Shown: piece by piece, positions 1 through 64,000 of the stretch | Numbering within the stretch: the stretch's first letter is position 1 | Layout of the letters: the number at the start of each line of letters is the position of its first letter | NCBI RefSeq assembly: GCF_900104765.1 | Contig: NZ_LT629737.1 | Span: 992,001 to 1,056,000 of the forward strand | Direction: 5' to 3' | DNA from: Gillisia sp. Hel1_33_143 | GTDB lineage: Bacteria; Bacteroidota; Bacteroidia; Flavobacteriales; Flavobacteriaceae | Length of the DNA stretch: 64,000 nucleotides | Notes under the pieces: model-generated | What the model was told of the DNA's origin: nothing | What the model saw: the letters and a program-made list of their open reading frames with translations, nothing else | Database searches by the model: none | Position numbers and translations under genes: made by a program

Positions 1-1434
1 CATAAAATGAATGTTCTTATCTGCTAACCCGGCAAATCGGGCTCCGGCAAAAGCTTCAGATTTTCTTATAAAACCTTTTACTTCTCTAATCTCTGGCAAG
101 TCGATCTCATTAGGTTGTTTCGATTTTAAGAAACTTCGCATCTCTTCATAAATAGCTTCCAGTCTTTTGGTATCATCGCCCATACTTTTATTAAAGTCGA
201 TAGCAAATTCAACATATCTTAAGACATCGGTATCCCATACAGCGGTATTTCCAGAAGTTTGATAAGCTACATGTACATCATGACCTTGATCTACCAATCT
301 TATAAAGGTTCCGCCCATAGAGATCACATCGTCATCTGGATGAGGAGAGAAAATGATTGATCTTTTATGTGCCGGTTCCGATCTTTCCGGGCGTTGAGTT
401 TCATCTGCATTGGGTTTTCCACCCGGCCAGCCTGTAATGCTGTGTTGAAGATTATTAAATACTTCAATATTGATGTTGTAGGCAGGACCTTTTTCGGTGG
501 CTAATTGTGCCATCCCGTTATTGTTGTAATCTTCGTCGGTAAGTTTTAAGATAGGTTTTCCAATTTCTGAAGATAACCAGATCACCGCTTTTTTAATTTG
601 CTGATCGTCCCATAAACAATCTTTCACCAACCATGGCGTGTTGAATCTTGTTAATTCTGAAGCCGCTTCAGTATCTAAAATAAACTCCACTTTATCTGAA
701 TGTTGCAGGTAGGTTGCAGGTACATTTCCTGAAATTTCTCCTTCTACAGCCTTTTTAATAATACTGGCTTTTTTCTTGCTCCAAGCCATTAAAATGATCT
801 CTCTGGCTTTGAAAATAGTACCAATTCCCATGGTAATGGCTTTTGTAGGTACATTTTCTTTACCGCCAAAATCTCTTGAGGCATCTCTTCTGGTAAGATC
901 GTCTAAAGTAACCAGTCTCGTTCCGGAATTGGGAGCAGATCCAGGTTCATTAAAACCAATATGTCCTGTTCTACCAATTCCTAAAATTTGAAGATCAAGG
1001 CCTCCTAATTCTTCGATTTTATTTTCATAATCCAGACAAAAAGCAGCAATATCTTCTTTCTTTAAAGTACCATCAGGAATATGAATATTCTCTTTTAAAA
1101 TATCGATATGATCAAAAAGATTTTCGTTCATGAACGTTACATAGCTTTGTGGCGCTGTAGGTTGCATGGGAAAATATTCATCTAGATTGAAAGTGATCAC
1201 ATTCTTAAAACTTAAACCTTCTTCCTTGTGCATTCTAACCAATTCCTGATAAACCTCCACTGGAGTAGCTCCGGTAGCAAGACCTAACACTGTAGGAATA
1301 CCCTCCTTTTGCTTTTTAATGATAAGGTTGGAAATTCTTTTAGCAACACTTTTAGATGCTAAATGTTCATCTGGAAAAACACTTACCGGTAATTTTTCAT
1401 ACCGTGTTTCTTCAAGGAGATTTAGTCTGGCCAT
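1..1434 (-). CDS. nagB: Glucosamine-6-phosphate deaminase with C-terminal LmbE/PIG-L domain (3' end outside window)
   Basis: Converts glucosamine-6-phosphate to fructose-6-phosphate and ammonia, the step that brings amino sugars into glycolysis. The N-terminal part reads as NagB, with the FNLDEYF active-site segment and GRTGHIGFNEP. After about residue 300 comes a second domain with an SPHPDDD zinc-binding motif typical of the PIG-L/LmbE deacetylase-like family. This two-domain form of about 640 residues is known in Bacteroidota. The ATG at 1434 gives the expected MARLNLLEETRYEKL start. The reading frame is open to the window edge, so the C-terminus is missing. It lies 42 bp downstream of the ROK regulator on the same strand, so the two are probably one operon. 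The role of the LmbE half is not known; it may act on acetylated amino sugars, but that is inference. Confidence 0.93.
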   Translation of the reverse strand, partial: MARLNLLEETRYEKLPVSVFPDEHLASKSVAKRISNLIIKKQKEGIPTVLGLATGATPVEVYQELVRMHKEEGLSFKNVITFNLDEYFPMQPTAPQSYVTFMNENLFDHIDILKENIHIPDGTLKKEDIAAFCLDYENKIEELGGLDLQILGIGRTGHIGFNEPGSAPNSGTRLVTLDDLTRRDASRDFGGKENVPTKAITMGIGTIFKAREIILMAWSKKKASIIKKAVEGEISGNVPATYLQHSDKVEFILDTEAASELTRFNTPWLVKDCLWDDQQIKKAVIWLSSEIGKPILKLTDEDYNNNGMAQLATEKGPAYNINIEVFNNLQHSITGWPGGKPNADETQRPERSEPAHKRSIIFSPHPDDDVISMGGTFIRLVDQGHDVHVAYQTSGNTAVWDTDVLRYVEFAIDFNKSMGDDTKRLEAIYEEMRSFLKSKQPNEIDLPEIREVKGFIRKSEAFAGARFAGLADKNIHFM

Positions 1435-1476
1435 AATAAAGTTTTACAATAAGGTTGTTGATTATATGTAACTTAT

Positions 1477-2748
1477 TTAGTTAAGTTGCGCTTTGGCTAC
1501 AGCTATCTGTTGTTTAAAGATATGATCCATAATGGCTACGGTGGCACCTAACAAACTTGAGTTCTTTCCTAGTTTGGAAAGCTCAATTTCGGTGCGTTCT
1601 TTTAGCTGGATCATACAATAAGTATTTATAGATTGCTGTATTGGAGTTGTTATAAACTGTTTAGCTTCGGCTATTTTACCTTCCAGGATAATAAGTTCCG
1701 GGTTAAAGATCTGTATTAGAATAGCTATTCCTTTTCCTAGACTTATACCAATATCAGAAAGCACATTAATTGCAAATTGATCTCCGCGATTGGCAGCTTC
1801 AATAATAATAGAGGGTTCTAAATTTTCGAGTTCATTGCTAACCAAATCTTTTAAAATAGAATGTTGTCCAGCCTCAATTCCATCTTTAGCTTTTTTCACC
1901 AATGCAATTCCGGAGGCCACGGTTTCTAAGCACCCTCTTTTCCCGCAATGGCATAACGCTCCGTCTTCTACTAAAGGAATATGACCGAATTCTCCTGCAA
2001 AGCCTGAAGACCCCATGTGCAGTTTCCCACCCATAATAATACCAAGACCAATTCCCCAGTCCATAGATAGTACCAGAACATTATTCTTGTTCTTGGCGAG
2101 TCCAAATCTAAATTCTGCCAAACATGCACTTTTAGCATCGTTTAATATAACTACAGGCTTATTAAATTTTTTCTCAAACTCTGCTTGGAGATTTTGTGGC
2201 TGATGATCTTTTAGAAAATAAGTAAAATTGGTTCCGTTTTCTGAAGATACCAGTCCGGGCATACTAATTCCTATACCCATCAACTTATCAGAATTAATAT
2301 TAGATTCTGCTATGAGTTCTGTGGCATGCTCATGCAAAATGTTCACAATATCAAAATCTTTAGAAATTATGGTACGTACGTTCTTTTCAAATAATATTTG
2401 GTGAGTATTATCCAGTATAGCTAATTGTATTTGGAACCGTTCAATATGGATGCTCAACACAAAAAAAGTGTTCTCCTTTAATCCAAATAGATCTGGTTTT
2501 CTCCCACCTACAGATTCACCTCTTCCTTGTTTAGCTACAATTCCATCTGCAACCAACTGATTTAATAAAGACATGGAGGTAGGCAGACTTACATTAAAAG
2601 TGCTACAAATATCTGCGTTAGTATTGGCTCCGTTAAAATAAAGATGCTTAATAATCCTTATTTTTTGAAGATATTTTTTCCTCTCTACGTTACTCAATCC
2701 CGGTGGTGGAGAATGGTTGATAAAAAATTCCTGCAATTCTTTAGACAT
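1477..2748 (-). CDS. ROK-family transcriptional regulator (NagC/Mlc-like)
   Basis: Probable sugar-responsive repressor of the neighbouring amino-sugar genes. The first 80 residues form a winged helix-turn-helix (TNADICSTFNVSLPTSMSLL). Residues from about 90 onward are a ROK sugar-kinase-like domain with GIGISMPG, the GLGIIMGG loop and the cysteine/histidine cluster CHCGKRGCLET that binds zinc in ROK proteins. The length of 423 residues fits NagC/Mlc-type regulators rather than plain ROK kinases. It is transcribed with nagB and away from the NagX/GH3 genes, the usual arrangement for a local regulator. The effector is unknown; N-acetylglucosamine-6-phosphate or a muropeptide-derived sugar would fit the context. 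Confidence 0.88.
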   Translation of the reverse strand: MSKELQEFFINHSPPPGLSNVERKKYLQKIRIIKHLYFNGANTNADICSTFNVSLPTSMSLLNQLVADGIVAKQGRGESVGGRKPDLFGLKENTFFVLSIHIERFQIQLAILDNTHQILFEKNVRTIISKDFDIVNILHEHATELIAESNINSDKLMGIGISMPGLVSSENGTNFTYFLKDHQPQNLQAEFEKKFNKPVVILNDAKSACLAEFRFGLAKNKNNVLVLSMDWGIGLGIIMGGKLHMGSSGFAGEFGHIPLVEDGALCHCGKRGCLETVASGIALVKKAKDGIEAGQHSILKDLVSNELENLEPSIIIEAANRGDQFAINVLSDIGISLGKGIAILIQIFNPELIILEGKIAEAKQFITTPIQQSINTYCMIQLKERTEIELSKLGKNSSLLGATVAIMDHIFKQQIAVAKAQLN

Positions 2749-2813
2749 ACATAAAATTTAAATTTGAAATTAATTTGTCATTAAGATTAGTCCTTTTTTG
2801 ACAGATAGGAAGG

Positions 2814-2847
2814 AATAATATTTTTTAAAATTAGATAAAATATTATT
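2814..2847. promoter_or_regulatory. Candidate operator: 11-bp inverted repeat in divergent regulator/NagX region
   Basis: AATAATATTTT (2814-2824) and its exact reverse complement AAAATATTATT (2837-2847) are separated by 12 bp. They lie in the 298-bp AT-rich gap between the ROK gene (2748, leftward) and the NagX-like gene (3047, rightward). NagC/Mlc operators are AT-rich inverted repeats, so this is a plausible binding site for the adjacent regulator. A second inverted pair, GATCGAT near 2881 and ATCGATC near 2941, lies in the same gap. In so AT-rich a region chance palindromes are possible. Confidence 0.4.
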
Positions 2848-3046
2848 TTCAAAAAAGACTTTATTAATTTTTTTATGAAAGATCGATTATTTATTTAAAA
2901 TTTATATTTTTAAGCATTGGTTTTAAAAACAATCTTAAAATCGATCGTAATTTACTGGCTCAATATAAGTAAACATTGAGTTCTTAAAGCATTGGAGATT
3001 AAAAAATCTATTTCTCCTTCTAATTTTAACTTATGTTAATGATGCA

Positions 3047-4174
3047 ATGGTAAACGGAGTTCAAAGATATTTTGCACTAGATGTATTAAGAGGTCTAACC
3101 ATTGCCTTAATGATCTTGGTTAATAATCCTGGTAGCTGGTCTAATATATATGCTCCTTTTAAACATGCTGTCTGGCATGGTTTTACAATTACAGATCTGA
3201 TATTTCCAACCTTCTTATTTGTGGTAGGTAATGCTATGAGTTTTAGCTTAAGAAAGAACAAATACATTTCTAACAAAGTATTTCTGAAGAAGATCTTAAA
3301 GCGGAGTTTCCTAATATTTTTTATAGGCCTTTCTTTAAATGCGTTTCCTTTTATTATAAGAAATGAGTTTGGTGAAATTGTTTTAAAAGACTTCTCAGAA
3401 ATACGCATTATGGGAGTGCTGCAGAGAATTGCAATTTGTTATTTGATTGCGGGCTTATTGCTCCATTTCATCAAAACTCAGGCAAGTCTAATTATTAGCA
3501 TCAATATCTTACTATTTTATTGGTGGGTATTATATAGGTTTGGCAATGCATTAGATCCATTCGGACTTCAGGGAAATGCAGCCTTAAAATTTGATCTTTT
3601 GATCTTCCAACCGGAAAATTTATGGAAAGGGTTTGGAATAAGGTTTGACCCTGAAGGCTTGTTAAGTACCTTGCCAGCAGTGGTAAATGTAATTGCAGGT
3701 TATGTGGCAGGAGTTTTTATACAGACTTCTGGAAATAAACTCACTACGGTATGGAAACTAGCACTTGGGGGATTAGTATTATTAATTGTATCGTTGTTTT
3801 GGGATAATTATTTTCCTATAAATAAAGCGTTATGGACCAGCTCTTTTGTGCTTTATTCTATTGGTTGGGACTTATTGATTATTGCAGTTCTTATAATAAT
3901 ATTAGAGCTGTGGCATTTTAAAAAGTGGGCCAAAATTTTTATAGCATTCGGAAGAAATCCTCTTTTCATTTTTGTGCTATCTGGTATTTTTTCTGAGTTA
4001 TTGAGTATTGTTTGGATACATGGAGCTGCTTTGAAAATTTGGATCTATACTAATGCTTTTTTAAGCTGGCTTACCAAATACAATGCTTCCCTAGCTTTTG
4101 CCGTTAGTTTTATGTTGCTAATGTGGTGCATTGGTTATATTATGGACAGAAAGAAGATCTATATAAAAGTTTAA
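3047..4174 (+). CDS. NagX-like multi-pass membrane acyltransferase (COG4299, DUF5009-type)
   Basis: A 375-residue inner-membrane protein related to heparan-alpha-glucosaminide N-acetyltransferase and to bacterial NagX. It opens with RYFALDVLRGLTIALMILVNNPG, the conserved N-terminal signature of this family, and has about ten hydrophobic segments. In other bacteria NagX genes sit in N-acetylglucosamine catabolic clusters, as this one does beside nagB and a ROK regulator; the substrate is not firmly established. The ATG at 3047 places the signature at the very N-terminus, and nearby ATGs at 3033-3042 are in other frames. The GH3 fusion gene follows after about 45 bp on the same strand, suggesting co-transcription. 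Confidence 0.85.
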   Translation: MVNGVQRYFALDVLRGLTIALMILVNNPGSWSNIYAPFKHAVWHGFTITDLIFPTFLFVVGNAMSFSLRKNKYISNKVFLKKILKRSFLIFFIGLSLNAFPFIIRNEFGEIVLKDFSEIRIMGVLQRIAICYLIAGLLLHFIKTQASLIISINILLFYWWVLYRFGNALDPFGLQGNAALKFDLLIFQPENLWKGFGIRFDPEGLLSTLPAVVNVIAGYVAGVFIQTSGNKLTTVWKLALGGLVLLIVSLFWDNYFPINKALWTSSFVLYSIGWDLLIIAVLIIILELWHFKKWAKIFIAFGRNPLFIFVLSGIFSELLSIVWIHGAALKIWIYTNAFLSWLTKYNASLAFAVSFMLLMWCIGYIMDRKKIYIKV

Positions 4175-4219
4175 ATTCTGTAAACCTCTGGTTTGCTTAT
4201 AATCATCTATTATTTTAAT

Positions 4220-7174
4220 ATGAAATTATTCCAATTTTACACCTTATTACTTTTAACTCTTTGCATAGGGCTGAATTCTTTTGCTCAGGAAGCTAAAGTT
4301 AGAACTCCAGAATTTGTTCAATTTAAACACAGTGTCTGGGTAGATTCTATAATGAAAACTTTAACTCCAGATGATCGTATTGCTCAGATGTTAATGGTAG
4401 CAGCCTATTCAAATAGGGGTACGGAGCATAAAGAAGAAATTCTAAAACTCATTAAAGAACAAAAGATTGGTGGAGTTATCTTTTTTCAAGGCGGTCCGGT
4501 AAGGCAAGTAGCGTTGATGAATGAATATCAAGCAGCCTCGAAAGTTCCTTTAATAGGAGCTATTGATGCAGAATGGGGATTAGGAATGCGGTTAGATAGT
4601 ACCATTAGTTACCCCTTCCAGATGCCTATGGGTGCTATGAAAAATGATACACTTATCTATAAAATGGGAACCCAGATAGCCGAGCAAATTAAAAGGGTTG
4701 GGTTGCACATCAACTTTGCTCCAGATGTAGATGTTAATAACAATCCCGATAATCCAGTGATTAATTACAGGTCTTTTGGAGAGAACAAATATAAAGTAGC
4801 AGAAAAAGGGATTGCTTATATGAACGGACTTCAAGATTCGGGAGTCTTAGCTACAGCAAAGCATTTTCCGGGACATGGAGATACGGCTACAGATTCGCAT
4901 TACGCTCTTCCGCAGATAAATCATAACAGAACACGCTTAGATACTCTAGAACTTTACCCTTTCCGCGAAATTGTAAACGCGGGAATTGGGGGAGTTATGG
5001 TAGCGCATTTAGATATTCCGGTTTTAGATTCTACGGGAGTTCCTTCCACCTTATCTAAACCTATAATTTCAGGATTATTGAAACAGGAATTGAATTTTGG
5101 CGGATTGATAGTTACAGATGCCATGAATATGAAAGGAGTAACTACCGGACATGAACCTGGAATAGTAGATAAAGATGCGGTTTTGGCAGGGAATGATCTT
5201 TTAGAATTTACTGAAGATATCCCTATGGCAATTTCAGAAATTAGAAAAGCAATCAATCAGGGTTTAATAACTCAAAAACAAATTGATGAAAGATGTAGAA
5301 AGATCCTGGCGGTGAAACAATGGGTTGGACTGAATAAATATCAACCAATTTCAACAGAAAACATTATTGAAGATCTTGATAAGCCGGAATATCATTTATT
5401 AAACAGGCAGCTTACGGAGGCTAGCTTAACGATTCTTAAAAATAATAAAGATCTATTGCCACTTAAAAGGTTAGATACTCTAAAGATTGCTGCTATTTCT
5501 ATAGGTAAAGAAGAGCGTTCTAAATTTCAGGAAACCTTAGGGTTATATACAAATATCACCAATTTTAATATTTCAAGAGATGCCACTTCAGAAGATATTT
5601 CAGCAATAGAGAAGGAGTTAGAAAATTTTAATTTAATTATTGCTGCTGTGCATGATCATAGCAAATTCCCTAGAAATGGTTTTGATCTTTCCGAAGAAGG
5701 AAAACAGTTTATTAGTAAAATTTCTTCAGAAGAAAATGTGATCATGACATTTTTTAAGAATCCTTATGTAATTAATGATATTGATCTAATTGAAAAATCT
5801 TCTGCTTTAATTTTAGGGTATCAGGATACTGATAATTCTGAGGATCTGGCGGCACAATTAATTTTTGGTGGGATAGGAGCAAATGGGAGATTACCGGTAA
5901 GTATTGGAGACAAATTTAAAGAAGGGGATGGATTGGATGTTGAAGGCAGAATTCGATTTAAATATACGCTGCCGGAAGATGCAGGAATGGATTCTCAAAT
6001 TCTATATAAAAAAATAGATTCTTTAATGCAAGAGTCTATAGATGCTAAAGCGATTCCTGGAGGTCAGATCTTAGTAGCAAAAGGAATGAAGGTGGTAATG
6101 CACAAAGCTTATGGCTATCATGAATATAGCGATACTATTAAAGTTAAAATTTCTGACATCTATGATCTTGCTTCGGTTACCAAAGTTTCTTCTGCTTTAG
6201 CGGCATTGATGAAATTAAAAGATGAAGGTAAGTTTGATCTAAATGCAGGAATAGATGCGTATTTACCATATTTCAAAAATTCTAATAAAGCAGGAATTCC
6301 GTTTAGACAGATCTTAGCACACCAAGCTGGTTTTAAGCCTTGGATTCCTTACTGGAAAAATACGCTTAGAAAGAATGGAAGTTACAAATGGAATACGTTT
6401 AAGAAAGATTCTTCTAAAAGATATCCTATAAAAGTTTCAGAAAATATGTGGCTATTTAAAGATTATAGAGATAAGATATACAGAGAGATCAAGAATTCGC
6501 CATTAGAGAAAGACCGTAAGTATCTATATTCCGGATTGGCATTTTATCTGTTGCCGGGAATTGTGGAGAATATTACCAAAGAAGATTATATAGATTATTT
6601 AAATGAGCATTTTTATGCTCCTCTTGGTGCAACAACTTTAACCTATAAGCCATCAGATAAATTTTCTGGAGATAGAATTGTTCCTACAGAGCATGATTAT
6701 TTATTCAGAAACAAACCAATACATGGGAGTGTGCATGATGAAGGCGCTATTATGATGGGAGGAGTCTCTGCAAATGCCGGATTATTTGCCAACGCTAATG
6801 ATCTTGCTAAACTATTGCAGATGTATCTGAATGGAGGAAATTATGGAGGAGTTCAATATATTTCCACAGAAACCTTAAAAGAATTTACCAGTTATCAATT
6901 CCCGGAAAATGATAACCGCAGAGGCTTAGGATTTGATAAGCCGAGTTTGGGAGATAGAAAACCAGATGGCAATGCAGCATTAAGTGCTAGTAAGGAGAGT
7001 TATGGGCATACCGGCTTTACCGGAATTATGGTATGGATGGATCCAAAAACAGATCTGCTCTACCTATTTCTTTCTAATAGAGTTTTGCCAAGCAGAGAAA
7101 ACACCAGACTTTACCAAATGAATACCAGAACTAAGATCCAGCAGGTACTTTATGATGCTATAAATATTAATTAG
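4220..7174 (+). CDS. GH3 beta-N-acetylhexosaminidase (NagZ-type) fused to a serine beta-lactamase-fold hydrolase
   Basis: A secreted two-domain enzyme. The start at 4220 gives a clear signal peptide (MKLFQFYTLLLLTLCIGLNSFAQ region); an upstream in-frame start at 4193 would add nine residues before it. Residues about 35-380 are a GH3 domain with the NagZ signature KHFPGHGD at about 214-221 and the nucleophile context TDAMNMKG near residue 300. A GH3 C-terminal-like region follows, then from about residue 595 a beta-lactamase/esterase-like domain with SVTK (SxxK), YSG and HTG motifs. The fusion is a known Bacteroidota architecture. It probably removes GlcNAc from peptidoglycan or chitin-like fragments in the periplasm or at the cell surface, while the second half could act on a muropeptide or ester. 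The YSG motif differs from the common YxN, so beta-lactam hydrolysis should not be assumed. Confidence 0.9.
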   Translation: MKLFQFYTLLLLTLCIGLNSFAQEAKVRTPEFVQFKHSVWVDSIMKTLTPDDRIAQMLMVAAYSNRGTEHKEEILKLIKEQKIGGVIFFQGGPVRQVALMNEYQAASKVPLIGAIDAEWGLGMRLDSTISYPFQMPMGAMKNDTLIYKMGTQIAEQIKRVGLHINFAPDVDVNNNPDNPVINYRSFGENKYKVAEKGIAYMNGLQDSGVLATAKHFPGHGDTATDSHYALPQINHNRTRLDTLELYPFREIVNAGIGGVMVAHLDIPVLDSTGVPSTLSKPIISGLLKQELNFGGLIVTDAMNMKGVTTGHEPGIVDKDAVLAGNDLLEFTEDIPMAISEIRKAINQGLITQKQIDERCRKILAVKQWVGLNKYQPISTENIIEDLDKPEYHLLNRQLTEASLTILKNNKDLLPLKRLDTLKIAAISIGKEERSKFQETLGLYTNITNFNISRDATSEDISAIEKELENFNLIIAAVHDHSKFPRNGFDLSEEGKQFISKISSEENVIMTFFKNPYVINDIDLIEKSSALILGYQDTDNSEDLAAQLIFGGIGANGRLPVSIGDKFKEGDGLDVEGRIRFKYTLPEDAGMDSQILYKKIDSLMQESIDAKAIPGGQILVAKGMKVVMHKAYGYHEYSDTIKVKISDIYDLASVTKVSSALAALMKLKDEGKFDLNAGIDAYLPYFKNSNKAGIPFRQILAHQAGFKPWIPYWKNTLRKNGSYKWNTFKKDSSKRYPIKVSENMWLFKDYRDKIYREIKNSPLEKDRKYLYSGLAFYLLPGIVENITKEDYIDYLNEHFYAPLGATTLTYKPSDKFSGDRIVPTEHDYLFRNKPIHGSVHDEGAIMMGGVSANAGLFANANDLAKLLQMYLNGGNYGGVQYISTETLKEFTSYQFPENDNRRGLGFDKPSLGDRKPDGNAALSASKESYGHTGFTGIMVWMDPKTDLLYLFLSNRVLPSRENTRLYQMNTRTKIQQVLYDAININ

Positions 7175-7195
7175 CTAATAAGTGTAACCGTTTTA

Positions 7196-7226
7196 AAACT
7201 CCTGCCTTGAGCGGGAGTTTTTATTT
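7196..7226 (+). terminator. Intrinsic terminator after the GH3 fusion gene
   Basis: The hairpin ACTCCTGC-cttga-GCGGGAGT is followed by TTTTTATTTTT. It lies 20 bp after the GH3 stop codon and separates that gene from the TonB-dependent receptor. Confidence 0.8.
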
Positions 7227-7333
7227 TTATGTTATTCATCGAATAAGCAGGCAATTAATTAGATGTTTTTATAGAAATAGTATATTTGTTTAATGCTTAA
7301 CGCTTAAAAACCCCAATTTTCTAATTATTTCGA

Positions 7334-9766
7334 ATGAAACAATATTGTTTGAACCCCCTTGTTTACTTGATTGCCCTACTCTCTATTCCAAGTTTTTCTC
7401 AAAATTCTATTAACGGATCTATTACAGATTCAGACAAAAATCCTGTTGCATTTGCGAATGTAATTTTGCTTCAAGCAAAAGATTCTGCAACTGTTTATAA
7501 AGGAACCGTGTCTGAAGAAGATGGGAAATTTATAATTGAAGATGTAGCAGATGATGAGTACGTGCTTCAAATAAGCTTTGTAGGTTACGAAGATTATTTG
7601 AAAAAAATAAAGGTTAAAAATGGTGAGAATTTAGGACGGATCATACTAAAAGAATCTGAAAACGGACTGGATGAAGTAGTTGTGAATGCTCGCAAGCCTA
7701 AGGTATCTAGGAAAGTAGACAGATTGGTTTTTGATGTTGAAAACACTAGTATTTCCAGCGGAGATTCCTGGGATATCTTAAAATACACTCCCGGAGTTAT
7801 GGTGAGCCAGGGCCAGTTGCTTATAAAGAACAAACCCGCTGTAGTTTATATAAATGACAGGAAGGTTTATTTAAGTCAGCAGGAGTTGCAGCAGTTATTA
7901 CAGGGTTTTTCCGGGAACAATATAAAATCTGTTGAAGTGATCACTAATCCCCCTGCAAGATATGATGCAGATGGAGGGGCCATTTTAAACATAGTTACTT
8001 CTAAGAATATTTCTATTGGATATAAGGGAGACATTAGTGCTTCTAATACTATTGCAATAGTTCCAAAATATACGGTTGGGACAAGCCAATATTACAAGAA
8101 TGACTGGTTGAATGCTTATGCTAGTTATAACTACAATTCTAGATACGATTATAAAGAGGATATTGGTAATATTACTTATTATGAGCCTGATGGAAATGTA
8201 GATTCTTATTGGGATAACATCTTTAAAAAAGATTCAAGAACCATTTCTCATAGTTTGAACACAAATTTAGATTTCACATTGAATGAGAATAATAGCTTAA
8301 GCCTAAGTGCTAATCTACTTTTTACTCCAAAATCAGATTCAGAGATTTTAGGAAAAACAGAGATCTTTAATCCACAAAGGCAGTTAGATTCTTTATATAC
8401 TACAGATAGTGATGTAAATTCTAATCAAGATAACCTTTTGTTCAATGCTACCTATTCTTCTAATTTAAATGATAAGGGAGCAAATTTATCTGTTCAGGCT
8501 AATTATATCAATTATAAAAATGATCAATTTCAAGATCTTACCACAACATTTTTAAATTCTGAAGAGGTAGAGTATGATAGAAACAATTTTAGCACTGTTT
8601 CTTTTCAAGATACAGAGATCTTAGCAGCTCAGGTAGATCTTACTACAAGCATAGCCGGACTTCCATTTGAAACTGGACTTAAAGCTTCTAGAATTTTATC
8701 AGACAGCGGATTGGATTTCTTCAACGTTGATAATACCATAGATTATTCTGTAGGTTTCCTTTCTGATGCTTTTAAGTATGATGAAAATATTTATGCGGGA
8801 TATGTTAGTTTATCTAAAGATTGGGATAAATGGGCGGTAAAGGCAGGATTGAGAGGAGAATATACCGATGCTCTTGGAACTTCTTCTAATGTAGGAGCTT
8901 TAAACGATCAGCAATATTTTGAATTGTTTCCAACTTTCTTTTTACTGCATAGTCCCACAGAAGATCACTCCTATAGTCTAAATTATAGTAGAAGAATTTC
9001 CAGACCAGCCTTCCAAAGCTTAAATTCTTTTAGGTATTTCTTGAATGAAAATAACTTTCAAGAAGGAAATCCACAATTGCAGCCTGGAATAACCAATAAG
9101 ATCACCCTAAATTATACCTATAAATCTAAGCTTTCTTTTGATCTGTATTGGGAAGGCACCAACAATGCGATTACGATCTTACCCTTTCAAAATAATGAAT
9201 TTAAATTCTTGAGATCTGTAAATTCTAATTTAGATTACGATCAGCAATACAGCTTAGACGTTTCTTATTATTCTTATGTAAATGATTGGTGGTATTTCTA
9301 CGGACTGGCTTCTTTTTATAATCTAAAATCTGATTTCTATGCCTTGGAAAGCGGAAATCAAAAAGTGACTAATGAAGTTACCAGTGCATTTGTAAATATT
9401 TTCAATCAGTTCACGTTGTCTAAAGACAGAACGTTCACTATGGATGTTTCGGGAATGTATCTTCCAGATTTTATTGCCGGATCTTACGATTTTGATCCTC
9501 AGTATTCTTTAAATATCGGGTTGAGAAAATCATTCTTAAACGGACGTTTGATAGCTACGGTAAATGCAGATGATATTTTTAATACCAACAATATTCCGCT
9601 GGTATCAAAATATTTAAATCAGAACAATTCGTTCTTTGCTAAACCGGAATCTCGGAAAGTGAGATTTTCTCTAAGATATAAATTCGGAAACTTTAAATTA
9701 AGAGATAATCAGCGTGCTGTAGATGCTGAAGAAGGTGAGCGTTTAAAAGAAAAGTCGCTTTTATAG
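7334..9766 (+). CDS. TonB-dependent outer-membrane receptor-like beta-barrel protein (OMP_b-brl_3 type)
   Basis: An 810-residue outer-membrane protein. A signal peptide (residues 1-22) is followed by a carboxypeptidase-regulatory-like beta-sandwich (about 25-110, INGSITDSDKNPVAFANV), a plug-like segment (about 115-230 with the DEVVVNARKPK lead-in and NPPARYDADGGAILNIVT), and a long barrel rich in aromatic strands that ends in an aromatic-containing strand. This is the family often seen beside metal, peptide or carbohydrate uptake loci in Bacteroidota. No SusD partner is next to it, so it is not a classical Sus pair. A terminator separates it from the amino-sugar genes, so a link to that pathway rests on position only. 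Confidence 0.88.
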   Translation: MKQYCLNPLVYLIALLSIPSFSQNSINGSITDSDKNPVAFANVILLQAKDSATVYKGTVSEEDGKFIIEDVADDEYVLQISFVGYEDYLKKIKVKNGENLGRIILKESENGLDEVVVNARKPKVSRKVDRLVFDVENTSISSGDSWDILKYTPGVMVSQGQLLIKNKPAVVYINDRKVYLSQQELQQLLQGFSGNNIKSVEVITNPPARYDADGGAILNIVTSKNISIGYKGDISASNTIAIVPKYTVGTSQYYKNDWLNAYASYNYNSRYDYKEDIGNITYYEPDGNVDSYWDNIFKKDSRTISHSLNTNLDFTLNENNSLSLSANLLFTPKSDSEILGKTEIFNPQRQLDSLYTTDSDVNSNQDNLLFNATYSSNLNDKGANLSVQANYINYKNDQFQDLTTTFLNSEEVEYDRNNFSTVSFQDTEILAAQVDLTTSIAGLPFETGLKASRILSDSGLDFFNVDNTIDYSVGFLSDAFKYDENIYAGYVSLSKDWDKWAVKAGLRGEYTDALGTSSNVGALNDQQYFELFPTFFLLHSPTEDHSYSLNYSRRISRPAFQSLNSFRYFLNENNFQEGNPQLQPGITNKITLNYTYKSKLSFDLYWEGTNNAITILPFQNNEFKFLRSVNSNLDYDQQYSLDVSYYSYVNDWWYFYGLASFYNLKSDFYALESGNQKVTNEVTSAFVNIFNQFTLSKDRTFTMDVSGMYLPDFIAGSYDFDPQYSLNIGLRKSFLNGRLIATVNADDIFNTNNIPLVSKYLNQNNSFFAKPESRKVRFSLRYKFGNFKLRDNQRAVDAEEGERLKEKSLL

Positions 9767-9857
9767 ATCTTATATACGCTTTCTAAATATCTGTTTTTCA
9801 TCTTACTGATGCATATTGAAAACAAATTCTTAATTTTGCACTCTCAAATAAATTGAT

Positions 9858-10850
9858 TTGGCAAAAATAGGAAACATAGATGTTGGAGAATTCCCGTTGC
9901 TTTTAGCACCGATGGAAGATGTGAGCGATCCGCCATTTCGCGCTTTGTGTAAAGAACAAGGGGCAGATGTAGTGTATACAGAATTTATTTCTTCAGAAGG
10001 ACTTATTCGCGATGCCGCGAAAAGCGTAATGAAACTTGATATTTACGAAAAAGAGCGTCCTGTTGGTATCCAGATCTTTGGTGCCAATCTGGAATCTATG
10101 CTACAATCTGTAGAGATCGTAGAGAAATCGAACCCGGATATTATCGATATTAATTTTGGATGTCCTGTAAAGAAGGTAGTATCTAAAGGTGCCGGAGCCG
10201 GAATTCTTAAAGATATAGACTTGATGGTTTCCCTAACAGCGGCCATGGTAAAACACACACATTTACCGGTTACTGTTAAAACCCGTTTAGGATGGGATCA
10301 AGACTCCATAAAGATCGTTGAGGTTGCAGAACGATTGCAAGATGCAGGAGCAGCTTCTATTGCTATTCACGGTAGAACCCGAGCACAGATGTATAAAGGT
10401 GTGGCAGATTGGGGTCCTATTGCAGACGTTAAGAACAATCCTAGAATGCACATTCCTGTCTTTGGAAATGGCGATGTAGATTCTCCAGAGAAAGCTATGG
10501 AAATGCGAGATAGATACGGATTAGACGGAGCCATGATTGGACGTGCAAGTATTGGGTATCCATGGTTTTTTAGAGAAGTGAAGCACTTTTTTGAGACTGG
10601 TGAACATATGGCGCCTCCAACTTTGGAAGAGCGTGTACAAGCCGCCAGAAAGCATTTGCAAATGGCTATAGATTGGAAAGGTGAGAAGTTAGGAGTTTTT
10701 GAAACTCGTAGACATTACACCAACTACTTTAAAGGAATTCCGCATTTTAAAGAGTATAGAACCAAAATGGTAACCAGCGATGATTCTATAGATGTTTTTG
10801 CAGCTTTTGATGAGGTAGAAAGAGAATTTGCAGGCTTCGAATTCGCTTAA
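9858..10850 (+). CDS. dusB: tRNA-dihydrouridine synthase
   Basis: A flavoenzyme that reduces uridine to dihydrouridine in the tRNA D-loop. It has the hallmark APMEDVSDPPFRALC near the N-terminus, NFGCPVKKV with the catalytic-loop cysteine, KTRLGWD, and HGRTRAQMYKG. The 330-residue length is normal. Translation must start at the TTG at 9858, because an in-frame TAA lies at 9849-9851 and the next ATG would cut into the active-site signature. A TAATTTTG sequence at 9831-9838 resembles a Bacteroidota -7 element. Its stop codon overlaps that of the convergent permease gene by four bases. Confidence 0.95.
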   Translation: MAKIGNIDVGEFPLLLAPMEDVSDPPFRALCKEQGADVVYTEFISSEGLIRDAAKSVMKLDIYEKERPVGIQIFGANLESMLQSVEIVEKSNPDIIDINFGCPVKKVVSKGAGAGILKDIDLMVSLTAAMVKHTHLPVTVKTRLGWDQDSIKIVEVAERLQDAGAASIAIHGRTRAQMYKGVADWGPIADVKNNPRMHIPVFGNGDVDSPEKAMEMRDRYGLDGAMIGRASIGYPWFFREVKHFFETGEHMAPPTLEERVQAARKHLQMAIDWKGEKLGVFETRRHYTNYFKGIPHFKEYRTKMVTSDDSIDVFAAFDEVEREFAGFEFA

Positions 10851-12052
10851 ATTCCCAATGCTTTTTTACTTCGGGTTGCAGCAATATAAGATGCTGAAAT
10901 TCCTAACACACCTATAGTTAAAGCCACTATTAGAATATTGATCGCCTTTATGCTTACAGGATAAGGAAGGCTAGGGGTGATCATTACAAAGTTAAATTCT
11001 AACTGAAGGTAGACCAGCACTATTCCGAAGATAAGTCCGAGAACTCCACCAATCACGGTCATTAAAGTACCCTGAAAGAAAAAGATATTTTTTATAGAAT
11101 TCGGGGTTGCCCCAATATTGTATAAAGTCTTAATGTTTTCTCTTTTATCTAAGATCACCATTATTATAGAACCCACTACATTAAATAGTGCAATGATCAA
11201 CACTAAAGTAAATATAAGATATACCGCAAGATTTTCGGTATTTAGCATTTTATAAAGCGTTTCATTAAGCTGCGCTCTAGTTTTTACTTCCACGTTATTC
11301 CCAAAGATCTTTTCTAGTTTTTTGGAAATATTATCTATATCTGCTTCTGGTTTGGTTTTGAATTCTAAAGATGAAATTTCATCATCTTTCATATCAAGCA
11401 ATTTCCGAGCGAACATTAGATTTGAGAACACAAATTTGTTATCTAATTCTTCGTTGATGCTATAAATACCGGTAACAATAACACTTTCTCTACTAAACGC
11501 ACTATTTATATTGGTGAGTTTTATCTGCCCTTTCCCCGGCTTAGGCACCATAATATTGAGAAGATTATTATAATCAAATGGAGAGATAGAAAGCAATTTA
11601 GAGATTCCATTTCCAACCACTACCTGATATTCAGATTGGGCAAGCCAGGTTCCGTAAACCATAGCGCTATCTACATTGTTCACACGTTGATAATTGGAAT
11701 CTACTCCCTTGAGATACGCGGTATGGTTTTTAGATCTGTAATCTAAGAAAACGCGCTCTTCAATAGTTTGAGTAAAGCCTTCGATACCTTCTATCTTTAA
11801 GATATCTTCTTTTTCCTTTTCTGTAAATTGAATGATCTTACCTTCAGAAGGCAAAACTTTTAGATCTGGATCAAATTCATTCGTAAAGGAGAGGCTAAAA
11901 TCTTTTAATCCGGAGAAACCGGAAAGTACTACAAATAAAGCAAGGGTTCCTGCAAATATTCCAATAGCAGCAATAATGGTAATAATATTTATCGCATTAC
12001 TGCTGCTTTTGGTAAAAAGATATCGCTTTGCGATGTAGAGGGAAAAATTCAA
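10847..12052 (-). CDS. LolC/FtsX-type ABC transporter permease
   Basis: A 401-residue inner-membrane permease of the MacB/LolC/FtsX group. One N-terminal transmembrane helix (about 18-42) is followed by a large periplasmic domain (about 45-255) and three C-terminal helices (about 270-300, 315-345, 370-395), the standard topology. LolC-type members extract lipoproteins for transport to the outer membrane. No ATPase gene is adjacent, so it probably partners with one encoded elsewhere. It begins one base after the rbfA stop codon, so the two are likely one operon. Confidence 0.87.
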   Translation of the reverse strand: MNFSLYIAKRYLFTKSSSNAINIITIIAAIGIFAGTLALFVVLSGFSGLKDFSLSFTNEFDPDLKVLPSEGKIIQFTEKEKEDILKIEGIEGFTQTIEERVFLDYRSKNHTAYLKGVDSNYQRVNNVDSAMVYGTWLAQSEYQVVVGNGISKLLSISPFDYNNLLNIMVPKPGKGQIKLTNINSAFSRESVIVTGIYSINEELDNKFVFSNLMFARKLLDMKDDEISSLEFKTKPEADIDNISKKLEKIFGNNVEVKTRAQLNETLYKMLNTENLAVYLIFTLVLIIALFNVVGSIIMVILDKRENIKTLYNIGATPNSIKNIFFFQGTLMTVIGGVLGLIFGIVLVYLQLEFNFVMITPSLPYPVSIKAINILIVALTIGVLGISASYIAATRSKKALGI

Positions 12053-12053
12053 A

Positions 12054-12446
12054 TTAAGATTTTTTCCTGCGCTCTAAAAGATCTGGTTGATCTATAGGGT
12101 TTTCTTTACCTTTCATAGATTTCTCTAAGTTGTCTATATACTCTAAAGAATCATCTACAAAGAAATCTAGATCTGGCATACGTCTTAATTGGTTTTTAGT
12201 ACGCTGCGCCAATTCATGCTTTATCTTATGCTTAATCAAATTAAGATCATCAAGCACTTCCTGTGCATTTTTATTCGGAAAAATACTTAAATATGCTTTT
12301 GCTATAGAAAGATCTGTTGTAACTGTTACTTTAGAAACGGAGATCAAAATGCCCGACACCCCAGAATCTCTAAGATGATTTTGCAGGATCTCTGCTAGAT
12401 CCTTTTGTAGAACTCCACCTATTTTTTTTTGTCTATTTGTTTCCAT
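12054..12446 (-). CDS. rbfA: 30S ribosome-binding factor A
   Basis: A small KH-fold protein for 16S rRNA maturation and cold adaptation. The 130 residues include METNRQKKIGGVLQKDLAEIL at the start, the VSKVTVTTDLSIAKAYLSIFP core strands, and HELAQRTKNQLRRMPDLDFFVDDSLEYI, all typical of RbfA. The permease gene follows immediately. A TACTTTTG sequence just upstream on this strand (12451-12458) could be its -7 element. Confidence 0.95.
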   Translation of the reverse strand: METNRQKKIGGVLQKDLAEILQNHLRDSGVSGILISVSKVTVTTDLSIAKAYLSIFPNKNAQEVLDDLNLIKHKIKHELAQRTKNQLRRMPDLDFFVDDSLEYIDNLEKSMKGKENPIDQPDLLERRKKS

Positions 12447-12523
12447 AGTACAAAAGTAGCATATTTAAAGATTATAGTATTTTTATAAGCTGAAATAAGA
12501 TGAATAATTAGATTTTAGTTGCA

Positions 12524-12934
12524 ATGAGAAAGATAGAACATATAGGGATAGCTGTAAAGAATATGGAAGAAGCCAATAAGACCTACCAAGATCTTTTAGG
12601 TGCAGAGCCATATAAAGCGGAAGAAGTGGAAAGCGAAGGAGTACTAACTTCCTTCTTTAAAATTGGGGATAGTAAGATCGAGTTATTGTCTGCTACAAAT
12701 GAGAATAGTCCTATTGCCAAATTCTTGTCTAAAAGGGGAGAAGGGATACATCATATTGCATTTGACGTAGAAGATATTCAAAAAGAGATCTTAGATCTTG
12801 AGAAAAAAGGATTTACTTTAATTAATAAAGAACCTAAGAAAGGTGCTGATAATAAATTAGTTGCGTTCTTACATCCTAAAGATTCTCATGGGGTTCTGGT
12901 AGAATTATGCCAGGATATGAATAATAATAAATAA
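12524..12934 (+). CDS. mce: Methylmalonyl-CoA epimerase
   Basis: Interconverts the (R) and (S) forms of methylmalonyl-CoA in the propionate/succinate pathway. The 136-residue protein is a vicinal-oxygen-chelate (glyoxalase) fold with IEHIGIAVKNMEEA at the N-terminus, IELLSATNENSPIAKFL, GEGIHHIAFDVEDI and HPKDSHGVLVELCQ. The spaced His and Glu residues match the metal ligands of the family. It is transcribed divergently from rbfA and ends just before the tRNA promoter. Confidence 0.93.
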   Translation: MRKIEHIGIAVKNMEEANKTYQDLLGAEPYKAEEVESEGVLTSFFKIGDSKIELLSATNENSPIAKFLSKRGEGIHHIAFDVEDIQKEILDLEKKGFTLINKEPKKGADNKLVAFLHPKDSHGVLVELCQDMNNNK

Positions 12935-12938
12935 ATTA

Positions 12939-12970
12939 TTTGGTGCGTAAGTAGCAATTATCTAAATTTG
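12939..12970 (+). promoter_or_regulatory. Bacteroidota-type promoter for the CAU tRNA gene
   Basis: TTTG at 12939-12942 and TAAATTTG at 12963-12970 are separated by 20 bp, matching the Bacteroidota primary-sigma consensus TTTG-N19/20-TAnnTTTG. The tRNA starts 23 bp downstream. Confidence 0.75.
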
Positions 12971-12993
12971 CGCCCTCATATACCTATTGAGCC

Positions 12994-13067
12994 GGTCCTA
13001 TAGCTCAGCTGGTTAGAGCACCTGACTCATAATCAGGTGGTCCCTGGTTCGAGTCCAGGTGGGACCA
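12994..13067 (+). tRNA. tRNA with CAU anticodon (Ile2 or elongator Met)
   Basis: A complete cloverleaf. The acceptor stem is GGTCCTA/TGGGACC, the anticodon stem CCTGA/TCAGG carries loop CTCATAA (anticodon CAT at 13028-13030), and the T-arm contains GGTTCGAGTCC. The 3' CCA is not encoded. A CAU anticodon is shared by elongator Met and by the lysidine-modified Ile tRNA, and I cannot separate these with certainty. The last 12 bases are the left core site of an integrated element, so insertion left the tRNA intact. Confidence 0.95.
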
Positions 13068-13068
13068 C
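13056..13068 (+). repeat. Left core attachment site (attL)
   Basis: CAGGTGGGACCAC; its first 12 bases are the 3' end of the CAU tRNA. It is identical to 19230-19242 in the same orientation. Confidence 0.88.
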
Positions 13069-13083
13069 TTTTAAACATTGATA

Positions 13084-13118
13084 AGCCCTATAAACAGTAC
13101 GTTTGTAGGGCTTTTTTT
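13084..13118 (+). terminator. Intrinsic terminator just inside the left end of the element
   Basis: AGCCCTATAAAC pairs with GTTTGTAGGGCT across a four-base loop and is followed by a T-run. It now terminates the tRNA transcript and shields the element from read-through. It belongs to the element, since the presumed original tRNA terminator lies beyond attR. Confidence 0.75.
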
Positions 13119-13123
13119 ATTTT

Positions 13124-13151
13124 AGGGGCTGAATAAGGGGCGGAATTAATT
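13124..13151 (+). repeat. Left-end paired repeats, probable integrase/Xis arm sites
   Basis: Two near-copies 13 bp apart: AGGGGCTGAA from 13124 and GGGGCGGAATTAATT from 13137. The same motif pair occurs in the same orientation inside the right end (19089-19116). Their position 55-80 bp from the core suits arm-type sites of a tyrosine integrase. GC-rich words of this kind stand out against the AT-rich surroundings. Confidence 0.55.
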
Positions 13152-13220
13152 AATTAATTTTAATATATTTATAGGAATTTTTAAAAAAGCTTTTACTAAT
13201 TTTTAACTAAACATATATAT

Positions 13221-14729
13221 ATGAATATCAAATCTACTCCTAAGTTAGTGAAACTTAAAAATTTGATCTTAGATAAAGATAACCCAAGGTTTGCTGAATT
13301 ATATAGCGGAAGTGATAAGGAGGAAGATCTGATTAATTATTTATTATATAATGAATCGGCCGAAGATGTGGCAAAATCAATCTTTGAAGCAGATGAATTT
13401 TATCCTGATCGCCCATTGTGGGTTTTAGAAGATGGTAAAAATTTTTTAGTTAAAGATGGTAATAGGAGGTGTGCATCAGTTAAAGCTCTAAATCACCCCT
13501 TAAAATACGGTTTGGATGTGGCTTTTAAAATGAATATAAAAGAATTACCCGTATTAGTATATAAGGATAAGTCTGATTTAGATGAAAGGATTCGTCAAGA
13601 ACATACAAGTAGCTTATTTAAACAATGGGGAAGAATTGCAAAAGCTATTGAAGTTTTCCGATTATATAAAACTGGAACGTCAATTGAATCAATGAGAGAT
13701 TTTGATTCCTCGCCAAATGAACTTATTAAATTAGCAAGCTTTTATTATGAAGCAGTAAAGTTATCTTCAGAAGATTTTAAAAAATTACTTCGAAGTGGAA
13801 AGGGTAAATCTGGAGGAAAGACAATTGTTTTTGAAAGACTTTTCAAATATAGAAAAGAATGCGGTTATACTTTTAAAAGAGATTTCGAAATTGATATCAA
13901 GGATAAAACCTACTTTGAATCTTACATTAAATCAATGGTGGCTTATTTAAAAGATAATCCTGAGACTTCATCAAGAACAATAGATAGAATGAAAGGCGAA
14001 TTCTTGAAAGAGTTAAAGCCTTATGGTTTCCCGCCAGTATCGTCAACTAATCCTAGCACAGGAGGTACTTCAACTTCAAGTGCTTCTACTACAACTTCAG
14101 GATCAAGTTCGCAAAGCAATTCTGGAGCCGCCTCTAGCAATGATGGAAAAGCAAGCCCAATACCTTCCAGTTCAACACCAAGTTCTGGAACATCTTCAAC
14201 GTCCAATCCTTCTACTTCAAATCCTTCAACTTCTAATAGTGGTAGAAAAAGTGTGAAACACAAACCAATTTATACACGAAAAAAGATACCTGCACCTCTG
14301 GAAAACTTAATTAAAGAATGCTATAATTTAGATCAGAATAATTTTCCAAATGCAAAAACTGCAATGAGTAGAATTACATTTGAATGTACTCTTAAATTTA
14401 TAGTTGAAAATACAGATAAAGGAAACGGTAAGGCATTGAAAACTTCAAACCATTTTCAAGACGTGTATTTCAAAAAAGGAAAACCTACTCTATACACAGA
14501 TTTTGATAAATTAAAATCTAAATTTACAGAGTTAATTAAAGATACAGGTACTAAGAAAGCATTTGAAGATTTTAATTTACAGAATTCTCATCAGATCATT
14601 CACAATTACCATGTTAGAGCCGTTCCTGCAAATGCCAAAGGATTGTGTGATAATTTAATAGTGCTTATTGAGTTCATGCTACAAGAAGAATCTGATCTCT
14701 TACAATCCTTGGATCAATCAAAAATTTAA
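13221..14729 (+). CDS. ParB/sulfiredoxin-fold protein with Ser/Thr-rich linker and helical C-terminal domain
   Basis: A 502-residue protein in three parts. Residues about 1-130 form a ParB-like N-terminal domain: LKNLILDKDNPRF opens it and VKDGNRR at 77-83 matches the ParB box. Residues 131-272 are mainly helical. Residues about 273-341 are low-complexity Ser/Thr/Gly/Asn, like a flexible tether. Residues about 345-502 are a helical domain with SHQIIHNYHVRAVPANAKGL near its end, a layout reminiscent of HEPN-like or Abi-type helical domains; that resemblance is only by eye. The stop is two bases before the methyltransferase ATG, so the two are surely co-translated. ParB-fold domains can bind DNA, hydrolyse CTP or cut DNA; which applies here is unknown. 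It lacks a ParA partner, which argues against a partition role. Confidence 0.75.
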   Translation: MNIKSTPKLVKLKNLILDKDNPRFAELYSGSDKEEDLINYLLYNESAEDVAKSIFEADEFYPDRPLWVLEDGKNFLVKDGNRRCASVKALNHPLKYGLDVAFKMNIKELPVLVYKDKSDLDERIRQEHTSSLFKQWGRIAKAIEVFRLYKTGTSIESMRDFDSSPNELIKLASFYYEAVKLSSEDFKKLLRSGKGKSGGKTIVFERLFKYRKECGYTFKRDFEIDIKDKTYFESYIKSMVAYLKDNPETSSRTIDRMKGEFLKELKPYGFPPVSSTNPSTGGTSTSSASTTTSGSSSQSNSGAASSNDGKASPIPSSSTPSSGTSSTSNPSTSNPSTSNSGRKSVKHKPIYTRKKIPAPLENLIKECYNLDQNNFPNAKTAMSRITFECTLKFIVENTDKGNGKALKTSNHFQDVYFKKGKPTLYTDFDKLKSKFTELIKDTGTKKAFEDFNLQNSHQIIHNYHVRAVPANAKGLCDNLIVLIEFMLQEESDLLQSLDQSKI

Positions 14730-14731
14730 TA

Positions 14732-15631
14732 ATGTTATATTCTCCCTTAAGATATCCTGGCGGAAAAAATAAAATAGCTCCATTTCTAGCTAAGATTTGT
14801 GTTGATAATAATATAAATGGGCATTATGTTGAGCCTTATTCCGGAGGGGCTGCAGTGGGCTTATTTCTGCTTTTTGAGAATTTCGTTGAGAGGATAACAA
14901 TTAATGATAAGGACAGATCTGTTTATGCATTTTGGTTTTGTGTATTGAATAAAACTAATGCTCTTTGTAAATTAATTGAAGAAACCGATATAACAATTGA
15001 GCAATGGAGAAAGCAACGCAAAATTCAACTAATAAAAGATAAAGCAGATATTTTAGAGTTAGGCTTTTCAACCTTTTTTATGAATAGAACTAACCGCTCT
15101 GGTATTATTTCGGCAGGTCCAATTGGGGGAATGGAGCAAATCGGTCAATATAAAATTGATTGTAGATTTAATAAAGAAGATTTAATCCAAAGGATCAGAT
15201 TAATTGCTTCTAAAAAAAGTAAAATAAAATTATATAAAAAGGATGCTATAAAATTGGTGCATAAAATTCAAAATGAATCGACTGATAATAATATAATATT
15301 TTACTTTGACCCTCCATATTTTTTAAAAGCTAACTCACTTTATCTTAATCATTATTTGCCTGAAAATCATAAAGACGTAAGTCAGGTTATAAAATCAATT
15401 ACGGATATTAACTGGATTGTTTCATATGATAATGTCTCCGAAATAAGAAAGCTTTATGATGATTGTGCTAAAAAAGAATTTGAATTCTACCATACTGCTT
15501 ACGAAATAAGACAGGGTAAAGAAATATTATTTTTTAGTCCTAATTTAATAATGCCTGAAATTGAAGATTGGAACCCGCTTAATTTTAAATATAAGAAAAA
15601 TTCAAAAAAAAGGGACATAATTTATATTTAG
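14732..15631 (+). CDS. D12-class (Dam-like) adenine-specific DNA methyltransferase
   Basis: Transfers a methyl group from SAM to N6 of adenine in DNA. The 299-residue protein has PLRYPGGK (5-12) and YVEPYSGGAAV (32-42) for SAM binding, FFMNRTNRSGI (115-125), and the catalytic DPPY at 193-196, in the order of the Dam/D12 group. No restriction endonuclease is recognisable beside it; its only partner is the ParB-fold gene two bases upstream. It may be an orphan methylase that protects the element, or the modification half of a system whose other half is the ParB-fold protein. The last four bases overlap the end of the convergent Rep gene. The recognition sequence cannot be told from sequence. 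Confidence 0.92.
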   Translation: MLYSPLRYPGGKNKIAPFLAKICVDNNINGHYVEPYSGGAAVGLFLLFENFVERITINDKDRSVYAFWFCVLNKTNALCKLIEETDITIEQWRKQRKIQLIKDKADILELGFSTFFMNRTNRSGIISAGPIGGMEQIGQYKIDCRFNKEDLIQRIRLIASKKSKIKLYKKDAIKLVHKIQNESTDNNIIFYFDPPYFLKANSLYLNHYLPENHKDVSQVIKSITDINWIVSYDNVSEIRKLYDDCAKKEFEFYHTAYEIRQGKEILFFSPNLIMPEIEDWNPLNFKYKKNSKKRDIIYI

Positions 15632-16467
15632 CCTATAGCTTTATTTTTTTCATCTAATCTTTTGTAAAGAGGTAATGTCTGTCTATTTAGATCAATCATT
15701 TTAATATTTAGAAATGGTCTTTCTATATGATCCTTCACTTCAAATTCTTTAAGAATAGCATTTAGACGCACGAAATTCTCGGTAAACTCTGTAGTAGTGT
15801 AAAAGTCTGTGTAAAGTTCAGAAACACGCTTAGAACAGTTCCAGACTTGACATTTAAACTTTGCGTCATTCTTAGTAACATACTTTGTAACATAAGAAGC
15901 TATAGACCTAATATTATTTGAGTTTAATTGTTTCACATCAAAAGCAGAAGAAGGTTTGTAATTTTTCTTTCTAGGCTTGATTCCGTTTTTAAGTTGAAGA
16001 TCAATCCAGTAATTCCACCACTTGTCTATTTTCCAATATTTATTTGTGATCATGTGGAAATGTACATTCCCCTTAAAAGCATCATTTTTATTTTGACGTT
16101 CTGCAACCCATACGTATTGAAAATCTTCACTTCTTTTCTTAGCGTTATCTATAAACTTGCGTAAGAGATTTATCGCTTCTTCATCTGTAACCTTATTTAG
16201 AAATGTGAGAGTAACAAAATTTAACCGCTTGTAACATCTAGCAAAGCATGTAATCTTCTTTCGGATCTTTTGTTTTGATCTTCTGGAAAGTGTTCTAAGT
16301 TTAATTTCTTTCTTTTCTTCATTTACTATTTTCTTTTTAATTGGTTTCTTATCGGGATCTGGTTTTTTGCGTTGTAAAGCAGAACCAGCAAATTCTTCTT
16401 TGGGAATTACGCCGAACTGTGTTGTTGAGAATCCGACGCTTATTCCATATGTATTTTTGACTATCAT
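15628..16467 (-). CDS. HUH-family replication initiation protein (Y2 type)
   Basis: Probable rolling-circle replication initiator of the element. The 279 residues contain all three HUH motifs: FVTLTF at 84-89 (motif 1), VHFHM at 135-139 with the His-x-His metal site, and YVTKYVTK at 192-199 with two tyrosines four positions apart, the Y2 layout of phage phiX174 GpA and microvirus VP4 proteins. The N-terminal 70 residues are very lysine-rich. It lies 95 bp downstream of the small 72-residue gene on the same strand. A Y2 Rep in an element that also has a tyrosine integrase suggests an excised circle that replicates through single-stranded DNA; a mobilisation role is the main alternative. Confidence 0.82.
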   Translation of the reverse strand: MIVKNTYGISVGFSTTQFGVIPKEEFAGSALQRKKPDPDKKPIKKKIVNEEKKEIKLRTLSRRSKQKIRKKITCFARCYKRLNFVTLTFLNKVTDEEAINLLRKFIDNAKKRSEDFQYVWVAERQNKNDAFKGNVHFHMITNKYWKIDKWWNYWIDLQLKNGIKPRKKNYKPSSAFDVKQLNSNNIRSIASYVTKYVTKNDAKFKCQVWNCSKRVSELYTDFYTTTEFTENFVRLNAILKEFEVKDHIERPFLNIKMIDLNRQTLPLYKRLDEKNKAIG

Positions 16468-16492
16468 AATCTGAATCGTTGCACATTAATTA

Positions 16493-16520
16493 AAACCATT
16501 AAAAGGTTTCTTATTAAGGG
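16493..16520. other. Candidate stem-loop upstream of the Rep gene (possible double-strand origin)
   Basis: AAACC-attaaaa-GGTTT (16493-16508), with a nearby GGGTTTT that could pair with the same arm, lies 30-50 bp upstream of the Rep start. HUH initiators often nick at hairpins near their gene. No known nick sequence is recognised, so this is a weak suggestion. Confidence 0.25.
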
Positions 16521-16562
16521 TTTTCTAAGAGTGCGTTTTATTAAAGGTTAAAAAAAAAGACG

Positions 16563-16781
16563 CTACTCTTGAATATGTGCAGGAATGAAACTATCTCTAT
16601 AAAATCTTCGAATGTACTTTGCGGATCTTCTGTTGTAAACATTCATATACTTCCAAGTAGAGTGGCTCTTATGAAGAAACATAGAGAAGCCGTTTAATTT
16701 ATCTACGTATGTCCATTTCTTTGGTTTAGTGCCATCTTCAAAATAGACTATAACTGAATAATCATTCTTCTTTTTTAACAT
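16563..16781 (-). CDS. Small basic protein of unknown function, 72 aa
   Basis: I do not recognise this family. The 72-residue product is basic and aromatic-rich (KKWTYVDKLNGFSMFLHKS, then RRSAKYIRRFYRDSF) and has no membrane segment. Its ATG overlaps the end of the excisionase-like gene by seven bases, so it is probably translationally coupled. The operon position between Xis-like and Rep suggests a role in replication or its control; that is inference. Confidence 0.6.
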   Translation of the reverse strand: MLKKKNDYSVIVYFEDGTKPKKWTYVDKLNGFSMFLHKSHSTWKYMNVYNRRSAKYIRRFYRDSFIPAHIQE

Positions 16782-17074
16782 GATACACCTCCTCTTGATT
16801 TTAAAGTTTTAATCTGAGTAAGTGCTTGAATAACTTCTTCCTGTTTATAAAGAATTCTGTTACCAATACGATAACCTACGATAGAACCAGTTTTAGTCCA
16901 TTCGTGAAGTGTTGGAAGTGAAATGCAAAGCGTTTTTGCTGTTTCTTTTCGAGTAAGTAGTTTTAGAGATTTTGGTTCTCCAAAGTTTAAAGAATTGAGT
17001 TTTCTTTCTAGAACTTCTTCAACGACTTTTTTTATGTCGGATAGTTCCAATGATGTTAATAATACTTTTGTCAT
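16775..17074 (-). CDS. Excisionase-like helix-turn-helix protein (HTH_17/MerR type)
   Basis: A 99-residue DNA-binding protein. Residues about 38-90 form a winged HTH of the excisionase/BldC group: LLTRKETAKTLCISLPTLHEWTKTGSI followed by VGYRIGNRILYKQEEV. Such proteins beside tyrosine integrases in Bacteroidota elements usually direct excision and may regulate element genes. It lies 81 bp downstream of the 223-residue gene and overlaps the next small gene. Confidence 0.82.
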   Translation of the reverse strand: MTKVLLTSLELSDIKKVVEEVLERKLNSLNFGEPKSLKLLTRKETAKTLCISLPTLHEWTKTGSIVGYRIGNRILYKQEEVIQALTQIKTLKSRGGVSC

Positions 17075-17155
17075 TTTTAATTTTATTTAATTAATTATGA
17101 CGCAAATATGTTACACAGGAGTGCTTGGGGTTTGGGCTGGGGTTACCCCAAATTT

Positions 17156-17827
17156 TTATTTTATTTTTTCTATATCTTCTTTTATTTTGTCTGCTATTTC
17201 TTCAAAACCCGCATTATCAAATAGTTGTAAAACTTTTTCTAAATTATCTTGATTTCTTACTTCATCATTATTTCCGTATAAAAAAGGGATTTGTTTTCTA
17301 GTGTCCCCAAAATTTTGCCCGATTATTGGTTCTAAAATTTTAGCAGATTTTATGTTATCATATCTTCTTAGGTCTAATCCTAAATAATGTAATGCTAGTA
17401 ATTTTTGCTTGTGAGTAAGAGTTGATTTCTTTGAAGTTTTTTGTGGAGTGTTGTCCAATTCTATTAACCACTTATAGTATTCTGAAAATTCAAAAGCCTG
17501 TTTAGATATATGTTTTTTTATATTCAAAGATTCTTCTGTGTCAATAGTAGAATTTGAAATTGGGAATTTTCCAGTAGTCAGAAAACTATGAACCGCTTCA
17601 GTAAATAGAGGTCTCAACATATCGCTAATAGATAGTTTAAAAATTTGAGTTTGATTTGCTTTTTTTAGATGAACTAGTCCATTCCTTTTAATTTTGGGAG
17701 TTGGAGAATAATCTAAATAATTATTTATTTCCCTTAATTCATTCTCGATTAAAAAATTCTTATTTATAGTTTTTTCTAATGCTGAATTGAAATCGTTTTG
17801 CAGTTCAGTAAGTGTTGCTAAGTTCAT
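17156..17827 (-). CDS. Element-encoded protein of unknown function, 223 aa
   Basis: No known domain is recognised. The N-terminal 90 residues look helical (LNDFNSALEKTINKNFLIENEL region). The C-terminal half contains KQKLLALHYLGLDLRRYDN and then GDTRKQIPFLYGNNDEVRNQDNL, a block that looks like a conserved domain. Its ATG overlaps the integrase stop codon (TAATG), so the two are translationally coupled. Proteins of similar size are often found between integrase and excisionase genes in flavobacterial elements; the function is unknown. Confidence 0.6.
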   Translation of the reverse strand: MNLATLTELQNDFNSALEKTINKNFLIENELREINNYLDYSPTPKIKRNGLVHLKKANQTQIFKLSISDMLRPLFTEAVHSFLTTGKFPISNSTIDTEESLNIKKHISKQAFEFSEYYKWLIELDNTPQKTSKKSTLTHKQKLLALHYLGLDLRRYDNIKSAKILEPIIGQNFGDTRKQIPFLYGNNDEVRNQDNLEKVLQLFDNAGFEEIADKIKEDIEKIK

Positions 17828-19062
17828 TAATTAAAGAATGGATGATTAACTAGTTTATCTGCGTTTTGTTCTTGAGTGATCTTTATATATTGCATGAATG
17901 ATCTTTCAGACCTATGTCCTGTAATCTTCATTATTGAGATTGTTGGTACATCAGCTAAATATAAATTTGTTGCAAAACTTCTTCTCGCAGTATGAGTGGA
18001 AACAAGATCAAATTTTTTAATTGGAGTTTTCTCTACTTTTCCACCTCTTGTAATAGTGGTTTCAACATTTTCTTTTAATCCAGCTAATGAGGCGACATCT
18101 TTTAAATATCTATTCATAACTTGATTAGTATATGCTTTTGGAAGTTCATTATCGTATTTCTTTAAAATCTTTTTGACTGTTTTATGTAAAGGAATAGAAA
18201 CTCTTTCTCCTGTTTTTTGAGTTCGCACTTGAATGATAGATTTTTCAGAAATTATATTCTCAGGTTTAATTTGAGTGAAATCAGAAAAACGTAAACCAGT
18301 ATAACATCCAATTAAAAACAAATCTCTTACTTTATCAAGTCTAGGACTAGCCGATAAATCCAATTTCTCAAAACAATCTAATTCTTTGATCGAAAGATAT
18401 ATTGAATCTGATTCTTCTCTTAGCGTTTTAAACTTTCTTTTCTTGAATTCAAGATTTGTATTATAACCTCTATCTGTAGCCTCATTCAAGAATGATTTAA
18501 GCGTTTTAATATGTTTTCCAACAGTATTAGCTGCAAGCTTATTTTCAATAGATAGATAAGCGATGTATTGATTATAAAATTCAAGATTTATGGAATGAAA
18601 GTCAATCTCTTTATTTAAGTAGCTAGAATATTTTTTTAGGTAGTTATAAGTGGTAGTATAAACTTTTACCGTTCCTTCTTTTTTATGCGCCTTACTTTCT
18701 TCTATGTAATCTTCAATAAATTTTAAAAGTGTTGTTCTTTTAGCTTGTAATATATTGTCAGATAAGAAAGCTTCTAATTCTTCTTTTAAATTAGTATTAT
18801 TTGGTTGAGTACCGTCATTAAGTAATTTTCTAAAAGCTGTTTTAATTCCGTTTTCAATTTTGTTTAATCGAGTATTGAATTCAGGATATTCAGGAAATTG
18901 TTTTGTTTCCTTGACTCTTTGAGCTGGATCATTCCAATATTTAGGAAGAATCTTTTCGCCTGTAGAGTATTTGAATCTTTTATAATTATAATAAAAGTTC
19001 AAGTAAATTAAAGTTTCCTTTTTGGAGTTTGGTTCTTTAAGTTTGAAATTAGCTTTTCCCAT
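17827..19062 (-). CDS. Tyrosine recombinase / integrase
   Basis: Catalyses site-specific insertion at the tRNA 3' end. The 411 residues comprise an N-terminal arm-binding domain (about 1-90), a SAM-like core-binding domain (about 105-205, with TLLKFIEDYIEESK) and a catalytic domain with all key residues: R258 (GCYTGLRFSD), K283, H357 and R360 (HTARRS), H383 (GHRSE) and the nucleophile Y392. The layout matches Bacteroidota conjugative-transposon-type integrases. It reads inward from the right end, 168 bp from attR, as is usual for such elements. The catalytic motifs are intact. Confidence 0.95.
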   Translation of the reverse strand: MGKANFKLKEPNSKKETLIYLNFYYNYKRFKYSTGEKILPKYWNDPAQRVKETKQFPEYPEFNTRLNKIENGIKTAFRKLLNDGTQPNNTNLKEELEAFLSDNILQAKRTTLLKFIEDYIEESKAHKKEGTVKVYTTTYNYLKKYSSYLNKEIDFHSINLEFYNQYIAYLSIENKLAANTVGKHIKTLKSFLNEATDRGYNTNLEFKKRKFKTLREESDSIYLSIKELDCFEKLDLSASPRLDKVRDLFLIGCYTGLRFSDFTQIKPENIISEKSIIQVRTQKTGERVSIPLHKTVKKILKKYDNELPKAYTNQVMNRYLKDVASLAGLKENVETTITRGGKVEKTPIKKFDLVSTHTARRSFATNLYLADVPTISIMKITGHRSERSFMQYIKITQEQNADKLVNHPFFN

Positions 19063-19088
19063 GTCCCAAATATATTATAAAAAGCCTT

Positions 19089-19116
19089 AGGGGCGGAGAG
19101 AGGGGCGGAATAAATT
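19089..19116 (+). repeat. Right-end paired repeats, probable integrase/Xis arm sites
   Basis: AGGGGCGGAGAG (19089-19100) is followed directly by AGGGGCGGAATAAATT (19101-19116). AGGGGCGGAAT is identical to 13136-13146 near the left end. The pair sits between the integrase start and attR. Confidence 0.55.
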
Positions 19117-19229
19117 TGATTTGATCTTATTCCTCCTGTTTTTCCTTTACTCATTAAACCCCTATAATATAGCCTTGAGGCTTATGAATAAAGAAAATAC
19201 AGTAAAATAGCATAAAAATTTATTATGTA

Positions 19230-19242
19230 CAGGTGGGACCAC
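19230..19242 (+). repeat. Right core attachment site (attR)
   Basis: A perfect 13-bp copy of CAGGTGGGACCAC, the tRNA 3' end, without the rest of a tRNA. It marks the right edge of the element. Confidence 0.88.
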
Positions 19243-19251
19243 AGAATACTT

Positions 19252-19282
19252 AAAAGCCTTTCACTTAGTGGAAGGCTTTTTT
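19252..19282 (+). terminator. Intrinsic terminator, presumed original tRNA terminator
   Basis: AAAAGCCTTTCACT-tag-TGGAAGGCTTTTTT begins ten bases after attR. It would have lain directly behind the tRNA before insertion. The rest of the gap 19283-19570 holds no convincing gene; an 88-residue reading frame there starts inside attR and crosses this hairpin. Confidence 0.75.
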
Positions 19283-19570
19283 ATTTACAATTTAGTGGTG
19301 CTACTACTATTTCATCTTCTAATTTAAAGCGCTATCTTATAAGGATTGGAAGCCGTATAAATTATTTGGCCCAGAATTTGAAATCATGTTTCTTAGTAGA
19401 AGATTTGATGCTGAGTATTTTAGCTCGTGTATACGAGAAATGTGTATATGTTATTTTTATAATTAATAATATAAAACTATACTTCAGATAAATCCGTATC
19501 TATTAAAAGTTTACGTCTTGTCTTGAAAATTTTTGCTGGATAAGATTAATGTAATACTTTAGACGAAATT

Positions 19571-19807
19571 ATGAATTGTAAAAAGATTTCTTCCCTAGTT
19601 CTCTTTTTGGCAATAGTATTATTGCCATTCATTGGATTTTCGCAAATAAATCCCCCTGAACCTCAGAGGATGGATGCAGGTCCTGGAGGTCCTCCACCTC
19701 CGGTTGGTCTACCTATAGATGACCACCTTCCTGTATTGCTGTTGGCAGGTTTTAGTTTAGGTATTTATATAGTAGTCTTCCAAAAAGCTACTAAGAAAGT
19801 TCTGTAA
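19571..19807 (+). CDS. Small secreted protein with PID-CTERM-like sorting signal, 78 aa
   Basis: A signal peptide (residues about 1-25, ending IGFSQ) is followed by a proline/glycine-rich stretch (PEPQRMDAGPGGPPPPVG), then LPIDDHLPVLLLAGFSLGIYIVV and a basic tail (KKVL). The Pro-Ile-Asp motif, one hydrophobic helix and a short positive tail match the short flavobacterial proteins described as carrying a PID-CTERM sorting domain. The function of these tiny proteins is not established. The last 17 bases overlap the end of the convergent riboflavin synthase gene. Confidence 0.7.
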   Translation: MNCKKISSLVLFLAIVLLPFIGFSQINPPEPQRMDAGPGGPPPPVGLPIDDHLPVLLLAGFSLGIYIVVFQKATKKVL

Positions 19808-20378
19808 TTCTTTTCACGTATTTACCAATCACATCAAACTCTAAGTTAACAATAGTTCCCTCTTTCAATAATTTGAAGGTTGTATGCTCATAGGTATATG
19901 GAATAATAGCCACACTAAATTCATTCAATTTCGAATTTACTACCGTTAAACTAACACCATTTACGGTAATAGATCCTTTCTCTATTGTGATGTTGGTTAA
20001 TGTAGGGTCATAAGTAAAGGTATAAACCCAGCTTCCATTGGTTTCTTCAACACTCTTGCATGTTCCAACTTGGTCTACATGGCCTTGCACAATATGTCCA
20101 TCTAATCTTGCACCCAGCTTCATGCCTCTTTCCAAATTTACAAGATCCCCTTTTAGCCAATTACCAAGACTGGTTTTTGCTATGGTTTCTTTTATGGCAG
20201 TTACGGTGTAGGTATTATCTTTAATAGAAACCACTGTAAGGCAGATGCCATTGTGGGATACACTTTGATCTATTTTAAGTTCAGAAGTCATTTTAGCCTT
20301 AATGCTAAGATGGAGATTGTCCTTCTCACGGGTTACTTCTTCAATTTCTCCTAGTTCTTCTACAATTCCGGTAAACAT
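19791..20378 (-). CDS. ribE: Riboflavin synthase alpha chain
   Basis: Makes riboflavin from two molecules of 6,7-dimethyl-8-ribityllumazine. The 195-residue protein shows the internal duplication of the family, with MFTGIVEELGEI at the start, SHNGICLTV in the first half, GHIVQGHVDQ at the domain border, and VNGVSLTVV in the second. The ATG at 20378 gives the conserved N-terminus directly. No FMN riboswitch is evident upstream, where only 50-60 bp separate it from the divergent pdxA. Confidence 0.95.
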   Translation of the reverse strand: MFTGIVEELGEIEEVTREKDNLHLSIKAKMTSELKIDQSVSHNGICLTVVSIKDNTYTVTAIKETIAKTSLGNWLKGDLVNLERGMKLGARLDGHIVQGHVDQVGTCKSVEETNGSWVYTFTYDPTLTNITIEKGSITVNGVSLTVVNSKLNEFSVAIIPYTYEHTTFKLLKEGTIVNLEFDVIGKYVKRITELS

Positions 20379-20437
20379 ATGTGTGGATTATTCTTACATT
20401 TGTGTGGTAAAAATAGAAATAAAAAAGGGGATTGATT

Positions 20438-21484
20438 ATGAAGTCTGTTCAAAAGATCAAATTAGGAATTAGTATTGGAGATCTAAATGGTATTGGAGGC
20501 GAGATCGTCTTAAAGACTTTTGATGATTCTAGAATGCTGGATTTTTGCACTCCTATTATTTTTGCTTCTGTAAAAACGCTAAGTTTTTTAAAGAAACACT
20601 TTAATTTATCGCTTAATTTTCAAGGTATAGATGAGGTTTCTCAGGCTATAGATGGAAAGATAAATGTGGTAAACGTTTGGAAAGAAAACGTAGCTATAGA
20701 TTTTGGAGCAGAAGATCCTAAGATTGGGAAGTATGCCTTCCTATCTTTAGAGGCTGCTACTAAAGCTTTAAAGAATGATGAAATTGATGTTTTAGTAACA
20801 GCCCCTATCAATAAGAATACAATACAGTCTGAAACCTTTAATTTTCCTGGGCATACAGATTATCTTGCCAAAGAATTGCAGGGGAATAGCTTAATGTTCA
20901 TGATTTCAGATAATTTAAAGGTAGGTCTTTTAACAGATCATGTGCCTTTAAAAGATATTGCAGAGGTAATTACTCCAGAGCTTATAGAAAAGAAGATCAA
21001 TATCATTCAAAAAACACTTCAGCAAGATTTTAGAGTTTCAAAGCCAAAAATAGCTGTGCTAGGAATAAATCCTCATAGTGGAGATAACGGGCTTATTGGA
21101 AAAGAAGACGAAGAGGTTTTAAAGCCAACGTTAGAGAAGATTAGAGAGAAGGGATCCTTAGTTTATGGTCCTTATGCAGCAGATAGTTTTTTCGGTTCTA
21201 AAAATCATATGAATTTTGATGCTGTTATAGCTTCCTATCATGATCAAGGCTTAATACCTTTTAAAACCTTATCTTTTGGGGAAGGTGTAAATTTTACCGC
21301 AGGTCTTAACAAAGTTAGAACCTCTCCAGATCATGGTACTGCCTTTGAAATTGCCGGGAAAGACTGTGCAAATATCAATTCTTTTAAAGAGGCAGTTTTT
21401 AAAGCTATTGAGATATTTAATACTCGTAGTGAGTATAAAAAACTAACAAAGAATCCCTTGAAAAAGCAAAGTAAAAAGATATAA
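20438..21484 (+). CDS. pdxA: 4-hydroxythreonine-4-phosphate dehydrogenase
   Basis: An NAD-dependent enzyme of pyridoxal-phosphate synthesis. Signatures include LGISIGDLNGIGGE at the N-terminus, TAPINKNTIQ, FPGHTDYLA with a metal-binding His, LGINPHSGDNG, SYHDQGLIPFK and RTSPDHGTAFEIAG. The ATG at 20438, preceded by AAAAAAGGGG, is preferred over the TTG two codons earlier. The full length of 348 residues is typical. It is transcribed divergently from ribE. Confidence 0.95.
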   Translation: MKSVQKIKLGISIGDLNGIGGEIVLKTFDDSRMLDFCTPIIFASVKTLSFLKKHFNLSLNFQGIDEVSQAIDGKINVVNVWKENVAIDFGAEDPKIGKYAFLSLEAATKALKNDEIDVLVTAPINKNTIQSETFNFPGHTDYLAKELQGNSLMFMISDNLKVGLLTDHVPLKDIAEVITPELIEKKINIIQKTLQQDFRVSKPKIAVLGINPHSGDNGLIGKEDEEVLKPTLEKIREKGSLVYGPYAADSFFGSKNHMNFDAVIASYHDQGLIPFKTLSFGEGVNFTAGLNKVRTSPDHGTAFEIAGKDCANINSFKEAVFKAIEIFNTRSEYKKLTKNPLKKQSKKI

Positions 21485-21500
21485 ACAAAAATTTGTTTAT
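21481..21500. promoter_or_regulatory. 20-bp perfect palindrome at the end of pdxA
   Basis: ATAAACAAA-AA-TTTGTTTAT is a perfect inverted repeat that includes the pdxA stop codon and lies 80 bp upstream of the DUF177-rpmF operon. A -7-like TATCTTTG follows at 21528-21535. It could be an operator or a weak terminator; its low GC content makes it a poor terminator hairpin. Confidence 0.35.
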
Positions 21501-21579
21501 AACGAAGCGTTAATTCATTATATTTTATATCTTTGCACCTGCCTTTTCCGGAGGGCAAACGCTCGAAATAGATTATGTT

Positions 21580-22128
21580 ATGAGGAAATTAGCAGCGTTT
21601 TCAATTCCGTTTGTAGGATTGAAACCAGGTAAGCATGAGTTTGAGTACCAATTGAATAAAGAGTTCTTTGAAGATTTTGAATACGAAGAGTTTAACAGCG
21701 TCAATTTAAAGGTTGATCTGCTGTTTGACAAAACGCCTACTATGATGGAATTAAATTTTCATGCGGAAGGTGTTGTAAACGTAAACTGCGATCTTACTAA
21801 TGAGCCTTACGATCAGCCAATTAACGGGGATCTTAGGTTGGTAGTAAAGTTTGGAGATGAATTTAATGATGATAATGAAGAGATATTGATATTGCCACAT
21901 GGGGAGTATCAGATAAATGTAGCTCAATATATATATGAGCTTGTTGTTCTCTCTGTTCCATTAAAAAGAATTCATCCCGGAGTTGCAGATGGATCTTTAG
22001 AGTCTGAAGTACTCAAGAAATTAGAAGAATTAAGCCCTAAAGAGGCTAAAGATATTGATGAAAATGAGAATGGGGAAGATATCGATCCCCGCTGGAATAA
22101 ATTAAAAAACTTATTAAACGATAAATAA
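21580..22128 (+). CDS. YceD/DUF177 family protein
   Basis: A 182-residue member of the DUF177 (YceD) family, identified by the central CDLTNEPYDQPINGDLRLVV strand region, the EYQINVAQYIYELVVLSVPLKRIHPG segment and an acidic C-terminus ending in DPRWNKLKNLL. Members are almost always encoded next to rpmF, as here, and have been linked to 23S rRNA or ribosome metabolism. It is nine bases upstream of rpmF in one operon. Confidence 0.9.
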   Translation: MRKLAAFSIPFVGLKPGKHEFEYQLNKEFFEDFEYEEFNSVNLKVDLLFDKTPTMMELNFHAEGVVNVNCDLTNEPYDQPINGDLRLVVKFGDEFNDDNEEILILPHGEYQINVAQYIYELVVLSVPLKRIHPGVADGSLESEVLKKLEELSPKEAKDIDENENGEDIDPRWNKLKNLLNDK

Positions 22129-22137
22129 TACGTAGCA

Positions 22138-22335
22138 ATGGCACATCCTAAGAGAAAAACCTCTAAAACCAGAAGAGACAAGAGAAGAACCCATTATAAG
22201 GCTTCTGTTCCACAAATTGCCAAAGATCCTACCACAGGAGAAGCGCACATTTACCATAGAGCGCATTGGCATGAAGGTAAATTATACTACAGAGGTCACG
22301 TGTTGATTGACAACACTGAAGAAGTAGAAGCATAA
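22138..22335 (+). CDS. rpmF: 50S ribosomal protein L32
   Basis: A 65-residue basic protein starting [19 protein letters not shown], the standard L32 N-terminus, with [22 protein letters not shown] after it. The zinc cysteines present in some L32 forms are absent. It forms an operon with DUF177 upstream and is followed by a strong terminator. Confidence 0.97.
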
Positions 22336-22356
22336 TTAAGAGCTAAACTTTATTTG

Positions 22357-22388
22357 AAAACTCTCACTAGGTGGGAGTTTTTTCTTTT
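22357..22388 (+). terminator. Intrinsic terminator after rpmF
   Basis: AAAACTCTCAC-tag-GTGGGAGTTTT followed by TTTCTTTT. Confidence 0.85.
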
Positions 22389-22462
22389 AAGTTGAATAAG
22401 TCCTAAAAAGGCCTTAATTTACACCCCCGTTCAAGGAAAATTTAGTACATTTCTCTACCTAG

Positions 22463-22483
22463 ATTTCAGAAATTTTCTGAAAT
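22463..22483. promoter_or_regulatory. Perfect 21-bp palindrome upstream of fabH
   Basis: ATTTCAGAAA-t-TTTCTGAAAT is a perfect inverted repeat with a one-base centre, 24 bp before the fabH start. The size and position suit a dimeric repressor site controlling the fabH-accB-accC block. No adjacent regulator gene is seen. Confidence 0.5.
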
Positions 22484-22506
22484 TTGGTGTGTAAAATTCG
22501 ATTTTT

Positions 22507-23502
22507 ATGAATAAAATCACAGCAGCGATCACAGCTGTAGGTGCCTACGTCCCTGATGATATCTTAACCAATAAGATGTTAGAAAAAATGGTTGATACCA
22601 ATGAAGAGTGGATTGTTAGCCGAACAGGAATTAAAGAGCGCCGTATCCTTAAAGACCCTTCTAAAGGGACTTCCTACCTAGCCATTATGGCTGCCCAAAA
22701 TCTTATAGATAAAAAAAACATAGATCCTAAAGAGATCGATCTGGTAATTTTAGCCACCGTTTCTCCAGATATGCCTGTGGCTGCTACCGCAGTACACGTG
22801 GCAACAGAAATTGGAGCAACTAATGCTTTTGCTTATGATCTACAGGCCGCATGTTCAGGATTTCTTTATGGAATGTCTACAGCGAGTGCCTATATAGAAT
22901 CTGGGAGATATAAAAAAGTTCTTGTAATAGGTGCAGATAAAATGTCATCTATTATAGATTATACAGATAGAACTACCTGTATCATCTTTGGAGATGGAGC
23001 AGGAGCAGCACTTTTTGAACCAAATTACGAAGGTCTTGGCTTTCAAGATGAAATATTACGAAGTGACGGGATAGGTAGAAAATCACTTAGAATTGAAGCT
23101 GGTGGATCTTTATTGCCACCAACTGAAGATACCGTTGCTAAAAAGCTTCACTATGTTACCCAAGATGGTAAAACAGTATTTAAATACGCTGTTTCCAATA
23201 TGGCCGATGTTAGTGAACAGATCATGAAACGTAACAATCTAACCAATACAGATGTAAATTGGTTGGTAGCGCATCAAGCTAATCAAAGAATTGTGAGTGC
23301 CACTTCCAATCGCATGAAATTGGAAGACGAAAAAGTGCTTATGAATATTGAACGTTACGGAAATACAACCTCTGCAACCCTTCCGTTATTACTTAACGAT
23401 TTCGAAAGTAAGTTGAAAAAAGGAGATAATATTATCTTTGCCACATTTGGAGGTGGATTCACATGGGGATCTATCTATCTAAAATGGGCCTATAATTCTT
23501 AA
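22507..23502 (+). CDS. fabH: 3-oxoacyl-ACP synthase III
   Basis: Starts fatty-acid synthesis by condensing acetyl-CoA (or a branched starter) with malonyl-ACP. The 331 residues include AITAVGAYVPDDILTN, the active-site cysteine in DLQAACSGFLYG, the catalytic His in WLVAHQANQRI, and the Asn of RYGNTTSATLPL. It follows the rpmF terminator and heads a block with accB and accC. Bacteroidota use FabH enzymes that accept branched primers, but specificity cannot be read here. Confidence 0.95.
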   Translation: MNKITAAITAVGAYVPDDILTNKMLEKMVDTNEEWIVSRTGIKERRILKDPSKGTSYLAIMAAQNLIDKKNIDPKEIDLVILATVSPDMPVAATAVHVATEIGATNAFAYDLQAACSGFLYGMSTASAYIESGRYKKVLVIGADKMSSIIDYTDRTTCIIFGDGAGAALFEPNYEGLGFQDEILRSDGIGRKSLRIEAGGSLLPPTEDTVAKKLHYVTQDGKTVFKYAVSNMADVSEQIMKRNNLTNTDVNWLVAHQANQRIVSATSNRMKLEDEKVLMNIERYGNTTSATLPLLLNDFESKLKKGDNIIFATFGGGFTWGSIYLKWAYNS

Positions 23503-23522
23503 TAAACCAACAATCTAATATT

Positions 23523-24026
23523 ATGGATTTAAAAGAAATTCAGAATTTAATCAAGTTTGTAGCTAAGTCAGGTGCTAGTGAGGTAAAACTTGAAATGGAC
23601 GATGTAAAGATTACCATTAAAACAGGATCCGAAGAAAAAGAGCATACCTATATGCAACAAATGCCTATGGGTGGCCAAATGCAGCAAATGCCAATGCAAC
23701 AATCGCAGGCACCAGCTCAACAAGAGCAATCTCAGGCAGCTCCGACTCAAGAATCTTCAGCCCCTCAGGGAGACGACAATTCTAACTATGTAACTGTAAA
23801 GTCTCCAATTATTGGAACCTTCTATAGAAAACCATCTCCAGATAAAGATGTTTTTGTAGAAGTGGGAGATACCATTAAAGAAGGAGATGTACTTTGTGTT
23901 ATTGAAGCAATGAAATTGTTCAATGAGATAGAAAGTGAAGTTTCTGGAAAAATAGTTAAAGTATTGGTGGATGATTCTTCTCCAGTAGAATTTGATCAAC
24001 CATTATTTTTAGTAGATCCATCTTAG
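23523..24026 (+). CDS. accB: Biotin carboxyl carrier protein of acetyl-CoA carboxylase
   Basis: Carries the carboxylated biotin between AccC and the carboxyltransferase. The 167 residues comprise an N-terminal helical part (about 1-40), a Gln/Met/Pro-rich linker (about 42-80, MQQMPMGGQMQQMPMQQ) and a biotinyl domain (about 88-166) with the biotin lysine in CVIEAMKLFNEIES. It begins 20 bp after fabH and precedes accC by 56 bp. Confidence 0.96.
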   Translation: MDLKEIQNLIKFVAKSGASEVKLEMDDVKITIKTGSEEKEHTYMQQMPMGGQMQQMPMQQSQAPAQQEQSQAAPTQESSAPQGDDNSNYVTVKSPIIGTFYRKPSPDKDVFVEVGDTIKEGDVLCVIEAMKLFNEIESEVSGKIVKVLVDDSSPVEFDQPLFLVDPS

Positions 24027-24082
24027 ATACTACCCGTTCTTCAAGAATTTAATTTTACTGTTTCAGTAAAAAATATAAAGGT

Positions 24083-25435
24083 ATGTTTAAAAAAATATTA
24101 ATTGCCAATAGAGGGGAAATAGCACTACGTGTTATTAGAACCTGTAGAGAAATGGGAATCAAAACCGTGGCGGTTTATTCTACAGCAGACGCAGAAAGTC
24201 TTCACGTACGTTTTGCAGATGAAGCTGTTTGTATTGGACCTCCACCAAGTAATTTATCTTATTTAAAGATTTCCAATATCATTGCTGCTGCAGAGATCAC
24301 TAATGCAGATGCAATTCACCCTGGATATGGATTCTTATCAGAAAATTCTAAATTTTCAAAGATCTGCCAGGAACATAATATCAAATTCATTGGAGCTAGT
24401 CCAGATATGATCGATAAAATGGGAGATAAAGCTTCTGCTCGCGCCACTATGCTTGCAGCAGGAGTACCCTGTATCCCAGGATCTGACGGATTGCTTAAAG
24501 ATTATGCAGATTGTTTAAAAACTGCAAAAGGAATGGGCTTCCCTGTAATGCTTAAAGCTACCGCCGGTGGTGGTGGTAAGGGGATGAGAGCCGTTCTAAA
24601 AGAAGAAAATTTGCAAGCTGCATGGGATTCTGCACGTCAGGAAGCAGGTGCTGCTTTTGGAAACGATGGGATGTACATGGAGAAATTGATCTTGGAACCT
24701 CGTCATATCGAGATTCAAGTGGTAGGAGACAGCACAGGTAAAGCCTGTCACCTTTCAGAAAGAGATTGCTCTATCCAACGTAGACACCAAAAGCTTACAG
24801 AAGAAACTCCATCTCCGTTTATGACAGATAAGCTCAGAAAAGAAATGGGAGATGCTGCGGTAAAAGCTGCAGAATACATCAAATACGAAGGAGCAGGAAC
24901 TGTAGAATTTCTGGTAGATAAGCATAGAAACTTCTACTTTATGGAGATGAATACGCGTATCCAAGTAGAACACCCAATTACAGAGCAAGTAATAGATTAT
25001 GATCTTATAAGAGAACAGATCATGGTTGCTGCAGGAATTCCATTATCTGGTAAGAACTACTTCCCGCAACTGCACTCAATAGAGTGTAGAATTAATGCAG
25101 AAGATCCTTATCACGATTTTAGACCTTCTCCAGGAAAGATCACCAATTTACATGCACCGGGAGGTCATGGAGTACGAATAGATACGCACGTTTATAGCGG
25201 ATATTCTATTCCTCCAAACTATGATTCTATGATCGCAAAATTGATCACTACCGCTCAAACCAGAGAAGAAGCTATCAATAAAATGAAGCGTGCTCTAGAT
25301 GAGTTTGTAATTGAAGGTATAAAAACTACCATCCCTTTCCATAGACAATTAATGGATCATCCAGATTATGTGGAAGGAAATTATACTACCAAGTTTATGG
25401 AGTCCTGGAAAATGGATCCTATCAAACAAGATTAA
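24083..25435 (+). CDS. accC: Biotin carboxylase subunit of acetyl-CoA carboxylase
   Basis: An ATP-dependent carboxylase of biotin on AccB. The 450-residue length is normal. Motifs are [20 protein letters not shown] at the N-terminus, the glycine-rich ATP loop [41 protein letters not shown] with metal and substrate residues, and RINAEDP. It is the last gene of the fabH-accB-accC block and is followed by a terminator. Confidence 0.97.
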
Positions 25436-25436
25436 A

Positions 25437-25467
25437 ACTAAAACCTCGAGCAATCGGGGTTTTTTTA
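25437..25467 (+). terminator. Intrinsic terminator after accC
   Basis: AAACCTCGA-gcaa-TCGGGGTTTTTTT, starting a few bases after the accC stop codon. Confidence 0.85.
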
Positions 25468-25560
25468 TGGGGTTTCCGCTCCCAAAAGAGCGGCCGGGCT
25501 ATTCGCTTGTAGTCCCAATCCCAAAAGGTCTTGGGAGCTACCGCTGCTATCCCTAACCCA
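25468..25560 (-). repeat. Structured interspersed repeat, copy 1
   Basis: Read on the minus strand, this GC-richer block runs GGGATAGCAGCG, an internal hairpin built on CTCCCAAGACC, GGGATTGGGA, then AAGCGAATAGCCCGGCC and a final GCTC/GAGC hairpin. Its order of elements matches 42347-42425 (GGGATGGCAGCG, hairpin, TAGCGAACAGCCCGACC). It lies between accC and the next gene and codes for nothing visible. From memory, blocks of this kind recur between genes in flavobacterial genomes. Confidence 0.65.
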
Positions 25561-25713
25561 AATGCTACTTTCAATCTTCAGTTCTATTGCGCTATAGATT
25601 GTCACTTCGAAAGAAGAATAGAAGTCTACCATTTATAAAATAAATCTCAGAAATATTTATAACATTAATATTCTCCAAAACTTTATGTAATTTTCATCTC
25701 TTAAATAGTATTG

Positions 25714-26826
25714 ATGAATCTTTCTTACTGGGAGTATAAATCCTGGCTTTCCAATATAGATTACACCATTGTTGGCAGTGGTATTGTAGGCCTTAATGCG
25801 GCTTTGCATCTTAAAACCCAACATCCAAAAGCAACTATTCTGGTTATAGAAAGAGGAATGTTGCCCAACGGCGCAAGTACCAAAAATGCAGGTTTTGCAT
25901 GTTTTGGGAGTCTTTCTGAAATTCTCGATGATCTAAAATCACATTCTGAAGACGAAGTTTTAGAATTGATTAAAAAAAGAGTTGCAGGTTTACAACTACT
26001 TCGTGAAAACTTAGGAGATAAAACTATTGTCTACAAACCTTGGGGCGGATATGAACTTTTCTTGCCTCAAGACAAAGCACTCTTTCAAGAATGTATCTCC
26101 AAAATGGGTGCTGTCAACAAATTATTGAAGCCTGTATTTAAAGATGCAGTTTTTAGCGAAGGCAGCAACAATTTCAACTTTAAGAATATCGAAAATTCGC
26201 TTATTTTCAATCAATTTGAAGGGCAAATCAACACCGGAAAAATGATGGAAGCACTTTTACATAAAGTGCAGTCTGCTGGAATAAAGATCTTGAATAATGT
26301 GAATGTTTTGGAGTATTCAGAAAGCAATACTTCAGTAAAAGTTAAGACAGATAATTTCGAATTTGATACGCTAAAATTAGTGATCGCTACCAACGGTTTT
26401 GCTTCTAAACTTGGAATCGACAATGTGAAACCTGCAAGAGCTCAGGTATTGATCACTAAACCTATCAAGAATTTAAATATCAAGGGAACTTTCCATTTGG
26501 ATAAAGGCTATTATTATTTCAGAAATATAAATAATAGAATCTTGTTAGGTGGTGGTAGAAATTTAGATCTTAAAGGAGAAGAAACCACAGAATTGGTGCA
26601 AACAGATCTTATTCAGAATAGATTAGAACAACTTCTAAAAGAGACCATATTGCCGAATGAAACTGTGGAAATAGAGCAAAGATGGAGCGGAGTAATGGGC
26701 GTTGGAGATCAAAAAATAGTGATCGTAAAAAAATTGTCAGACAAGGTTAGTTGCGGGGTGCGTTTAGGCGGAATGGGCATAGCAATAGGAAGTTTAATAG
26801 GTAAAGAATTAGCAGAGATATCTTAA
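25714..26826 (+). CDS. FAD-dependent oxidoreductase, DAO (glycine/D-amino-acid oxidase) family
   Basis: A flavoprotein of about 370 residues. The dinucleotide-binding motif YTIVGSGIVGLNAALHL lies near residue 20, with the matching acidic residue in ILVIERG. NGASTKNAGFACFG is the flavin-contact segment typical of DAO proteins, and a C-terminal VGDQKIVIVKKL...GVRLGGMGIAIGS segment completes the FAD site. The substrate is unknown. The ATG at 25714 is preferred to the TTG just before it. The mtgA gene follows four bases later on the same strand. Confidence 0.85.
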   Translation: MNLSYWEYKSWLSNIDYTIVGSGIVGLNAALHLKTQHPKATILVIERGMLPNGASTKNAGFACFGSLSEILDDLKSHSEDEVLELIKKRVAGLQLLRENLGDKTIVYKPWGGYELFLPQDKALFQECISKMGAVNKLLKPVFKDAVFSEGSNNFNFKNIENSLIFNQFEGQINTGKMMEALLHKVQSAGIKILNNVNVLEYSESNTSVKVKTDNFEFDTLKLVIATNGFASKLGIDNVKPARAQVLITKPIKNLNIKGTFHLDKGYYYFRNINNRILLGGGRNLDLKGEETTELVQTDLIQNRLEQLLKETILPNETVEIEQRWSGVMGVGDQKIVIVKKLSDKVSCGVRLGGMGIAIGSLIGKELAEIS

Positions 26827-26830
26827 TTAT

Positions 26831-27499
26831 ATGAAACGAATATTTAAATTTTTCTTGAGACTTATTGGATGGTTATTTCTATTCAGTTTATTTATAGTCT
26901 TACTATACAAATGGGTTCCGGTGCCATTTACTTCTTTAATGGCTATTAGATATTTTGAAAATCCTTCAGAAGAAATAAAGCATGATTGGGTGCCTATAGA
27001 ATCTATTTCTCCTCATTTACAATTGGCGGTGATCTCCAGTGAAGATCAAAACTTTTTAAATCATAGTGGCTTTGATATGAATGCTATTGAAAAAGCTATT
27101 GAAAGAAATAAAACAGGAAAGAGAGTACGAGGTGCGAGTACCATTTCTCAACAAACTGCTAAGAATGTGTTTTTATGGCCAAACAGAAACTGGTTTAGAA
27201 AAGGAATGGAAGTTTATTTCACTTTTTTGATAGAAACTTTGTGGAGTAAAGAACGCATCTTAGAAGTCTATCTTAACAGTATAGAAATGGGAAAAGGAGT
27301 ATACGGGGCAGAAGCAGCTTCTCAATTATGGTTTAGAAAACCTGCAGCTAAACTTTCGGCTTATGAAGCTGCTGCAATTGCTGCAATTTTACCAAATCCA
27401 AGACTGTACAGAGCAAATCCTGCAAGTAGCTATATACAAGGAAGGAAATCTTGGATAGTGCGCCAAATGAATAATCATGGTCCTTTTAATTTAAAATAG
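26831..27499 (+). CDS. mtgA: Monofunctional peptidoglycan glycosyltransferase
   Basis: Polymerises lipid II into glycan strands at the inner membrane. The 222 residues start with one membrane anchor (about 8-30), followed by a GT51 domain with SSEDQNFLNHSGFD carrying the catalytic Glu, RGASTISQQTAKNVFLW, and ILEVYLNSIEMGKGVYGAEAAS. There is no transpeptidase domain, which sets it apart from class A penicillin-binding proteins. It is four bases downstream of the oxidoreductase gene. Confidence 0.95.
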   Translation: MKRIFKFFLRLIGWLFLFSLFIVLLYKWVPVPFTSLMAIRYFENPSEEIKHDWVPIESISPHLQLAVISSEDQNFLNHSGFDMNAIEKAIERNKTGKRVRGASTISQQTAKNVFLWPNRNWFRKGMEVYFTFLIETLWSKERILEVYLNSIEMGKGVYGAEAASQLWFRKPAAKLSAYEAAAIAAILPNPRLYRANPASSYIQGRKSWIVRQMNNHGPFNLK

Positions 27500-27517
27500 G
27501 CTCTTAAAATTTAAAGA

Positions 27518-27961
27518 TTGAAAGAACAATTATTTACTGCTTGTAAGGATTATTTAGAGGAAAGAATTAATAGAATTCAGTCTTCTTTAGAAGATCTTAA
27601 TGAGGCGCTTCAAAATGAAACCAAGAGCAGCGCTGGAGATAAATACGAAACTAGTAGAGAAATGATAAATACGGAAGTGAATAAACTTTCGGTGCAACTT
27701 CAGCAATTTAAGAAGCTTCAAGCTACGCTCGAAATGGCAAGAATTAGAAAAGATTCAACTACGGTTCAACTAGGTAGTGCGGTAAAAACTTCTGCAGCAA
27801 ATTATTTCTTAGCAATTCCTGCTGGCGAAATAAATTCAGGGAAAGAAAAATTTTATGCTATTGGTGTAAATTCTCCTGTGGCGCAAGCTTTAATGGGAAA
27901 AGCTGTAAGTGAAAACTTTAGTTTCAACGGGAAAGAAAATAAAATCTTAGATATTTTCTGA
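27518..27961 (+). CDS. GreA/GreB-like protein (coiled-coil plus FKBP-like C-terminal domain)
   Basis: A 147-residue protein in two parts. Residues about 1-75 form a charged coiled-coil (LEERINRIQSSLEDLNEALQ). Residues about 85-147 match the C-terminal domain of Gre factors: VQLGSAVKTSAANYFLAIPAG and NSPVAQALMGKAVSENFSF resemble GreA's SPIARALIGK block. It may be an RNA-polymerase secondary-channel protein, but the acidic tip residues of true Gre factors are not confirmed. Homologues may carry a misleading 3-oxoacyl-ACP synthase label, for which nothing here gives support. Translation starts at a TTG (27518); an in-frame TAA at 27512-27514 excludes an upstream start. Confidence 0.7.
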   Translation: MKEQLFTACKDYLEERINRIQSSLEDLNEALQNETKSSAGDKYETSREMINTEVNKLSVQLQQFKKLQATLEMARIRKDSTTVQLGSAVKTSAANYFLAIPAGEINSGKEKFYAIGVNSPVAQALMGKAVSENFSFNGKENKILDIF

Positions 27962-27962
27962 C

Positions 27963-28928
27963 CTAACTTCGTTTTGTAATAATAGCTTCAGAAACTTTAA
28001 TCCCTACGATCTCATTTATTTCTAATGCCGAAGCATTTTCAAAAAAGATAGTTTGTCCGGAAAGAGCTGCTTTAATTAAATATGCATTTCCTTTAAAATA
28101 GCTTTTCAACACTTTTACTTTCAGCTTGGAAGATTTAGAAATTTTGATCTCATCTGGATATAGTAAGATCTTCTTTTTACTATTAGCATCTGGAGAGAAT
28201 TGATTTAAATGGATCTCGTTCACATCCCCAAAAAGCGAAGCCACATATTTATCTTTTGGATGCTGATATAAATTAAAAGGAGCGTCCTTAGCGTGAATTT
28301 TGGTATTCTTCAGCACAATGGTTTCATCTGCAAAAGAAAGCGCATCTGTGCTATCGTGAGTGGCTATAATGCAAGTAATATTCTTTTCTTTGAGATAAGC
28401 AAAGAGTCTTCTCCTCAAATTATTCTTTCTAAAATGGTCTATATGGCTAAAAGGCTCATCCAGCAAGATCAATTCCGGTTCGTTTGCTAAAGCTCTGGCA
28501 AGTGCTACCCTTTGTTGCTGGCCACCGCTTAATTTGCTGGCTTTTACATTGGCCATGTCTTGCATTTCTACCACACCCAACAATTCTTTGATCCTGCGCT
28601 TTTTTTTGACAGGATACATGTTGCTAAGATATTTTCCCACATTTTCCTGAACACTTAATGGAGGCATCAGATCAAAATCTTGCGCAAGGTATTTTATAAA
28701 ATCTTCTCCGGGAACCAAATTAAAAGTAGGACCTAAAAGCTCTTTTCCATTCCAAGTAATAATTCCGTCTGTATGATGCAACCCATAAATGAGCTGAAGT
28801 AAGGTGCTTTTTCCACATCCGCTGGCTCCTATAATTGAAACATTTTGACCTTTTTCTATTTTTAAGTTGATATTCTTTAAAATTGGAGTTTTATCATAAG
28901 AAAAAGAAACATTTTTCAATTGTAGCAT
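27963..28928 (-). CDS. ABC transporter ATP-binding protein with TOBE-like C-terminal domain
   Basis: A 321-residue ATPase of the PotA/FbpC-like importer group. It has Walker A GASGCGKST near residue 36, signature LSGGQQQRVALARAL, Walker B LILLDEPF and the switch His in ATHDSTDAL. Residues about 230-321 resemble a TOBE regulatory domain (ILLYPDEIKIS...FKGNAYLIKAAL). No permease or binding protein is adjacent, so its partner and substrate are unknown. It is convergent with the Gre-like gene, one base apart. Confidence 0.85.
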   Translation of the reverse strand: MLQLKNVSFSYDKTPILKNINLKIEKGQNVSIIGASGCGKSTLLQLIYGLHHTDGIITWNGKELLGPTFNLVPGEDFIKYLAQDFDLMPPLSVQENVGKYLSNMYPVKKKRRIKELLGVVEMQDMANVKASKLSGGQQQRVALARALANEPELILLDEPFSHIDHFRKNNLRRRLFAYLKEKNITCIIATHDSTDALSFADETIVLKNTKIHAKDAPFNLYQHPKDKYVASLFGDVNEIHLNQFSPDANSKKKILLYPDEIKISKSSKLKVKVLKSYFKGNAYLIKAALSGQTIFFENASALEINEIVGIKVSEAIITKRS

Positions 28929-28985
28929 AGAAGCAGTTTTAGTAGGTGATAAATTTAAGATAAACTTTTTAGGCTTTCTACAAAG

Positions 28986-29018
28986 AAAAAGACCCCTGAA
29001 GTTATTTCAGAGGTCTTT
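28986..29018 (-). terminator. Intrinsic terminator of the prolyl oligopeptidase gene
   Basis: On the minus strand, AAAGACCTCTGAAATAAC pairs with TTCAGGGGTCTTT and is followed by TTCTTT. It begins about 35 bases beyond the stop codon. Confidence 0.75.
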
Positions 29019-29051
29019 ATAAATAGTTAATTTCAACTAAAATTCGATTAT

Positions 29052-31214
29052 TTACATCTTATTCGGCAAACTTTTGAAACCCATATTGTAAAGGGTAAAA
29101 GCAAATATATCTGCATATTCCTCTATGATCATAGCTGTTGGTTTCCCCGCTCCATGACCAGCTTTGGTTTCAATTCTAATAAGAACAGGTGCATCTCCCG
29201 CTTGTTTTTCTTGTAATTCTGCAGCAAATTTAAAGGAGTGTGCAGGTACCACTCTATCATCATGATCTCCGGTAGTTACCATAGTTGCCGGATATTTAGT
29301 TCCCTTTTTTACATTATGAACAGGAGAATAAGCGTAGATGTAATCAAACATTTCTTTGCTGTCTTCGGAAGTTCCATAATCATAAGCCCATCCGGCTCCT
29401 GCTGTAAAGGTGTGATATCTCAACATATCCATAACACCCACTGCAGGTAATGCTACCTTCATAAGATCTGGACGTTGCGTCATTGTTGCCCCAACCAATA
29501 ATCCTCCGTTAGACCCACCTCTTACGGCTAAATAGTCGCTTGAAGTATATTTATTATCGATTAGATATTGAGCTGCCGCTATAAAATCATCAAACACATT
29601 TTGCTTTTTCATTTTGATCCCTGCATCATGCCACTCTTTTCCATATTCTCCACCACCTCTTAAATTAGGCACTGCATAAATACCACCTTGTTCCATCCAA
29701 ACGGCGTTGGCAATGCTAAAAGAAGGCGTTAAGCTAATATTGAATCCGCCATAACCGTAAAGTATGGTTGGATTTTTACCATCTAATTGCACTCCTTTTT
29801 TATGAGTGATGATCATTGGGACTTTAGTTCCATCTTTTGATGTAAAGAAAATCTGCTTGCTTTCATACGCTGAAGGGTCAAAGTCTATATCTGGTTTATT
29901 ATATAATTCAGATTCTCCTGCTTTGATCTCATATTTGTAAATACTACCCGGAGTTACGTAATTTGTAAAAGAATAGTACAATACTTTTTCTTCTTTTTTA
30001 GCACCAAAACCTCCTGCAGAACCAATTCCCGGAAGTTCAATTTCTCTCACTAATTTCCCGTCATAATCAAACTGTTTTACTTTAGAAACTGCATCTACCA
30101 TATAATTGGCAAAAAAGTAACCACCTCCCGTAGAAGGGGTAAGTACGTTTTTGGTTTCAGGAATAAAATCTTTCCAATTTTCTGGAGTTGGATTAGAAGC
30201 ATCTGCTGTTACTATTCTTCCATTAGGAGCATCTTTATTAGTGAAAATGAAAAGTTTAGAACCATCATTTTCCATTACATAAGAATCTGTTTCCTCATTG
30301 TCTAGAATAGTGATCAATTCTGGATTGTCTTTGGTAAGATCCATCATGAATAATTTCCCGCCAGATGTAGAATTTCGAGCAGAGATATACAAGTAATTAT
30401 TATCTTCTGAAACACTTCCACCTACATACCGATGTTTTTGGGCTGCAGTAGCTCCAAAAACCAATTTATCATCTTTTTGATTTGTACCTAATTTATGATA
30501 GAATAACCGATGCTGATCTGTTTTTGCTGAAAGCTCGCTTCCTTCTGGCTTTTCATAACTAGAATAGTAAAACCCTTCGTCGCCTTTCCAAGAAAGGCCA
30601 CTGAACTTCACGTCTCTCAATGTATCTTCTACTATTTCTTTAGTTTCAGCATCTAAGATCAAGATCTTTCTCCAATCGCTTCCACCTTCAGAAATACTAT
30701 AGGCCGCTTTTTTTCCATTTTTTGAAAAACTCATTCCGCCTAATGAAGTAGTTCCGTCTTCACTAAATTTATTCGGATCCAGAAAAACTTCCGCTTCTCC
30801 ATCATCTCCTTTTTTGCGATAAATTACATACTGATTTTGCAACCCATCATTCTTATAAAAATAGATATAGTCTCCTTCTGTAAAAGGAGCACCAAGTTTT
30901 TCGTAATTCCAAAGCTTGGTTAAACGCTCGTTCAAATCTTTGCGATATGGAATTTTTTCTAAATAATTAAAGGTGACTTCATTTTCGGCCTTTACCCAGT
31001 TCTCTGTAGCTTCACTTCTGTCATCTTCCAGCCAACGATACGGGTCTTTTACTTTGGTTCCAAAATAATCTGTTACCGTATCTACTTTTTTAGTTTGTGG
31101 ATATTTCAAATTTGTTGATTTGTCGTTAGTATGATTTTTATCATGCTCCTGTGCATTGGCAAGGGGAGCGGTAAGCATTAAACATATCGACAGTAATTGT
31201 AATTTATTCTTCAT
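29052..31214 (-). CDS. Prolyl oligopeptidase family serine peptidase (S9A), secreted
   Basis: Cleaves short peptides after proline; probably periplasmic. A signal peptide (residues 1-21, ending PLANAQ) precedes an N-terminal seven-bladed propeller (about 100-450) and an alpha/beta-hydrolase domain. The catalytic triad is visible: Ser in [11 protein letters not shown], Asp in DHDDRVVP and His in KAGHGAGKP. The length of 720 residues is normal for the family. It is a single gene with its own terminator. Confidence 0.95.
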
Positions 31215-31386
31215 ATGTTGATATTTTTTGATTCGTAGTATTGACGCAATGTGTATCTGAATTAAATTCTTACTAAGATCATTTTATATTATTGAAATTA
31301 AATCGTCTTTAAATTTAATACAAAATGCCCATAAGTTGAAATCTTACAGGCATTTAGATTTTATTTTTGATCTTTTGTATTGAATT

Positions 31387-31440
31387 GTCGCATCGAGCGG
31401 AGTCGAAGGGTTAAGACATCTCGGCTCCGCTCGATGTGAC
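31387..31440. repeat. Inverted repeat with 20-nt arms downstream of asd
   Basis: The arms GTCGCATCGAGCGGAGTCGA (31387-31406) and 31421-31440 are reverse complements except at two positions, both of which allow G-U pairing in RNA on one strand. They enclose a 14-nt loop. The block lies 20 bp past the asd stop codon and is GC-rich against its surroundings. It may be a terminator-like 3' hairpin or an interspersed repeat. Confidence 0.7.
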
Positions 31441-31460
31441 AGAAGGTTTTCATTTTGAGA

Positions 31461-32450
31461 TTAAACCAAATTGTGACTCACCAAATATTCCGCAATTTGC
31501 ACAGCATTGGTAGCAGCTCCTTTTCTTAAGTTATCTGCAACTATCCACATATTCAAAGTATTTGGTTGCGAATAATCTCTTCGTATTCTACCCACAAACA
31601 CATCATCTTTTCCTTCCGCATAAATAGGCATCGGATACGTATTTACAGAGGGATTGTCCTGTACAGTAACTCCAGGAAAATCATTCAATAACTTTCTAAC
31701 GTCATTTTCATCGAAATCATTTTCAAATTGAACATTTACCGATTCGCTATGCCCTCCAACAACTGGAATTCTAATAGCGGTTGCCGAAACATTTACGCTA
31801 TCATCTCCAAGGATCTTTTTGGTTTCGTTCACCAATTTCATTTCTTCTTTGGTGTATCCATTATCCATAAACACATCGCAATGAGGAATAGCGTTTCTAT
31901 GAATAGGATACGGATAAGCCATTTCGCCTTTTTCCTCTTTATATTCGTTTTTTAACTGCTTTACCGCCTTAACCCCAGTTCCCGTTATAGACTGATACGT
32001 AGAAACTACTACTCTTTTAATCTTGTACGCATCGTGTAGTGGCTTTAAAGCCATTAGCATTTGGATGGTAGAACAGTTTGGATTGGCAATAATCTTATCT
32101 TCTTTACTCAACTCATTGGCATTGATCTCCGGAATGATCAATTTCTTATTTGGATGCATTCTCCATGCAGAAGAATTGTCGATAACTGTAGTTCCAACCT
32201 CAGCAAACTTAGGCGCCCATTCTAAAGATGTATCTCCTCCCGCAGAAAATAACGCAAGATCTGGTTTTAAACTAACGGCTTCTTCAAGGCCAATAACTTT
32301 GTATTTTTTATTTCTGAAACTGATCTCTGTTCCCACAGATTTTTCTGAAGCAACAGGATAAAGCTCAGTGACTTCAAAATTTCTTTCTTCTAAAACTTTT
32401 AGTATAATATTTCCTACCATTCCGGTGGCTCCAACTACTGCAATTTTCAT
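31461..32450 (-). CDS. asd: Aspartate-semialdehyde dehydrogenase
   Basis: NADPH-dependent reduction of aspartyl phosphate, leading to lysine/diaminopimelate, threonine and methionine. The 329-residue protein starts at the ATG at 32450 with KIAVVGATGMVGNIILKVLEE, the nucleotide-binding loop; an upstream in-frame start would add 19 unlikely residues. It has the active-site cysteine in IANPNCSTIQM and GGHSESVNVQF with the catalytic His. A TACCTTTG at 32476-32483 on this strand could be its -7 element. Confidence 0.96.
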   Translation of the reverse strand: MKIAVVGATGMVGNIILKVLEERNFEVTELYPVASEKSVGTEISFRNKKYKVIGLEEAVSLKPDLALFSAGGDTSLEWAPKFAEVGTTVIDNSSAWRMHPNKKLIIPEINANELSKEDKIIANPNCSTIQMLMALKPLHDAYKIKRVVVSTYQSITGTGVKAVKQLKNEYKEEKGEMAYPYPIHRNAIPHCDVFMDNGYTKEEMKLVNETKKILGDDSVNVSATAIRIPVVGGHSESVNVQFENDFDENDVRKLLNDFPGVTVQDNPSVNTYPMPIYAEGKDDVFVGRIRRDYSQPNTLNMWIVADNLRKGAATNAVQIAEYLVSHNLV

Positions 32451-32566
32451 ATGAACTATTTTAATAAACTGAATGCAAAGGTATATTACATGAAATAATC
32501 TAGGCATCTAGAAATCACATAATTTATAACTACATCTTTAAATTAAACACAATTCTAATTTTTGTG

Positions 32567-32595
32567 TAAAAAAATACCCCGCTTTCACGGGGTTT
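32567..32595 (-). terminator. Intrinsic terminator of the mscL operon
   Basis: On the minus strand, ACCCCGTGAAAGCGGGGT is followed by ATTTTTTT, about 40 bases after the stop of the 82-residue gene. Confidence 0.75.
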
Positions 32596-32634
32596 GGTTG
32601 TTAAAATATGTAGTGTAGCGGTAAGCGTACTTCT

Positions 32635-32883
32635 TTATTTTAGATATAACTCTTTGAAATGTTCAACTCTTAGTCCTCTATAGAACATTTTCCAAATTTC
32701 ATTTTTTTCAATCACTCCCTTACTTACAAGTCTCAGACCATCTATATAAGTTCTGTAAATTAAAGTATATGTAAAGAGAAAGCTTACAAAAACCAAAGAG
32801 TTAATATTGAACATTCTCAAAAAGAAGATCATTAGAACCAATGGTGTTATGATAGCAAAGTAATAAAAGTAGATATTTTTCAT
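32635..32883 (-). CDS. Small membrane protein of unknown function, 82 aa
   Basis: No family is recognised. There are two hydrophobic segments (about 3-23 and 27-47, FYYFAIITPLVLMIFFLRMF and then LVFVSFLFTYTLIY), followed by a charged tail (KGVIEKNEIWKMFYRGL). The ATG is one base after the mscL stop codon, so it is probably co-translated with the channel gene. A direct functional link is not shown. Confidence 0.65.
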   Translation of the reverse strand: MKNIYFYYFAIITPLVLMIFFLRMFNINSLVFVSFLFTYTLIYRTYIDGLRLVSKGVIEKNEIWKMFYRGLRVEHFKELYLK

Positions 32884-32884
32884 T

Positions 32885-33310
32885 TTAAGAGTTTTGCTTT
32901 TTCAGCTCATCACGAATTTCAATCAACAATTCTTCTTGGGTTGGTCCTTTTGGCGCTGGAGCAGCTTCTTCTTCTTTTTTCTTAGTCTTTTCATAAGCTC
33001 TTAAAAATAAGAATACAAAAAGTCCTACTAAAATAAAGTAGATAATTGCCTGAATAAGATTTCCATATGTTAGCACAGCAGCTTCAGCTTCTTGAGCAGC
33101 TTCTAGCGTTGCATATTTAGTGCCGTCTAAAGAAATAAATTTCTGAGAGAAATCTGCACCCCCGGTTAATACTCCAATAATAGGCATAAAAATATCTGCC
33201 ACTACAGATGCTATTACTTTATTAAAAGCAGCACCAATTACTACAGCAGTAGCAAGCGCAACTATATCCTTCTTCATTAAGAAGGCTTTGAAATCCTGAA
33301 AAAAAGCCAT
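32885..33310 (-). CDS. mscL: Large-conductance mechanosensitive channel
   Basis: A pentameric inner-membrane valve that opens on osmotic downshock. The 141 residues have the amphipathic N-terminal helix and TM1 ([27 protein letters not shown]), the conserved [12 protein letters not shown]2 (about 80-105, [18 protein letters not shown]) and a charged C-terminal bundle. The periplasmic loop carries an inserted [16 protein letters not shown] stretch, as is common in Bacteroidota. Confidence 0.96.
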
Positions 33311-33385
33311 ATATGTTAGTTAAATAGTTAGTTTGTAAGCAATTTAGCTAAAAAATTAAAAGCTGTGCTAACTTTCTTTTTATAA

Positions 33386-34495
33386 TTACTGAATTATCAC
33401 TCTCTTAACGCGCTGAGAAATTCCGGTAATAAGTTCGTAAGAGATCGTATTTCCTGTTTCAGCAAAATCTGTAGCCGGTTGAGGTCCTCCAAATATAATT
33501 ACTTCATCTCCATCTGTACAATCAATCCCGGTGATATTTATCATTAACATATCCATACACACATTTCCGATAATAGGTGCATACTTACCATTAACAATTA
33601 CCCCTGCTCTTCCATTTCCATACTGGCGATTTATTCCATCTGCATGACCTATAGGCAATACGGCGATCTTTGTTTTATCTGAAGCGATAAATGCTCTATT
33701 ATATCCCACAGATTCTCCTGGTTCAATATTATGAATTTGAGAGATTATAGTTTTTAAGGTTCCTATTGGCTTTAGGTGTTTAGAGACTTCACTATCATTT
33801 CCAAATCCATAAAGGCCAATACCACTTCTAACCATATCATGAGCAGCTTCAGGATAATTCATAATTCCGGATGTATTGCATAGATGTAATAAAGGTCTGT
33901 AACCTAAAGCTTCTACGAGCTTGTGTGCCATATTTCTAAATTTATTGATCTGCCCTAAAGTGAATTCTCGTTCTTTCCAGTCTTCACTTGCTGCTAAATG
34001 AGAGAAGATGCCTTTTACTTTTATAGCACTTGTTTGGGAAAGTAACGTTAAAACCTCATCCAATTCTACTTCGTCGAAACCAAGTCTGTTCAGGCCTGTA
34101 TTCAGTTTTAGATGAACAGGGTAATCTTTTACTCCTAATCTTTCTGCCGTCTGTATGAATTCTGTTAATACAAAATGGCTATACACACTAGGTTCCAGAC
34201 AATGATCAATTACTTCTTCAAAATTTACAGATTGCGGATGTAATACTAGAATAGAATTCTCTATTCCTGCCTTACGTAAAGAAATGCCTTCGTAAGTATA
34301 TGCTACCGCAAAATAATCTACACCAAGTTCACTTAATTTTTGAGAGATTACTTCTGCTTTACTTCCATAGCCATAGGCTTTTACCACTGCCATGAATTTT
34401 ACATCTTTGGGAGTTTTAGAACGTAGATATTTATAATTATGAGCCAATGCCCCTAGATCTATTTCAAGGGTTGTTTCTCTCGTTTTATTTGTCAA
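33386..34495 (-). CDS. alr: Alanine racemase
   Basis: A PLP enzyme making D-alanine for peptidoglycan. The PLP lysine is in KFMAVVKAYGYGSKA near residue 39. Other conserved segments are LKLNTGLNRLGF, LHLCNTSGIM, RSGIGLYGFG, VGYNRAFIASDKTKIAVLPIGHADG with the catalytic tyrosine, and NVCMDMLMINI. The 369-residue length is normal. Translation begins at the TTG at 34495; the tdk stop codon is in the same frame two codons upstream, so no earlier start exists. It forms a tight operon with tdk. Confidence 0.95.
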   Translation of the reverse strand: MTNKTRETTLEIDLGALAHNYKYLRSKTPKDVKFMAVVKAYGYGSKAEVISQKLSELGVDYFAVAYTYEGISLRKAGIENSILVLHPQSVNFEEVIDHCLEPSVYSHFVLTEFIQTAERLGVKDYPVHLKLNTGLNRLGFDEVELDEVLTLLSQTSAIKVKGIFSHLAASEDWKEREFTLGQINKFRNMAHKLVEALGYRPLLHLCNTSGIMNYPEAAHDMVRSGIGLYGFGNDSEVSKHLKPIGTLKTIISQIHNIEPGESVGYNRAFIASDKTKIAVLPIGHADGINRQYGNGRAGVIVNGKYAPIIGNVCMDMLMINITGIDCTDGDEVIIFGGPQPATDFAETGNTISYELITGISQRVKRVIIQ

Positions 34496-34498
34496 AAT

Positions 34499-35134
34499 CT
34501 AATGTTTTTTAGGATCTATAGGTTGAGCGCTGTTTACAGGAATATTTTTTATGCGTTCTTTAAGCATTGCTTTATAATAAGCACCTCTGCTTAAAGGCTC
34601 ATATTCTTCATTTTCACCAAGAAATACAAGATCATCATTCACTGCTTTTCTGTAGCTAAATTGTGCGAGATTTCCGGTTCTTGTACATACTGCATGAACT
34701 TTAGTTACATATTCTGCGGTGGCCATTAAATTAGGCATGGGGCCAAACGGATTTCCTTTAAAATCCATATCTAGTCCTGCAACTATTACCCGCACTCCTC
34801 TGTTGGCAAGATCATTACAAACCGTTACGATCTCATCATCAAAGAATTGAGCTTCATCTATTCCAACCACATCACAACCATCTGCCAGTAATCTAATATT
34901 AGAAGCAGAGGGAACAGGTGTAGATCTTATTTCGTTAGAATCGTGAGACACCACCATTTCTTCGTGATATCTTGTGTCTATTGCGGGTTTAAAGATCTCT
35001 ACCTTTTGTTTTGCAAATTGAGCTCTTTTTAATCTACGTATCAATTCTTCGGTTTTACCGGAAAACATGGAGCCGCAGATTACTTCAATCCATCCAAATT
35101 GCTCTTTGTGATTTACTGTATTTTCGAGAAACAT
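34499..35134 (-). CDS. tdk: Thymidine kinase
   Basis: Phosphorylates thymidine in nucleotide salvage. The 211 residues carry the P-loop [18 protein letters not shown] near residue 22, the Walker B-like [12 protein letters not shown], and the lasso/zinc region around [13 protein letters not shown]. It shows only part of the usual cysteine set. It is followed within four bases by alr. The divergent gap before the next gene (about 200 bp) contains a -7-like TAAATTTG at 35231-35238 for the rightward gene. Confidence 0.95.
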
Positions 35135-35342
35135 TTTGTAATTTTCAGTGCCGAATAGGAATAGTTCCTATTTCGCATAAAGTTGACACAAATTTATTAA
35201 AAATACAACCTGCCTCAAGGCTAGGTTCTCTAAATTTGTGAACTATGAAGCAAGAATTTATTACAAACGTAGTTTTATAAATTGGTAAAATAATTGCAAT
35301 TGTAAGCTTACACTGTTCTACTTAACTTAAACACAACCTGTG

Positions 35343-36173
35343 ATGAAAAATAAACTTGAAGCCGAATTGAAACAATTGGCTAAGAAAATATTTGAAAATA
35401 ATACCCATCAATCTGCAACAGATCTTAAGCATCTAGCTAAAGATCTATATGAAAAATTGACCATTTTATCTTTTACAGAAGAGAATTTAGCTTCATTTCA
35501 AGAAACAAATTCACCTGAAAATAAACAAGAAGAGCCGGGTATAGTTGAAGCAGAATATAAAGCTCCAATCGAGGAGGAGCATGAGCAAAAAGAGGTTTTT
35601 GCAAGAGTGGCAGAATCGGTACATGAAGAAGTTAGAGCAGAAGAAAAAGATGAGTATCTACCTGATGGAACAGAGTATAATGATGCTGAAGCCATTACAG
35701 AGCCAAATACAGAAATGATAAAAGACATTGTAGCTCAAATGCCTCCTGAAACGGAGAATGTAGATAGAATGCTAAACAATGTGATGTCTAGAAATACTAC
35801 TGTTGCTAGAACAGAAGCTCCAAAAGAGCACGATAAAACAGATTTTAGAAATATAGGAGTAGATTACGATAATCTTCCAAGTTTTGAACCGGTTAAGAAA
35901 AATGAAAAAGAACGTCCTCGTTCTTTAAATGACAGACTTAAAAAAGGTATTAATATTGGATTGAACGAAAGACTAGCATTTATACGTCATTTGTTTGATG
36001 GAAATGCTTCAGATTATAATAGAGTGATCTCTCAATTAAATACTTTTGATTCTTTAGAAGAGGCCAAAAAATTCATCCAGTTGGTAGTAAAACCAGATTA
36101 TAAGAAATGGGTAGGGAAAGAAGATCATGAACAACGATTCATGGAGTTGGTAGAAAATAAGTTCAATCATTAG
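35343..36173 (+). CDS. Conserved acidic cytoplasmic protein of unknown function, 276 aa
   Basis: No named domain is recognised. Residues about 1-50 look helical, residues 55-180 are very acidic and probably disordered, and the C-terminal 85 residues form a well-defined block: RSLNDRLKKGINIGLNERLAFIRHLF, then DYNRVISQLNTFDSLEEAKKFI and KPDYKKWVGKE. There is no signal peptide or membrane segment. The ATG at 35343 is preferred to the GTG directly before it. It precedes rsmI by 26 bp on the same strand. Confidence 0.75.
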   Translation: MKNKLEAELKQLAKKIFENNTHQSATDLKHLAKDLYEKLTILSFTEENLASFQETNSPENKQEEPGIVEAEYKAPIEEEHEQKEVFARVAESVHEEVRAEEKDEYLPDGTEYNDAEAITEPNTEMIKDIVAQMPPETENVDRMLNNVMSRNTTVARTEAPKEHDKTDFRNIGVDYDNLPSFEPVKKNEKERPRSLNDRLKKGINIGLNERLAFIRHLFDGNASDYNRVISQLNTFDSLEEAKKFIQLVVKPDYKKWVGKEDHEQRFMELVENKFNH

Positions 36174-36199
36174 ATCTCAACCAGACCAATAACAATTTT

Positions 36200-36871
36200 A
36201 TGGCAAAACTTTTTTTAGTGCCAACACCCATTGGTAATCTTGAGGATATGACCTTTAGGGCTATTAGAGTTCTTAAAGAGGTAGACTATATCCTGGCAGA
36301 AGATACCAGAAATAGCGGTAAACTTTTAAAACACTTCGAGATCAACACTCCTATGCATAGTCATCATATGCATAATGAGCATAAAACAGTAGAAACCATT
36401 GTTAGAAGGATTCAGGGTGGAGAAACTTTTGCATTAATAAGCGATGCAGGAACTCCTGCTATTAGTGATCCAGGTTTTTTATTAACTCGAGCTTGCGTAC
36501 AGGCGGGAATAGAAGTAGACTGTTTGCCAGGTGCTACTGCATTTGTACCTGCGCTTGTAAATAGTGGTTTCCCAAATGATAAGTTTGTGTTTGAGGGTTT
36601 CTTACCTGTCAAAAAAGGTAGGCAAACCAGATTAAAGCTTTTAGCAGAAGAAGATAGAACCATCATCTTTTATGAATCTCCTCATAAGCTTATTAAGAGC
36701 TTAGCACAATTTGTAGAATATTTTGGGGAAAACAGGCTAGTTTCTGTTTCCAGAGAGATAACCAAACTTCACGAAGAAACTATTCGTGGTACTGCAAAAG
36801 AAGTTTTGGAATATTACACCAATAAACCTCCAAAAGGCGAAATAGTGGTTGTGGTACAAGGGAAGGCTTAA
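36200..36871 (+). CDS. rsmI: 16S rRNA (cytidine-1402 2'-O)-methyltransferase
   Basis: Methylates the ribose of C1402 in the decoding centre. The 223-residue tetrapyrrole-methylase-fold protein has VPTPIGNLEDMTFRAIRVL at the N-terminus, AEDTRNSGKLL, SDAGTPAISDPGFLL, PGATAFVPALVNSG, FEGFLP and FYESPHKL, all diagnostic. It ends directly before the uracil-DNA glycosylase gene with no gap. Confidence 0.96.
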   Translation: MAKLFLVPTPIGNLEDMTFRAIRVLKEVDYILAEDTRNSGKLLKHFEINTPMHSHHMHNEHKTVETIVRRIQGGETFALISDAGTPAISDPGFLLTRACVQAGIEVDCLPGATAFVPALVNSGFPNDKFVFEGFLPVKKGRQTRLKLLAEEDRTIIFYESPHKLIKSLAQFVEYFGENRLVSVSREITKLHEETIRGTAKEVLEYYTNKPPKGEIVVVVQGKA

Positions 36872-37441
36872 ATGCAACAACTTTTAAATACTATTAGGCA
36901 ATGTGAGGTTTGTGTAAAACATTTACCCCGCGGCCCACGGCCTATCATTGAAGCCTCTGTAGATTCTAAGATTTTATTGGTTAGTCAGGCACCGGGAAGA
37001 GTAGTGCATGAATCTGGTATTGCCTGGACAGATCAAAGCGGAAGAAAGTTAAGGGAATGGCTCGGTGTAGATGAAAACACTTTCTTCAATACTTCCAACT
37101 TTGCCATATTACCTATGGGATTTTGCTATCCCGGAAAAGGAAAGACGGGAGATCTTCCTCCAAGAAAAGAATGTGCGCCGCTATGGCATGAGCAGGTATT
37201 TTCAGAACTTCAGAATATAAAGTTGATCATTCTTATAGGCTCTTATGCCTCTTCTTATTATCTTCCTGAAGAAAAAACTAATCTTACTCAAAAAGCAGCA
37301 GATTTTGAAGAGCATCTACCCAAATATTGGGTGGTTCCACATCCATCCCCGGTAAACAGATTTTGGCGAGCTAAAAATCTATGGTTCGAAGAAAGCGTTG
37401 TACCTCAACTTCAGCAAAAGATTGCAGATATATTAAAATAA
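36872..37441 (+). CDS. Uracil-DNA glycosylase family protein (iron-sulfur type)
   Basis: Probably removes uracil from DNA. The 189-residue protein has the family motif A segment SQAPGRVVHESGIAWTDQSGRKLREWLG and motif B HPSPVNRFW near the C-terminus. Cysteines in CEVC (residues 11 and 14) and in GFCYPGKGKTGDLPPRKEC give a four-cysteine pattern like the iron-sulfur cluster of family 4/5 enzymes. The ATG directly follows the rsmI stop codon, so they share a transcript. Confidence 0.88.
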   Translation: MQQLLNTIRQCEVCVKHLPRGPRPIIEASVDSKILLVSQAPGRVVHESGIAWTDQSGRKLREWLGVDENTFFNTSNFAILPMGFCYPGKGKTGDLPPRKECAPLWHEQVFSELQNIKLIILIGSYASSYYLPEEKTNLTQKAADFEEHLPKYWVVPHPSPVNRFWRAKNLWFEESVVPQLQQKIADILK

Positions 37442-37632
37442 TTATTTTCTAGAGCTATTCAGATTAATTGAAATTTTAATGATTTCATTTATAAATTACT
37501 GAATACTAGTTTTTTTAATAAATAGATCTGCCGATTGATCCCTAAAATTTTAATATTTTAGTATCCTTCCCTAACAAGGCTATATTTAAGGAGTCCTATT
37601 ACCTTTGTGATCAATTTAAATCTTAAGAATTT

Positions 37633-39327
37633 ATGCGCTGGACATTAAAACCTAAACCCGATAGTGAAACTGTCTCTCAACTTGCATCAAAACTTGGAGT
37701 TGAAAAACCTATTGCTTCTTTATTGGTTCAGCGAGGAATAGAAACTTTTGATGAGGCTAAGAAATTCTTCAGGCCTTCTTTAGAAGATCTTCATGATCCT
37801 TATTTAATGAAGGATATGGATCTGGCGATTGATCGAATTGAAAAGGCGATAGAAAATGGTGAGAATATCATGGTTTTTGGAGACTATGATGTAGACGGAA
37901 CTACCAGTGTGGCGTTACTTTCATCTTTCTTGAAAAGTTTTTATCCAAATGTTGCAACCTATATTCCGGATAGATATGAAGAAGGTTACGGAGTTTCTTA
38001 TAAAGGAATTGATTTTGCTGCCGATAATGATATTACACTAATCATTGCCTTAGACTGCGGAATTAAAGCCATAGATAAAGTTGCCTATGCTTCAGAAAAG
38101 GGAGTAGATTTTATAATATGTGATCATCACCGCCCCGGAAATGAAATCCCTAAAGCAGTAGCTGTATTAGATCCAAAGAGGGATGACTGCGAATATCCTT
38201 ATAAAGAACTTTGTGGTTGCGGGGTAGGGTTTAAATTAATGCAGGCTTGGGCGATAAAGCAAGAATATCCATTAGATACTCTTTTGCCTTATTTAGACCT
38301 AGTAGCTACTGCAATTGGTGCAGATATAGTTCCTATTACCGGAGAAAATAGAGTGCTAGCTTACCATGGTTTACATGTTATTAATACCGCTCCAAGGGTT
38401 GGGTTTCAGGCAATATTAGATCAGGTAAAAAAAGAAACGCTTACAATAACGGATGTTGTCTTTATACTCGCGCCAAGAATAAATGCTGCCGGTAGAATGA
38501 AACATGGATTACATGCCGTGAATTTGCTTGTAGAGGATGATGTAGAAACTGCAAAACAATTTGCAGCAGAAATAGAATCTTATAATTCAGACAGAAAGAA
38601 CGCAGATAAAACAATAACAGTAGAGGCTTTAGCTCAGATCGAAGATCTAGAAGAAAAGGAGCGCTTTACAACAGTGGTATATCAGGAGAATTGGCATAAA
38701 GGGGTAATTGGAATTGTAGCTTCCCGCTTAATAGAAACCTATTATAGACCTACCTTGGTCTTTACTAAAAGCGGAGAGAAACTAGCAGCTTCTGCAAGAT
38801 CTGTAAAAGGTTTTGATGTTTATGACGCCTTGGAAGCGTGTAGCGAACATATAGAACAATTTGGAGGTCATAAATATGCTGCAGGGCTTACGCTACACGA
38901 ATCTGAATATGAGAATTTTAAGCGAAAATTTGAGGAAGTGGTAGCGGCAACTATAGAAAAACATATGTTGGTTCCGGAAGTTTCTATAGATACCGAGTTA
39001 AATTTGGTAGACATCACTCCAAAATTCTATAGAATTTTAAAGCAATTTGCACCGCATGGGCCGGGCAATATGTCTCCGGTATTTCTTACTCAGAATTTAA
39101 AAGATAGTGGCTTTGGGAAATGTGTGGGTGCAGATGACCTTCACTTAAAGTGTAAAGTTAAACAAGGTAATAGTGCATTGTCTATAGATGCTATTGGTTT
39201 TAATCTTGGTCCTAAGTGTAATTTGATCACTAATGCTCAAATTTTCAAAGCAGCCTATTCAATAGACGAAAATGAATGGAATGGTAATATTTCTCTTCAG
39301 TTGAAATTAAAAGATATAAGCGATTAA
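37633..39327 (+). CDS. recJ: Single-stranded-DNA-specific 5'-3' exonuclease
   Basis: A recombination and repair exonuclease. The 564 residues include the DHH-domain motifs FGDYDVDGTTSVALL (about 82-96), ALDCGIKA and ICDHHRPG, then DLVATAIGADIVP, the DHHA1 part with HKGVIGIVASRL and SARSVKGFDVYDAL, GGHKYAAGLT, and a C-terminal OB-fold. A -7-like TACCTTTG lies at 37600-37607, 25 bp before the ATG. The preceding gap (37442-37632) holds nothing else visible. Confidence 0.95.
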   Translation: MRWTLKPKPDSETVSQLASKLGVEKPIASLLVQRGIETFDEAKKFFRPSLEDLHDPYLMKDMDLAIDRIEKAIENGENIMVFGDYDVDGTTSVALLSSFLKSFYPNVATYIPDRYEEGYGVSYKGIDFAADNDITLIIALDCGIKAIDKVAYASEKGVDFIICDHHRPGNEIPKAVAVLDPKRDDCEYPYKELCGCGVGFKLMQAWAIKQEYPLDTLLPYLDLVATAIGADIVPITGENRVLAYHGLHVINTAPRVGFQAILDQVKKETLTITDVVFILAPRINAAGRMKHGLHAVNLLVEDDVETAKQFAAEIESYNSDRKNADKTITVEALAQIEDLEEKERFTTVVYQENWHKGVIGIVASRLIETYYRPTLVFTKSGEKLAASARSVKGFDVYDALEACSEHIEQFGGHKYAAGLTLHESEYENFKRKFEEVVAATIEKHMLVPEVSIDTELNLVDITPKFYRILKQFAPHGPGNMSPVFLTQNLKDSGFGKCVGADDLHLKCKVKQGNSALSIDAIGFNLGPKCNLITNAQIFKAAYSIDENEWNGNISLQLKLKDISD

Positions 39328-39412
39328 AAGTTAAAATGAAATTAAGAACTGGATCAATTAATTTGCTCCACTTTAATTTCCGAAATTTAGTACCTCACCA
39401 AATATCATCAAA

Positions 39413-41485
39413 ATGAAATTTAATATTACACTAGCAGCTTTGCTGTTATTTTTGAATCTTTCTGCTCAGAAAAATGATTACAAAGTAAATTCTCCAGATG
39501 GGAATATAAAGGTTTCTTTTAATCTCAATGCTTCAGGGGAACCCTATTGTTTTATCTATCATAAGGATAGCAAGGTTATAGATACTTCTTATATGAGCTT
39601 TGATCTTAAAGACGCTCCTTCGCTCTCTAAAGATTTTAAAGTAGCAGATGTTCAAAGTTCATCATTCAATGAAACCTGGGAAATGCCATGGGGAGAGCAA
39701 TTAAAGGTGGTGAATAATTATAATGAACTAGAGCTGAACTTACAGGAAACTTCAAATTTTAAAAGAAAAATTACCATTGTTTATAGAGTTTTCAATGATG
39801 GAATTGGCTTTAGATATGAATTTCCAAAACAGGAGAATCTACATGAAGTTGTAATAACAGATGAGAATACAGAATTTGCCTTAACAGGAGACCATACTGC
39901 ATTCTGGATTCCAGGAGATTGGGATATTTACGAGCATTTGTATAATACCTCGAAGGTTTCAAAAATTAATGCAACAACTTTAAGAGATAACCCGAACTTA
40001 GGAAAGCATTCTTATATTCCTGAAAATGCTGTGGTAACTCCAGTAACCATGAAAACAGATAATGGACTTTATTTAAGTTTTCATGAAGCTGCCTTGATAG
40101 ATTATGCAGGAATGACCTTAAAAGTAGATACGATTAATTTTAAACTTAGCAGTGAGTTGGTAGGTTCTGATATTACGGGTTATAAGGTAAAAAGAGTTAC
40201 ACCATTTAATACTCCTTGGAGAACTATTTTGATCACAGAAAAAGCAACTGAACTTATAGACTCCAAAATGATTTTGAATTTAAATGAACCAAATAAACTG
40301 GAAGATGTTTCCTGGTTTAAGCCTACAAAATATACCGGTATCTGGTGGGAAATGCACTTAGGTAAAAATTCTTGGGATATGGCTTCTGGAATTCACGGAG
40401 CTACCACTCAAAATGCAAAAGATAAGATTGATTTTTCTGCTAAAAATGGAATAGGAGCCATGTTGGTTGAAGGTTGGAATACTGGATGGGAACATTGGAT
40501 TGGTTTTGAAGACAGGGAAGGAGTGTTCGATTTTGTAACTCCGTATTCAGATTATGATCTAGATGAGGTTGTAAGATATGGTAAGAGAAAAGGAGTGAGC
40601 ATTGTAATGCATCACGAAACTTCTGCAGCTCCAAGAACTTATGAAAAGCAATTGGATACAGCATATGCTTTGATGAAGAAATATGACATGCATGTGGTTA
40701 AATCTGGATATGTAGGGAAGATCATTCCTAAGGGAGAATATCATCACGGGCAATGGATGGTAAATCATTACAATAATGCAGCTATTAAAGCAGCAGATTA
40801 CCAAATTGCTGTAAATGCACATGAGCCAATAAAAGCAACAGGATTAAGAAGAACATATCCGAATATAATTTCAAGAGAAGGATTACGTGGACAAGAATTT
40901 AATGCGTGGGCCAGTGATGGAGGAAACCCTCCGGAGCATTTACCTATTGTTGCTTTTACCAGAATGCTTGCCGGCCCCATAGATTTTACTCCGGGAATAT
41001 TTGATATTAAATTTGATAAATACAAGCCGAACAATCAGGTAAATACTACGCTTGCTCAACAATTGGCTTTATATGTAGTAATTTACAGCCCTATTCAAAT
41101 GGTACCAGATCTAGCTGAAAATTATGAAAATCAGCCGGGATTCCAGTTTATTAGAGATGTAGTTACAGATTGGAAAAAGACAGAAGTCTTAAACGGAGAA
41201 ATAGGAGATTTTGTAACTATTGCCAGAGAAGACAGGAACAGCGATAATTGGTTCTTAGGAAGTATAACAGATGAAAATGCTAGAGACTTGGACATAGATC
41301 TAAATTTCTTAGAGGAAGGAGCTAAATATTCTGCTACTATTTATGAAGATGGTAAAAATGCACATTGGGATAAGAATCCAACATCTTTAAATATTAGAAA
41401 ATTTGAAGTAACTAAAAATGACACTTTAAAATTAAAGTTAGCTGCCGGGGGTGGAGCTGCGATAAGTTTTATGAAGAATAAATAA
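39413..41485 (+). CDS. Glycoside hydrolase family 97 protein
   Basis: A secreted alpha-glucosidase- or alpha-galactosidase-type enzyme. Signal peptide: residues 1-19 (ALLLFLNLSAQ). The order is a GH97 N-terminal beta-sandwich (about 20-290), a catalytic barrel (about 300-575, with KYTGIWWEMHLG, EGWNTGWEHW, VMHHETSAAPRTYE and GLRGQEFNAW) and a C-terminal sheet domain (about 580-690). The 690-residue length is typical. GH97 includes inverting and retaining members and I cannot assign which this is. It stands alone, without SusC/SusD genes. Confidence 0.92.
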   Translation: MKFNITLAALLLFLNLSAQKNDYKVNSPDGNIKVSFNLNASGEPYCFIYHKDSKVIDTSYMSFDLKDAPSLSKDFKVADVQSSSFNETWEMPWGEQLKVVNNYNELELNLQETSNFKRKITIVYRVFNDGIGFRYEFPKQENLHEVVITDENTEFALTGDHTAFWIPGDWDIYEHLYNTSKVSKINATTLRDNPNLGKHSYIPENAVVTPVTMKTDNGLYLSFHEAALIDYAGMTLKVDTINFKLSSELVGSDITGYKVKRVTPFNTPWRTILITEKATELIDSKMILNLNEPNKLEDVSWFKPTKYTGIWWEMHLGKNSWDMASGIHGATTQNAKDKIDFSAKNGIGAMLVEGWNTGWEHWIGFEDREGVFDFVTPYSDYDLDEVVRYGKRKGVSIVMHHETSAAPRTYEKQLDTAYALMKKYDMHVVKSGYVGKIIPKGEYHHGQWMVNHYNNAAIKAADYQIAVNAHEPIKATGLRRTYPNIISREGLRGQEFNAWASDGGNPPEHLPIVAFTRMLAGPIDFTPGIFDIKFDKYKPNNQVNTTLAQQLALYVVIYSPIQMVPDLAENYENQPGFQFIRDVVTDWKKTEVLNGEIGDFVTIAREDRNSDNWFLGSITDENARDLDIDLNFLEEGAKYSATIYEDGKNAHWDKNPTSLNIRKFEVTKNDTLKLKLAAGGGAAISFMKNK

Positions 41486-41529
41486 TCTTGAAATTGCCTG
41501 AAATGGCAGTCCTTTAAGAAAATTAGTAG

Positions 41530-42288
41530 TTAAGGCTGGAGTTTCTTCAGCCTTAATTCATTTCCGTCAAATTCTGCATAGGTATAGAAATTGATCCAAT
41601 CTCCTGTATTTACATAGGTTGAAGTTTCGTTGAGCTCTATTTCTAAAGGCAAATGTCTATGCCCGAACAAGAAATAATCATAATGCTGAGATTCTAATTT
41701 TCTGCGGCAGTATTGAATTAACCATTCTCCTTCTTCCCCTAAAAATTGCTGATCTTCTTCTCCCGATATTAATTTATTCTTGATAGAAAGATGTTGCGCT
41801 AACGGAACTCCAAGATCTGGATGCAACCAACGGTAGAACCATTTAGAAACTGGATTTGTAAATACCTTTTTCATTCTTTTATAACCGTGATCTCCAGGTC
41901 CAAGCCCATCACCATGTCCAACTAAGAATTTCTTATTGTTAAATTCAAACTTTTGTGGCTTGTGATACACGGGGATGTTCAATTCTTTTTCAAAATAATC
42001 ATCCATCCACAGGTCGTGATTTCCAACAAAGAAATAAATTGGAATACCACTATCTCTAATTTCTGCTAGCTTTCCTAAAGTTCGTACAAATCCCTTTGGA
42101 ACAACGTGTTTATATTCAAACCAAAAGTCGAAAAGATCTCCTAATAAGAAAATTGCAGCTGCATCTTCTTTGATCTCATCCAGCCATTTTACAAACTTCT
42201 TTTCACGAGATTTGCTGGCTTCCGGTGTGGGAGCGCCAAGGTGATTATCGCTAGAGAAATAAACTTTTTTTCCTGCTGGAATGTTCAT
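41530..42288 (-). CDS. UDP-2,3-diacylglucosamine diphosphatase, LpxH type
   Basis: A calcineurin-like metallophosphatase that forms lipid X in lipid A synthesis. The 252 residues contain the metal-binding motifs SDNHLG, FLLGDLFDFWFEY, FVGNHDLWM, LVGHGDGLGPGD and FLFGHRHLPLE. The spacing and the GDLFDFW motif favour LpxH-like enzymes, with moderate certainty on the exact subfamily. It stands alone; a structured repeat lies upstream of its start. Confidence 0.86.
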   Translation of the reverse strand: MNIPAGKKVYFSSDNHLGAPTPEASKSREKKFVKWLDEIKEDAAAIFLLGDLFDFWFEYKHVVPKGFVRTLGKLAEIRDSGIPIYFFVGNHDLWMDDYFEKELNIPVYHKPQKFEFNNKKFLVGHGDGLGPGDHGYKRMKKVFTNPVSKWFYRWLHPDLGVPLAQHLSIKNKLISGEEDQQFLGEEGEWLIQYCRRKLESQHYDYFLFGHRHLPLEIELNETSTYVNTGDWINFYTYAEFDGNELRLKKLQP

Positions 42289-42346
42289 AAAATGAGAATG
42301 AGATGTAAATATAATTAATTTGGTGTATTTGAATACTTATAAGAAA

Positions 42347-42425
42347 GTGCGCAAGGGATGGCAGCGACATCCCCCGATTTTTATCGGGGATATAGCGAAC
42401 AGCCCGACCCTATAGGGATGCGCCC
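42347..42425 (+). repeat. Structured interspersed repeat, copy 2
   Basis: GCGCAAGGGATGGCAGCG, then the hairpin ATCCCCCGAT-tttt-ATCGGGGAT, then ATAGCGAACAGCCCGACC and a closing GGGATGCGCCC. The same order of elements appears on the minus strand at 25468-25560. The closing GGGCGCAT and opening GCGC parts can pair, giving a long outer stem. It lies between queD and the LpxH-type gene, with its last base(s) at the queD stop. Confidence 0.68.
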
Positions 42426-42877
42426 TAAGAATTATCTGAAGCATACCACTCTGCAAAAGAAGAGTCTGTTTCCTGAAGTTTTAACGAGTGCAATTGAATA
42501 TGACCCGGTAGATTTTTCTTGATCTTTTCTGCAAAATCTATCACCATGTTCTCACTGGTGGGTTGGTAGTCTACCAAGATCACATTATGATCTCTGTTTT
42601 CTAGCTCCTTTGCAAGTTCTACATGAGGAGTATTTTTGTTGAAAACAGTGGCATGATCAAACTTGTCTACAATTTCAGACTTCACGATCTTTTTGAGATC
42701 TCCAAAATCTATCACCATTCCGTATTTAACATTGTTGGTATCTAGAATTGGAGTTCCAATTACGGTAACGCTTAGCTTATAACTATGGCCATGCACATTC
42801 TTACATTTCCCATCATATCCATATAATGCGTGCCCTGTTTCAAAAGAAAATTGCTTGGTGATCCTGATCTTGCTCAT
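42425..42877 (-). CDS. queD: 6-carboxy-5,6,7,8-tetrahydropterin synthase family protein
   Basis: The QueD/PTPS family makes the pterin intermediate of queuosine. From the ATG at 42877 the protein has 150 residues; an upstream in-frame start would add six. The zinc ligands are His16 (FETGHALYGYDG), His29 and His31 (NVHGHSYKL), with Cys25 as the catalytic thiol, and KFDHATVF and PTSENMV follow. A TATCTTTG on this strand (42893-42900) may be the -7 element. Confidence 0.92.
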   Translation of the reverse strand: MSKIRITKQFSFETGHALYGYDGKCKNVHGHSYKLSVTVIGTPILDTNNVKYGMVIDFGDLKKIVKSEIVDKFDHATVFNKNTPHVELAKELENRDHNVILVDYQPTSENMVIDFAEKIKKNLPGHIQLHSLKLQETDSSFAEWYASDNS

Positions 42878-43019
42878 ACTATAAATTTGCAGCAAAGATA
42901 ATAGTTTTTGTCGGCTTAAATTTTAGATACAAGCAAAGCTTTCCCGATGTATATTTGTAGGCTTTATTAACTCTAATTTGGAGTTTAAATTTCTAAAAGT
43001 TTTTGCTATAATTTTTAAT

Positions 43020-43682
43020 ATGACCACAACCACCACCTCAGATCTGGAATTATTTGAACAACTAGAATTTAGAGAAAATCCGCTCTACGAGAAGATCATT
43101 TCTGATATTTTAGAAAATCAATATAGCATAGTTGAAGACTTTTTTAGTTTGGAAGAAGTAGCAGAACTAAGACAATCTCTTTTAACCAAATATGAAGAAG
43201 ACAACTTTAAGAAAGCAGCTATTGGGAATAGGGTAAATGAAACCATAGAGAAATCTGTGCGTGGAGATTTTATTTTGTGGATGAACGAAGCCAATGCAGA
43301 ACTTTTGGAGAAGCATTTTTTTGCTAAGATCAATTCTTTGGTAGACTACCTTAACAAGACGTGTTTCTTAGGAATTCTTCAAAAAGAATTTCATTATGCT
43401 TTATATCCTGAAGGCACCTTTTATAAGCGGCATTTAGATACCTTTCAAAATGACGATAGAAGAAAGTTGTCTATGGTTTGTTATTTAAATGATGAAGACT
43501 GGAAACCTGAAAATGGGGGAGAGTTGGTGATCTATAAAGACGAAAATGGCGAGGAGAAAGAAACAAAGATCTATCCTTTTCCCGGAAGGATGGTGATTTT
43601 CGAAAGTCAGATCTTAGAACATGAAGTGAAACCTGTAAAAACTCCAAGAATGAGTATTACAGGATGGTTAAAGACCCGATAA
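43020..43682 (+). CDS. 2-oxoglutarate/Fe(II)-dependent dioxygenase
   Basis: A double-stranded beta-helix oxygenase of about 220 residues. The iron ligands are visible as HLD in FYKRHLDTFQNDDRRK and the distal His in SQILEHEVKP, with the 2OG-binding Arg in RMSITGWLKTR. This arrangement resembles prolyl-4-hydroxylase-like bacterial enzymes. The substrate is unknown. The ATG at 43020 (MTTTTTSDLELFEQ) is preferred over a TTG start at 42978. Confidence 0.88.
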   Translation: MTTTTTSDLELFEQLEFRENPLYEKIISDILENQYSIVEDFFSLEEVAELRQSLLTKYEEDNFKKAAIGNRVNETIEKSVRGDFILWMNEANAELLEKHFFAKINSLVDYLNKTCFLGILQKEFHYALYPEGTFYKRHLDTFQNDDRRKLSMVCYLNDEDWKPENGGELVIYKDENGEEKETKIYPFPGRMVIFESQILEHEVKPVKTPRMSITGWLKTR

Positions 43683-43814
43683 TTATTTTTTAAGTTTTTG
43701 GTATATAAAGACACCAACCAAAACAAGAGCGAGAATGATTCAAAGCCCCATTCCGCTTAAAAACGTAAAAATATCAAAGGCTTCTTCGCTAACCGGAACT
43801 TTATTTTGTATCAT
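43683..43814 (-). pseudogene. Tiny single-pass membrane protein gene with in-frame TGA
   Basis: From the ATG at 43814 the frame reads MIQNKVPVSEEAFDIFTFLSGMGL, then TGA (43740-43742), then IILALVLVGVFIYQKLKK and TAA at 43683. Both halves together make a coherent 43-residue product with one transmembrane helix and a positive tail; neither half makes sense alone. A TGG-to-TGA change would explain the break. The ATG overlaps the stop of the preceding small gene by one base (TAATG). It may be a recent pseudogene, a sequencing error or a read-through case. Confidence 0.5.
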
Positions 43815-43981
43815 TATTTATGTTTGTTATAATAGGATCTGGAATAAAGGAATATTAGCAATAAAAGCAGCACCATTCCTAAATAATACTTGTTGGCATC
43901 TATAAATTCCCAGAGCGTAAATCCCCATTGTTCATCTCCAACGGCGGGTTTATCTTGAGGTAATTCGCTTTGCTGTATCAT
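43814..43981 (-). CDS. Small single-pass membrane protein, 55 aa
   Basis: A short frame missed by length cut-offs: MIQQSELPQDKPAVGDEQWG, a polar head, FTLWEFIDANKYYLGM, then a leucine-rich helix (VLLLLLIFLYS) and a basic tail (YYNKHK). It overlaps the next small frame by one base and shares its MIQ start and layout, which argues that both are real. Function unknown. The flanking gap 43982-44191 shows no other gene. Confidence 0.5.
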   Translation of the reverse strand: MIQQSELPQDKPAVGDEQWGFTLWEFIDANKYYLGMVLLLLLIFLYSRSYYNKHK

Positions 43982-44191
43982 ATTTATAATATTGAATTAA
44001 CATTCTTTACTGCTTAAGAGGGAATAATACATTAATTGTAGAATTATTGTCTCTCTGTACTTTACAATTGCTCCAGCTATTAAGTGAATAATTTACATCT
44101 CGACTATTCTCGATTTGAACTTGTTGGTATCGAGCTTACCTAAAGTAGCCTTTATCTTGAGGGAAGATACTAAATAATAGTATCGCTAGCT

Positions 44192-44959
44192 TTATTTTTT
44201 AAACTTAGAAAGTGCTTGTTTTGTAAAGTCAGAAAGCACTAATTCTCCACTAATAGCAGCTCTTTTTTGAAGTAAATCGTCCCAATCTTCGGTATTTTCC
44301 CAAAGCGTACGTTTCATTTCCAACAAAGCTTGTGGATTATAGGATGCCAGTTTTTCACTAAACATTTCAATTTCCTCATCTAGATCTTTAATAGATTCGA
44401 ACACTTTAGCAAACAATCCTTTTTCTTTTGCCCAATACGCATTTTTCCATTCGTGAGCAGCTAAAGTTAGTTCTGCCAACCCAGAAACTCCTATTTTACG
44501 CTCTACGGCTGGTGCTATTACAAAAGGCCCAATACCTATAGTAAGTTCAGAAAGCTTTATAGAGGCCGCCTCTGTTGCCATAGCGTAATCGCATGCGGCA
44601 GCAAGTCCAACTCCTCCGCCAACAGTTTTACCTTGAATTCTTCCTAATATAAGTTTCTTACAAGATCTCATAGCATTGATCACCTTCGCAAATCCAGAGA
44701 AGAACTGTTTTCCTTGTTGTAAATTTTCTACCGCCACCAATTCATCAAAAGAAGCGCCTGCACAAAATGCTTTTTCTCCTTCAGATCTTAATATAATAAC
44801 GTTTACGGTATCTTCTGTAGATAATCTAAGAAGTTCCTTCTCCAATCTGTCTAAAAGTTCTGATGGGAATGAATTACTTGCAGGATGTCCAAATTCTACA
44901 GTGGCTATCTTATTTTGAATTTTGGTATATAAACTTCCGTTCTCTCTATTGGTGGTCAT
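44192..44959 (-). CDS. Enoyl-CoA hydratase/isomerase family protein
   Basis: A crotonase-fold protein of 255 residues. The oxyanion-hole segments are GEKAFCAGASFDELVAVE and IQGKTVGGGVGLAAACDYAMA, and LSELTIGIGPFVIAP follows. The acidic residues of true hydratases at the second position are not clear, so hydratase, isomerase or hydrolase activity is open. The ATG at 44959 (MTTNRENGSLYTKIQ) is preferred over an upstream in-frame start. Confidence 0.87.
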   Translation of the reverse strand: MTTNRENGSLYTKIQNKIATVEFGHPASNSFPSELLDRLEKELLRLSTEDTVNVIILRSEGEKAFCAGASFDELVAVENLQQGKQFFSGFAKVINAMRSCKKLILGRIQGKTVGGGVGLAAACDYAMATEAASIKLSELTIGIGPFVIAPAVERKIGVSGLAELTLAAHEWKNAYWAKEKGLFAKVFESIKDLDEEIEMFSEKLASYNPQALLEMKRTLWENTEDWDDLLQKRAAISGELVLSDFTKQALSKFKK

Positions 44960-45158
44960 GATTCTCAATTTTATCAAATGTAGTGATAATGCGCAAAATT
45001 GCACAATTCAGAACAGCTCGCAAGATGTAAGATCCTTGTAATGTATTGATTGTGAGTTTAAATCTAATTTCTAGAAAAATTTTTATTTTTGTGCGCAACC
45101 TTTTGAAGGTATAAGGTCATATAAGTAAAGAAATCTATTATACACCAAACTTTAAAAA

Positions 45159-45644
45159 ATGAAAAAACTAATTTTACTATTTGTGAGCACCTTGATCTTA
45201 ACTAGTTGCAATGTAGATGATGATGGGCCTAAAACTTTGTTAACTCCAGCAGAAGTATCTGAGATAGACGTGCCAGATTATTTTGAAAACGGAAAAACTT
45301 ACGAGATAGATATAGTGTATCTGTTGCCAGATGCATGCCATAATGCGGCGGGTATTAACGTTCAAAGAGGAAGCAATAGCAATGGCGAAAAAGAATGGCG
45401 TGATATCTATGTTACTGGAGTTGCTTCTTATGATTCTAATTTATCTGAATGTAATAAGGATGCTACTAATACAGAACTAGAAAAAGATGGTTCATTTAAG
45501 ATCACAATTCCTATGAATGATGAGCAATCTTATACGTTCTTTCTCTGGACTGGGGTAGATACAGATAACAAGAATATTTATACCGAAGTTGTTGTACCAA
45601 TTGGGAAACCAGAAGATGCAGCACAAGCTGTTTGGAGTAATTAA
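45159..45644 (+). CDS. Lipoprotein of unknown function, 161 aa
   Basis: A lipoprotein signal peptide, MKKLILLFVSTLILTSCN, with the lipobox cysteine at residue 17 and acidic residues behind it (VDDDG), as seen on many Bacteroidota lipoproteins. The mature part looks beta-rich, with two further cysteines (PDACHNAA and LSECNKD) that could form a disulfide. No domain is recognised. It stands alone and ends in a long bidirectional hairpin. Confidence 0.8.
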   Translation: MKKLILLFVSTLILTSCNVDDDGPKTLLTPAEVSEIDVPDYFENGKTYEIDIVYLLPDACHNAAGINVQRGSNSNGEKEWRDIYVTGVASYDSNLSECNKDATNTELEKDGSFKITIPMNDEQSYTFFLWTGVDTDNKNIYTEVVVPIGKPEDAAQAVWSN

Positions 45645-45671
45645 GATTCTAAAACGAGTATCGCATAAATC

Positions 45672-45730
45672 TAAGCAAAGCAAAAGCTATTTCTGGAAAA
45701 CTCTAGAACAGCTTCTGCTTTGCTTTTTAT
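45672..45730. terminator. Long bidirectional terminator hairpin
   Basis: AAGCAAAGCA-aa-AGCT pairs with AGCT-tc-TGCTTTGCTT across a 24-27-base loop, with A/T runs outside both arms. It lies between convergent genes and can serve both. Confidence 0.7.
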
Positions 45731-45737
45731 TTAAAAA

Positions 45738-47066
45738 TTAAACCTCTTTATTAAGATATTTTCTTCTGAATTTTATTACTAAAGCGCTACTTCTAAGAAG
45801 CATCCAGCAGAAGAATGCTATCCAGATGGCGTGCAGTTTTAGTCCGAAATGATCTGCTATTAAAAGAACGGGTGTAAACACTAAAAACGTAGCAACTAGC
45901 AGTAGATTCCGAAGATATTTAGCTTCTCCCAAACCTTTAAAAATTCCGTCGAACATAAAAGCGATGGCATTTACGGGTTGCATAACTAGAACAATCCAGA
46001 AAACAGAAGAGAACAATACTAATACACTGGCTTCTTTGTTGAATAAAAGTCCGATCTGGTCATAAAGCAAGAAACAGATTCCCATTAATATAAAAGCTAT
46101 TAGCACTGCGTATTTGCTGATCTTTTTACTGAGCTCCCACAAACTTTTATAATCTTTAGATCCTAATAATTTCCCGCCAATTGCATTTCCGGCATTTGCA
46201 TAGCCATCTATAAAAAAGGAAAAGAATAACCAAATATTCATTAAGATGCTCTGGGCTGCAATATAATTTTTCCCGTATCCGGTTGCGTAGGCATTGGCTA
46301 AATAAATGGCGAAATTCAAGGCGGCTGTTCTTACAAACAAGTTGGCAGCCATAAGCAATAGTCCTTTCATTCTAGGGTTGATGGTGAAACTCAGCTTTAA
46401 ATGAAAAGGTGTTTTTTTGAAGAAGAACCATAAAGCCATGATAAGCATGACCAACTGCGCAGCTAAACTGGCATAAGCAGCTCCTTTTAAATGCATTGGT
46501 TCCAAATATCCATCAATACCATATACCAACAAATAATCTAAAGCTACATTTACCACCGCTCCCGTAAGACTGCATTTCATGGCCCAAAGTGTATTTTGAA
46601 GTCCGCGAAAAACTCCAAAAATTGCAAATGTTACCAAAGTTAAAGGATAGCCTAAAGCCCTTATTTGATAGTAATCTTCAGAATATTGAAGTATCAATCC
46701 ATCGGCATTATATGCGCTAAAAATAGAATGCGCAAAGAAAGCAGTTACTCCATAGATTACAAAGCTAAGTACCAAGTTAAAAGCAATTGCTTGTGGAATA
46801 AGAGTTTTAACAGCGTGTAATCTATTAGCTCCTAAATGTTGAGAAACAATGGCAGAAATAGCGGTTTTGGTTTGAGCCACGATCCAGATAATAGCAGAGA
46901 GAAAAGAACCAACAATTCCTGCGGCTGCTAAAGCTTCTATTGGGTGATCTTCTACATTTCCAATAACAGCAATATCAGTTAATGAAATAAGAGGTTCGGC
47001 AATTCCGGCGATAATTGCAGGAATAGCGATGCGATTGATATTCTTAAAACTTATGGCAGTGCTCAA
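45738..47066 (-). CDS. MATE family efflux transporter
   Basis: A 442-residue inner-membrane antiporter with about twelve transmembrane helices in two related halves, resembling the DinF/NorM group (DIAVIGNVEDHPIEALAAAGIVGSF at helix 1-2 and PVNAIAFMFDGIFKGLGEAKYL in the second half). The substrate is unknown. Translation starts at a TTG at 47066; an in-frame TAG two codons upstream excludes an earlier start. It follows the GNAT gene by about 28 bp on the same strand. Confidence 0.9.
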   Translation of the reverse strand: MSTAISFKNINRIAIPAIIAGIAEPLISLTDIAVIGNVEDHPIEALAAAGIVGSFLSAIIWIVAQTKTAISAIVSQHLGANRLHAVKTLIPQAIAFNLVLSFVIYGVTAFFAHSIFSAYNADGLILQYSEDYYQIRALGYPLTLVTFAIFGVFRGLQNTLWAMKCSLTGAVVNVALDYLLVYGIDGYLEPMHLKGAAYASLAAQLVMLIMALWFFFKKTPFHLKLSFTINPRMKGLLLMAANLFVRTAALNFAIYLANAYATGYGKNYIAAQSILMNIWLFFSFFIDGYANAGNAIGGKLLGSKDYKSLWELSKKISKYAVLIAFILMGICFLLYDQIGLLFNKEASVLVLFSSVFWIVLVMQPVNAIAFMFDGIFKGLGEAKYLRNLLLVATFLVFTPVLLIADHFGLKLHAIWIAFFCWMLLRSSALVIKFRRKYLNKEV

Positions 47067-47094
47067 GGTCTAATTTATATGCTAAAGTTAGTGC

Positions 47095-47610
47095 TTATAA
47101 TACCAATTCATAACAATGAAAGGGATGCGTGCTTTGTTTAGGGAAAAAGATGTCGCCTAATTTCTGATATCCACGAGCTTCATAAAAACGTTGATTTCTT
47201 TTGTTCTGACTAAAAGTGTCTAATCTAACCGATTCGTAATTATTTTCTCTGGCAAAATCTTCTGCAAAATTCATTAATTTTTTACCGTAGCCTTTTCCCC
47301 AAGTTGCAGGATCTGTAGCTAAACGATGTATATAAAGATTCTTAGAATTTGCGGTGAGCCAAGAAATAGGAATGTATTCTTCGTCCATAATATGGGTTAG
47401 AACTATAATTCCTAAGAGCTTATCATAATTTTCTAAAACAAATAACTCATTATGATCAACATCAAATTCTAATTTTTTTAAAGAAGGGTAGTGTTCATTC
47501 CATTGAAAGATCCCCTTCTCTTGCATCGCAAGAGCACAAGCTTCGGTTAAACTTTTAATATTTTGAAGATCGCTAGAAGTAGCTAATCTAATTTGTGATG
47601 AATCTTTCAA
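47095..47610 (-). CDS. GNAT family N-acetyltransferase
   Basis: A 171-residue acetyltransferase. The core has IRLATSSDLQNIKSLTEAC, LHRLATDPATWGKGYGKKLMNFAEDFA with the acetyl-CoA loop, and LDTFSQNKRNQRFYEARGYQKLGDI. The substrate is unknown. A longer reading starting at GTG 47649 would run back into the tRNA terminator, so the TTG at 47610 (LKDSSQ) is taken as the likely start; this is uncertain. Confidence 0.85.
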   Translation of the reverse strand: MKDSSQIRLATSSDLQNIKSLTEACALAMQEKGIFQWNEHYPSLKKLEFDVDHNELFVLENYDKLLGIIVLTHIMDEEYIPISWLTANSKNLYIHRLATDPATWGKGYGKKLMNFAEDFARENNYESVRLDTFSQNKRNQRFYEARGYQKLGDIFFPKQSTHPFHCYELVL

Positions 47611-47633
47611 GCGGCAAATCTTTAAGGTCCTTA

Positions 47634-47669
47634 AAAATAAAAAAACCACCCTAAAAAGAGTGGTTTTAT
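47634..47669 (-). terminator. Intrinsic terminator of tRNA-Ala
   Basis: On the minus strand, AAACCACTC-tttttag-GGGTGGTTT is followed by TTTTATTTTT, starting just behind the tRNA. Confidence 0.8.
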
Positions 47670-47670
47670 G

Positions 47671-47744
47671 TGGAGAATATCGGAGTCGAACCGATGACCT
47701 TTTGGCTGCCAGCCAAACGCTCTAGCCAACTGAGCTAATCCCCC
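47671..47744 (-). tRNA. tRNA-Ala (GGC anticodon)
   Basis: A cloverleaf on the minus strand: acceptor GGGGGAT/ATTCTCC, D-arm GCTCAGTTGGCTAGAGC, anticodon stem TTTGG/CCAAA with loop CTGGCAG (anticodon GGC), and T-arm ATCGG-TTCGACT-CCGAT. The 3' CCA is not encoded. Confidence 0.93.
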
Positions 47745-47825
47745 AAAATCGAATTCAAAGATAGTTAAAAAAACAAATGCTGAAAATGTTATTTACTTTC
47801 TTTGAATTCAACAAGTTTTATAAAA

Positions 47826-48710
47826 TTAACCTTCGGTTGCTCTCAAAAGTTCTTCTTGTGGAGTATCCATAAATTCTCGGGTTTTTTCTAGAACGTATTT
47901 AAAATCTTTCGAAACCTCAGGTTCATTCCATGGATGTGTAATTCCATATACGTGATCTGCATTTTCTACCAATAAAAGTTCTGAGAAAGTACTCCATTCA
48001 AACAGTTTCCCTGAAGCACTAATAGGCACCGCAACATCACTGCTTCCGTGTACTATTAATAATGGAATTTCTAAGGCTTTAGCAGCTCTAGATATTGTAA
48101 GTCGCTCCTCGTTCTCTTTAAAATTGGTGTAGAATTGATAGTGATGTGGTAATTTTTGATTGGTTCTGGTATTTAAAATATATCGCACCCCTTTCTCCTC
48201 CCATTTTTCTAATTCTTCTTCTTCAGGGAATCTTTCTCCAAAGTCGCTTACAGATGAAAAAGTAATCAGTTTATTTATTCTATTTTCCTCTGCAGCTTTA
48301 ATCACAACAATTCCGCCTCCTCGAGAATGTCCAATTAGGCCAATGTTAGATGGGTCTATTTGTTGAGCACAGTTAAAATCTGGCAATAAAATATGGTCTA
48401 TCATAGATTGAAGATCATCTAGTTCTTTAATATAATTATTTTCACCAAAAGCTTCAGTATCTAAGAATTCGGTAGGATTCTCAGGTGTTGTTCCGTTATG
48501 TGAAAAGTTGAATTTCACAAAGAAATATCCAGCTTCTGCAAAATATTCGCCCATTTTATCCCATGCACCCCAGTCTTTAAAACCTTTGTAACCGTGGCAA
48601 AAAATCACTACCGGTTTAGGTTTATCTTCTGAAGAATAAAAAATGTCAGTTAAAATAGGCTTAACATGCTTGCCTTTAATCTCTATATTTTTCTGCTTAG
48701 TAATTTCCAT
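47826..48710 (-). CDS. Alpha/beta hydrolase family protein
   Basis: A cytoplasmic hydrolase of about 294 residues. VVIFCHGYKGFKDWGAWDKMG gives the oxyanion segment, GHSRGGGIVV the nucleophile Ser, VHGSSDVAVP the Asp and ENADHVYG the His. This resembles the DLH/esterase group; the substrate is unknown. The ATG at 48710 overlaps the end of the AddB-like gene by 14 bases, so the two are likely co-translated. An earlier ATG is possible. Confidence 0.85.
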   Translation of the reverse strand: MEITKQKNIEIKGKHVKPILTDIFYSSEDKPKPVVIFCHGYKGFKDWGAWDKMGEYFAEAGYFFVKFNFSHNGTTPENPTEFLDTEAFGENNYIKELDDLQSMIDHILLPDFNCAQQIDPSNIGLIGHSRGGGIVVIKAAEENRINKLITFSSVSDFGERFPEEEELEKWEEKGVRYILNTRTNQKLPHHYQFYTNFKENEERLTISRAAKALEIPLLIVHGSSDVAVPISASGKLFEWSTFSELLLVENADHVYGITHPWNEPEVSKDFKYVLEKTREFMDTPQEELLRATEG

Positions 48711-51453
48711 AAATTTTAATTTCTTTTTCATAAAATGCAGTTTCCGGATCACAAATTTCTAAGATCAACTTCTTGAGTTGTGCTTTGAAATTTAACAGCG
48801 TATCTGCATTTACAACGTTATTTTTAATTGTTTTTTTTCCTTGAGATTCTTTGATACCGAATTTTAAGAACCCCTCTTTTAGATTCTTAAAAGAGATCAC
48901 ACCAGCTTCGGCATCTACTGTAGTTGGTTGGTTTTCTAATAAAATAAGTGCATACATAAGCACTTGAAATGGTTTTGAATACTTGTCGTAATCTGTAGTA
49001 ATATCTTCCCAATTCGTAATCTCCAACTGACTTTGTATCACTTTCCCGGTCTTGTAATCTATTATACGTAATATATCATTAGAAATATCTACTCTGTCTA
49101 CCATTCCACCAATATTAACCGGATAGTCTAGTTCTGGAATATTCAGGCTAGCCGTTAACTTCGTTTCAATCTCTTTGACCTTTATAGATCTACCTGCTGC
49201 CAATTCTTTAATTTCCATTTTAAGGAAATTGGTTACATATCTTTTTACAACTTCTAAAATAAGTAAATTCTTCCCCTTAGATAACGGTATCTTACTATAG
49301 GTTTGATGAAACTGATGTTCAACCTCTTCTGGAGTTCTCTTAATAAAATCTTCTAAATGTTCTTTTGAGAGTTCTATCTCAATTACTTCTTTGTAAAACT
49401 TTTCTAAAGTATCATGAACGATGGTTCCTAGCGTATTATAAGCTACAGTTTCTTCCACTTCCTCCTTGTCTCTTATGCCAAGAATATACTGTTTATAGAA
49501 ATCTAGAGGGTTTCTTATATACGTGGTTAAGGCAGAAGGTGAAAATCCTCTATTTGCAAGCTGTTCTAATTTCTCAAGGATCTCCGGTGTTTTTTGAATT
49601 ACCTGAAGTTCATTGTGTATAGCCGGTACTTCAGGAATAACAACAGAATGTTTAATATTATGTAGTGGCTCATTATCTATTTCTAATTGAATTAAAAATC
49701 TACTTTTCTCACCGCCCATATTGCTATCTGTATCTGTATTGTGCAACAAGTATACCTTTTTCGCCCTTTGTAGTAGATGATAAAAATGGTAGGTATATAC
49801 AGCATCCTTTTCTTTATAAGTAGGGAGATTGTAGGTTTTCTTAAGCTCAAATGGAATAAAGGAGTTATTGCTCTTTCCTGCAGGAAGTGTTCCTTCATCT
49901 ACAGAGGTTAAAATAACCGTGTCAAAATCCAAAACCCGAGATTCTAACATTCCCATTAATTGGAGGCCTTGGAAGGGTTTACCTTGAAAATCTAGGGTTT
50001 GAGTACTAATTAGTTCCTTAAAAAAATGATGCAGTGAGGAAACAGATTTTATATGCGGATAATTGCTAACCAGTTTCAGCAGTTCTTCAACAACCAGGTG
50101 ATAATGGTATAGAAACTCCAAATTGATCTTATCTTCATCTTCTTTTATCTCTGCCTTGAACCATTTAATTAAATTACTAAAATCTAATAATATTTCTTTT
50201 GCTGAATTGTTATGTGAAGGAAAACAATGAGCTATTTTCAAACCAGTTTCATCTGTGAAAAGTTCTAAGATCTGTGTTTTGGATAAGTAAAGAAGATTGT
50301 TAGATTTAATATGTTGAATGGCAACTTCTGCTTCCTGTTTAGAAGCCTTCATGATTATAGAATTGCTAAATACGGAGATCACATCCTTATGATAGTAATT
50401 CTCATTTCCTGCCTTTAAAATATCAGAAAGCTTTTCAAATAAAGAAGAAAATGGACTATACTTAAGAGGATAGCCCATAGTGATGTTTAGGGCATCTATA
50501 TTTTTTGGCATTGCATTCAACATAGGTAATAATAATCCCTCATCTCCTAATACTACTGCGGTAGAATTTAATTCTGAAGGAGTAAGTTGAGATAAGATCT
50601 CTCCTGCATATTTTGCCTGTCCTATACTTTTAGGAATTCCAATAATTTCGATCTGTTTTTCTGTTCTATAATGTGAGCTTACACGTTCTAGTTCTTCAGA
50701 TTTATAGTAGGGCCAGGATTGAGCATATTTTCGAATAAATAGAGATACATCATGATCTGGATCTTCAAAATGTACTTGGTCTATATCCCAGAACACCTTG
50801 GCTTTCTGGTCTAACATCTGCTGAAATATTAATTGTTCTGCAGAGTTAAGCGCGTTAAATCCTATAAAAACATAATTTTGTGCATATTCTTTAGCAAAGG
50901 TCGCAGCCTTTTCTGAGGCTTGCCTATAAACTAAACCTTGATATGCTTCTTGTTTTATTAGAAGTCTGGATTTAAGTTCTGTATAATATTCGGGTAGTTT
51001 TCTCCAGAAACTTAGGTAATTTTTTACAAGATCTGTTTGGTTGTCTTGTAGAGACCAATGTTCATTGTCTTTTATAGCAGAGAGATAATTGAAGATTGCA
51101 TCAGGAGGTACTAAATATCTATCTATTTCATTGAAATCATGAATAAGTGTCTGAGCCCAGTTGCTAAAATTTTCAAAATCTTCTGCTTGTTCTTTGGGTG
51201 TAAGAGATAAGTATACAGAATAGAATTCAAAAAGTGTAGCGGTGGTATCTAAGGTTTTAAGTTCTGAAAGTTCTTCTGCAAATTCTTCAATACTTAAGAT
51301 AGCTGGTGAGAATACCGGTTTTGTATAGCATCCGGCTATTTGCTTTTTTAAATAAGCTCCGGCTCTTTTACTAGGAAGTATAAAAGTAAGGTCTGGTAAA
51401 TAATGACCTTCTTTTTGAAGGTTGGCTAAGATTTCAGAGATGAATGATGTCAT
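48697..51453 (-). CDS. AddB-like PD-(D/E)XK nuclease family protein
   Basis: A 918-residue protein of the AddB/RexB kind, a partner in double-strand-break end processing. The N-terminus (LTFILPSKRAGAYLKKQI) resembles the degenerate helicase part of AddB. The C-terminal 260 residues carry a RecB-type nuclease domain: SPSALTTYIRNPLDFYKQYIL at its start, and LRIIDYKTGKV with the catalytic Asp and Lys. The AddA-like gene is 3 kb upstream on the same strand, separated by kbl and ompA. Function as a pair is inferred. Confidence 0.85.
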   Translation of the reverse strand: MTSFISEILANLQKEGHYLPDLTFILPSKRAGAYLKKQIAGCYTKPVFSPAILSIEEFAEELSELKTLDTTATLFEFYSVYLSLTPKEQAEDFENFSNWAQTLIHDFNEIDRYLVPPDAIFNYLSAIKDNEHWSLQDNQTDLVKNYLSFWRKLPEYYTELKSRLLIKQEAYQGLVYRQASEKAATFAKEYAQNYVFIGFNALNSAEQLIFQQMLDQKAKVFWDIDQVHFEDPDHDVSLFIRKYAQSWPYYKSEELERVSSHYRTEKQIEIIGIPKSIGQAKYAGEILSQLTPSELNSTAVVLGDEGLLLPMLNAMPKNIDALNITMGYPLKYSPFSSLFEKLSDILKAGNENYYHKDVISVFSNSIIMKASKQEAEVAIQHIKSNNLLYLSKTQILELFTDETGLKIAHCFPSHNNSAKEILLDFSNLIKWFKAEIKEDEDKINLEFLYHYHLVVEELLKLVSNYPHIKSVSSLHHFFKELISTQTLDFQGKPFQGLQLMGMLESRVLDFDTVILTSVDEGTLPAGKSNNSFIPFELKKTYNLPTYKEKDAVYTYHFYHLLQRAKKVYLLHNTDTDSNMGGEKSRFLIQLEIDNEPLHNIKHSVVIPEVPAIHNELQVIQKTPEILEKLEQLANRGFSPSALTTYIRNPLDFYKQYILGIRDKEEVEETVAYNTLGTIVHDTLEKFYKEVIEIELSKEHLEDFIKRTPEEVEHQFHQTYSKIPLSKGKNLLILEVVKRYVTNFLKMEIKELAAGRSIKVKEIETKLTASLNIPELDYPVNIGGMVDRVDISNDILRIIDYKTGKVIQSQLEITNWEDITTDYDKYSKPFQVLMYALILLENQPTTVDAEAGVISFKNLKEGFLKFGIKESQGKKTIKNNVVNADTLLNFKAQLKKLILEICDPETAFYEKEIKIYGNY

Positions 51454-51467
51454 GATCTAAAAATAAA

Positions 51468-51496
51468 AAACGCCCCGATAAATCGAGGCGTTTTTA
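51468..51496 (-). terminator. Intrinsic terminator of the OmpA gene
   Basis: AACGCCTCGATTTATCGGGGCGTTTTTT on the minus strand: a GC-rich stem with a short loop and T-run, 25 bases after the stop codon. Confidence 0.85.
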
Positions 51497-51520
51497 TTAA
51501 AACTTTAGAAATATATTCTA

Positions 51521-52912
51521 TTATTCTTTATCAGCGCTAGCTTTCATTTCTTTGTCTTTATCTAAAGAAATTTCAACACGTCTGTTATCTTGTCTTCCTT
51601 TTGCAGTTTTGTTAGTTGCAATTGGTTTAGTTTCACCGTAACCTTCAGAAGTTAATCTGTTAGCAGGAATACCAGCAGAGATCAAGAATTCTCTAACAGA
51701 AGCAGCACGCTCTTTAGATAATTTCATGTTGTAAGCATCACTACCTTGGCTATCTGTATGTCCACCAATGTGGAAGATAGTTTGTGGATACTCATCCATA
51801 ATATCAGCGATAGATTTTAAAGCTGAACCAGAGTCAGAACGGATTGAAGCTTTATTCAAGTCAAACAATACAGTTTTAGAATACTCATTCAATTCAGAAA
51901 TAACTTCTACAGTTGGCTCAGGACAACCGTTGTTAGCAGCAGTTCCTGCAACATCTGGACATTGGTCATCTTTATCTAATACACCGTCACCATCCTTATC
52001 TTGGAAAGGACAACCGTTATTTTCTTTTGGACCAGCTTCGTTAGGACATTCGTCTTCACTATCTTTTACACCATCACCATCAGCATCAGGACATCCATTC
52101 ATTTCAGCTGAACCAGCTACAGTAGGACATTCATCTTTATTGTCAGCAATACCGTCACCGTCAGTATCAGGACATCCATTAAACTCAGCTAAACCAGCTT
52201 CGTTAGGACATTCATCTTTACGATCTTCGATTCCGTCACCGTCAGTATCAGGACATCCGTTAAACTCAGCTAAACCTGGAGTTTCAGGACATTCGTCATC
52301 TTTATCATATACTCCATCTCCGTCAGTATCTTTACCACCGAATACGAATTTAACACCAGCAGAATGCTGTAAGTGAGACATAGCGTCATCACTAAAAGCA
52401 TGCTTGTAAGAAGACTGGATGTCTAAAGCTATGTTGTCTGTAAACCAGAAAGAGATCCCTAAACTTCCGTTTAAAGTTCCATTTCCTTCTTCATCCAACC
52501 AAGTGTAACCACCACCAACACCTACATGCGGGTCAAACCATCCGTCATTAAGTAATGCTCTTAGGCTGTAGTTTACTGTACCATCAACGGCATAGTAAGA
52601 AAGGTCATTTGCAGATTGATCACCAATTTTATCAATTTGGTTTACAGTTCCTGCTACCCCAAATACGAATCCACCACCAATATATCTGGCAACAGATAAT
52701 CTTGATACTGAAGGAAGTATATTCCAGTGATCGTCGGTGTTGAAGTACTCATCTCCGAATCCACCTGCTGGAGCATCATCTCCTGTAGGGTAATAATCAA
52801 CCGCATTTACGCCAATACCAATGGCCCAAGGGTTGTTTTGATCTTGAGCTTGTACAGCAGTAAAGCCAAGAACAAATAATGAAGCGAATAAAAATCTGCT
52901 AAGATGTTTCAT
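51521..52912 (-). CDS. OmpA family outer-membrane protein with thrombospondin type-3 repeats
   Basis: A 463-residue porin-like anchor. The signal peptide (1-22, ending AVQAQ) is followed by an eight-stranded barrel (about 25-190), five calcium-binding TSP3-type repeats of about 27 residues (DTDGDGIxDxxDECPxxAG pattern), and a peptidoglycan-binding OmpA domain (about 340-455) with [24 protein letters not shown] and RQDNRRVEI. It links the outer membrane to the cell wall and is usually abundant, which fits its consensus promoter. Confidence 0.95.
51920..52330 (-). repeat. Tandem repeats encoding TSP3 calcium-binding units in OmpA
   Basis: Five direct units of about 81 bp, each encoding a DxDGDG-type Asp-rich motif and a conserved Cys-Pro. 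They are coding repeats inside the OmpA gene. The third and second units from the 5' end are the most alike, which could allow unit loss or gain. Confidence 0.85.
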
Positions 52913-52946
52913 ATCTGTTAATTTAGTTTTTAAGTGTTAATTGAAA

Positions 52947-52977
52947 CAAAAGTATGTTGTAATTCAATATTAACAAA
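52947..52977 (-). promoter_or_regulatory. Bacteroidota consensus promoter of the OmpA gene
   Basis: On the minus strand TTTG (52977-52974), a 19-bp spacer and TACTTTTG (52954-52947) match TTTG-N19-TAnnTTTG exactly. The start codon is 35 bases downstream. The rest of the 240-bp gap to kbl shows no gene. Confidence 0.82.
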
Positions 52978-53153
52978 GTTAAAAATAATAAAGTTTTCTT
53001 AATTAGCCCCCAAATACCACGTATTACAAGGGTTCTACAGTGGTAATATGCATTGACTTGTAGTTCTTATACAGATTTACCTTTATAAATTTAACAGAAT
53101 AATACTTAATAATTTAATAAAAATTGAATTATTTAACAATTGTGTTTTTATGA

Positions 53154-54350
53154 TTATGATATGACTTTTAGTTCTTTTCCAACCTTGATGAAGGCTTCTA
53201 TGGCTTTATCTAAATGATCTTTAGTGTGAGCTGCAGAGAGTTGAACTCTTATTCTGGCTTTCTCTTTTGGTACCACTGGGAAGAAGAATCCAATTACATA
53301 GATACCTTCTTCTAATAATCTATCTGCCATTGCTTGAGATAATTTAGCATCATAAAGCATTACAGGTACTATTGCAGAATCTCCATCTATTATATCAAAT
53401 CCGGCCTCTTTCATTCCTTTCTTGAAATAATTAGTATTCTCTTCTAATGTATCTCTTAGTGAAGTATCATGTTGTAACATTTCAAATACTTTGATAGAAG
53501 CACCAACAATTGCCGGGGCAAGAGAGTTTGAAAATAAGTAAGGTCTGGATCTTTGGCGCAAAAGTTCTATTATTTCCTTTTTACCTGTAGTATAACCCCC
53601 CATCGCACCACCTAATGCTTTACCGAGTGTTCCTGTAATAATGTCTATTCTTCCAAGTACTTTCTTTTCTTCTAAAGTTCCAATTCCTTTCTCTCCTATA
53701 AAACCTGTGGCATGACATTCATCTATCATTACCATAGCATCATATTTATCTGCCAGATCACAAATCTTATCTAATGGGGCTAATAGTCCATCCATAGAAA
53801 ATACTCCATCTGTAACTATCAATTTAAAACGTGCGCCATTAGCATTGGCATCTTGAAGTTGCTTTTCAAGATCTTCCATGTTTCCATTATCATATCTATA
53901 TCTTGCTGCTTTACAAAGTCTAACCCCGTCTATGATGGAGGCGTGATTTAAAGAATCTGAAATAATAGCATCTTCTTTAGATAACAAAGGTTCAAAGATT
54001 CCTCCGTTAGCATCAAAAGCAGCAGCATATAATATAGTATCTTCTGTACCGTAGAACTCTGCAATTTTAGATTCTAATTCTTTGTGTATATCCTGAGTAC
54101 CACAAATAAAACGAACGCTAGACATTCCAAAACCATGAGAGTCCAAAGTGTCCTTAGCAGCTTTAACCACTTCTGGATGAGAAGAAAGACCAAGGTAGTT
54201 GTTGGCACAAAAATTTAAAACCTTTTCTCCGGTAGAGATAGTAATTTCTGCTCCCTGTGGAGATGTAATTATTCTCTCTTTCTTATAAAGACCATTTTCT
54301 TTGATCTCTTCTATTTCCTTTTCTAGGTATTCTTTTATTTTTCCGTACAT
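53154..54350 (-). CDS. kbl: Glycine C-acetyltransferase (2-amino-3-ketobutyrate CoA ligase)
   Basis: A PLP enzyme of threonine breakdown, converting 2-amino-3-oxobutyrate and CoA to glycine and acetyl-CoA. The 398 residues closely follow the E. coli Kbl pattern: [11 protein letters not shown]-type segment ([15 protein letters not shown]), [47 protein letters not shown] lysine in [13 protein letters not shown], and [15 protein letters not shown]. Serine palmitoyltransferase is a related family, but these motifs favour Kbl. No threonine dehydrogenase gene is adjacent. Confidence 0.94.
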
Positions 54351-54381
54351 ATTTTCTATTTTCTACAAAATTATAAATCTT

Positions 54382-57300
54382 TTATACAAAAGTGATGTTC
54401 ACTTCATTATTAATATAAATGAGTATCTTATTGCTTACTTCAAAATCCATTTTAGAAATTACGTGAGCATATTCAATCATTTGCTGTTGGTGGTAAGGTT
54501 GGATATTTCCAGTCTTATAATCTATAATAGTAACTTTATTGTCTTTAATATTAAGCCTATCTGGTCTTAAGATCTCTCCTGAAGCATCTATAATATCCCG
54601 CTCTCTTATTATCTTATATTCATCTGAATAATATTCGGCTGTTTCGGGATGGGTAAATATTGCGGAGATAAGTTTCTCCAATTCTAATAGTTCATCTTTA
54701 CTAAGATCTTCTTCTGAAGTGAATTTATTAAACGCAGCAGGGAGATCTTCAGCGGTATCAACTTCAGACATGATGTTATGCACTAAAAGTCCTTTATTGA
54801 TAGCTTCTTCCTGAACAGAGTCCCATAAAGAACTGGAATTGGTAACTATCTTTACTGAATTACTTCTAGTAGGGGAGGAAAAAAAATATTCCTGTTTTAT
54901 AGTATTATTAGGTTCTTTTGATGAACTACTTTCTGGAGCTATGGTTCCAAAATCGTAGCTGGCAACAGCATCATCCCAAAGATTTTTACTTTTTAAGTAT
55001 CCAATTAAAAGACCGGAAACCACTTTTTCATCTTCCTGTCCTTTTTTAAGTGCGAGGTTAGAAAGTATGTAAAGCTGTTTAGAAGCTCTTGTAAACGCAA
55101 CATACAACACATTGATATTATCAAATTCGCTTTGTTCTAATTTTTCTTGATACGCAGAAGATTCTATTTCACCCCAATTCAACATTTTATCTGAAGCTTT
55201 CAAATAACCAACAGGTATATCATCTAAACCTTCCGGAAGAGGTAACCATAGATGATCTCTGCTTACATCTTTAAGTTTGGTATTGGCAAAAGGATAAATA
55301 ACTATAGGAAACTCTAATCCTTTAGATTTATGAATTGTCATTATTATAACTGCATCTTCTGTTTTAGGTGCAATGATGCTTAATTTATCTTTATCTTGCT
55401 CCCACAGTTCTAAAAATTCTTGTATTCCTATAGAATTCTTCTCTACCTTTTCAAAAATATAATCTAAGTAAAACTGTACGTAGGCGTTAGAAGTTTTTAT
55501 AAGGGAGAAAGTTCTAATAATATATTCTGCAGCTTCATACATAGATAGAAATCTTATTTCTTCTATATTGAAATTGATATTATAGGTGCTTAACCAATCA
55601 AAAAAATCCTGATCATTTTTTTCAATATTCTCCGCAATTATTGTGTGGGGATCTGCTATTTGAAATGAGTGGGTAAAATAATTTAAAAGATTCCATTTTA
55701 TATTCTTGTCGGTAGGGTTTTGAGAAAATTCAAAAATAGCATTTATAAAATGTACCTCCGGAGAATTTGAAACCAATAAAGATTCTGATGAAACTATAGA
55801 AACCCCTCTTTCGCTCAGGTAGTTTGCCATGGCAAAACTCTCTTTTCTAGTTCTGGTTAAGATACAGATGTCGCCCTTAGAATAGCCTTTCCCGTCTAGA
55901 TCATTAATGATCTCTAGAGCTCTTTCCGGATGAATCTCAAACTCATCTTCTTTCTTTTCAGATTCCAGAAAGGAAATATTCACATATCCCGGAAGATCTA
56001 TTTTTACTTCTTGGCTACTATTCTTAAAGAGTTCTCTGTAAAGAGGATTATCAAATTTATCTGAGATATAACTAAAGAAGGAATTGTTAAATTTTACGAT
56101 CTCTTCTGCACTTCTATAATTACTGGGAAGATTGTGGAGATTCTTTTCTACGTTGAATGGATTTTTATGGTTGTATAGGTCTATAAATTGCTCTGCTTTT
56201 CCACCCCTAAACCTATAAATAGATTGTTTAGCATCTCCAACCAGCGTTAAGCTGGAAGTTTCTCCAGTAACCTGTTCAGTTGAAAGCGCATGATCTATAA
56301 GCGGAATCATATTAAGCCACTGCATTTCTGAAGTGTCTTGAAATTCATCAATAAAATAGTTCTTATATCGTTCTCCTAAACGCTCATATATAAAGGGCGC
56401 TGGTTGATTATTGATCTCTTTAGCAATAGTTGGATTAAAATCTGAGATAAGCACAAGAGATCTTTCTTTTTTGATATTCTCAATTTCATTGGAGATCTCG
56501 CTTAAGAGCGATAACGGGTTTAGGTTTTTCAAGATCTCTTTTAAATATTCTCTTTTAAAAATCAATGCTCGAGAAGTTTTAAATAGCAAGGCGATCACCT
56601 CTTGATTTTGATCTAGAATTTCTTTCTTGTGAGCAGCTACTTTTTTAGCATATAACGGCTCATCCTCTATTTGTTCCTGATATTTAGCTCCAAATGAAAC
56701 GGCATAATTTTTAGCTTCAAGTTTGCTGAAATAATTAAAGAGATGCCCTGCATTAAAATCTAATCTTTCTAATCCTTCTGAATTGATGATATCAAAGAAT
56801 TGAGCGCTCACCTCAGAAATTTGATCTTCAACCGTTTTAAGTTCTTTCTTTAATTTGTGAGAGTAAGCTTCAAAATCTAATAAGGTCTTACCCTTAAGAA
56901 GGGCCACAAATGGTTGGTGTGTTTCTTGAGTTAATAACCCCGAAAATTTGAAAAGATCTCTAGAGATATCCCAGCTCTTATCGTCATCTGCTTTATCTAA
57001 CGTATAGCTCAATAAAGCTTTGGTTAATTTTTTATCTTCTCCGGCTCTGTTAATAACACGATCTACTGCCTCTTTTAATACTTGCTGAATGTTAAGCTCT
57101 ACTTCAAAGTTAATTGGAATACCAAGGTCTTTAGCAAAGGTTCTTATGATTTTGTGGGTAAACCTATCTATGGTAGAAATATCAAATGCAGCATAATTGT
57201 GTAGAATGCTTTTCAGCACATTTTTTGTCTTGCTTTTGATATTTTCTATGGGGAGACCGGTTTCCGATTGAAGATCTCTTAGTAATAAATCATTATCATC

Positions 57301-57510
57301 TGTGCTAATAGCTATTTTATATAAAGTGGCTATCACCCTACATTTCATTTCTGCAACCGCTTTATTTGTAAAAGTGATGGCTAAAATGTTTTTATAAGAA
57401 TCGCTGGTATCAGCTTTAAGTAATAGTAGAATGTATTCTTTTACAAGAGTATAGGTCTTTCCAGACCCTGCCGAAGCATTATAAATGGTAAATGAATTTT
57501 TTTGAGACAA
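54382..57510 (-). CDS. AddA-like UvrD-family helicase-nuclease
   Basis: A 1042-residue ATP-dependent helicase with a C-terminal RecB-type nuclease. Motifs are Walker A NASAGSGKTYTLVKEY at the N-terminus, ILAITFTNKAVAEMKCRV (Ia), YFIDEFQDTSEMQW (II), LVGDAKQSIYRFRGG (III), MTIHKSKGLEFPIVIYP (V), NVLYVAFTRASKQLYIL (VI), and TIIDYKTGNIQPYH for the nuclease. It pairs functionally with the AddB-like protein at 48697-51453. Translation starts at TTG 57510, since an in-frame TAA lies two codons upstream. Confidence 0.92.
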   Translation of the reverse strand: MSQKNSFTIYNASAGSGKTYTLVKEYILLLLKADTSDSYKNILAITFTNKAVAEMKCRVIATLYKIAISTDDNDLLLRDLQSETGLPIENIKSKTKNVLKSILHNYAAFDISTIDRFTHKIIRTFAKDLGIPINFEVELNIQQVLKEAVDRVINRAGEDKKLTKALLSYTLDKADDDKSWDISRDLFKFSGLLTQETHQPFVALLKGKTLLDFEAYSHKLKKELKTVEDQISEVSAQFFDIINSEGLERLDFNAGHLFNYFSKLEAKNYAVSFGAKYQEQIEDEPLYAKKVAAHKKEILDQNQEVIALLFKTSRALIFKREYLKEILKNLNPLSLLSEISNEIENIKKERSLVLISDFNPTIAKEINNQPAPFIYERLGERYKNYFIDEFQDTSEMQWLNMIPLIDHALSTEQVTGETSSLTLVGDAKQSIYRFRGGKAEQFIDLYNHKNPFNVEKNLHNLPSNYRSAEEIVKFNNSFFSYISDKFDNPLYRELFKNSSQEVKIDLPGYVNISFLESEKKEDEFEIHPERALEIINDLDGKGYSKGDICILTRTRKESFAMANYLSERGVSIVSSESLLVSNSPEVHFINAIFEFSQNPTDKNIKWNLLNYFTHSFQIADPHTIIAENIEKNDQDFFDWLSTYNINFNIEEIRFLSMYEAAEYIIRTFSLIKTSNAYVQFYLDYIFEKVEKNSIGIQEFLELWEQDKDKLSIIAPKTEDAVIIMTIHKSKGLEFPIVIYPFANTKLKDVSRDHLWLPLPEGLDDIPVGYLKASDKMLNWGEIESSAYQEKLEQSEFDNINVLYVAFTRASKQLYILSNLALKKGQEDEKVVSGLLIGYLKSKNLWDDAVASYDFGTIAPESSSSKEPNNTIKQEYFFSSPTRSNSVKIVTNSSSLWDSVQEEAINKGLLVHNIMSEVDTAEDLPAAFNKFTSEEDLSKDELLELEKLISAIFTHPETAEYYSDEYKIIRERDIIDASGEILRPDRLNIKDNKVTIIDYKTGNIQPYHQQQMIEYAHVISKMDFEVSNKILIYINNEVNITFV

Positions 57511-57684
57511 ACTTTAGATTTTGATGTTGAAATTAAGGAAAATTAATGGAGCTTATAGATAGTAATTTCTATAAGAAGCAATTTAATCTTTAAGTATTTT
57601 ATAACACAAAAATATTTTTAATAATCCCCTTAATGCCTAAATTTGGAACAATAGATAGAATAATAACTAAAAAAAGATATAATT

Positions 57685-58293
57685 ATGGCTTTTGAGTTAC
57701 CAAAATTAAAATATGCCTTTGATGCATTAGAACCAAATATAGACGCTAAAACAATGGAAATTCATCATGATAAGCATCATGCTGGATATACCAATAAATT
57801 GAACGATGCTATTGAAGGTACAGATCTTGAAGGTAAAACTATAGAAAACATACTTAAAAATCTAGATATGTCTAATACCGCTGTTAGAAACAATGGTGGT
57901 GGATTTTATAATCACAGTCTTTTCTGGGAAGTAATGTCTCCAGATGGAGGAGGTAAGCCAGAAGGTGATCTAGCTAAAGCTATAGATAACGCTTTTGGTT
58001 CTTTCGAGTCTTTCAAAGATGAATTTTCTAAAGCAGCTGCTTCTAGATTTGGATCTGGATGGGCGTGGCTATGTGTGCATGAAGGTGGAAAAGTAGAAGT
58101 ATGTTCTTCTCCAAATCAGGATAATCCATTAATGCCTAAAGTTGGATGCGGTGGAACTCCAATTCTTGGATTAGATGTATGGGAACATGCATACTATTTA
58201 AACTATCAGAATCGTAGACCAGAATATATTGAAAGTTTTTTCAATGTTATAAACTGGACAGAAGTTGCTAGCAGATATGCTAAAGAAAAATAG
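57685..58293 (+). CDS. Superoxide dismutase, Fe/Mn family
   Basis: Dismutates superoxide. The 202 residues show the metal ligands: His in [17 protein letters not shown], His in [14 protein letters not shown], and Asp and His in [20 protein letters not shown]. Whether Fe or Mn is used is not settled by these motifs. A -7-like TAAATTTG lies at 57638-57645. It stands alone and ends in a strong hairpin. Confidence 0.96.
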
Positions 58294-58310
58294 TTTAGTT
58301 TTAAGTGTAT

Positions 58311-58348
58311 AAAAAAGCCTGCTACTTTTAAAGTAGCAGGCTTTTTTT
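58311..58348. terminator. Strong hairpin terminator after superoxide dismutase
   Basis: AAAAAGCCTGCTACTTT pairs with AAAGTAGCAGGCTTTTTTT, with A/T tracts on both sides, so it can act in both directions. Confidence 0.88.
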
Positions 58349-58373
58349 GTGTTTTGAAACTGTTGTAAAATAA

Positions 58374-58558
58374 AAAAAGGCGGATAAGATATCCACCTTT
58401 TTTTGCCCCAAATCTACCATGAACTTAACCTACTTATGCTATGGCTCTGCTAATATACACGATTACTTAGCTTGTGCAAACACTTTTAGATGAACTACGT
58501 AGATATTAGTTAAACGACCTGAGCCGTCAAATAAAATTATATTCTTGTAAGACTATGC
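58374..58558 (-). ncRNA. Candidate small RNA or structured 3' UTR downstream of the PurF-like gene
   Basis: The 185-bp stretch after the PurF-like stop has no plausible gene and ends, on the minus strand, in the terminator AAAGGTGGATATCTTATCCGCCTTTTTTT (58374-58404). The part before it (GTTTGCACAAGCTAAG, GCAGAGCCATAGCATAAG, GGTTAAGTTCATGG) is less AT-rich than other gaps. It could be a 3' UTR or an independent small RNA. No promoter is certain; this is a weak call. Confidence 0.3.
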
Positions 58559-60457
58559 TTAATAAGCTCGGTCCTTATTTCCTTCGAAAAAATTAATGAA
58601 AGCCCTGTTAACCACCCTGTTACCTCCAGGAGTTGGATAATCTCCGGTAAAATACCAGTCTCCTAAATTATCTGGAATAGCTTTATGTAAATTCTCTACG
58701 GTTTGATAAATGATCTTCACTTTCGTCTTTACTTCAGGCTCACTTAGCAGCTCTGCAATCTTATCTGAAATTTGCTGATCTGTAAACGGCTCATAGATCT
58801 CTTTCACAAAATTCTTCACTTCTGTATCTGCTAGATCTACCTGTTTTTTGCATTTATCATAAACAGATTCTACTATCTGGTATTGGTTCGTATCTTTTAA
58901 AAGCTCAAGTGCTGCTCTAAAAGCAACAAAGTCTTCGAGGCGAGCCATATCAATTCCATAACAGTCTGGATATCTAATTTGTGGAGCAGAAGAAACTACA
59001 ACTAATTGTTTAGGCTTCAATCTATCCATCATTTTAATGATACTTTTTTTAAGGGTTGTCCCTCTAACAATACTATCATCAATAATTACCAGGTTGTCTT
59101 CCGGCTTTACTACGCCGTAAGTAATATCATAAACATGTGTTACCAGATCGTCTCTACTGCTATCTTCAGTAATAAAGGTTCTTAGTTTAACATCTTTAAC
59201 TGCTATCTTTTCCGTTCTAAGGCGATGTGCTAATATTTGCTTTAATCGCTCATCTGTTAGCGTTTCTTTTTCGTCTAAGATTGCCTGATTCTTCTGTTTG
59301 TTCAATTCATCCTGAGCTGCTTCCACCATTCCATAGAAGGAGGTTTCAGCAGTATTTGGGATATAGGAGAATACGGTGTTTAATGTGTCGTGATCTATAG
59401 ACTTTAATACCTCCGGCATTAGAAGTCTTCCCAGCATCTTGCGTTCTTTGTAAATTTCTGCATCACTTCCTCTAGAAAAATAGATACGCTCAAAAGAACA
59501 TGCTTTTCTCTCTAAAGGTTCTAAGATCTGTTTAATGTTTACTTCTCCACTTTTCTTAGTAATAATAGCGTGGCCAGGATCAAGTTCTTTAACATCTTCA
59601 AAGTTTACGTTGAAAACTGTTTGAATAACCGGTCTTTCTGAAGCTACTACAACAACTTCATCATCTTGGTAATAGTACGCAGGTCTAATTCCTGAAGGAT
59701 CTCTTAAGACAAAAGAATCTCCGTGACCTAATAATCCGGCCATAGCGTATCCACCATCCCAATTCTTTGCAGATTTTCTTAAGATCTTAGCAACATTAAG
59801 TCTTTCTGCGATAAGGGGAGAAGCTTCTACTTTAGTATAACCTTCTTTTTTAAGTTTCTTATATAATTTTCTTACTTCATCATCTAGAAAATGTCCGATC
59901 TTTTCCATTACGGTAACCGTATCAGCACGTTCTTTAGGATGTTGTCCCAGTTCCACCAAATTGTCGAATAATTGGAAAACATTGGTCATATTAAAGTTTC
60001 CGGCAACAATTAGATTTCTATGCATCCAGTTGTTTTGGCGAAGGAATGGATGTACGCTCTCTATAGAGTTCTTACCAAAAGTTCCATATCTAACGTGTCC
60101 TAAAAAAAGTTCTCCTATATATGGGATCTCCTTTTTTTGAAGCGCTACATTATCTGCATACTCCGGATGCGCTATAATTTCTTCATTAATGCGCTCATTA
60201 ATTTGATTAAAGATATCCTGAATAGGCTGTGCAGCATTAGATCTTAATCTGCTAATATATCTATCTCCTGGAGCTGTGTTTAATTTGATACTTGCAAAAC
60301 CGGCGCCATCTTGTCCACGGTTATGCTGCTTTTCCATTAATAGATACATTTTATTCACCCCATAAAAGGCAGTACCATATTTTTCTTTATAATATTCTAA
60401 TGGCTTAAGTAATCTTATAAGTGCAATACCGCACTCATGTTTTAAAGCATCGCTCAT
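58559..60457 (-). CDS. PurF-like amidophosphoribosyltransferase / class II glutamine amidotransferase
   Basis: A 632-residue protein with an N-terminal Ntn glutaminase domain whose nucleophile would be Cys9 (KHECGIALIR), so a short propeptide must be removed. It continues with HNRGQDGAGFAS, GHVRYGTFG and a C-terminal phosphoribosyltransferase domain with the PRPP loop LVIIDDSIVRGTTLKKSI. It is longer than standard PurF (about 500 residues) because of inserted segments, for example AALQKKEIPY and the C-terminal 100 residues. It may be the main PurF or a Bacteroidota paralogue; purN is nearby on the same strand. Confidence 0.82.
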   Translation of the reverse strand: MSDALKHECGIALIRLLKPLEYYKEKYGTAFYGVNKMYLLMEKQHNRGQDGAGFASIKLNTAPGDRYISRLRSNAAQPIQDIFNQINERINEEIIAHPEYADNVALQKKEIPYIGELFLGHVRYGTFGKNSIESVHPFLRQNNWMHRNLIVAGNFNMTNVFQLFDNLVELGQHPKERADTVTVMEKIGHFLDDEVRKLYKKLKKEGYTKVEASPLIAERLNVAKILRKSAKNWDGGYAMAGLLGHGDSFVLRDPSGIRPAYYYQDDEVVVVASERPVIQTVFNVNFEDVKELDPGHAIITKKSGEVNIKQILEPLERKACSFERIYFSRGSDAEIYKERKMLGRLLMPEVLKSIDHDTLNTVFSYIPNTAETSFYGMVEAAQDELNKQKNQAILDEKETLTDERLKQILAHRLRTEKIAVKDVKLRTFITEDSSRDDLVTHVYDITYGVVKPEDNLVIIDDSIVRGTTLKKSIIKMMDRLKPKQLVVVSSAPQIRYPDCYGIDMARLEDFVAFRAALELLKDTNQYQIVESVYDKCKKQVDLADTEVKNFVKEIYEPFTDQQISDKIAELLSEPEVKTKVKIIYQTVENLHKAIPDNLGDWYFTGDYPTPGGNRVVNRAFINFFEGNKDRAY

Positions 60458-60503
60458 AATAAATACCTTTCGGTTTGCAAGGGTTAAAAAATATTTGTCA
60501 CAA

Positions 60504-60531
60504 AAAAAGCCCCGAAATTACAGGGCTTTAG
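60504..60531 (-). terminator. Terminator overlapping the end of the PfkB kinase gene
   Basis: On the minus strand, AAAGCCCTGTAATTTCGGGGCTTTTTTT. The left arm includes the last codons and the TAA stop (60520-60518) of the kinase gene, so the hairpin doubles as coding sequence. Confidence 0.8.
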
Positions 60532-61456
60532 TTGGCGTTAATTCTATATCAAACTGGGTTAAGCTCTTAAACTCTTTTAAGCGTTCTTGAATTTCATCCT
60601 GTTTTAGTTCTATCATTCTTTCTGTTCCAAATTTCTCTACACAGAAGGAGGCCATTCCAGAACCATAAATTACAGCGTTCTTTAAATTTTCAAAAGAAAG
60701 GTCCTCTGTTTTTGCCAAATAACCGGTAAATCCACCTGCAAAAGTGTCTCCGGCACCTGTTGGATCAAATACCTCTTCTAAAGGAAGGGCAGGGGCAAAA
60801 AAGATCTGATCTTTATGGAATAGCAATGCTCCATGTTCACCTTTTTTGATCACTACATATTTTGGCCCTAATTTCTCGATCTTTCTTGCAGCTTTAACTA
60901 AAGAATGTTCGTTAGTTAGCTGGCGAGCTTCTTCATCATTAATAGTAATTACATCTACCTTAGCAATGACATTCATAAGATCATCCCAGGCATTGTCCAT
61001 CCAGAAATTCATAGTGTCTAAAACTACCAGTTTTGGATTCTCCACCTGTTCCAGTACACTTAATTGTACCAAAGGGTGCAAATTCCCTAACATTATGATC
61101 TCTGCATCTTTATATGCTTGAGGAACAACCGGATTAAAATCTGCCAATACATTTAATTGTGTATCTAAAGTATCGCGGGTATTAAGATCATTATGATATT
61201 TACCGCTCCAGAAAAAAGTTTTTCCTCCTTTTACAACTTCAAGACCATCAATGTTAATTCCGTTAGAAGTTAACAGATCTAAATGCTCCTGAGGAAAATC
61301 ATCTCCTACTACAGAAACTATAGCATTGTCTACATCAAATTGTGCCGATGATAACCCAATATAAGTGGCTGCACCACCTAAAATCTTATCGGTTTTTCCA
61401 AATGGGGTTTCAATTGCATCGAAGGCTACCGTACCTACTATCAATAATTTACTCAT
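60518..61456 (-). CDS. PfkB family carbohydrate/nucleoside kinase
   Basis: A ribokinase-fold kinase of 312 residues. The N-terminal segment SKLLIVGTVAFDAIETPFGKTDKILGGAATYIG carries the first PfkB signature, and DPTGAGDTFAGGFTGYLAKT the second with the catalytic Asp and anion hole. The substrate is unclear; adenosine/nucleoside or a sugar would fit. The ATG at 61456 is preferred to an in-frame start 19 codons upstream. It is followed by the PurF-like gene on the same strand. Confidence 0.88.
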   Translation of the reverse strand: MSKLLIVGTVAFDAIETPFGKTDKILGGAATYIGLSSAQFDVDNAIVSVVGDDFPQEHLDLLTSNGINIDGLEVVKGGKTFFWSGKYHNDLNTRDTLDTQLNVLADFNPVVPQAYKDAEIIMLGNLHPLVQLSVLEQVENPKLVVLDTMNFWMDNAWDDLMNVIAKVDVITINDEEARQLTNEHSLVKAARKIEKLGPKYVVIKKGEHGALLFHKDQIFFAPALPLEEVFDPTGAGDTFAGGFTGYLAKTEDLSFENLKNAVIYGSGMASFCVEKFGTERMIELKQDEIQERLKEFKSLTQFDIELTPTKAL

Positions 61457-61546
61457 AACTGTGTTTGAAATTATGCCGCAAATATACGCTTTGTTTTTCA
61501 AGGCGTTGGGCAATTTTAGAAATTTAGAAGAATGATTTAATACTTT

Positions 61547-62014
61547 TTAACTCTCTGTAAAACCTTCATCTAATAGGAGTCTGGGTTGTTTAGAAGCTGT
61601 TACAGCTAGAAAGTCACAACGCTCATTTTGAAGATGATTATTATGTCCTTTAATCCACTTAAAATCTACTTTCTGCTTTCTGTACTCCTCCAAGAATTTT
61701 TTCCAAAGATCTGTATTCTTTCTTTCTTTGAACTTTTTTTTCTCCCAGCTAAATACCCAGCCTTTCTTTACAGAATCTACAACGTATTTAGAATCTGTAA
61801 AAACCAGGACTTCTGTACCGGGATTTTTTAATTTTTTGAGTGCTTCTATTACGGCCAGCAATTCCATTCTATTATTAGTAGTATGCTTAAAGCCTTGAGC
61901 GAATTCCTTTCGGTAAGGTTTTCCTACCCATTCCATGACAACGCCATATCCTCCGGGTCCTGGATTTCCTCTAGCGGCACCATCGGTGTAAATGTGTACT
62001 TGTGGTTGATTCAA
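61547..62014 (-). CDS. rnhA: Ribonuclease HI
   Basis: Cleaves the RNA of RNA-DNA hybrids. The 155 residues contain the catalytic carboxylates in HIYTDGAARGNPGPGGYG (Asp), NRMELLAVIEAL (Glu), VFTDSKYVVDSV (Asp) and NERCDFLA (Asp), plus the basic KKGWVFSWEKKKFKERKN handle. Translation starts at a TTG (62014) right after the purN stop; no ATG lies between it and an upstream in-frame stop. Confidence 0.95.
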   Translation of the reverse strand: MNQPQVHIYTDGAARGNPGPGGYGVVMEWVGKPYRKEFAQGFKHTTNNRMELLAVIEALKKLKNPGTEVLVFTDSKYVVDSVKKGWVFSWEKKKFKERKNTDLWKKFLEEYRKQKVDFKWIKGHNNHLQNERCDFLAVTASKQPRLLLDEGFTES

Positions 62015-62015
62015 A

Positions 62016-62609
62016 TTATTTAGATTCTAAAAGTTTCTGGATAACTTCTGGGAAGTGTTGATATTCTAATTGATGTATTTTGGAGGCTACATCTGTAACT
62101 TTATAATGTGCTTCTACAGGAATAGTGCTCTGAAAGATAATTTCACCTTCATCATATTTTTCATTTACATAATGTATAGTAATACCGGTTTCTTTTTCTT
62201 TCTCTGCAATTACTGCAGCATGTACCCTGTCTCCAAACATTCCCTTTCCGCCAAATTTTGGTAGCAGGGCAGGATGGATGTTAATAACCTTATTTGGAAA
62301 ATGTCTCAGGATCTTATTAGGGAAAAGCCATAAAAAACCAGCGAGAACTATAAGATCTGGATTAATATCTTTTAGTACATTTAATACTTCATTGGTGTCT
62401 ACAAACGCATGTTTATCAAAATAAAGTGCTTTTACGTTTAGATCGTGCGCTCTTTTTAGCACCTTTGCGCTACGTTTATTGGAAAAAACAGCCACAACAT
62501 TGCCCAAATCTGATTTTTGGAAATATTTTATTATATTTTCTGTATTGGTGCCAGAACCCGATGCAAAAACAACGATCTTCTTTGATACTCTATGCTGTGG
62601 TGAATTCAA
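62016..62609 (-). CDS. purN: Phosphoribosylglycinamide formyltransferase
   Basis: Third step of purine synthesis, using 10-formyl-tetrahydrofolate. The 197 residues include VVFASGSGTNTENIIKYF, VFSNKRSAKVLKRA, VLAGFLWLFPNKIL, NIHPALLPKFGGKGMFG with catalytic Asn and His, and HYVNEKYDEGEIIFQ with the Asp. The apparent start is TTG (62609) with no ATG in frame nearby. It forms an operon with rnhA and lies close to the PurF-like gene. Confidence 0.94.
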   Translation of the reverse strand: MNSPQHRVSKKIVVFASGSGTNTENIIKYFQKSDLGNVVAVFSNKRSAKVLKRAHDLNVKALYFDKHAFVDTNEVLNVLKDINPDLIVLAGFLWLFPNKILRHFPNKVINIHPALLPKFGGKGMFGDRVHAAVIAEKEKETGITIHYVNEKYDEGEIIFQSTIPVEAHYKVTDVASKIHQLEYQHFPEVIQKLLESK

Positions 62610-62692
62610 ACCTCTTGTATTAACAATTATTAAAGGTAAAAATAAAGGGTTTAAATGAAATTTCCGTAAATTACCGACACATTTTTAAAGTA

Positions 62693-62704
62693 AAAACCGG
62701 TTTT
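62693..62704. promoter_or_regulatory. 12-bp palindrome upstream of acpP
   Basis: AAAACCGGTTTT, a perfect palindrome 52 bp before the acpP start, with a -7-like TATTTTTG at 62719-62726 just after it. It could be an operator, but a 12-bp palindrome may be chance. Confidence 0.3.
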
Positions 62705-62755
62705 AAAATAAAGTTTTTTATTTTTGCCACTTAATCAAAATTAAAATAGAATATT

Positions 62756-62989
62756 ATGTCAGACATTGCATCAAGAGTAAAAGCGATTATCGTTGACAAA
62801 TTGGGAGTTGACGAGAATGAAGTTGTTAACGAAGCCAGCTTCACCAACGACTTGGGCGCTGATTCATTAGACACTGTGGAACTAATTATGGAATTCGAAA
62901 AAGAATTTGATATCCAAATTCCAGATGACCAAGCTGAGAACATTGCCACAGTTGGTCAAGCAATTTCTTATATCGAAAAAGCAAAATAA
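62756..62989 (+). CDS. acpP: Acyl carrier protein
   Basis: Carries growing acyl chains on a phosphopantetheine arm. The 77 residues are acidic and helical, with the attachment serine in [17 protein letters not shown] and the usual N-terminal [18 protein letters not shown]. It is 16 bp upstream of fabF, as in many bacteria. Confidence 0.97.
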
Positions 62990-63005
62990 AAAAGAATAGT
63001 ACTAT

Positions 63006-64000
63006 ATGGAGTTAAAGCGAGTTGTAGTTACAGGCTTAGGAGCCCTGACACCTATTGGAAACAATGTTGAAGAATATTGGAATGCACTAGTGTCTGGTAA
63101 AAGCGGAAGCGCCCCTATCACCTATTTTGATACCGAAAAATTCAAAACTAAATTCGCTTGTGAGCTCAAAAATTTTAATGCACTAGATTTCTTTGACCGT
63201 AAAGAAGCCCGAAAACTAGACAGATTTGCACAGTATGCTATTGTAGCTTCAGATGAGGCTATCAAAGATTCTGGAATAGATCTGGATGTTGTTAACAAAC
63301 ATCGTGTTGGAGTGATTTGGGGAGCTGGAATTGGTGGACTAGAAACTTTTCAAGATGAAGTTATTAACTTTTCTGAAGGTGATGGAACGCCAAGATTCAA
63401 TCCGTTCTTTATTCCTAAGATGATCGCAGATATTGCCCCTGGCAATATTTCTATTCGTCATGGGTTTATGGGGGCAAATTACACTACGGTTTCTGCATGT
63501 GCTTCTGCAGCCAATGCTATGTTTGATGCCTTAAATAATATTCGCTTGGGATATAGTGATGTTATTGTAACAGGTGGATCTGAAGCAGCGGTTACAAAAG
63601 CAGGTATGGGTGGATTTAATTCCATGCACGCACTATCTACTAGAAATGAAAGCCCGGAAACAGCTTCCAGACCTTTTGACGCTACCAGAGATGGTTTTGT
63701 TCTTGGGGAAGGAGCCGGAGCTCTTATTCTTGAAGAATACGAGCATGCAAAAGCTCGTGGCGCAAAGATCTATGCTGAATTTGTTGGAGGTGGACTTTCA
63801 TCTGATGCTTATCATATGACGGCACCACATCCAGAAGGTTTAGGTGTTATTGCGGTGATGGAAAGTTGTTTGCAGAACGCTGGTTTAAAACCAGAAGATG
63901 TAGATCATATTAATACTCATGGAACTTCTACTCCACTTGGAGATGTAGCAGAATTAAAAGCTATCTCAAAAGTATTTGGAGAACACGCCAAGAATATTAA
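63006..64000 (+). CDS. fabF: 3-oxoacyl-ACP synthase II (3' end outside window)
   Basis: Elongating beta-ketoacyl-ACP synthase. From the ATG at 63006 the protein starts MELKRVVVTGLGALTPIGNNVEEYW. The active-site cysteine is in TVSACASAANAMFDAL, and the first catalytic His is in INTHGTSTPLGDVAE. The window ends after about 331 of an expected 415-420 residues, before the second His. It shares an operon with acpP. Confidence 0.96.
   Translation, partial: MELKRVVVTGLGALTPIGNNVEEYWNALVSGKSGSAPITYFDTEKFKTKFACELKNFNALDFFDRKEARKLDRFAQYAIVASDEAIKDSGIDLDVVNKHRVGVIWGAGIGGLETFQDEVINFSEGDGTPRFNPFFIPKMIADIAPGNISIRHGFMGANYTTVSACASAANAMFDALNNIRLGYSDVIVTGGSEAAVTKAGMGGFNSMHALSTRNESPETASRPFDATRDGFVLGEGAGALILEEYEHAKARGAKIYAEFVGGGLSSDAYHMTAPHPEGLGVIAVMESCLQNAGLKPEDVDHINTHGTSTPLGDVAELKAISKVFGEHAKNI

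Follow-up and report, generated by a model that had tools for sequence, protein, structure and literature searches.

Two genes separated by 2 bp in the genome of Gillisia sp. Hel1_33_143 raise the question of whether they form an undescribed defence module or belong to a known system, and of how their products could act together. The window analysed here is a stretch of 64,000 nucleotides in which gene A (13221..14729, plus strand, 502 aa) is followed by gene B (14732..15631, plus strand, 299 aa). A sequence-only reading had described a ParB-fold protein and a Dam-like methyltransferase in a two-gene defence cargo module. The coupled ParB-fold/D12 pair on a mobile element was confirmed, while its novelty was overstated.

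Identity of the gene pair and its carrier element

Judged by its model matches, the pair is PD-lambda-5, an already described two-gene anti-phage system that came out of a selection in E. coli (Vassallo et al. 2022, PMC9519451), and not an undescribed module. B matches the PADLOC model PD-Lambda-5_B over nearly its whole length (E-value 1.4e-114, residues 2-281 on positions 4-282 of 291) and the family PF02086 (1.2e-17), as a D12-class N6-adenine DNA methyltransferase. At E <= 0.1, A matches 22 PADLOC models, of which 21 are PD-Lambda-5_A models, the best at 3.6e-18. The best stretches of most of these models span only the N-terminal or the C-terminal part of the protein, and the single model whose best stretch runs across nearly all of it reaches only 2.3e-9. 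In addition, phrog_9592, a family of unknown function, matches residues 10-489 (8.1e-22). By sequence, A is thus a moderate match to the PADLOC models and belongs to a subtype of 17 proteins within the surveyed set.

The window's pair shares with PD-lambda-5 the two adjacent genes, the match of B, the matches of A to parts of several A models and the location on a mobile element. It differs in its carrier, an element with a rolling-circle-type replication protein instead of a P2-like prophage (PMC10482375), and in being known here from sequence, whereas the E. coli system was tested; phage protection was demonstrated for that system only (PMC9519451).

The carrier element has a length of about 6.2 kb and is integrated in a tRNA-Met(CAT) gene (12994..13068, plus strand, ARAGORN). 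The attL core CAGGTGGGACCAC forms the 3' end of this gene (13056..13068) and is repeated as a 13-bp attR core at 19230..19242. A search of both strands of the window finds its 11-mer GGTGGGACCAC twice. Two plus-strand end repeats with 83% identity to each other (13122..13151 and 19087..19116) are candidate integrase arm sites. As previously noted from the sequence, A and B are oriented against the replication and integration genes. The minus strand encodes the replication protein (15628..16467; PF23343, 2.6e-13; phrog_3419, 8.5e-17), an HTH_17 or excisionase-like protein (16775..17074; Pfam, 6.8e-8), a backbone protein of unknown function (17156..17827) and a tyrosine integrase (17827..19062; PF00589, 7.4e-14). 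The backbone protein is 32-45% identical in three sister elements (L162, L163 and L164); it matched no family above the cut-off and was the sole one of the six scanned element proteins with no usable match. In L162, which occupies the same tRNA gene, an OLD-type gene (PADLOC Old-type) takes the slot of the A/B pair.

Domains and conserved residues of A and B

In the predicted structure, about residues 1-268 of A form a ParB/Noc-like domain. Among the 50 Foldseek matches listed, all eight with E <= 0.001 are ParB or Noc proteins (1.8e-4 to 6.7e-4), with TM-scores by target length of only 0.32-0.43, and a weak sequence match to the ParB protein 4umk was found (E = 0.0018). Of the N-P-R residues 21-23 (13281..13289, plus strand), N21 and R23 are invariant in the 71 ParB-type proteins with a letter at this site, and P22 is present in 50 of them. 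The GNRR motif at residues 80-83 (13458..13469, plus strand), which aligns with the G-x-RR motif of ParB, is conserved in 72 of 72 proteins with a letter at the site. Both the motif and a ParB-type fold are therefore present in the window's A, as the earlier proposal of a ParB fold had it. From the fold and the motifs, A may bind and hydrolyse a nucleotide (CTP) and form a sliding clamp.

This domain is followed by a Ser/Thr-rich linker (14043..14249, plus strand). Residues 275-343 are predicted to be disordered (pLDDT < 50), and serine and threonine make up 58% of residues 271-341. The Ser/Thr-rich tether described earlier is therefore present in the window's A, but it is not a feature of the family, as neither its length (24-84 residues) nor its composition (12-58% S/T) is conserved among the 17 proteins of the subtype, including that of the window.

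The C-terminal domain (residues 345-502; 14253..14726, plus strand) is helical, as had been expected, with a pLDDT of 92.7. R384 (74/75), E/D388 (74/75) and H461 (75/75) are nearly invariant among the A proteins compared. Its fold appears to resemble HEPN domains weakly: the HEPN folds 2q00, 8xeh, 1wwp, 7ae6 and 8xdj appear in the best 50 of 115 Foldseek PDB matches, each with E > 0.001. Among the matches listed, 2q00 has the highest probability (0.84) and stands at rank 2; rank 1 is a de novo designed protein, and most of the other listed matches are unrelated helical proteins. No match at E <= 0.001 was found among these best 50 PDB matches or in the viral fold library BFVD, and the best Pfam family was no better than E 0.007. 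According to PMC3710099, 2q00 is a HEPN protein (PaREP1) that lacks the R and retains the H, and PD-lambda-5 is counted among HEPN-domain systems in PMC11811056. The window's A lacks Rx4-6H, the canonical motif of HEPN RNases, which only 5 of the 75 A proteins contain. Membership in the canonical HEPN RNases was rejected for this reason, and the idea that A acts as an RNase could be wrong.

B contains the motifs YPGGK (residues 8-12), EPYSGG (34-39) and DPPY (193-196), so that all catalytic motifs previously reported for the methyltransferase are present. All 87 methyltransferases compared, that of the window among them, have YPGGK and DPP[YF]; 84 of them have EP[YF].GG. GATC was considered as the target of B on account of a DpnII fusion and set aside, as the E. 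coli test host lacks mrr (PMC9519451), which would fit a site other than that of Dam.

The methyltransferase had also been said to have no recognisable restriction partner. This did not hold, since A itself occupies the restriction position and since, in the locus L099, a DpnII-MboI nuclease domain stands where the HEPN-like domain is otherwise found. This domain swap marks the C-terminal part of A as a likely effector slot. The pair thereby shares with type II restriction-modification systems of the D12/Dam type, such as DpnII/MboI, an adenine methyltransferase with a neighbour in the restriction position, and in L099 the fusion of a DpnII-MboI domain to the ParB part. It differs from them in that a search at E <= 0.1 gave no restriction endonuclease or other nuclease family for the window's A. 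The type IV restriction system GmrSD, which combines ParB with HNH (PMC12839542), is comparable in that a defence protein has an N-terminal domain of the ParB superfamily, but A has no match to GmrSD_N (DUF262) or HNH and is accompanied by a methylase.

Alternatively, A could be a methylation-sensitive DNA nuclease that cuts via its ParB/Srx-like domain, with the C-terminal domain serving only for dimerisation or regulation and the pair forming a plain two-gene restriction-modification system. The position of A is that expected of a type II restriction gene, its pocket residues are invariant, and PMC12839542 cites ParB/Srx proteins that nick DNA. This is nevertheless considered unlikely, because Foldseek groups the domain with nucleotide-binding ParB/Noc proteins and not with a known nuclease, the DpnII-type domain at the C-terminus of L099 would be redundant, and the C-terminal triad is conserved as strongly as the pocket.

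Conserved pairing and exchange of A behind B

Conserved adjacency was surveyed for 92 methyltransferase ORFs, 83 of which could be judged for their neighbour, the window included. In 75 of these 83 loci the gene directly upstream of B encodes a ParB-fold protein, and in five more such a gene is one gene away. The adjacency proposed for the two genes is thus strongly supported among close relatives of the methyltransferase and is not plausibly due to chance. Among the 83 upstream partners of B, a DpnII-MboI domain was found in one (L099), and GmrSD_N at E <= 0.01 in only two. Beyond the close relatives of B the pairing is weaker: among five more distant loci from phages and plasmids, inspected out of 48 records found, two have a ParB-A gene (L171, split into two ORFs, and L172), and in the other three (L170, L173 and L174) an OLD-type gene alone stands upstream. 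The pairing is not seen among more general D12 methylases, of which seven loci (L014-L020, out of 20 genomes matched), scoring 60-107 bits against the B model, have neither ParB-A nor OLD by the models used within about 3.7 kb.

The ParB fold and the mobile-element location could also suggest a role of A in partition or plasmid incompatibility, with B as an orphan regulatory methylase unrelated to it. This interpretation was already disfavoured and is very improbable given the frequent adjacency of A, the matches of both genes to a tested defence system, and a scan of the six element proteins that gave no ParA match, in agreement with the earlier observation that a ParA partner is missing.

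The A subtypes are often changed behind a much better conserved B. The median pairwise identity of the A proteins is 27%, yet the NxR/GNRR residues and the R/E/H triad are nearly invariant, and A proteins with less than 30% identity often accompany methyltransferases that are 80-90% identical. Four pairs were compared at the DNA level, and their homology is practically limited to the methyltransferase gene, ending at or near the limits of that gene. A tree with recoded partners gave 38 changes over 12 groups. By description, this can be likened to Dnd phosphorothioation with decoupled restriction modules (PMC10853773), in which a modification module combines with different nuclease partners, with the difference that the mark in the window's system would be a methylated base, made by one D12 enzyme.

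OLD-type ATPase genes adjoin B in 8 of the 83 loci. A replacement of ParB-A by OLD in all eight was ruled out, as five keep ParB-A one gene further in the order A-OLD-B. In the sequence covered, OLD-B with no ParB-A was found only in L059, L070 and L118 among the 83 loci. OLD-type genes thus often join the putative A/B operon, and replacement of A also occurs, as the three distant loci with OLD and no ParB-A indicate. In P2-like phages, the gp96-type partner of a short ParB protein resembled a PD-(D/E)XK nuclease on visual inspection, a candidate that was dropped since neither Pfam nor PDB sequences supported it.

Possible mechanism and significance

The available literature on PD-lambda-5 gives no mechanism for the family. 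We infer that the small tRNA-Met integrative element probably carries the window's pair as an anti-phage cargo of the PD-lambda-5 type, in which restriction-modification and abortive infection are combined in compact form; such a module is the most likely reading. In its favour are the PADLOC matches of both genes, the conserved pairing, the near-invariant motifs in otherwise divergent A proteins, the nuclease domain of L099, and the OLD-type genes found beside B and in the slot of L162. B would methylate adenines at its target sites and thereby mark the resident DNA. A would bind a nucleotide via its ParB/Noc-like domain and engage DNA that carries no mark, or react when the marking is overwhelmed or blocked. 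It may then release or activate the HEPN-like effector, by which the infection would be stopped. The nucleotide binding, the methylation sensing, the trigger and the chemistry of the effector are all putative.

A different trigger would follow if A were a toxin that is silenced by B or its methylation and freed when a phage inhibits, outcompetes or dilutes the methyltransferase, by analogy with PrrC when its restriction-modification system is blocked. Such action has been proposed for HEPN domains tied to restriction-modification systems in PMC3710099, which lists ParB-HEPN fusions as well as operons that join a HEPN gene to genes for a ParB nuclease and a DNA methylase. The window's pair shares with these associations the ParB-fold part, the HEPN-like C-terminal domain and the methylase in one putative operon; it differs in that the canonical Rx4-6H is missing from A and the fold support is weak. 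The frequent change of the A subtype behind B speaks against a co-evolved contact between the two proteins, though not against sensing of the methyl mark, and a guard of this kind is quite unlikely.

A further, unlikely reading is that A acts as a methylation-gated ParB-type clamp. Its ParB/Noc-like nucleotide switch would close on DNA where B sites lack methylation, and would bring to the invading DNA, or release there, a C-terminal effector that is interchangeable, being HEPN-like in most A proteins and a DpnII nuclease in L099. B would then be a portable self-mark passed between many A subtypes and additional OLD-type effectors.

The locus itself is one further PD-lambda-5 system, located on a small integrative element. 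Greater weight lies on the pattern in the family, in which a conserved DNA mark (B) is combined with strongly divergent sensor-effectors (A). The exchange of A behind B opens the mechanism of PD-lambda-5 to experiment. Should the mark be what all pairs have in common, then a B from one subtype would be expected to restrain an A from another. By their invariance or near-invariance, the NxR/GNRR residues together with R384, E388 and H461 are the first to mutate. If A does act as a clamp, one methylation mark would serve a large set of exchangeable weapons.

Identity of the pair and its place in the element

The two open reading frames (ORFs) lie exactly where the sequence-only reading had placed them, with the ParB-fold protein A (502 aa) at 13221-14729 and the D12-class N6-adenine DNA methyltransferase (MTase) B (299 aa) at 14732-15631, both on the forward strand. 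Using PADLOC, B matched the PD-Lambda-5_B model over residues 2-281 (1.4e-114), and at E <= 0.1 A was matched by 21 PD-Lambda-5_A models, most of them over its N- or C-terminal part, of which the best reached 3.6e-18. On these sequence models, PADLOC assigns the two genes to a single system, PD-lambda-5. In Pfam, B matched the D12 methyltransferase family only (1.2e-17) and no family was found for A at E <= 0.1; A also matched phrog_9592, a phage family of unknown function, over residues 10-489 (8.1e-22). According to excerpts of the respective papers, PD-lambda-5 was discovered in E. coli by functional selection (PMC9519451), originates from a prophage of the P2-like kind and has a tendency to reside in prophages (PMC10482375).

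The integrative element carrying the pair is bounded by a 13-bp repeat, CAGGTGGGACCAC (13056-13068 and 19230-19242), whose left copy is the 3' end of tRNA-Met, and close within these boundaries is an imperfect repeat with 83% identity, at 13122-13151 on the left and 19087-19116 on the right. Four genes are encoded on the reverse strand, so that A and B are indeed oriented against the replication and integration genes of the element: those for a rolling-circle-type Rep (PF23343), a tyrosine integrase, an HTH/excisionase-like protein and a 223-aa protein without a usable family match (17156-17827), which is conserved in three sister elements. A search with Rep gave matches in seven of 149 genomes, including the source genome. 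Complete sister elements were found at the same tRNA-Met in L162 (integrase 84%, Rep 88% identical) and L163 (69% and 73%), L164 has one on a short contig, and the three further Rep-matching genomes contain remnants. In two congeners (L165 and L176), the remnant is a broken or short Rep gene.

In place of A and B, L162 carries a 652-aa gene matching the PADLOC model Old (1.1e-35), and L163 carries four different genes, of which one matched PglW weakly (1.7e-7) and the other three matched no PADLOC model. The two loci (L162 4493-11185, L163 3230-10485) share the backbone and differ in cargo, and one of the L163 cargo genes appears NERD-like by eye. In a further relative (L175), mce and ribE (the latter assigned by eye) lie close together, separated by two other genes; the locus shows no Rep, integrase, A or B, although a piece resembling the left end of the element persists beside the tRNA. 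The differing slot content and the L175 locus support reading A and B as mobile-element cargo, as had been proposed. The slot in these tRNA-Met elements is possibly a cargo slot for defence genes.

Conservation and reach of the pairing

A locus set seeded with an alignment of B comprised the best 80 of 148 genome-contig loci, nine viral-contig loci, two loci from relatives (L011, L012) and the window, giving 92 MTase ORFs. Of these, 87 are closely preceded by an ORF of 150 aa or more on the same strand, with gaps from -58 to 68 bp and a median of 1 bp (82 checked). Nine loci were left out before counting: L120-L123 due to MTases with just 28-33% identity, L049, L055 and L087 due to their position at contig edges, and L107 and L114 due to a broken or short MTase reading frame. 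Among these, L049 has an A homologue (ParB-A) fragment at the contig edge, L055 an OLD-type (ATPase) fragment and L107 a ParB-A fragment 1.7 kb upstream; a search for ParB-A in L114 found none.

In 75 of the remaining 83 loci a ParB-type gene directly precedes B, and in eight an OLD-type gene does; the model PDLC04009 matched at 1e-3 in 73 of the 83. Three of the 75 ParB-type genes are short: that of L038 has 366 aa, that of L044 has 321 aa, and that of L101 has 221 aa and another piece lying upstream of it. Since ParB-A follows one gene further upstream in five of the eight OLD-type loci, it is at most one gene away from B in 80/83; no ParB-A was found within the locus sequence examined for L059, L070 and L118. 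Among close relatives of B, the adjacency expected from the sequence-only reading therefore holds.

The converse search, seeded with A in 295 genomes of the class and 14 control genomes, gave matches in nine class genomes (including the source genome) and no controls. Among the ten A loci outside the source genome, B adjoins four of the five with long A (>= 450 aa); the exception is L124, whose genome has B about 2 kb away in L134. B adjoins only two of 12 short ParB proteins (365-401 aa) lacking the C-terminal domain, of which five came from this search and seven had been retrieved earlier. It is thus the full-length form, including residues 345-502, that pairs with B. In three P2-like phages (L007, L008, L009) and a plasmid (L010), a short ParB-fold gene is followed by one of about 300-370 aa without assigned function and with a common GDxGxDxxA pattern; in the phages an opposite-strand methylase comes next, of the C5 type by Pfam in Wphi. 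In L003 (865-3251), a 369-aa ParB-fold protein adjoins a 421-aa ATPase, HerA-like by eye, with no methylase in the locus.

Exchange of partners behind the methyltransferase

OLD-type genes join the pair in several orders: A-OLD-B in five loci, OLD-A-B in two (L057, L113), and A-B-OLD in L049 and the near-copies L047, L048 and L050. The OLD-type gene is a fragment in L054 and on the opposite strand in L077. The three-gene operons of ParB-A, OLD-type ATPase and MTase are those of L035, L040, L066, L079 and L092; in L035 and L040 the OLD-type protein matched ATPase-Toprim_I-B best among the PADLOC models. In L093 (4599-8241), one MTase gene lies between two ParB-A genes, of subtype c6 upstream and c1 downstream.

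Compared with L011 and L012, the window MTase is 69% identical and A 23%. Across 77 of the 80 loci with ParB-A (A >= 400 aa; 2926 pairs, which are not independent), B proteins share a median pairwise identity of 61% and A proteins one of 27%, with a Spearman coefficient of 0.26. For the 35 non-independent pairs in which B is 80-90% identical, A falls below 30% in 63%; at 90% or more this applies to one of seven pairs (14%; L039 and L040). Placing the 12 partner types on the MTase tree requires 38 changes, compared with a possible minimum of 11 and 53.7 with shuffled labels, which were as low as 38 in 0/200 cases. Partner types therefore cluster, yet have changed many times. Support is below 80 in 25 of 76 inner branches, and the starred branches alone force just 2-4 changes for each of the four large partner types. 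By blastn of four locus pairs, homology begins no more than six bases from the start codon of the MTase, and its other end lies from 16 bases short of the MTase end to about 107 bases beyond it. The A or OLD genes upstream showed no homology; L039/L040 additionally show a few short matches elsewhere. The portions of the PD-lambda-5 literature searched contain no description of this family-level exchange, which may be in print elsewhere.

At greater distance, tblastn with B yielded 20 phage and 28 plasmid records, every one below 60% identity, and five of these 48 were inspected (L170-L174). ParB-A is present in L172 and, as two ORFs, in L171, which also has an OLD-type gene on the opposite strand. 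In L171 (1449-2998, Vibrio phage ValB1MD-2), A is annotated as two consecutive ORFs, one covering the N-terminal half and the next the C-terminal half of a single PADLOC model. Upstream of B, L170, L173 and L174 (phages and a plasmid) carry an OLD-type gene, and no ParB-A was found within the locus sequence examined. Neither partner was seen within about 3.7 kb in seven loci with D12 methylases of a more general kind (L014-L020). An OLD-type gene as sole partner in three of five distant loci slightly strengthens the rather improbable alternative that the system is a guard or toxin set free when the MTase fails, and slightly weakens the best explanation given below, in which A responds to a missing methyl mark.

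Anatomy of the ParB-fold protein and a possible mode of action

The predicted structure of A (pLDDT 81.5, pTM 0.51) is folded to about residue 268, followed by a disordered linker (275-343) and, as had been proposed, a helical C-terminal domain (345-502). The ParB fold is backed by Foldseek, whose only matches at E <= 0.001 were eight ParB or Noc chains (E 1.8e-4 to 6.7e-4, probability 1.00), with modest TM-scores of 0.32-0.43 by target length. Among ParB-type proteins with a letter at the position, N21 and R23 (71/71), GNRR (72/72) and W136 (73/73) are invariant. GNRR lines up with the ParB nucleotide-pocket box in an alignment to 4umk, and the other invariant residues presumably represent nucleotide-pocket boxes of ParB. 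The Ser/Thr-rich tether was recovered as the disordered linker of A, but its length (24-84 residues) and S/T content (12-58%) vary among 17 proteins of the same subtype, and it is most readily taken for a simple spacer.

In the C-terminal domain, R384 and E/D388 are conserved in 74/75 proteins and H461 in 75/75. Modeled in isolation (pLDDT 92.7), the domain had no Foldseek match in the PDB at E <= 0.001. Above this threshold, a designed protein ranked first and 2q00 second, with the highest probability among the matches listed (0.84), and the HEPN-type matches 2q00, 8xeh, 1wwp, 7ae6 and 8xdj appeared amid many unrelated helical proteins. Both 2q00 and 1wwp are classed as HEPN in PMC3710099, which describes the 2q00 family as lacking the R and keeping the H; PMC11811056 includes PD-lambda-5 in its HEPN systems. 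The canonical Rx4-6H motif was not found in the window A and was seen in 5/75 proteins.

The exception for R384 and E/D388 is L099, which ends in a nuclease domain of the DpnII-MboI family (PF18742, 7.7e-38) at residues 319-458; its histidine in the H461 column is taken as chance. This ParB-type A (4574-5986), with the HEPN-like domain exchanged, adjoins a PD-lambda-5-type MTase. A plain methylation-sensitive nuclease is an unlikely account of the pair, although somewhat likelier than the guard or toxin. Together with the frequent switching of A subtypes next to B, the L099 domain exchange favours a methyl mark over an A-B protein contact as the off-signal. B would mark resident DNA, and A, as a nucleotide-dependent ParB-like sensor, would react to the missing mark and fire its C-terminal effector; this is the best explanation, and a moderately probable one. 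The pair is a real, conserved defence pair of an already described type, and adds to PD-lambda-5 a new and divergent member that is carried by a small integrative element.
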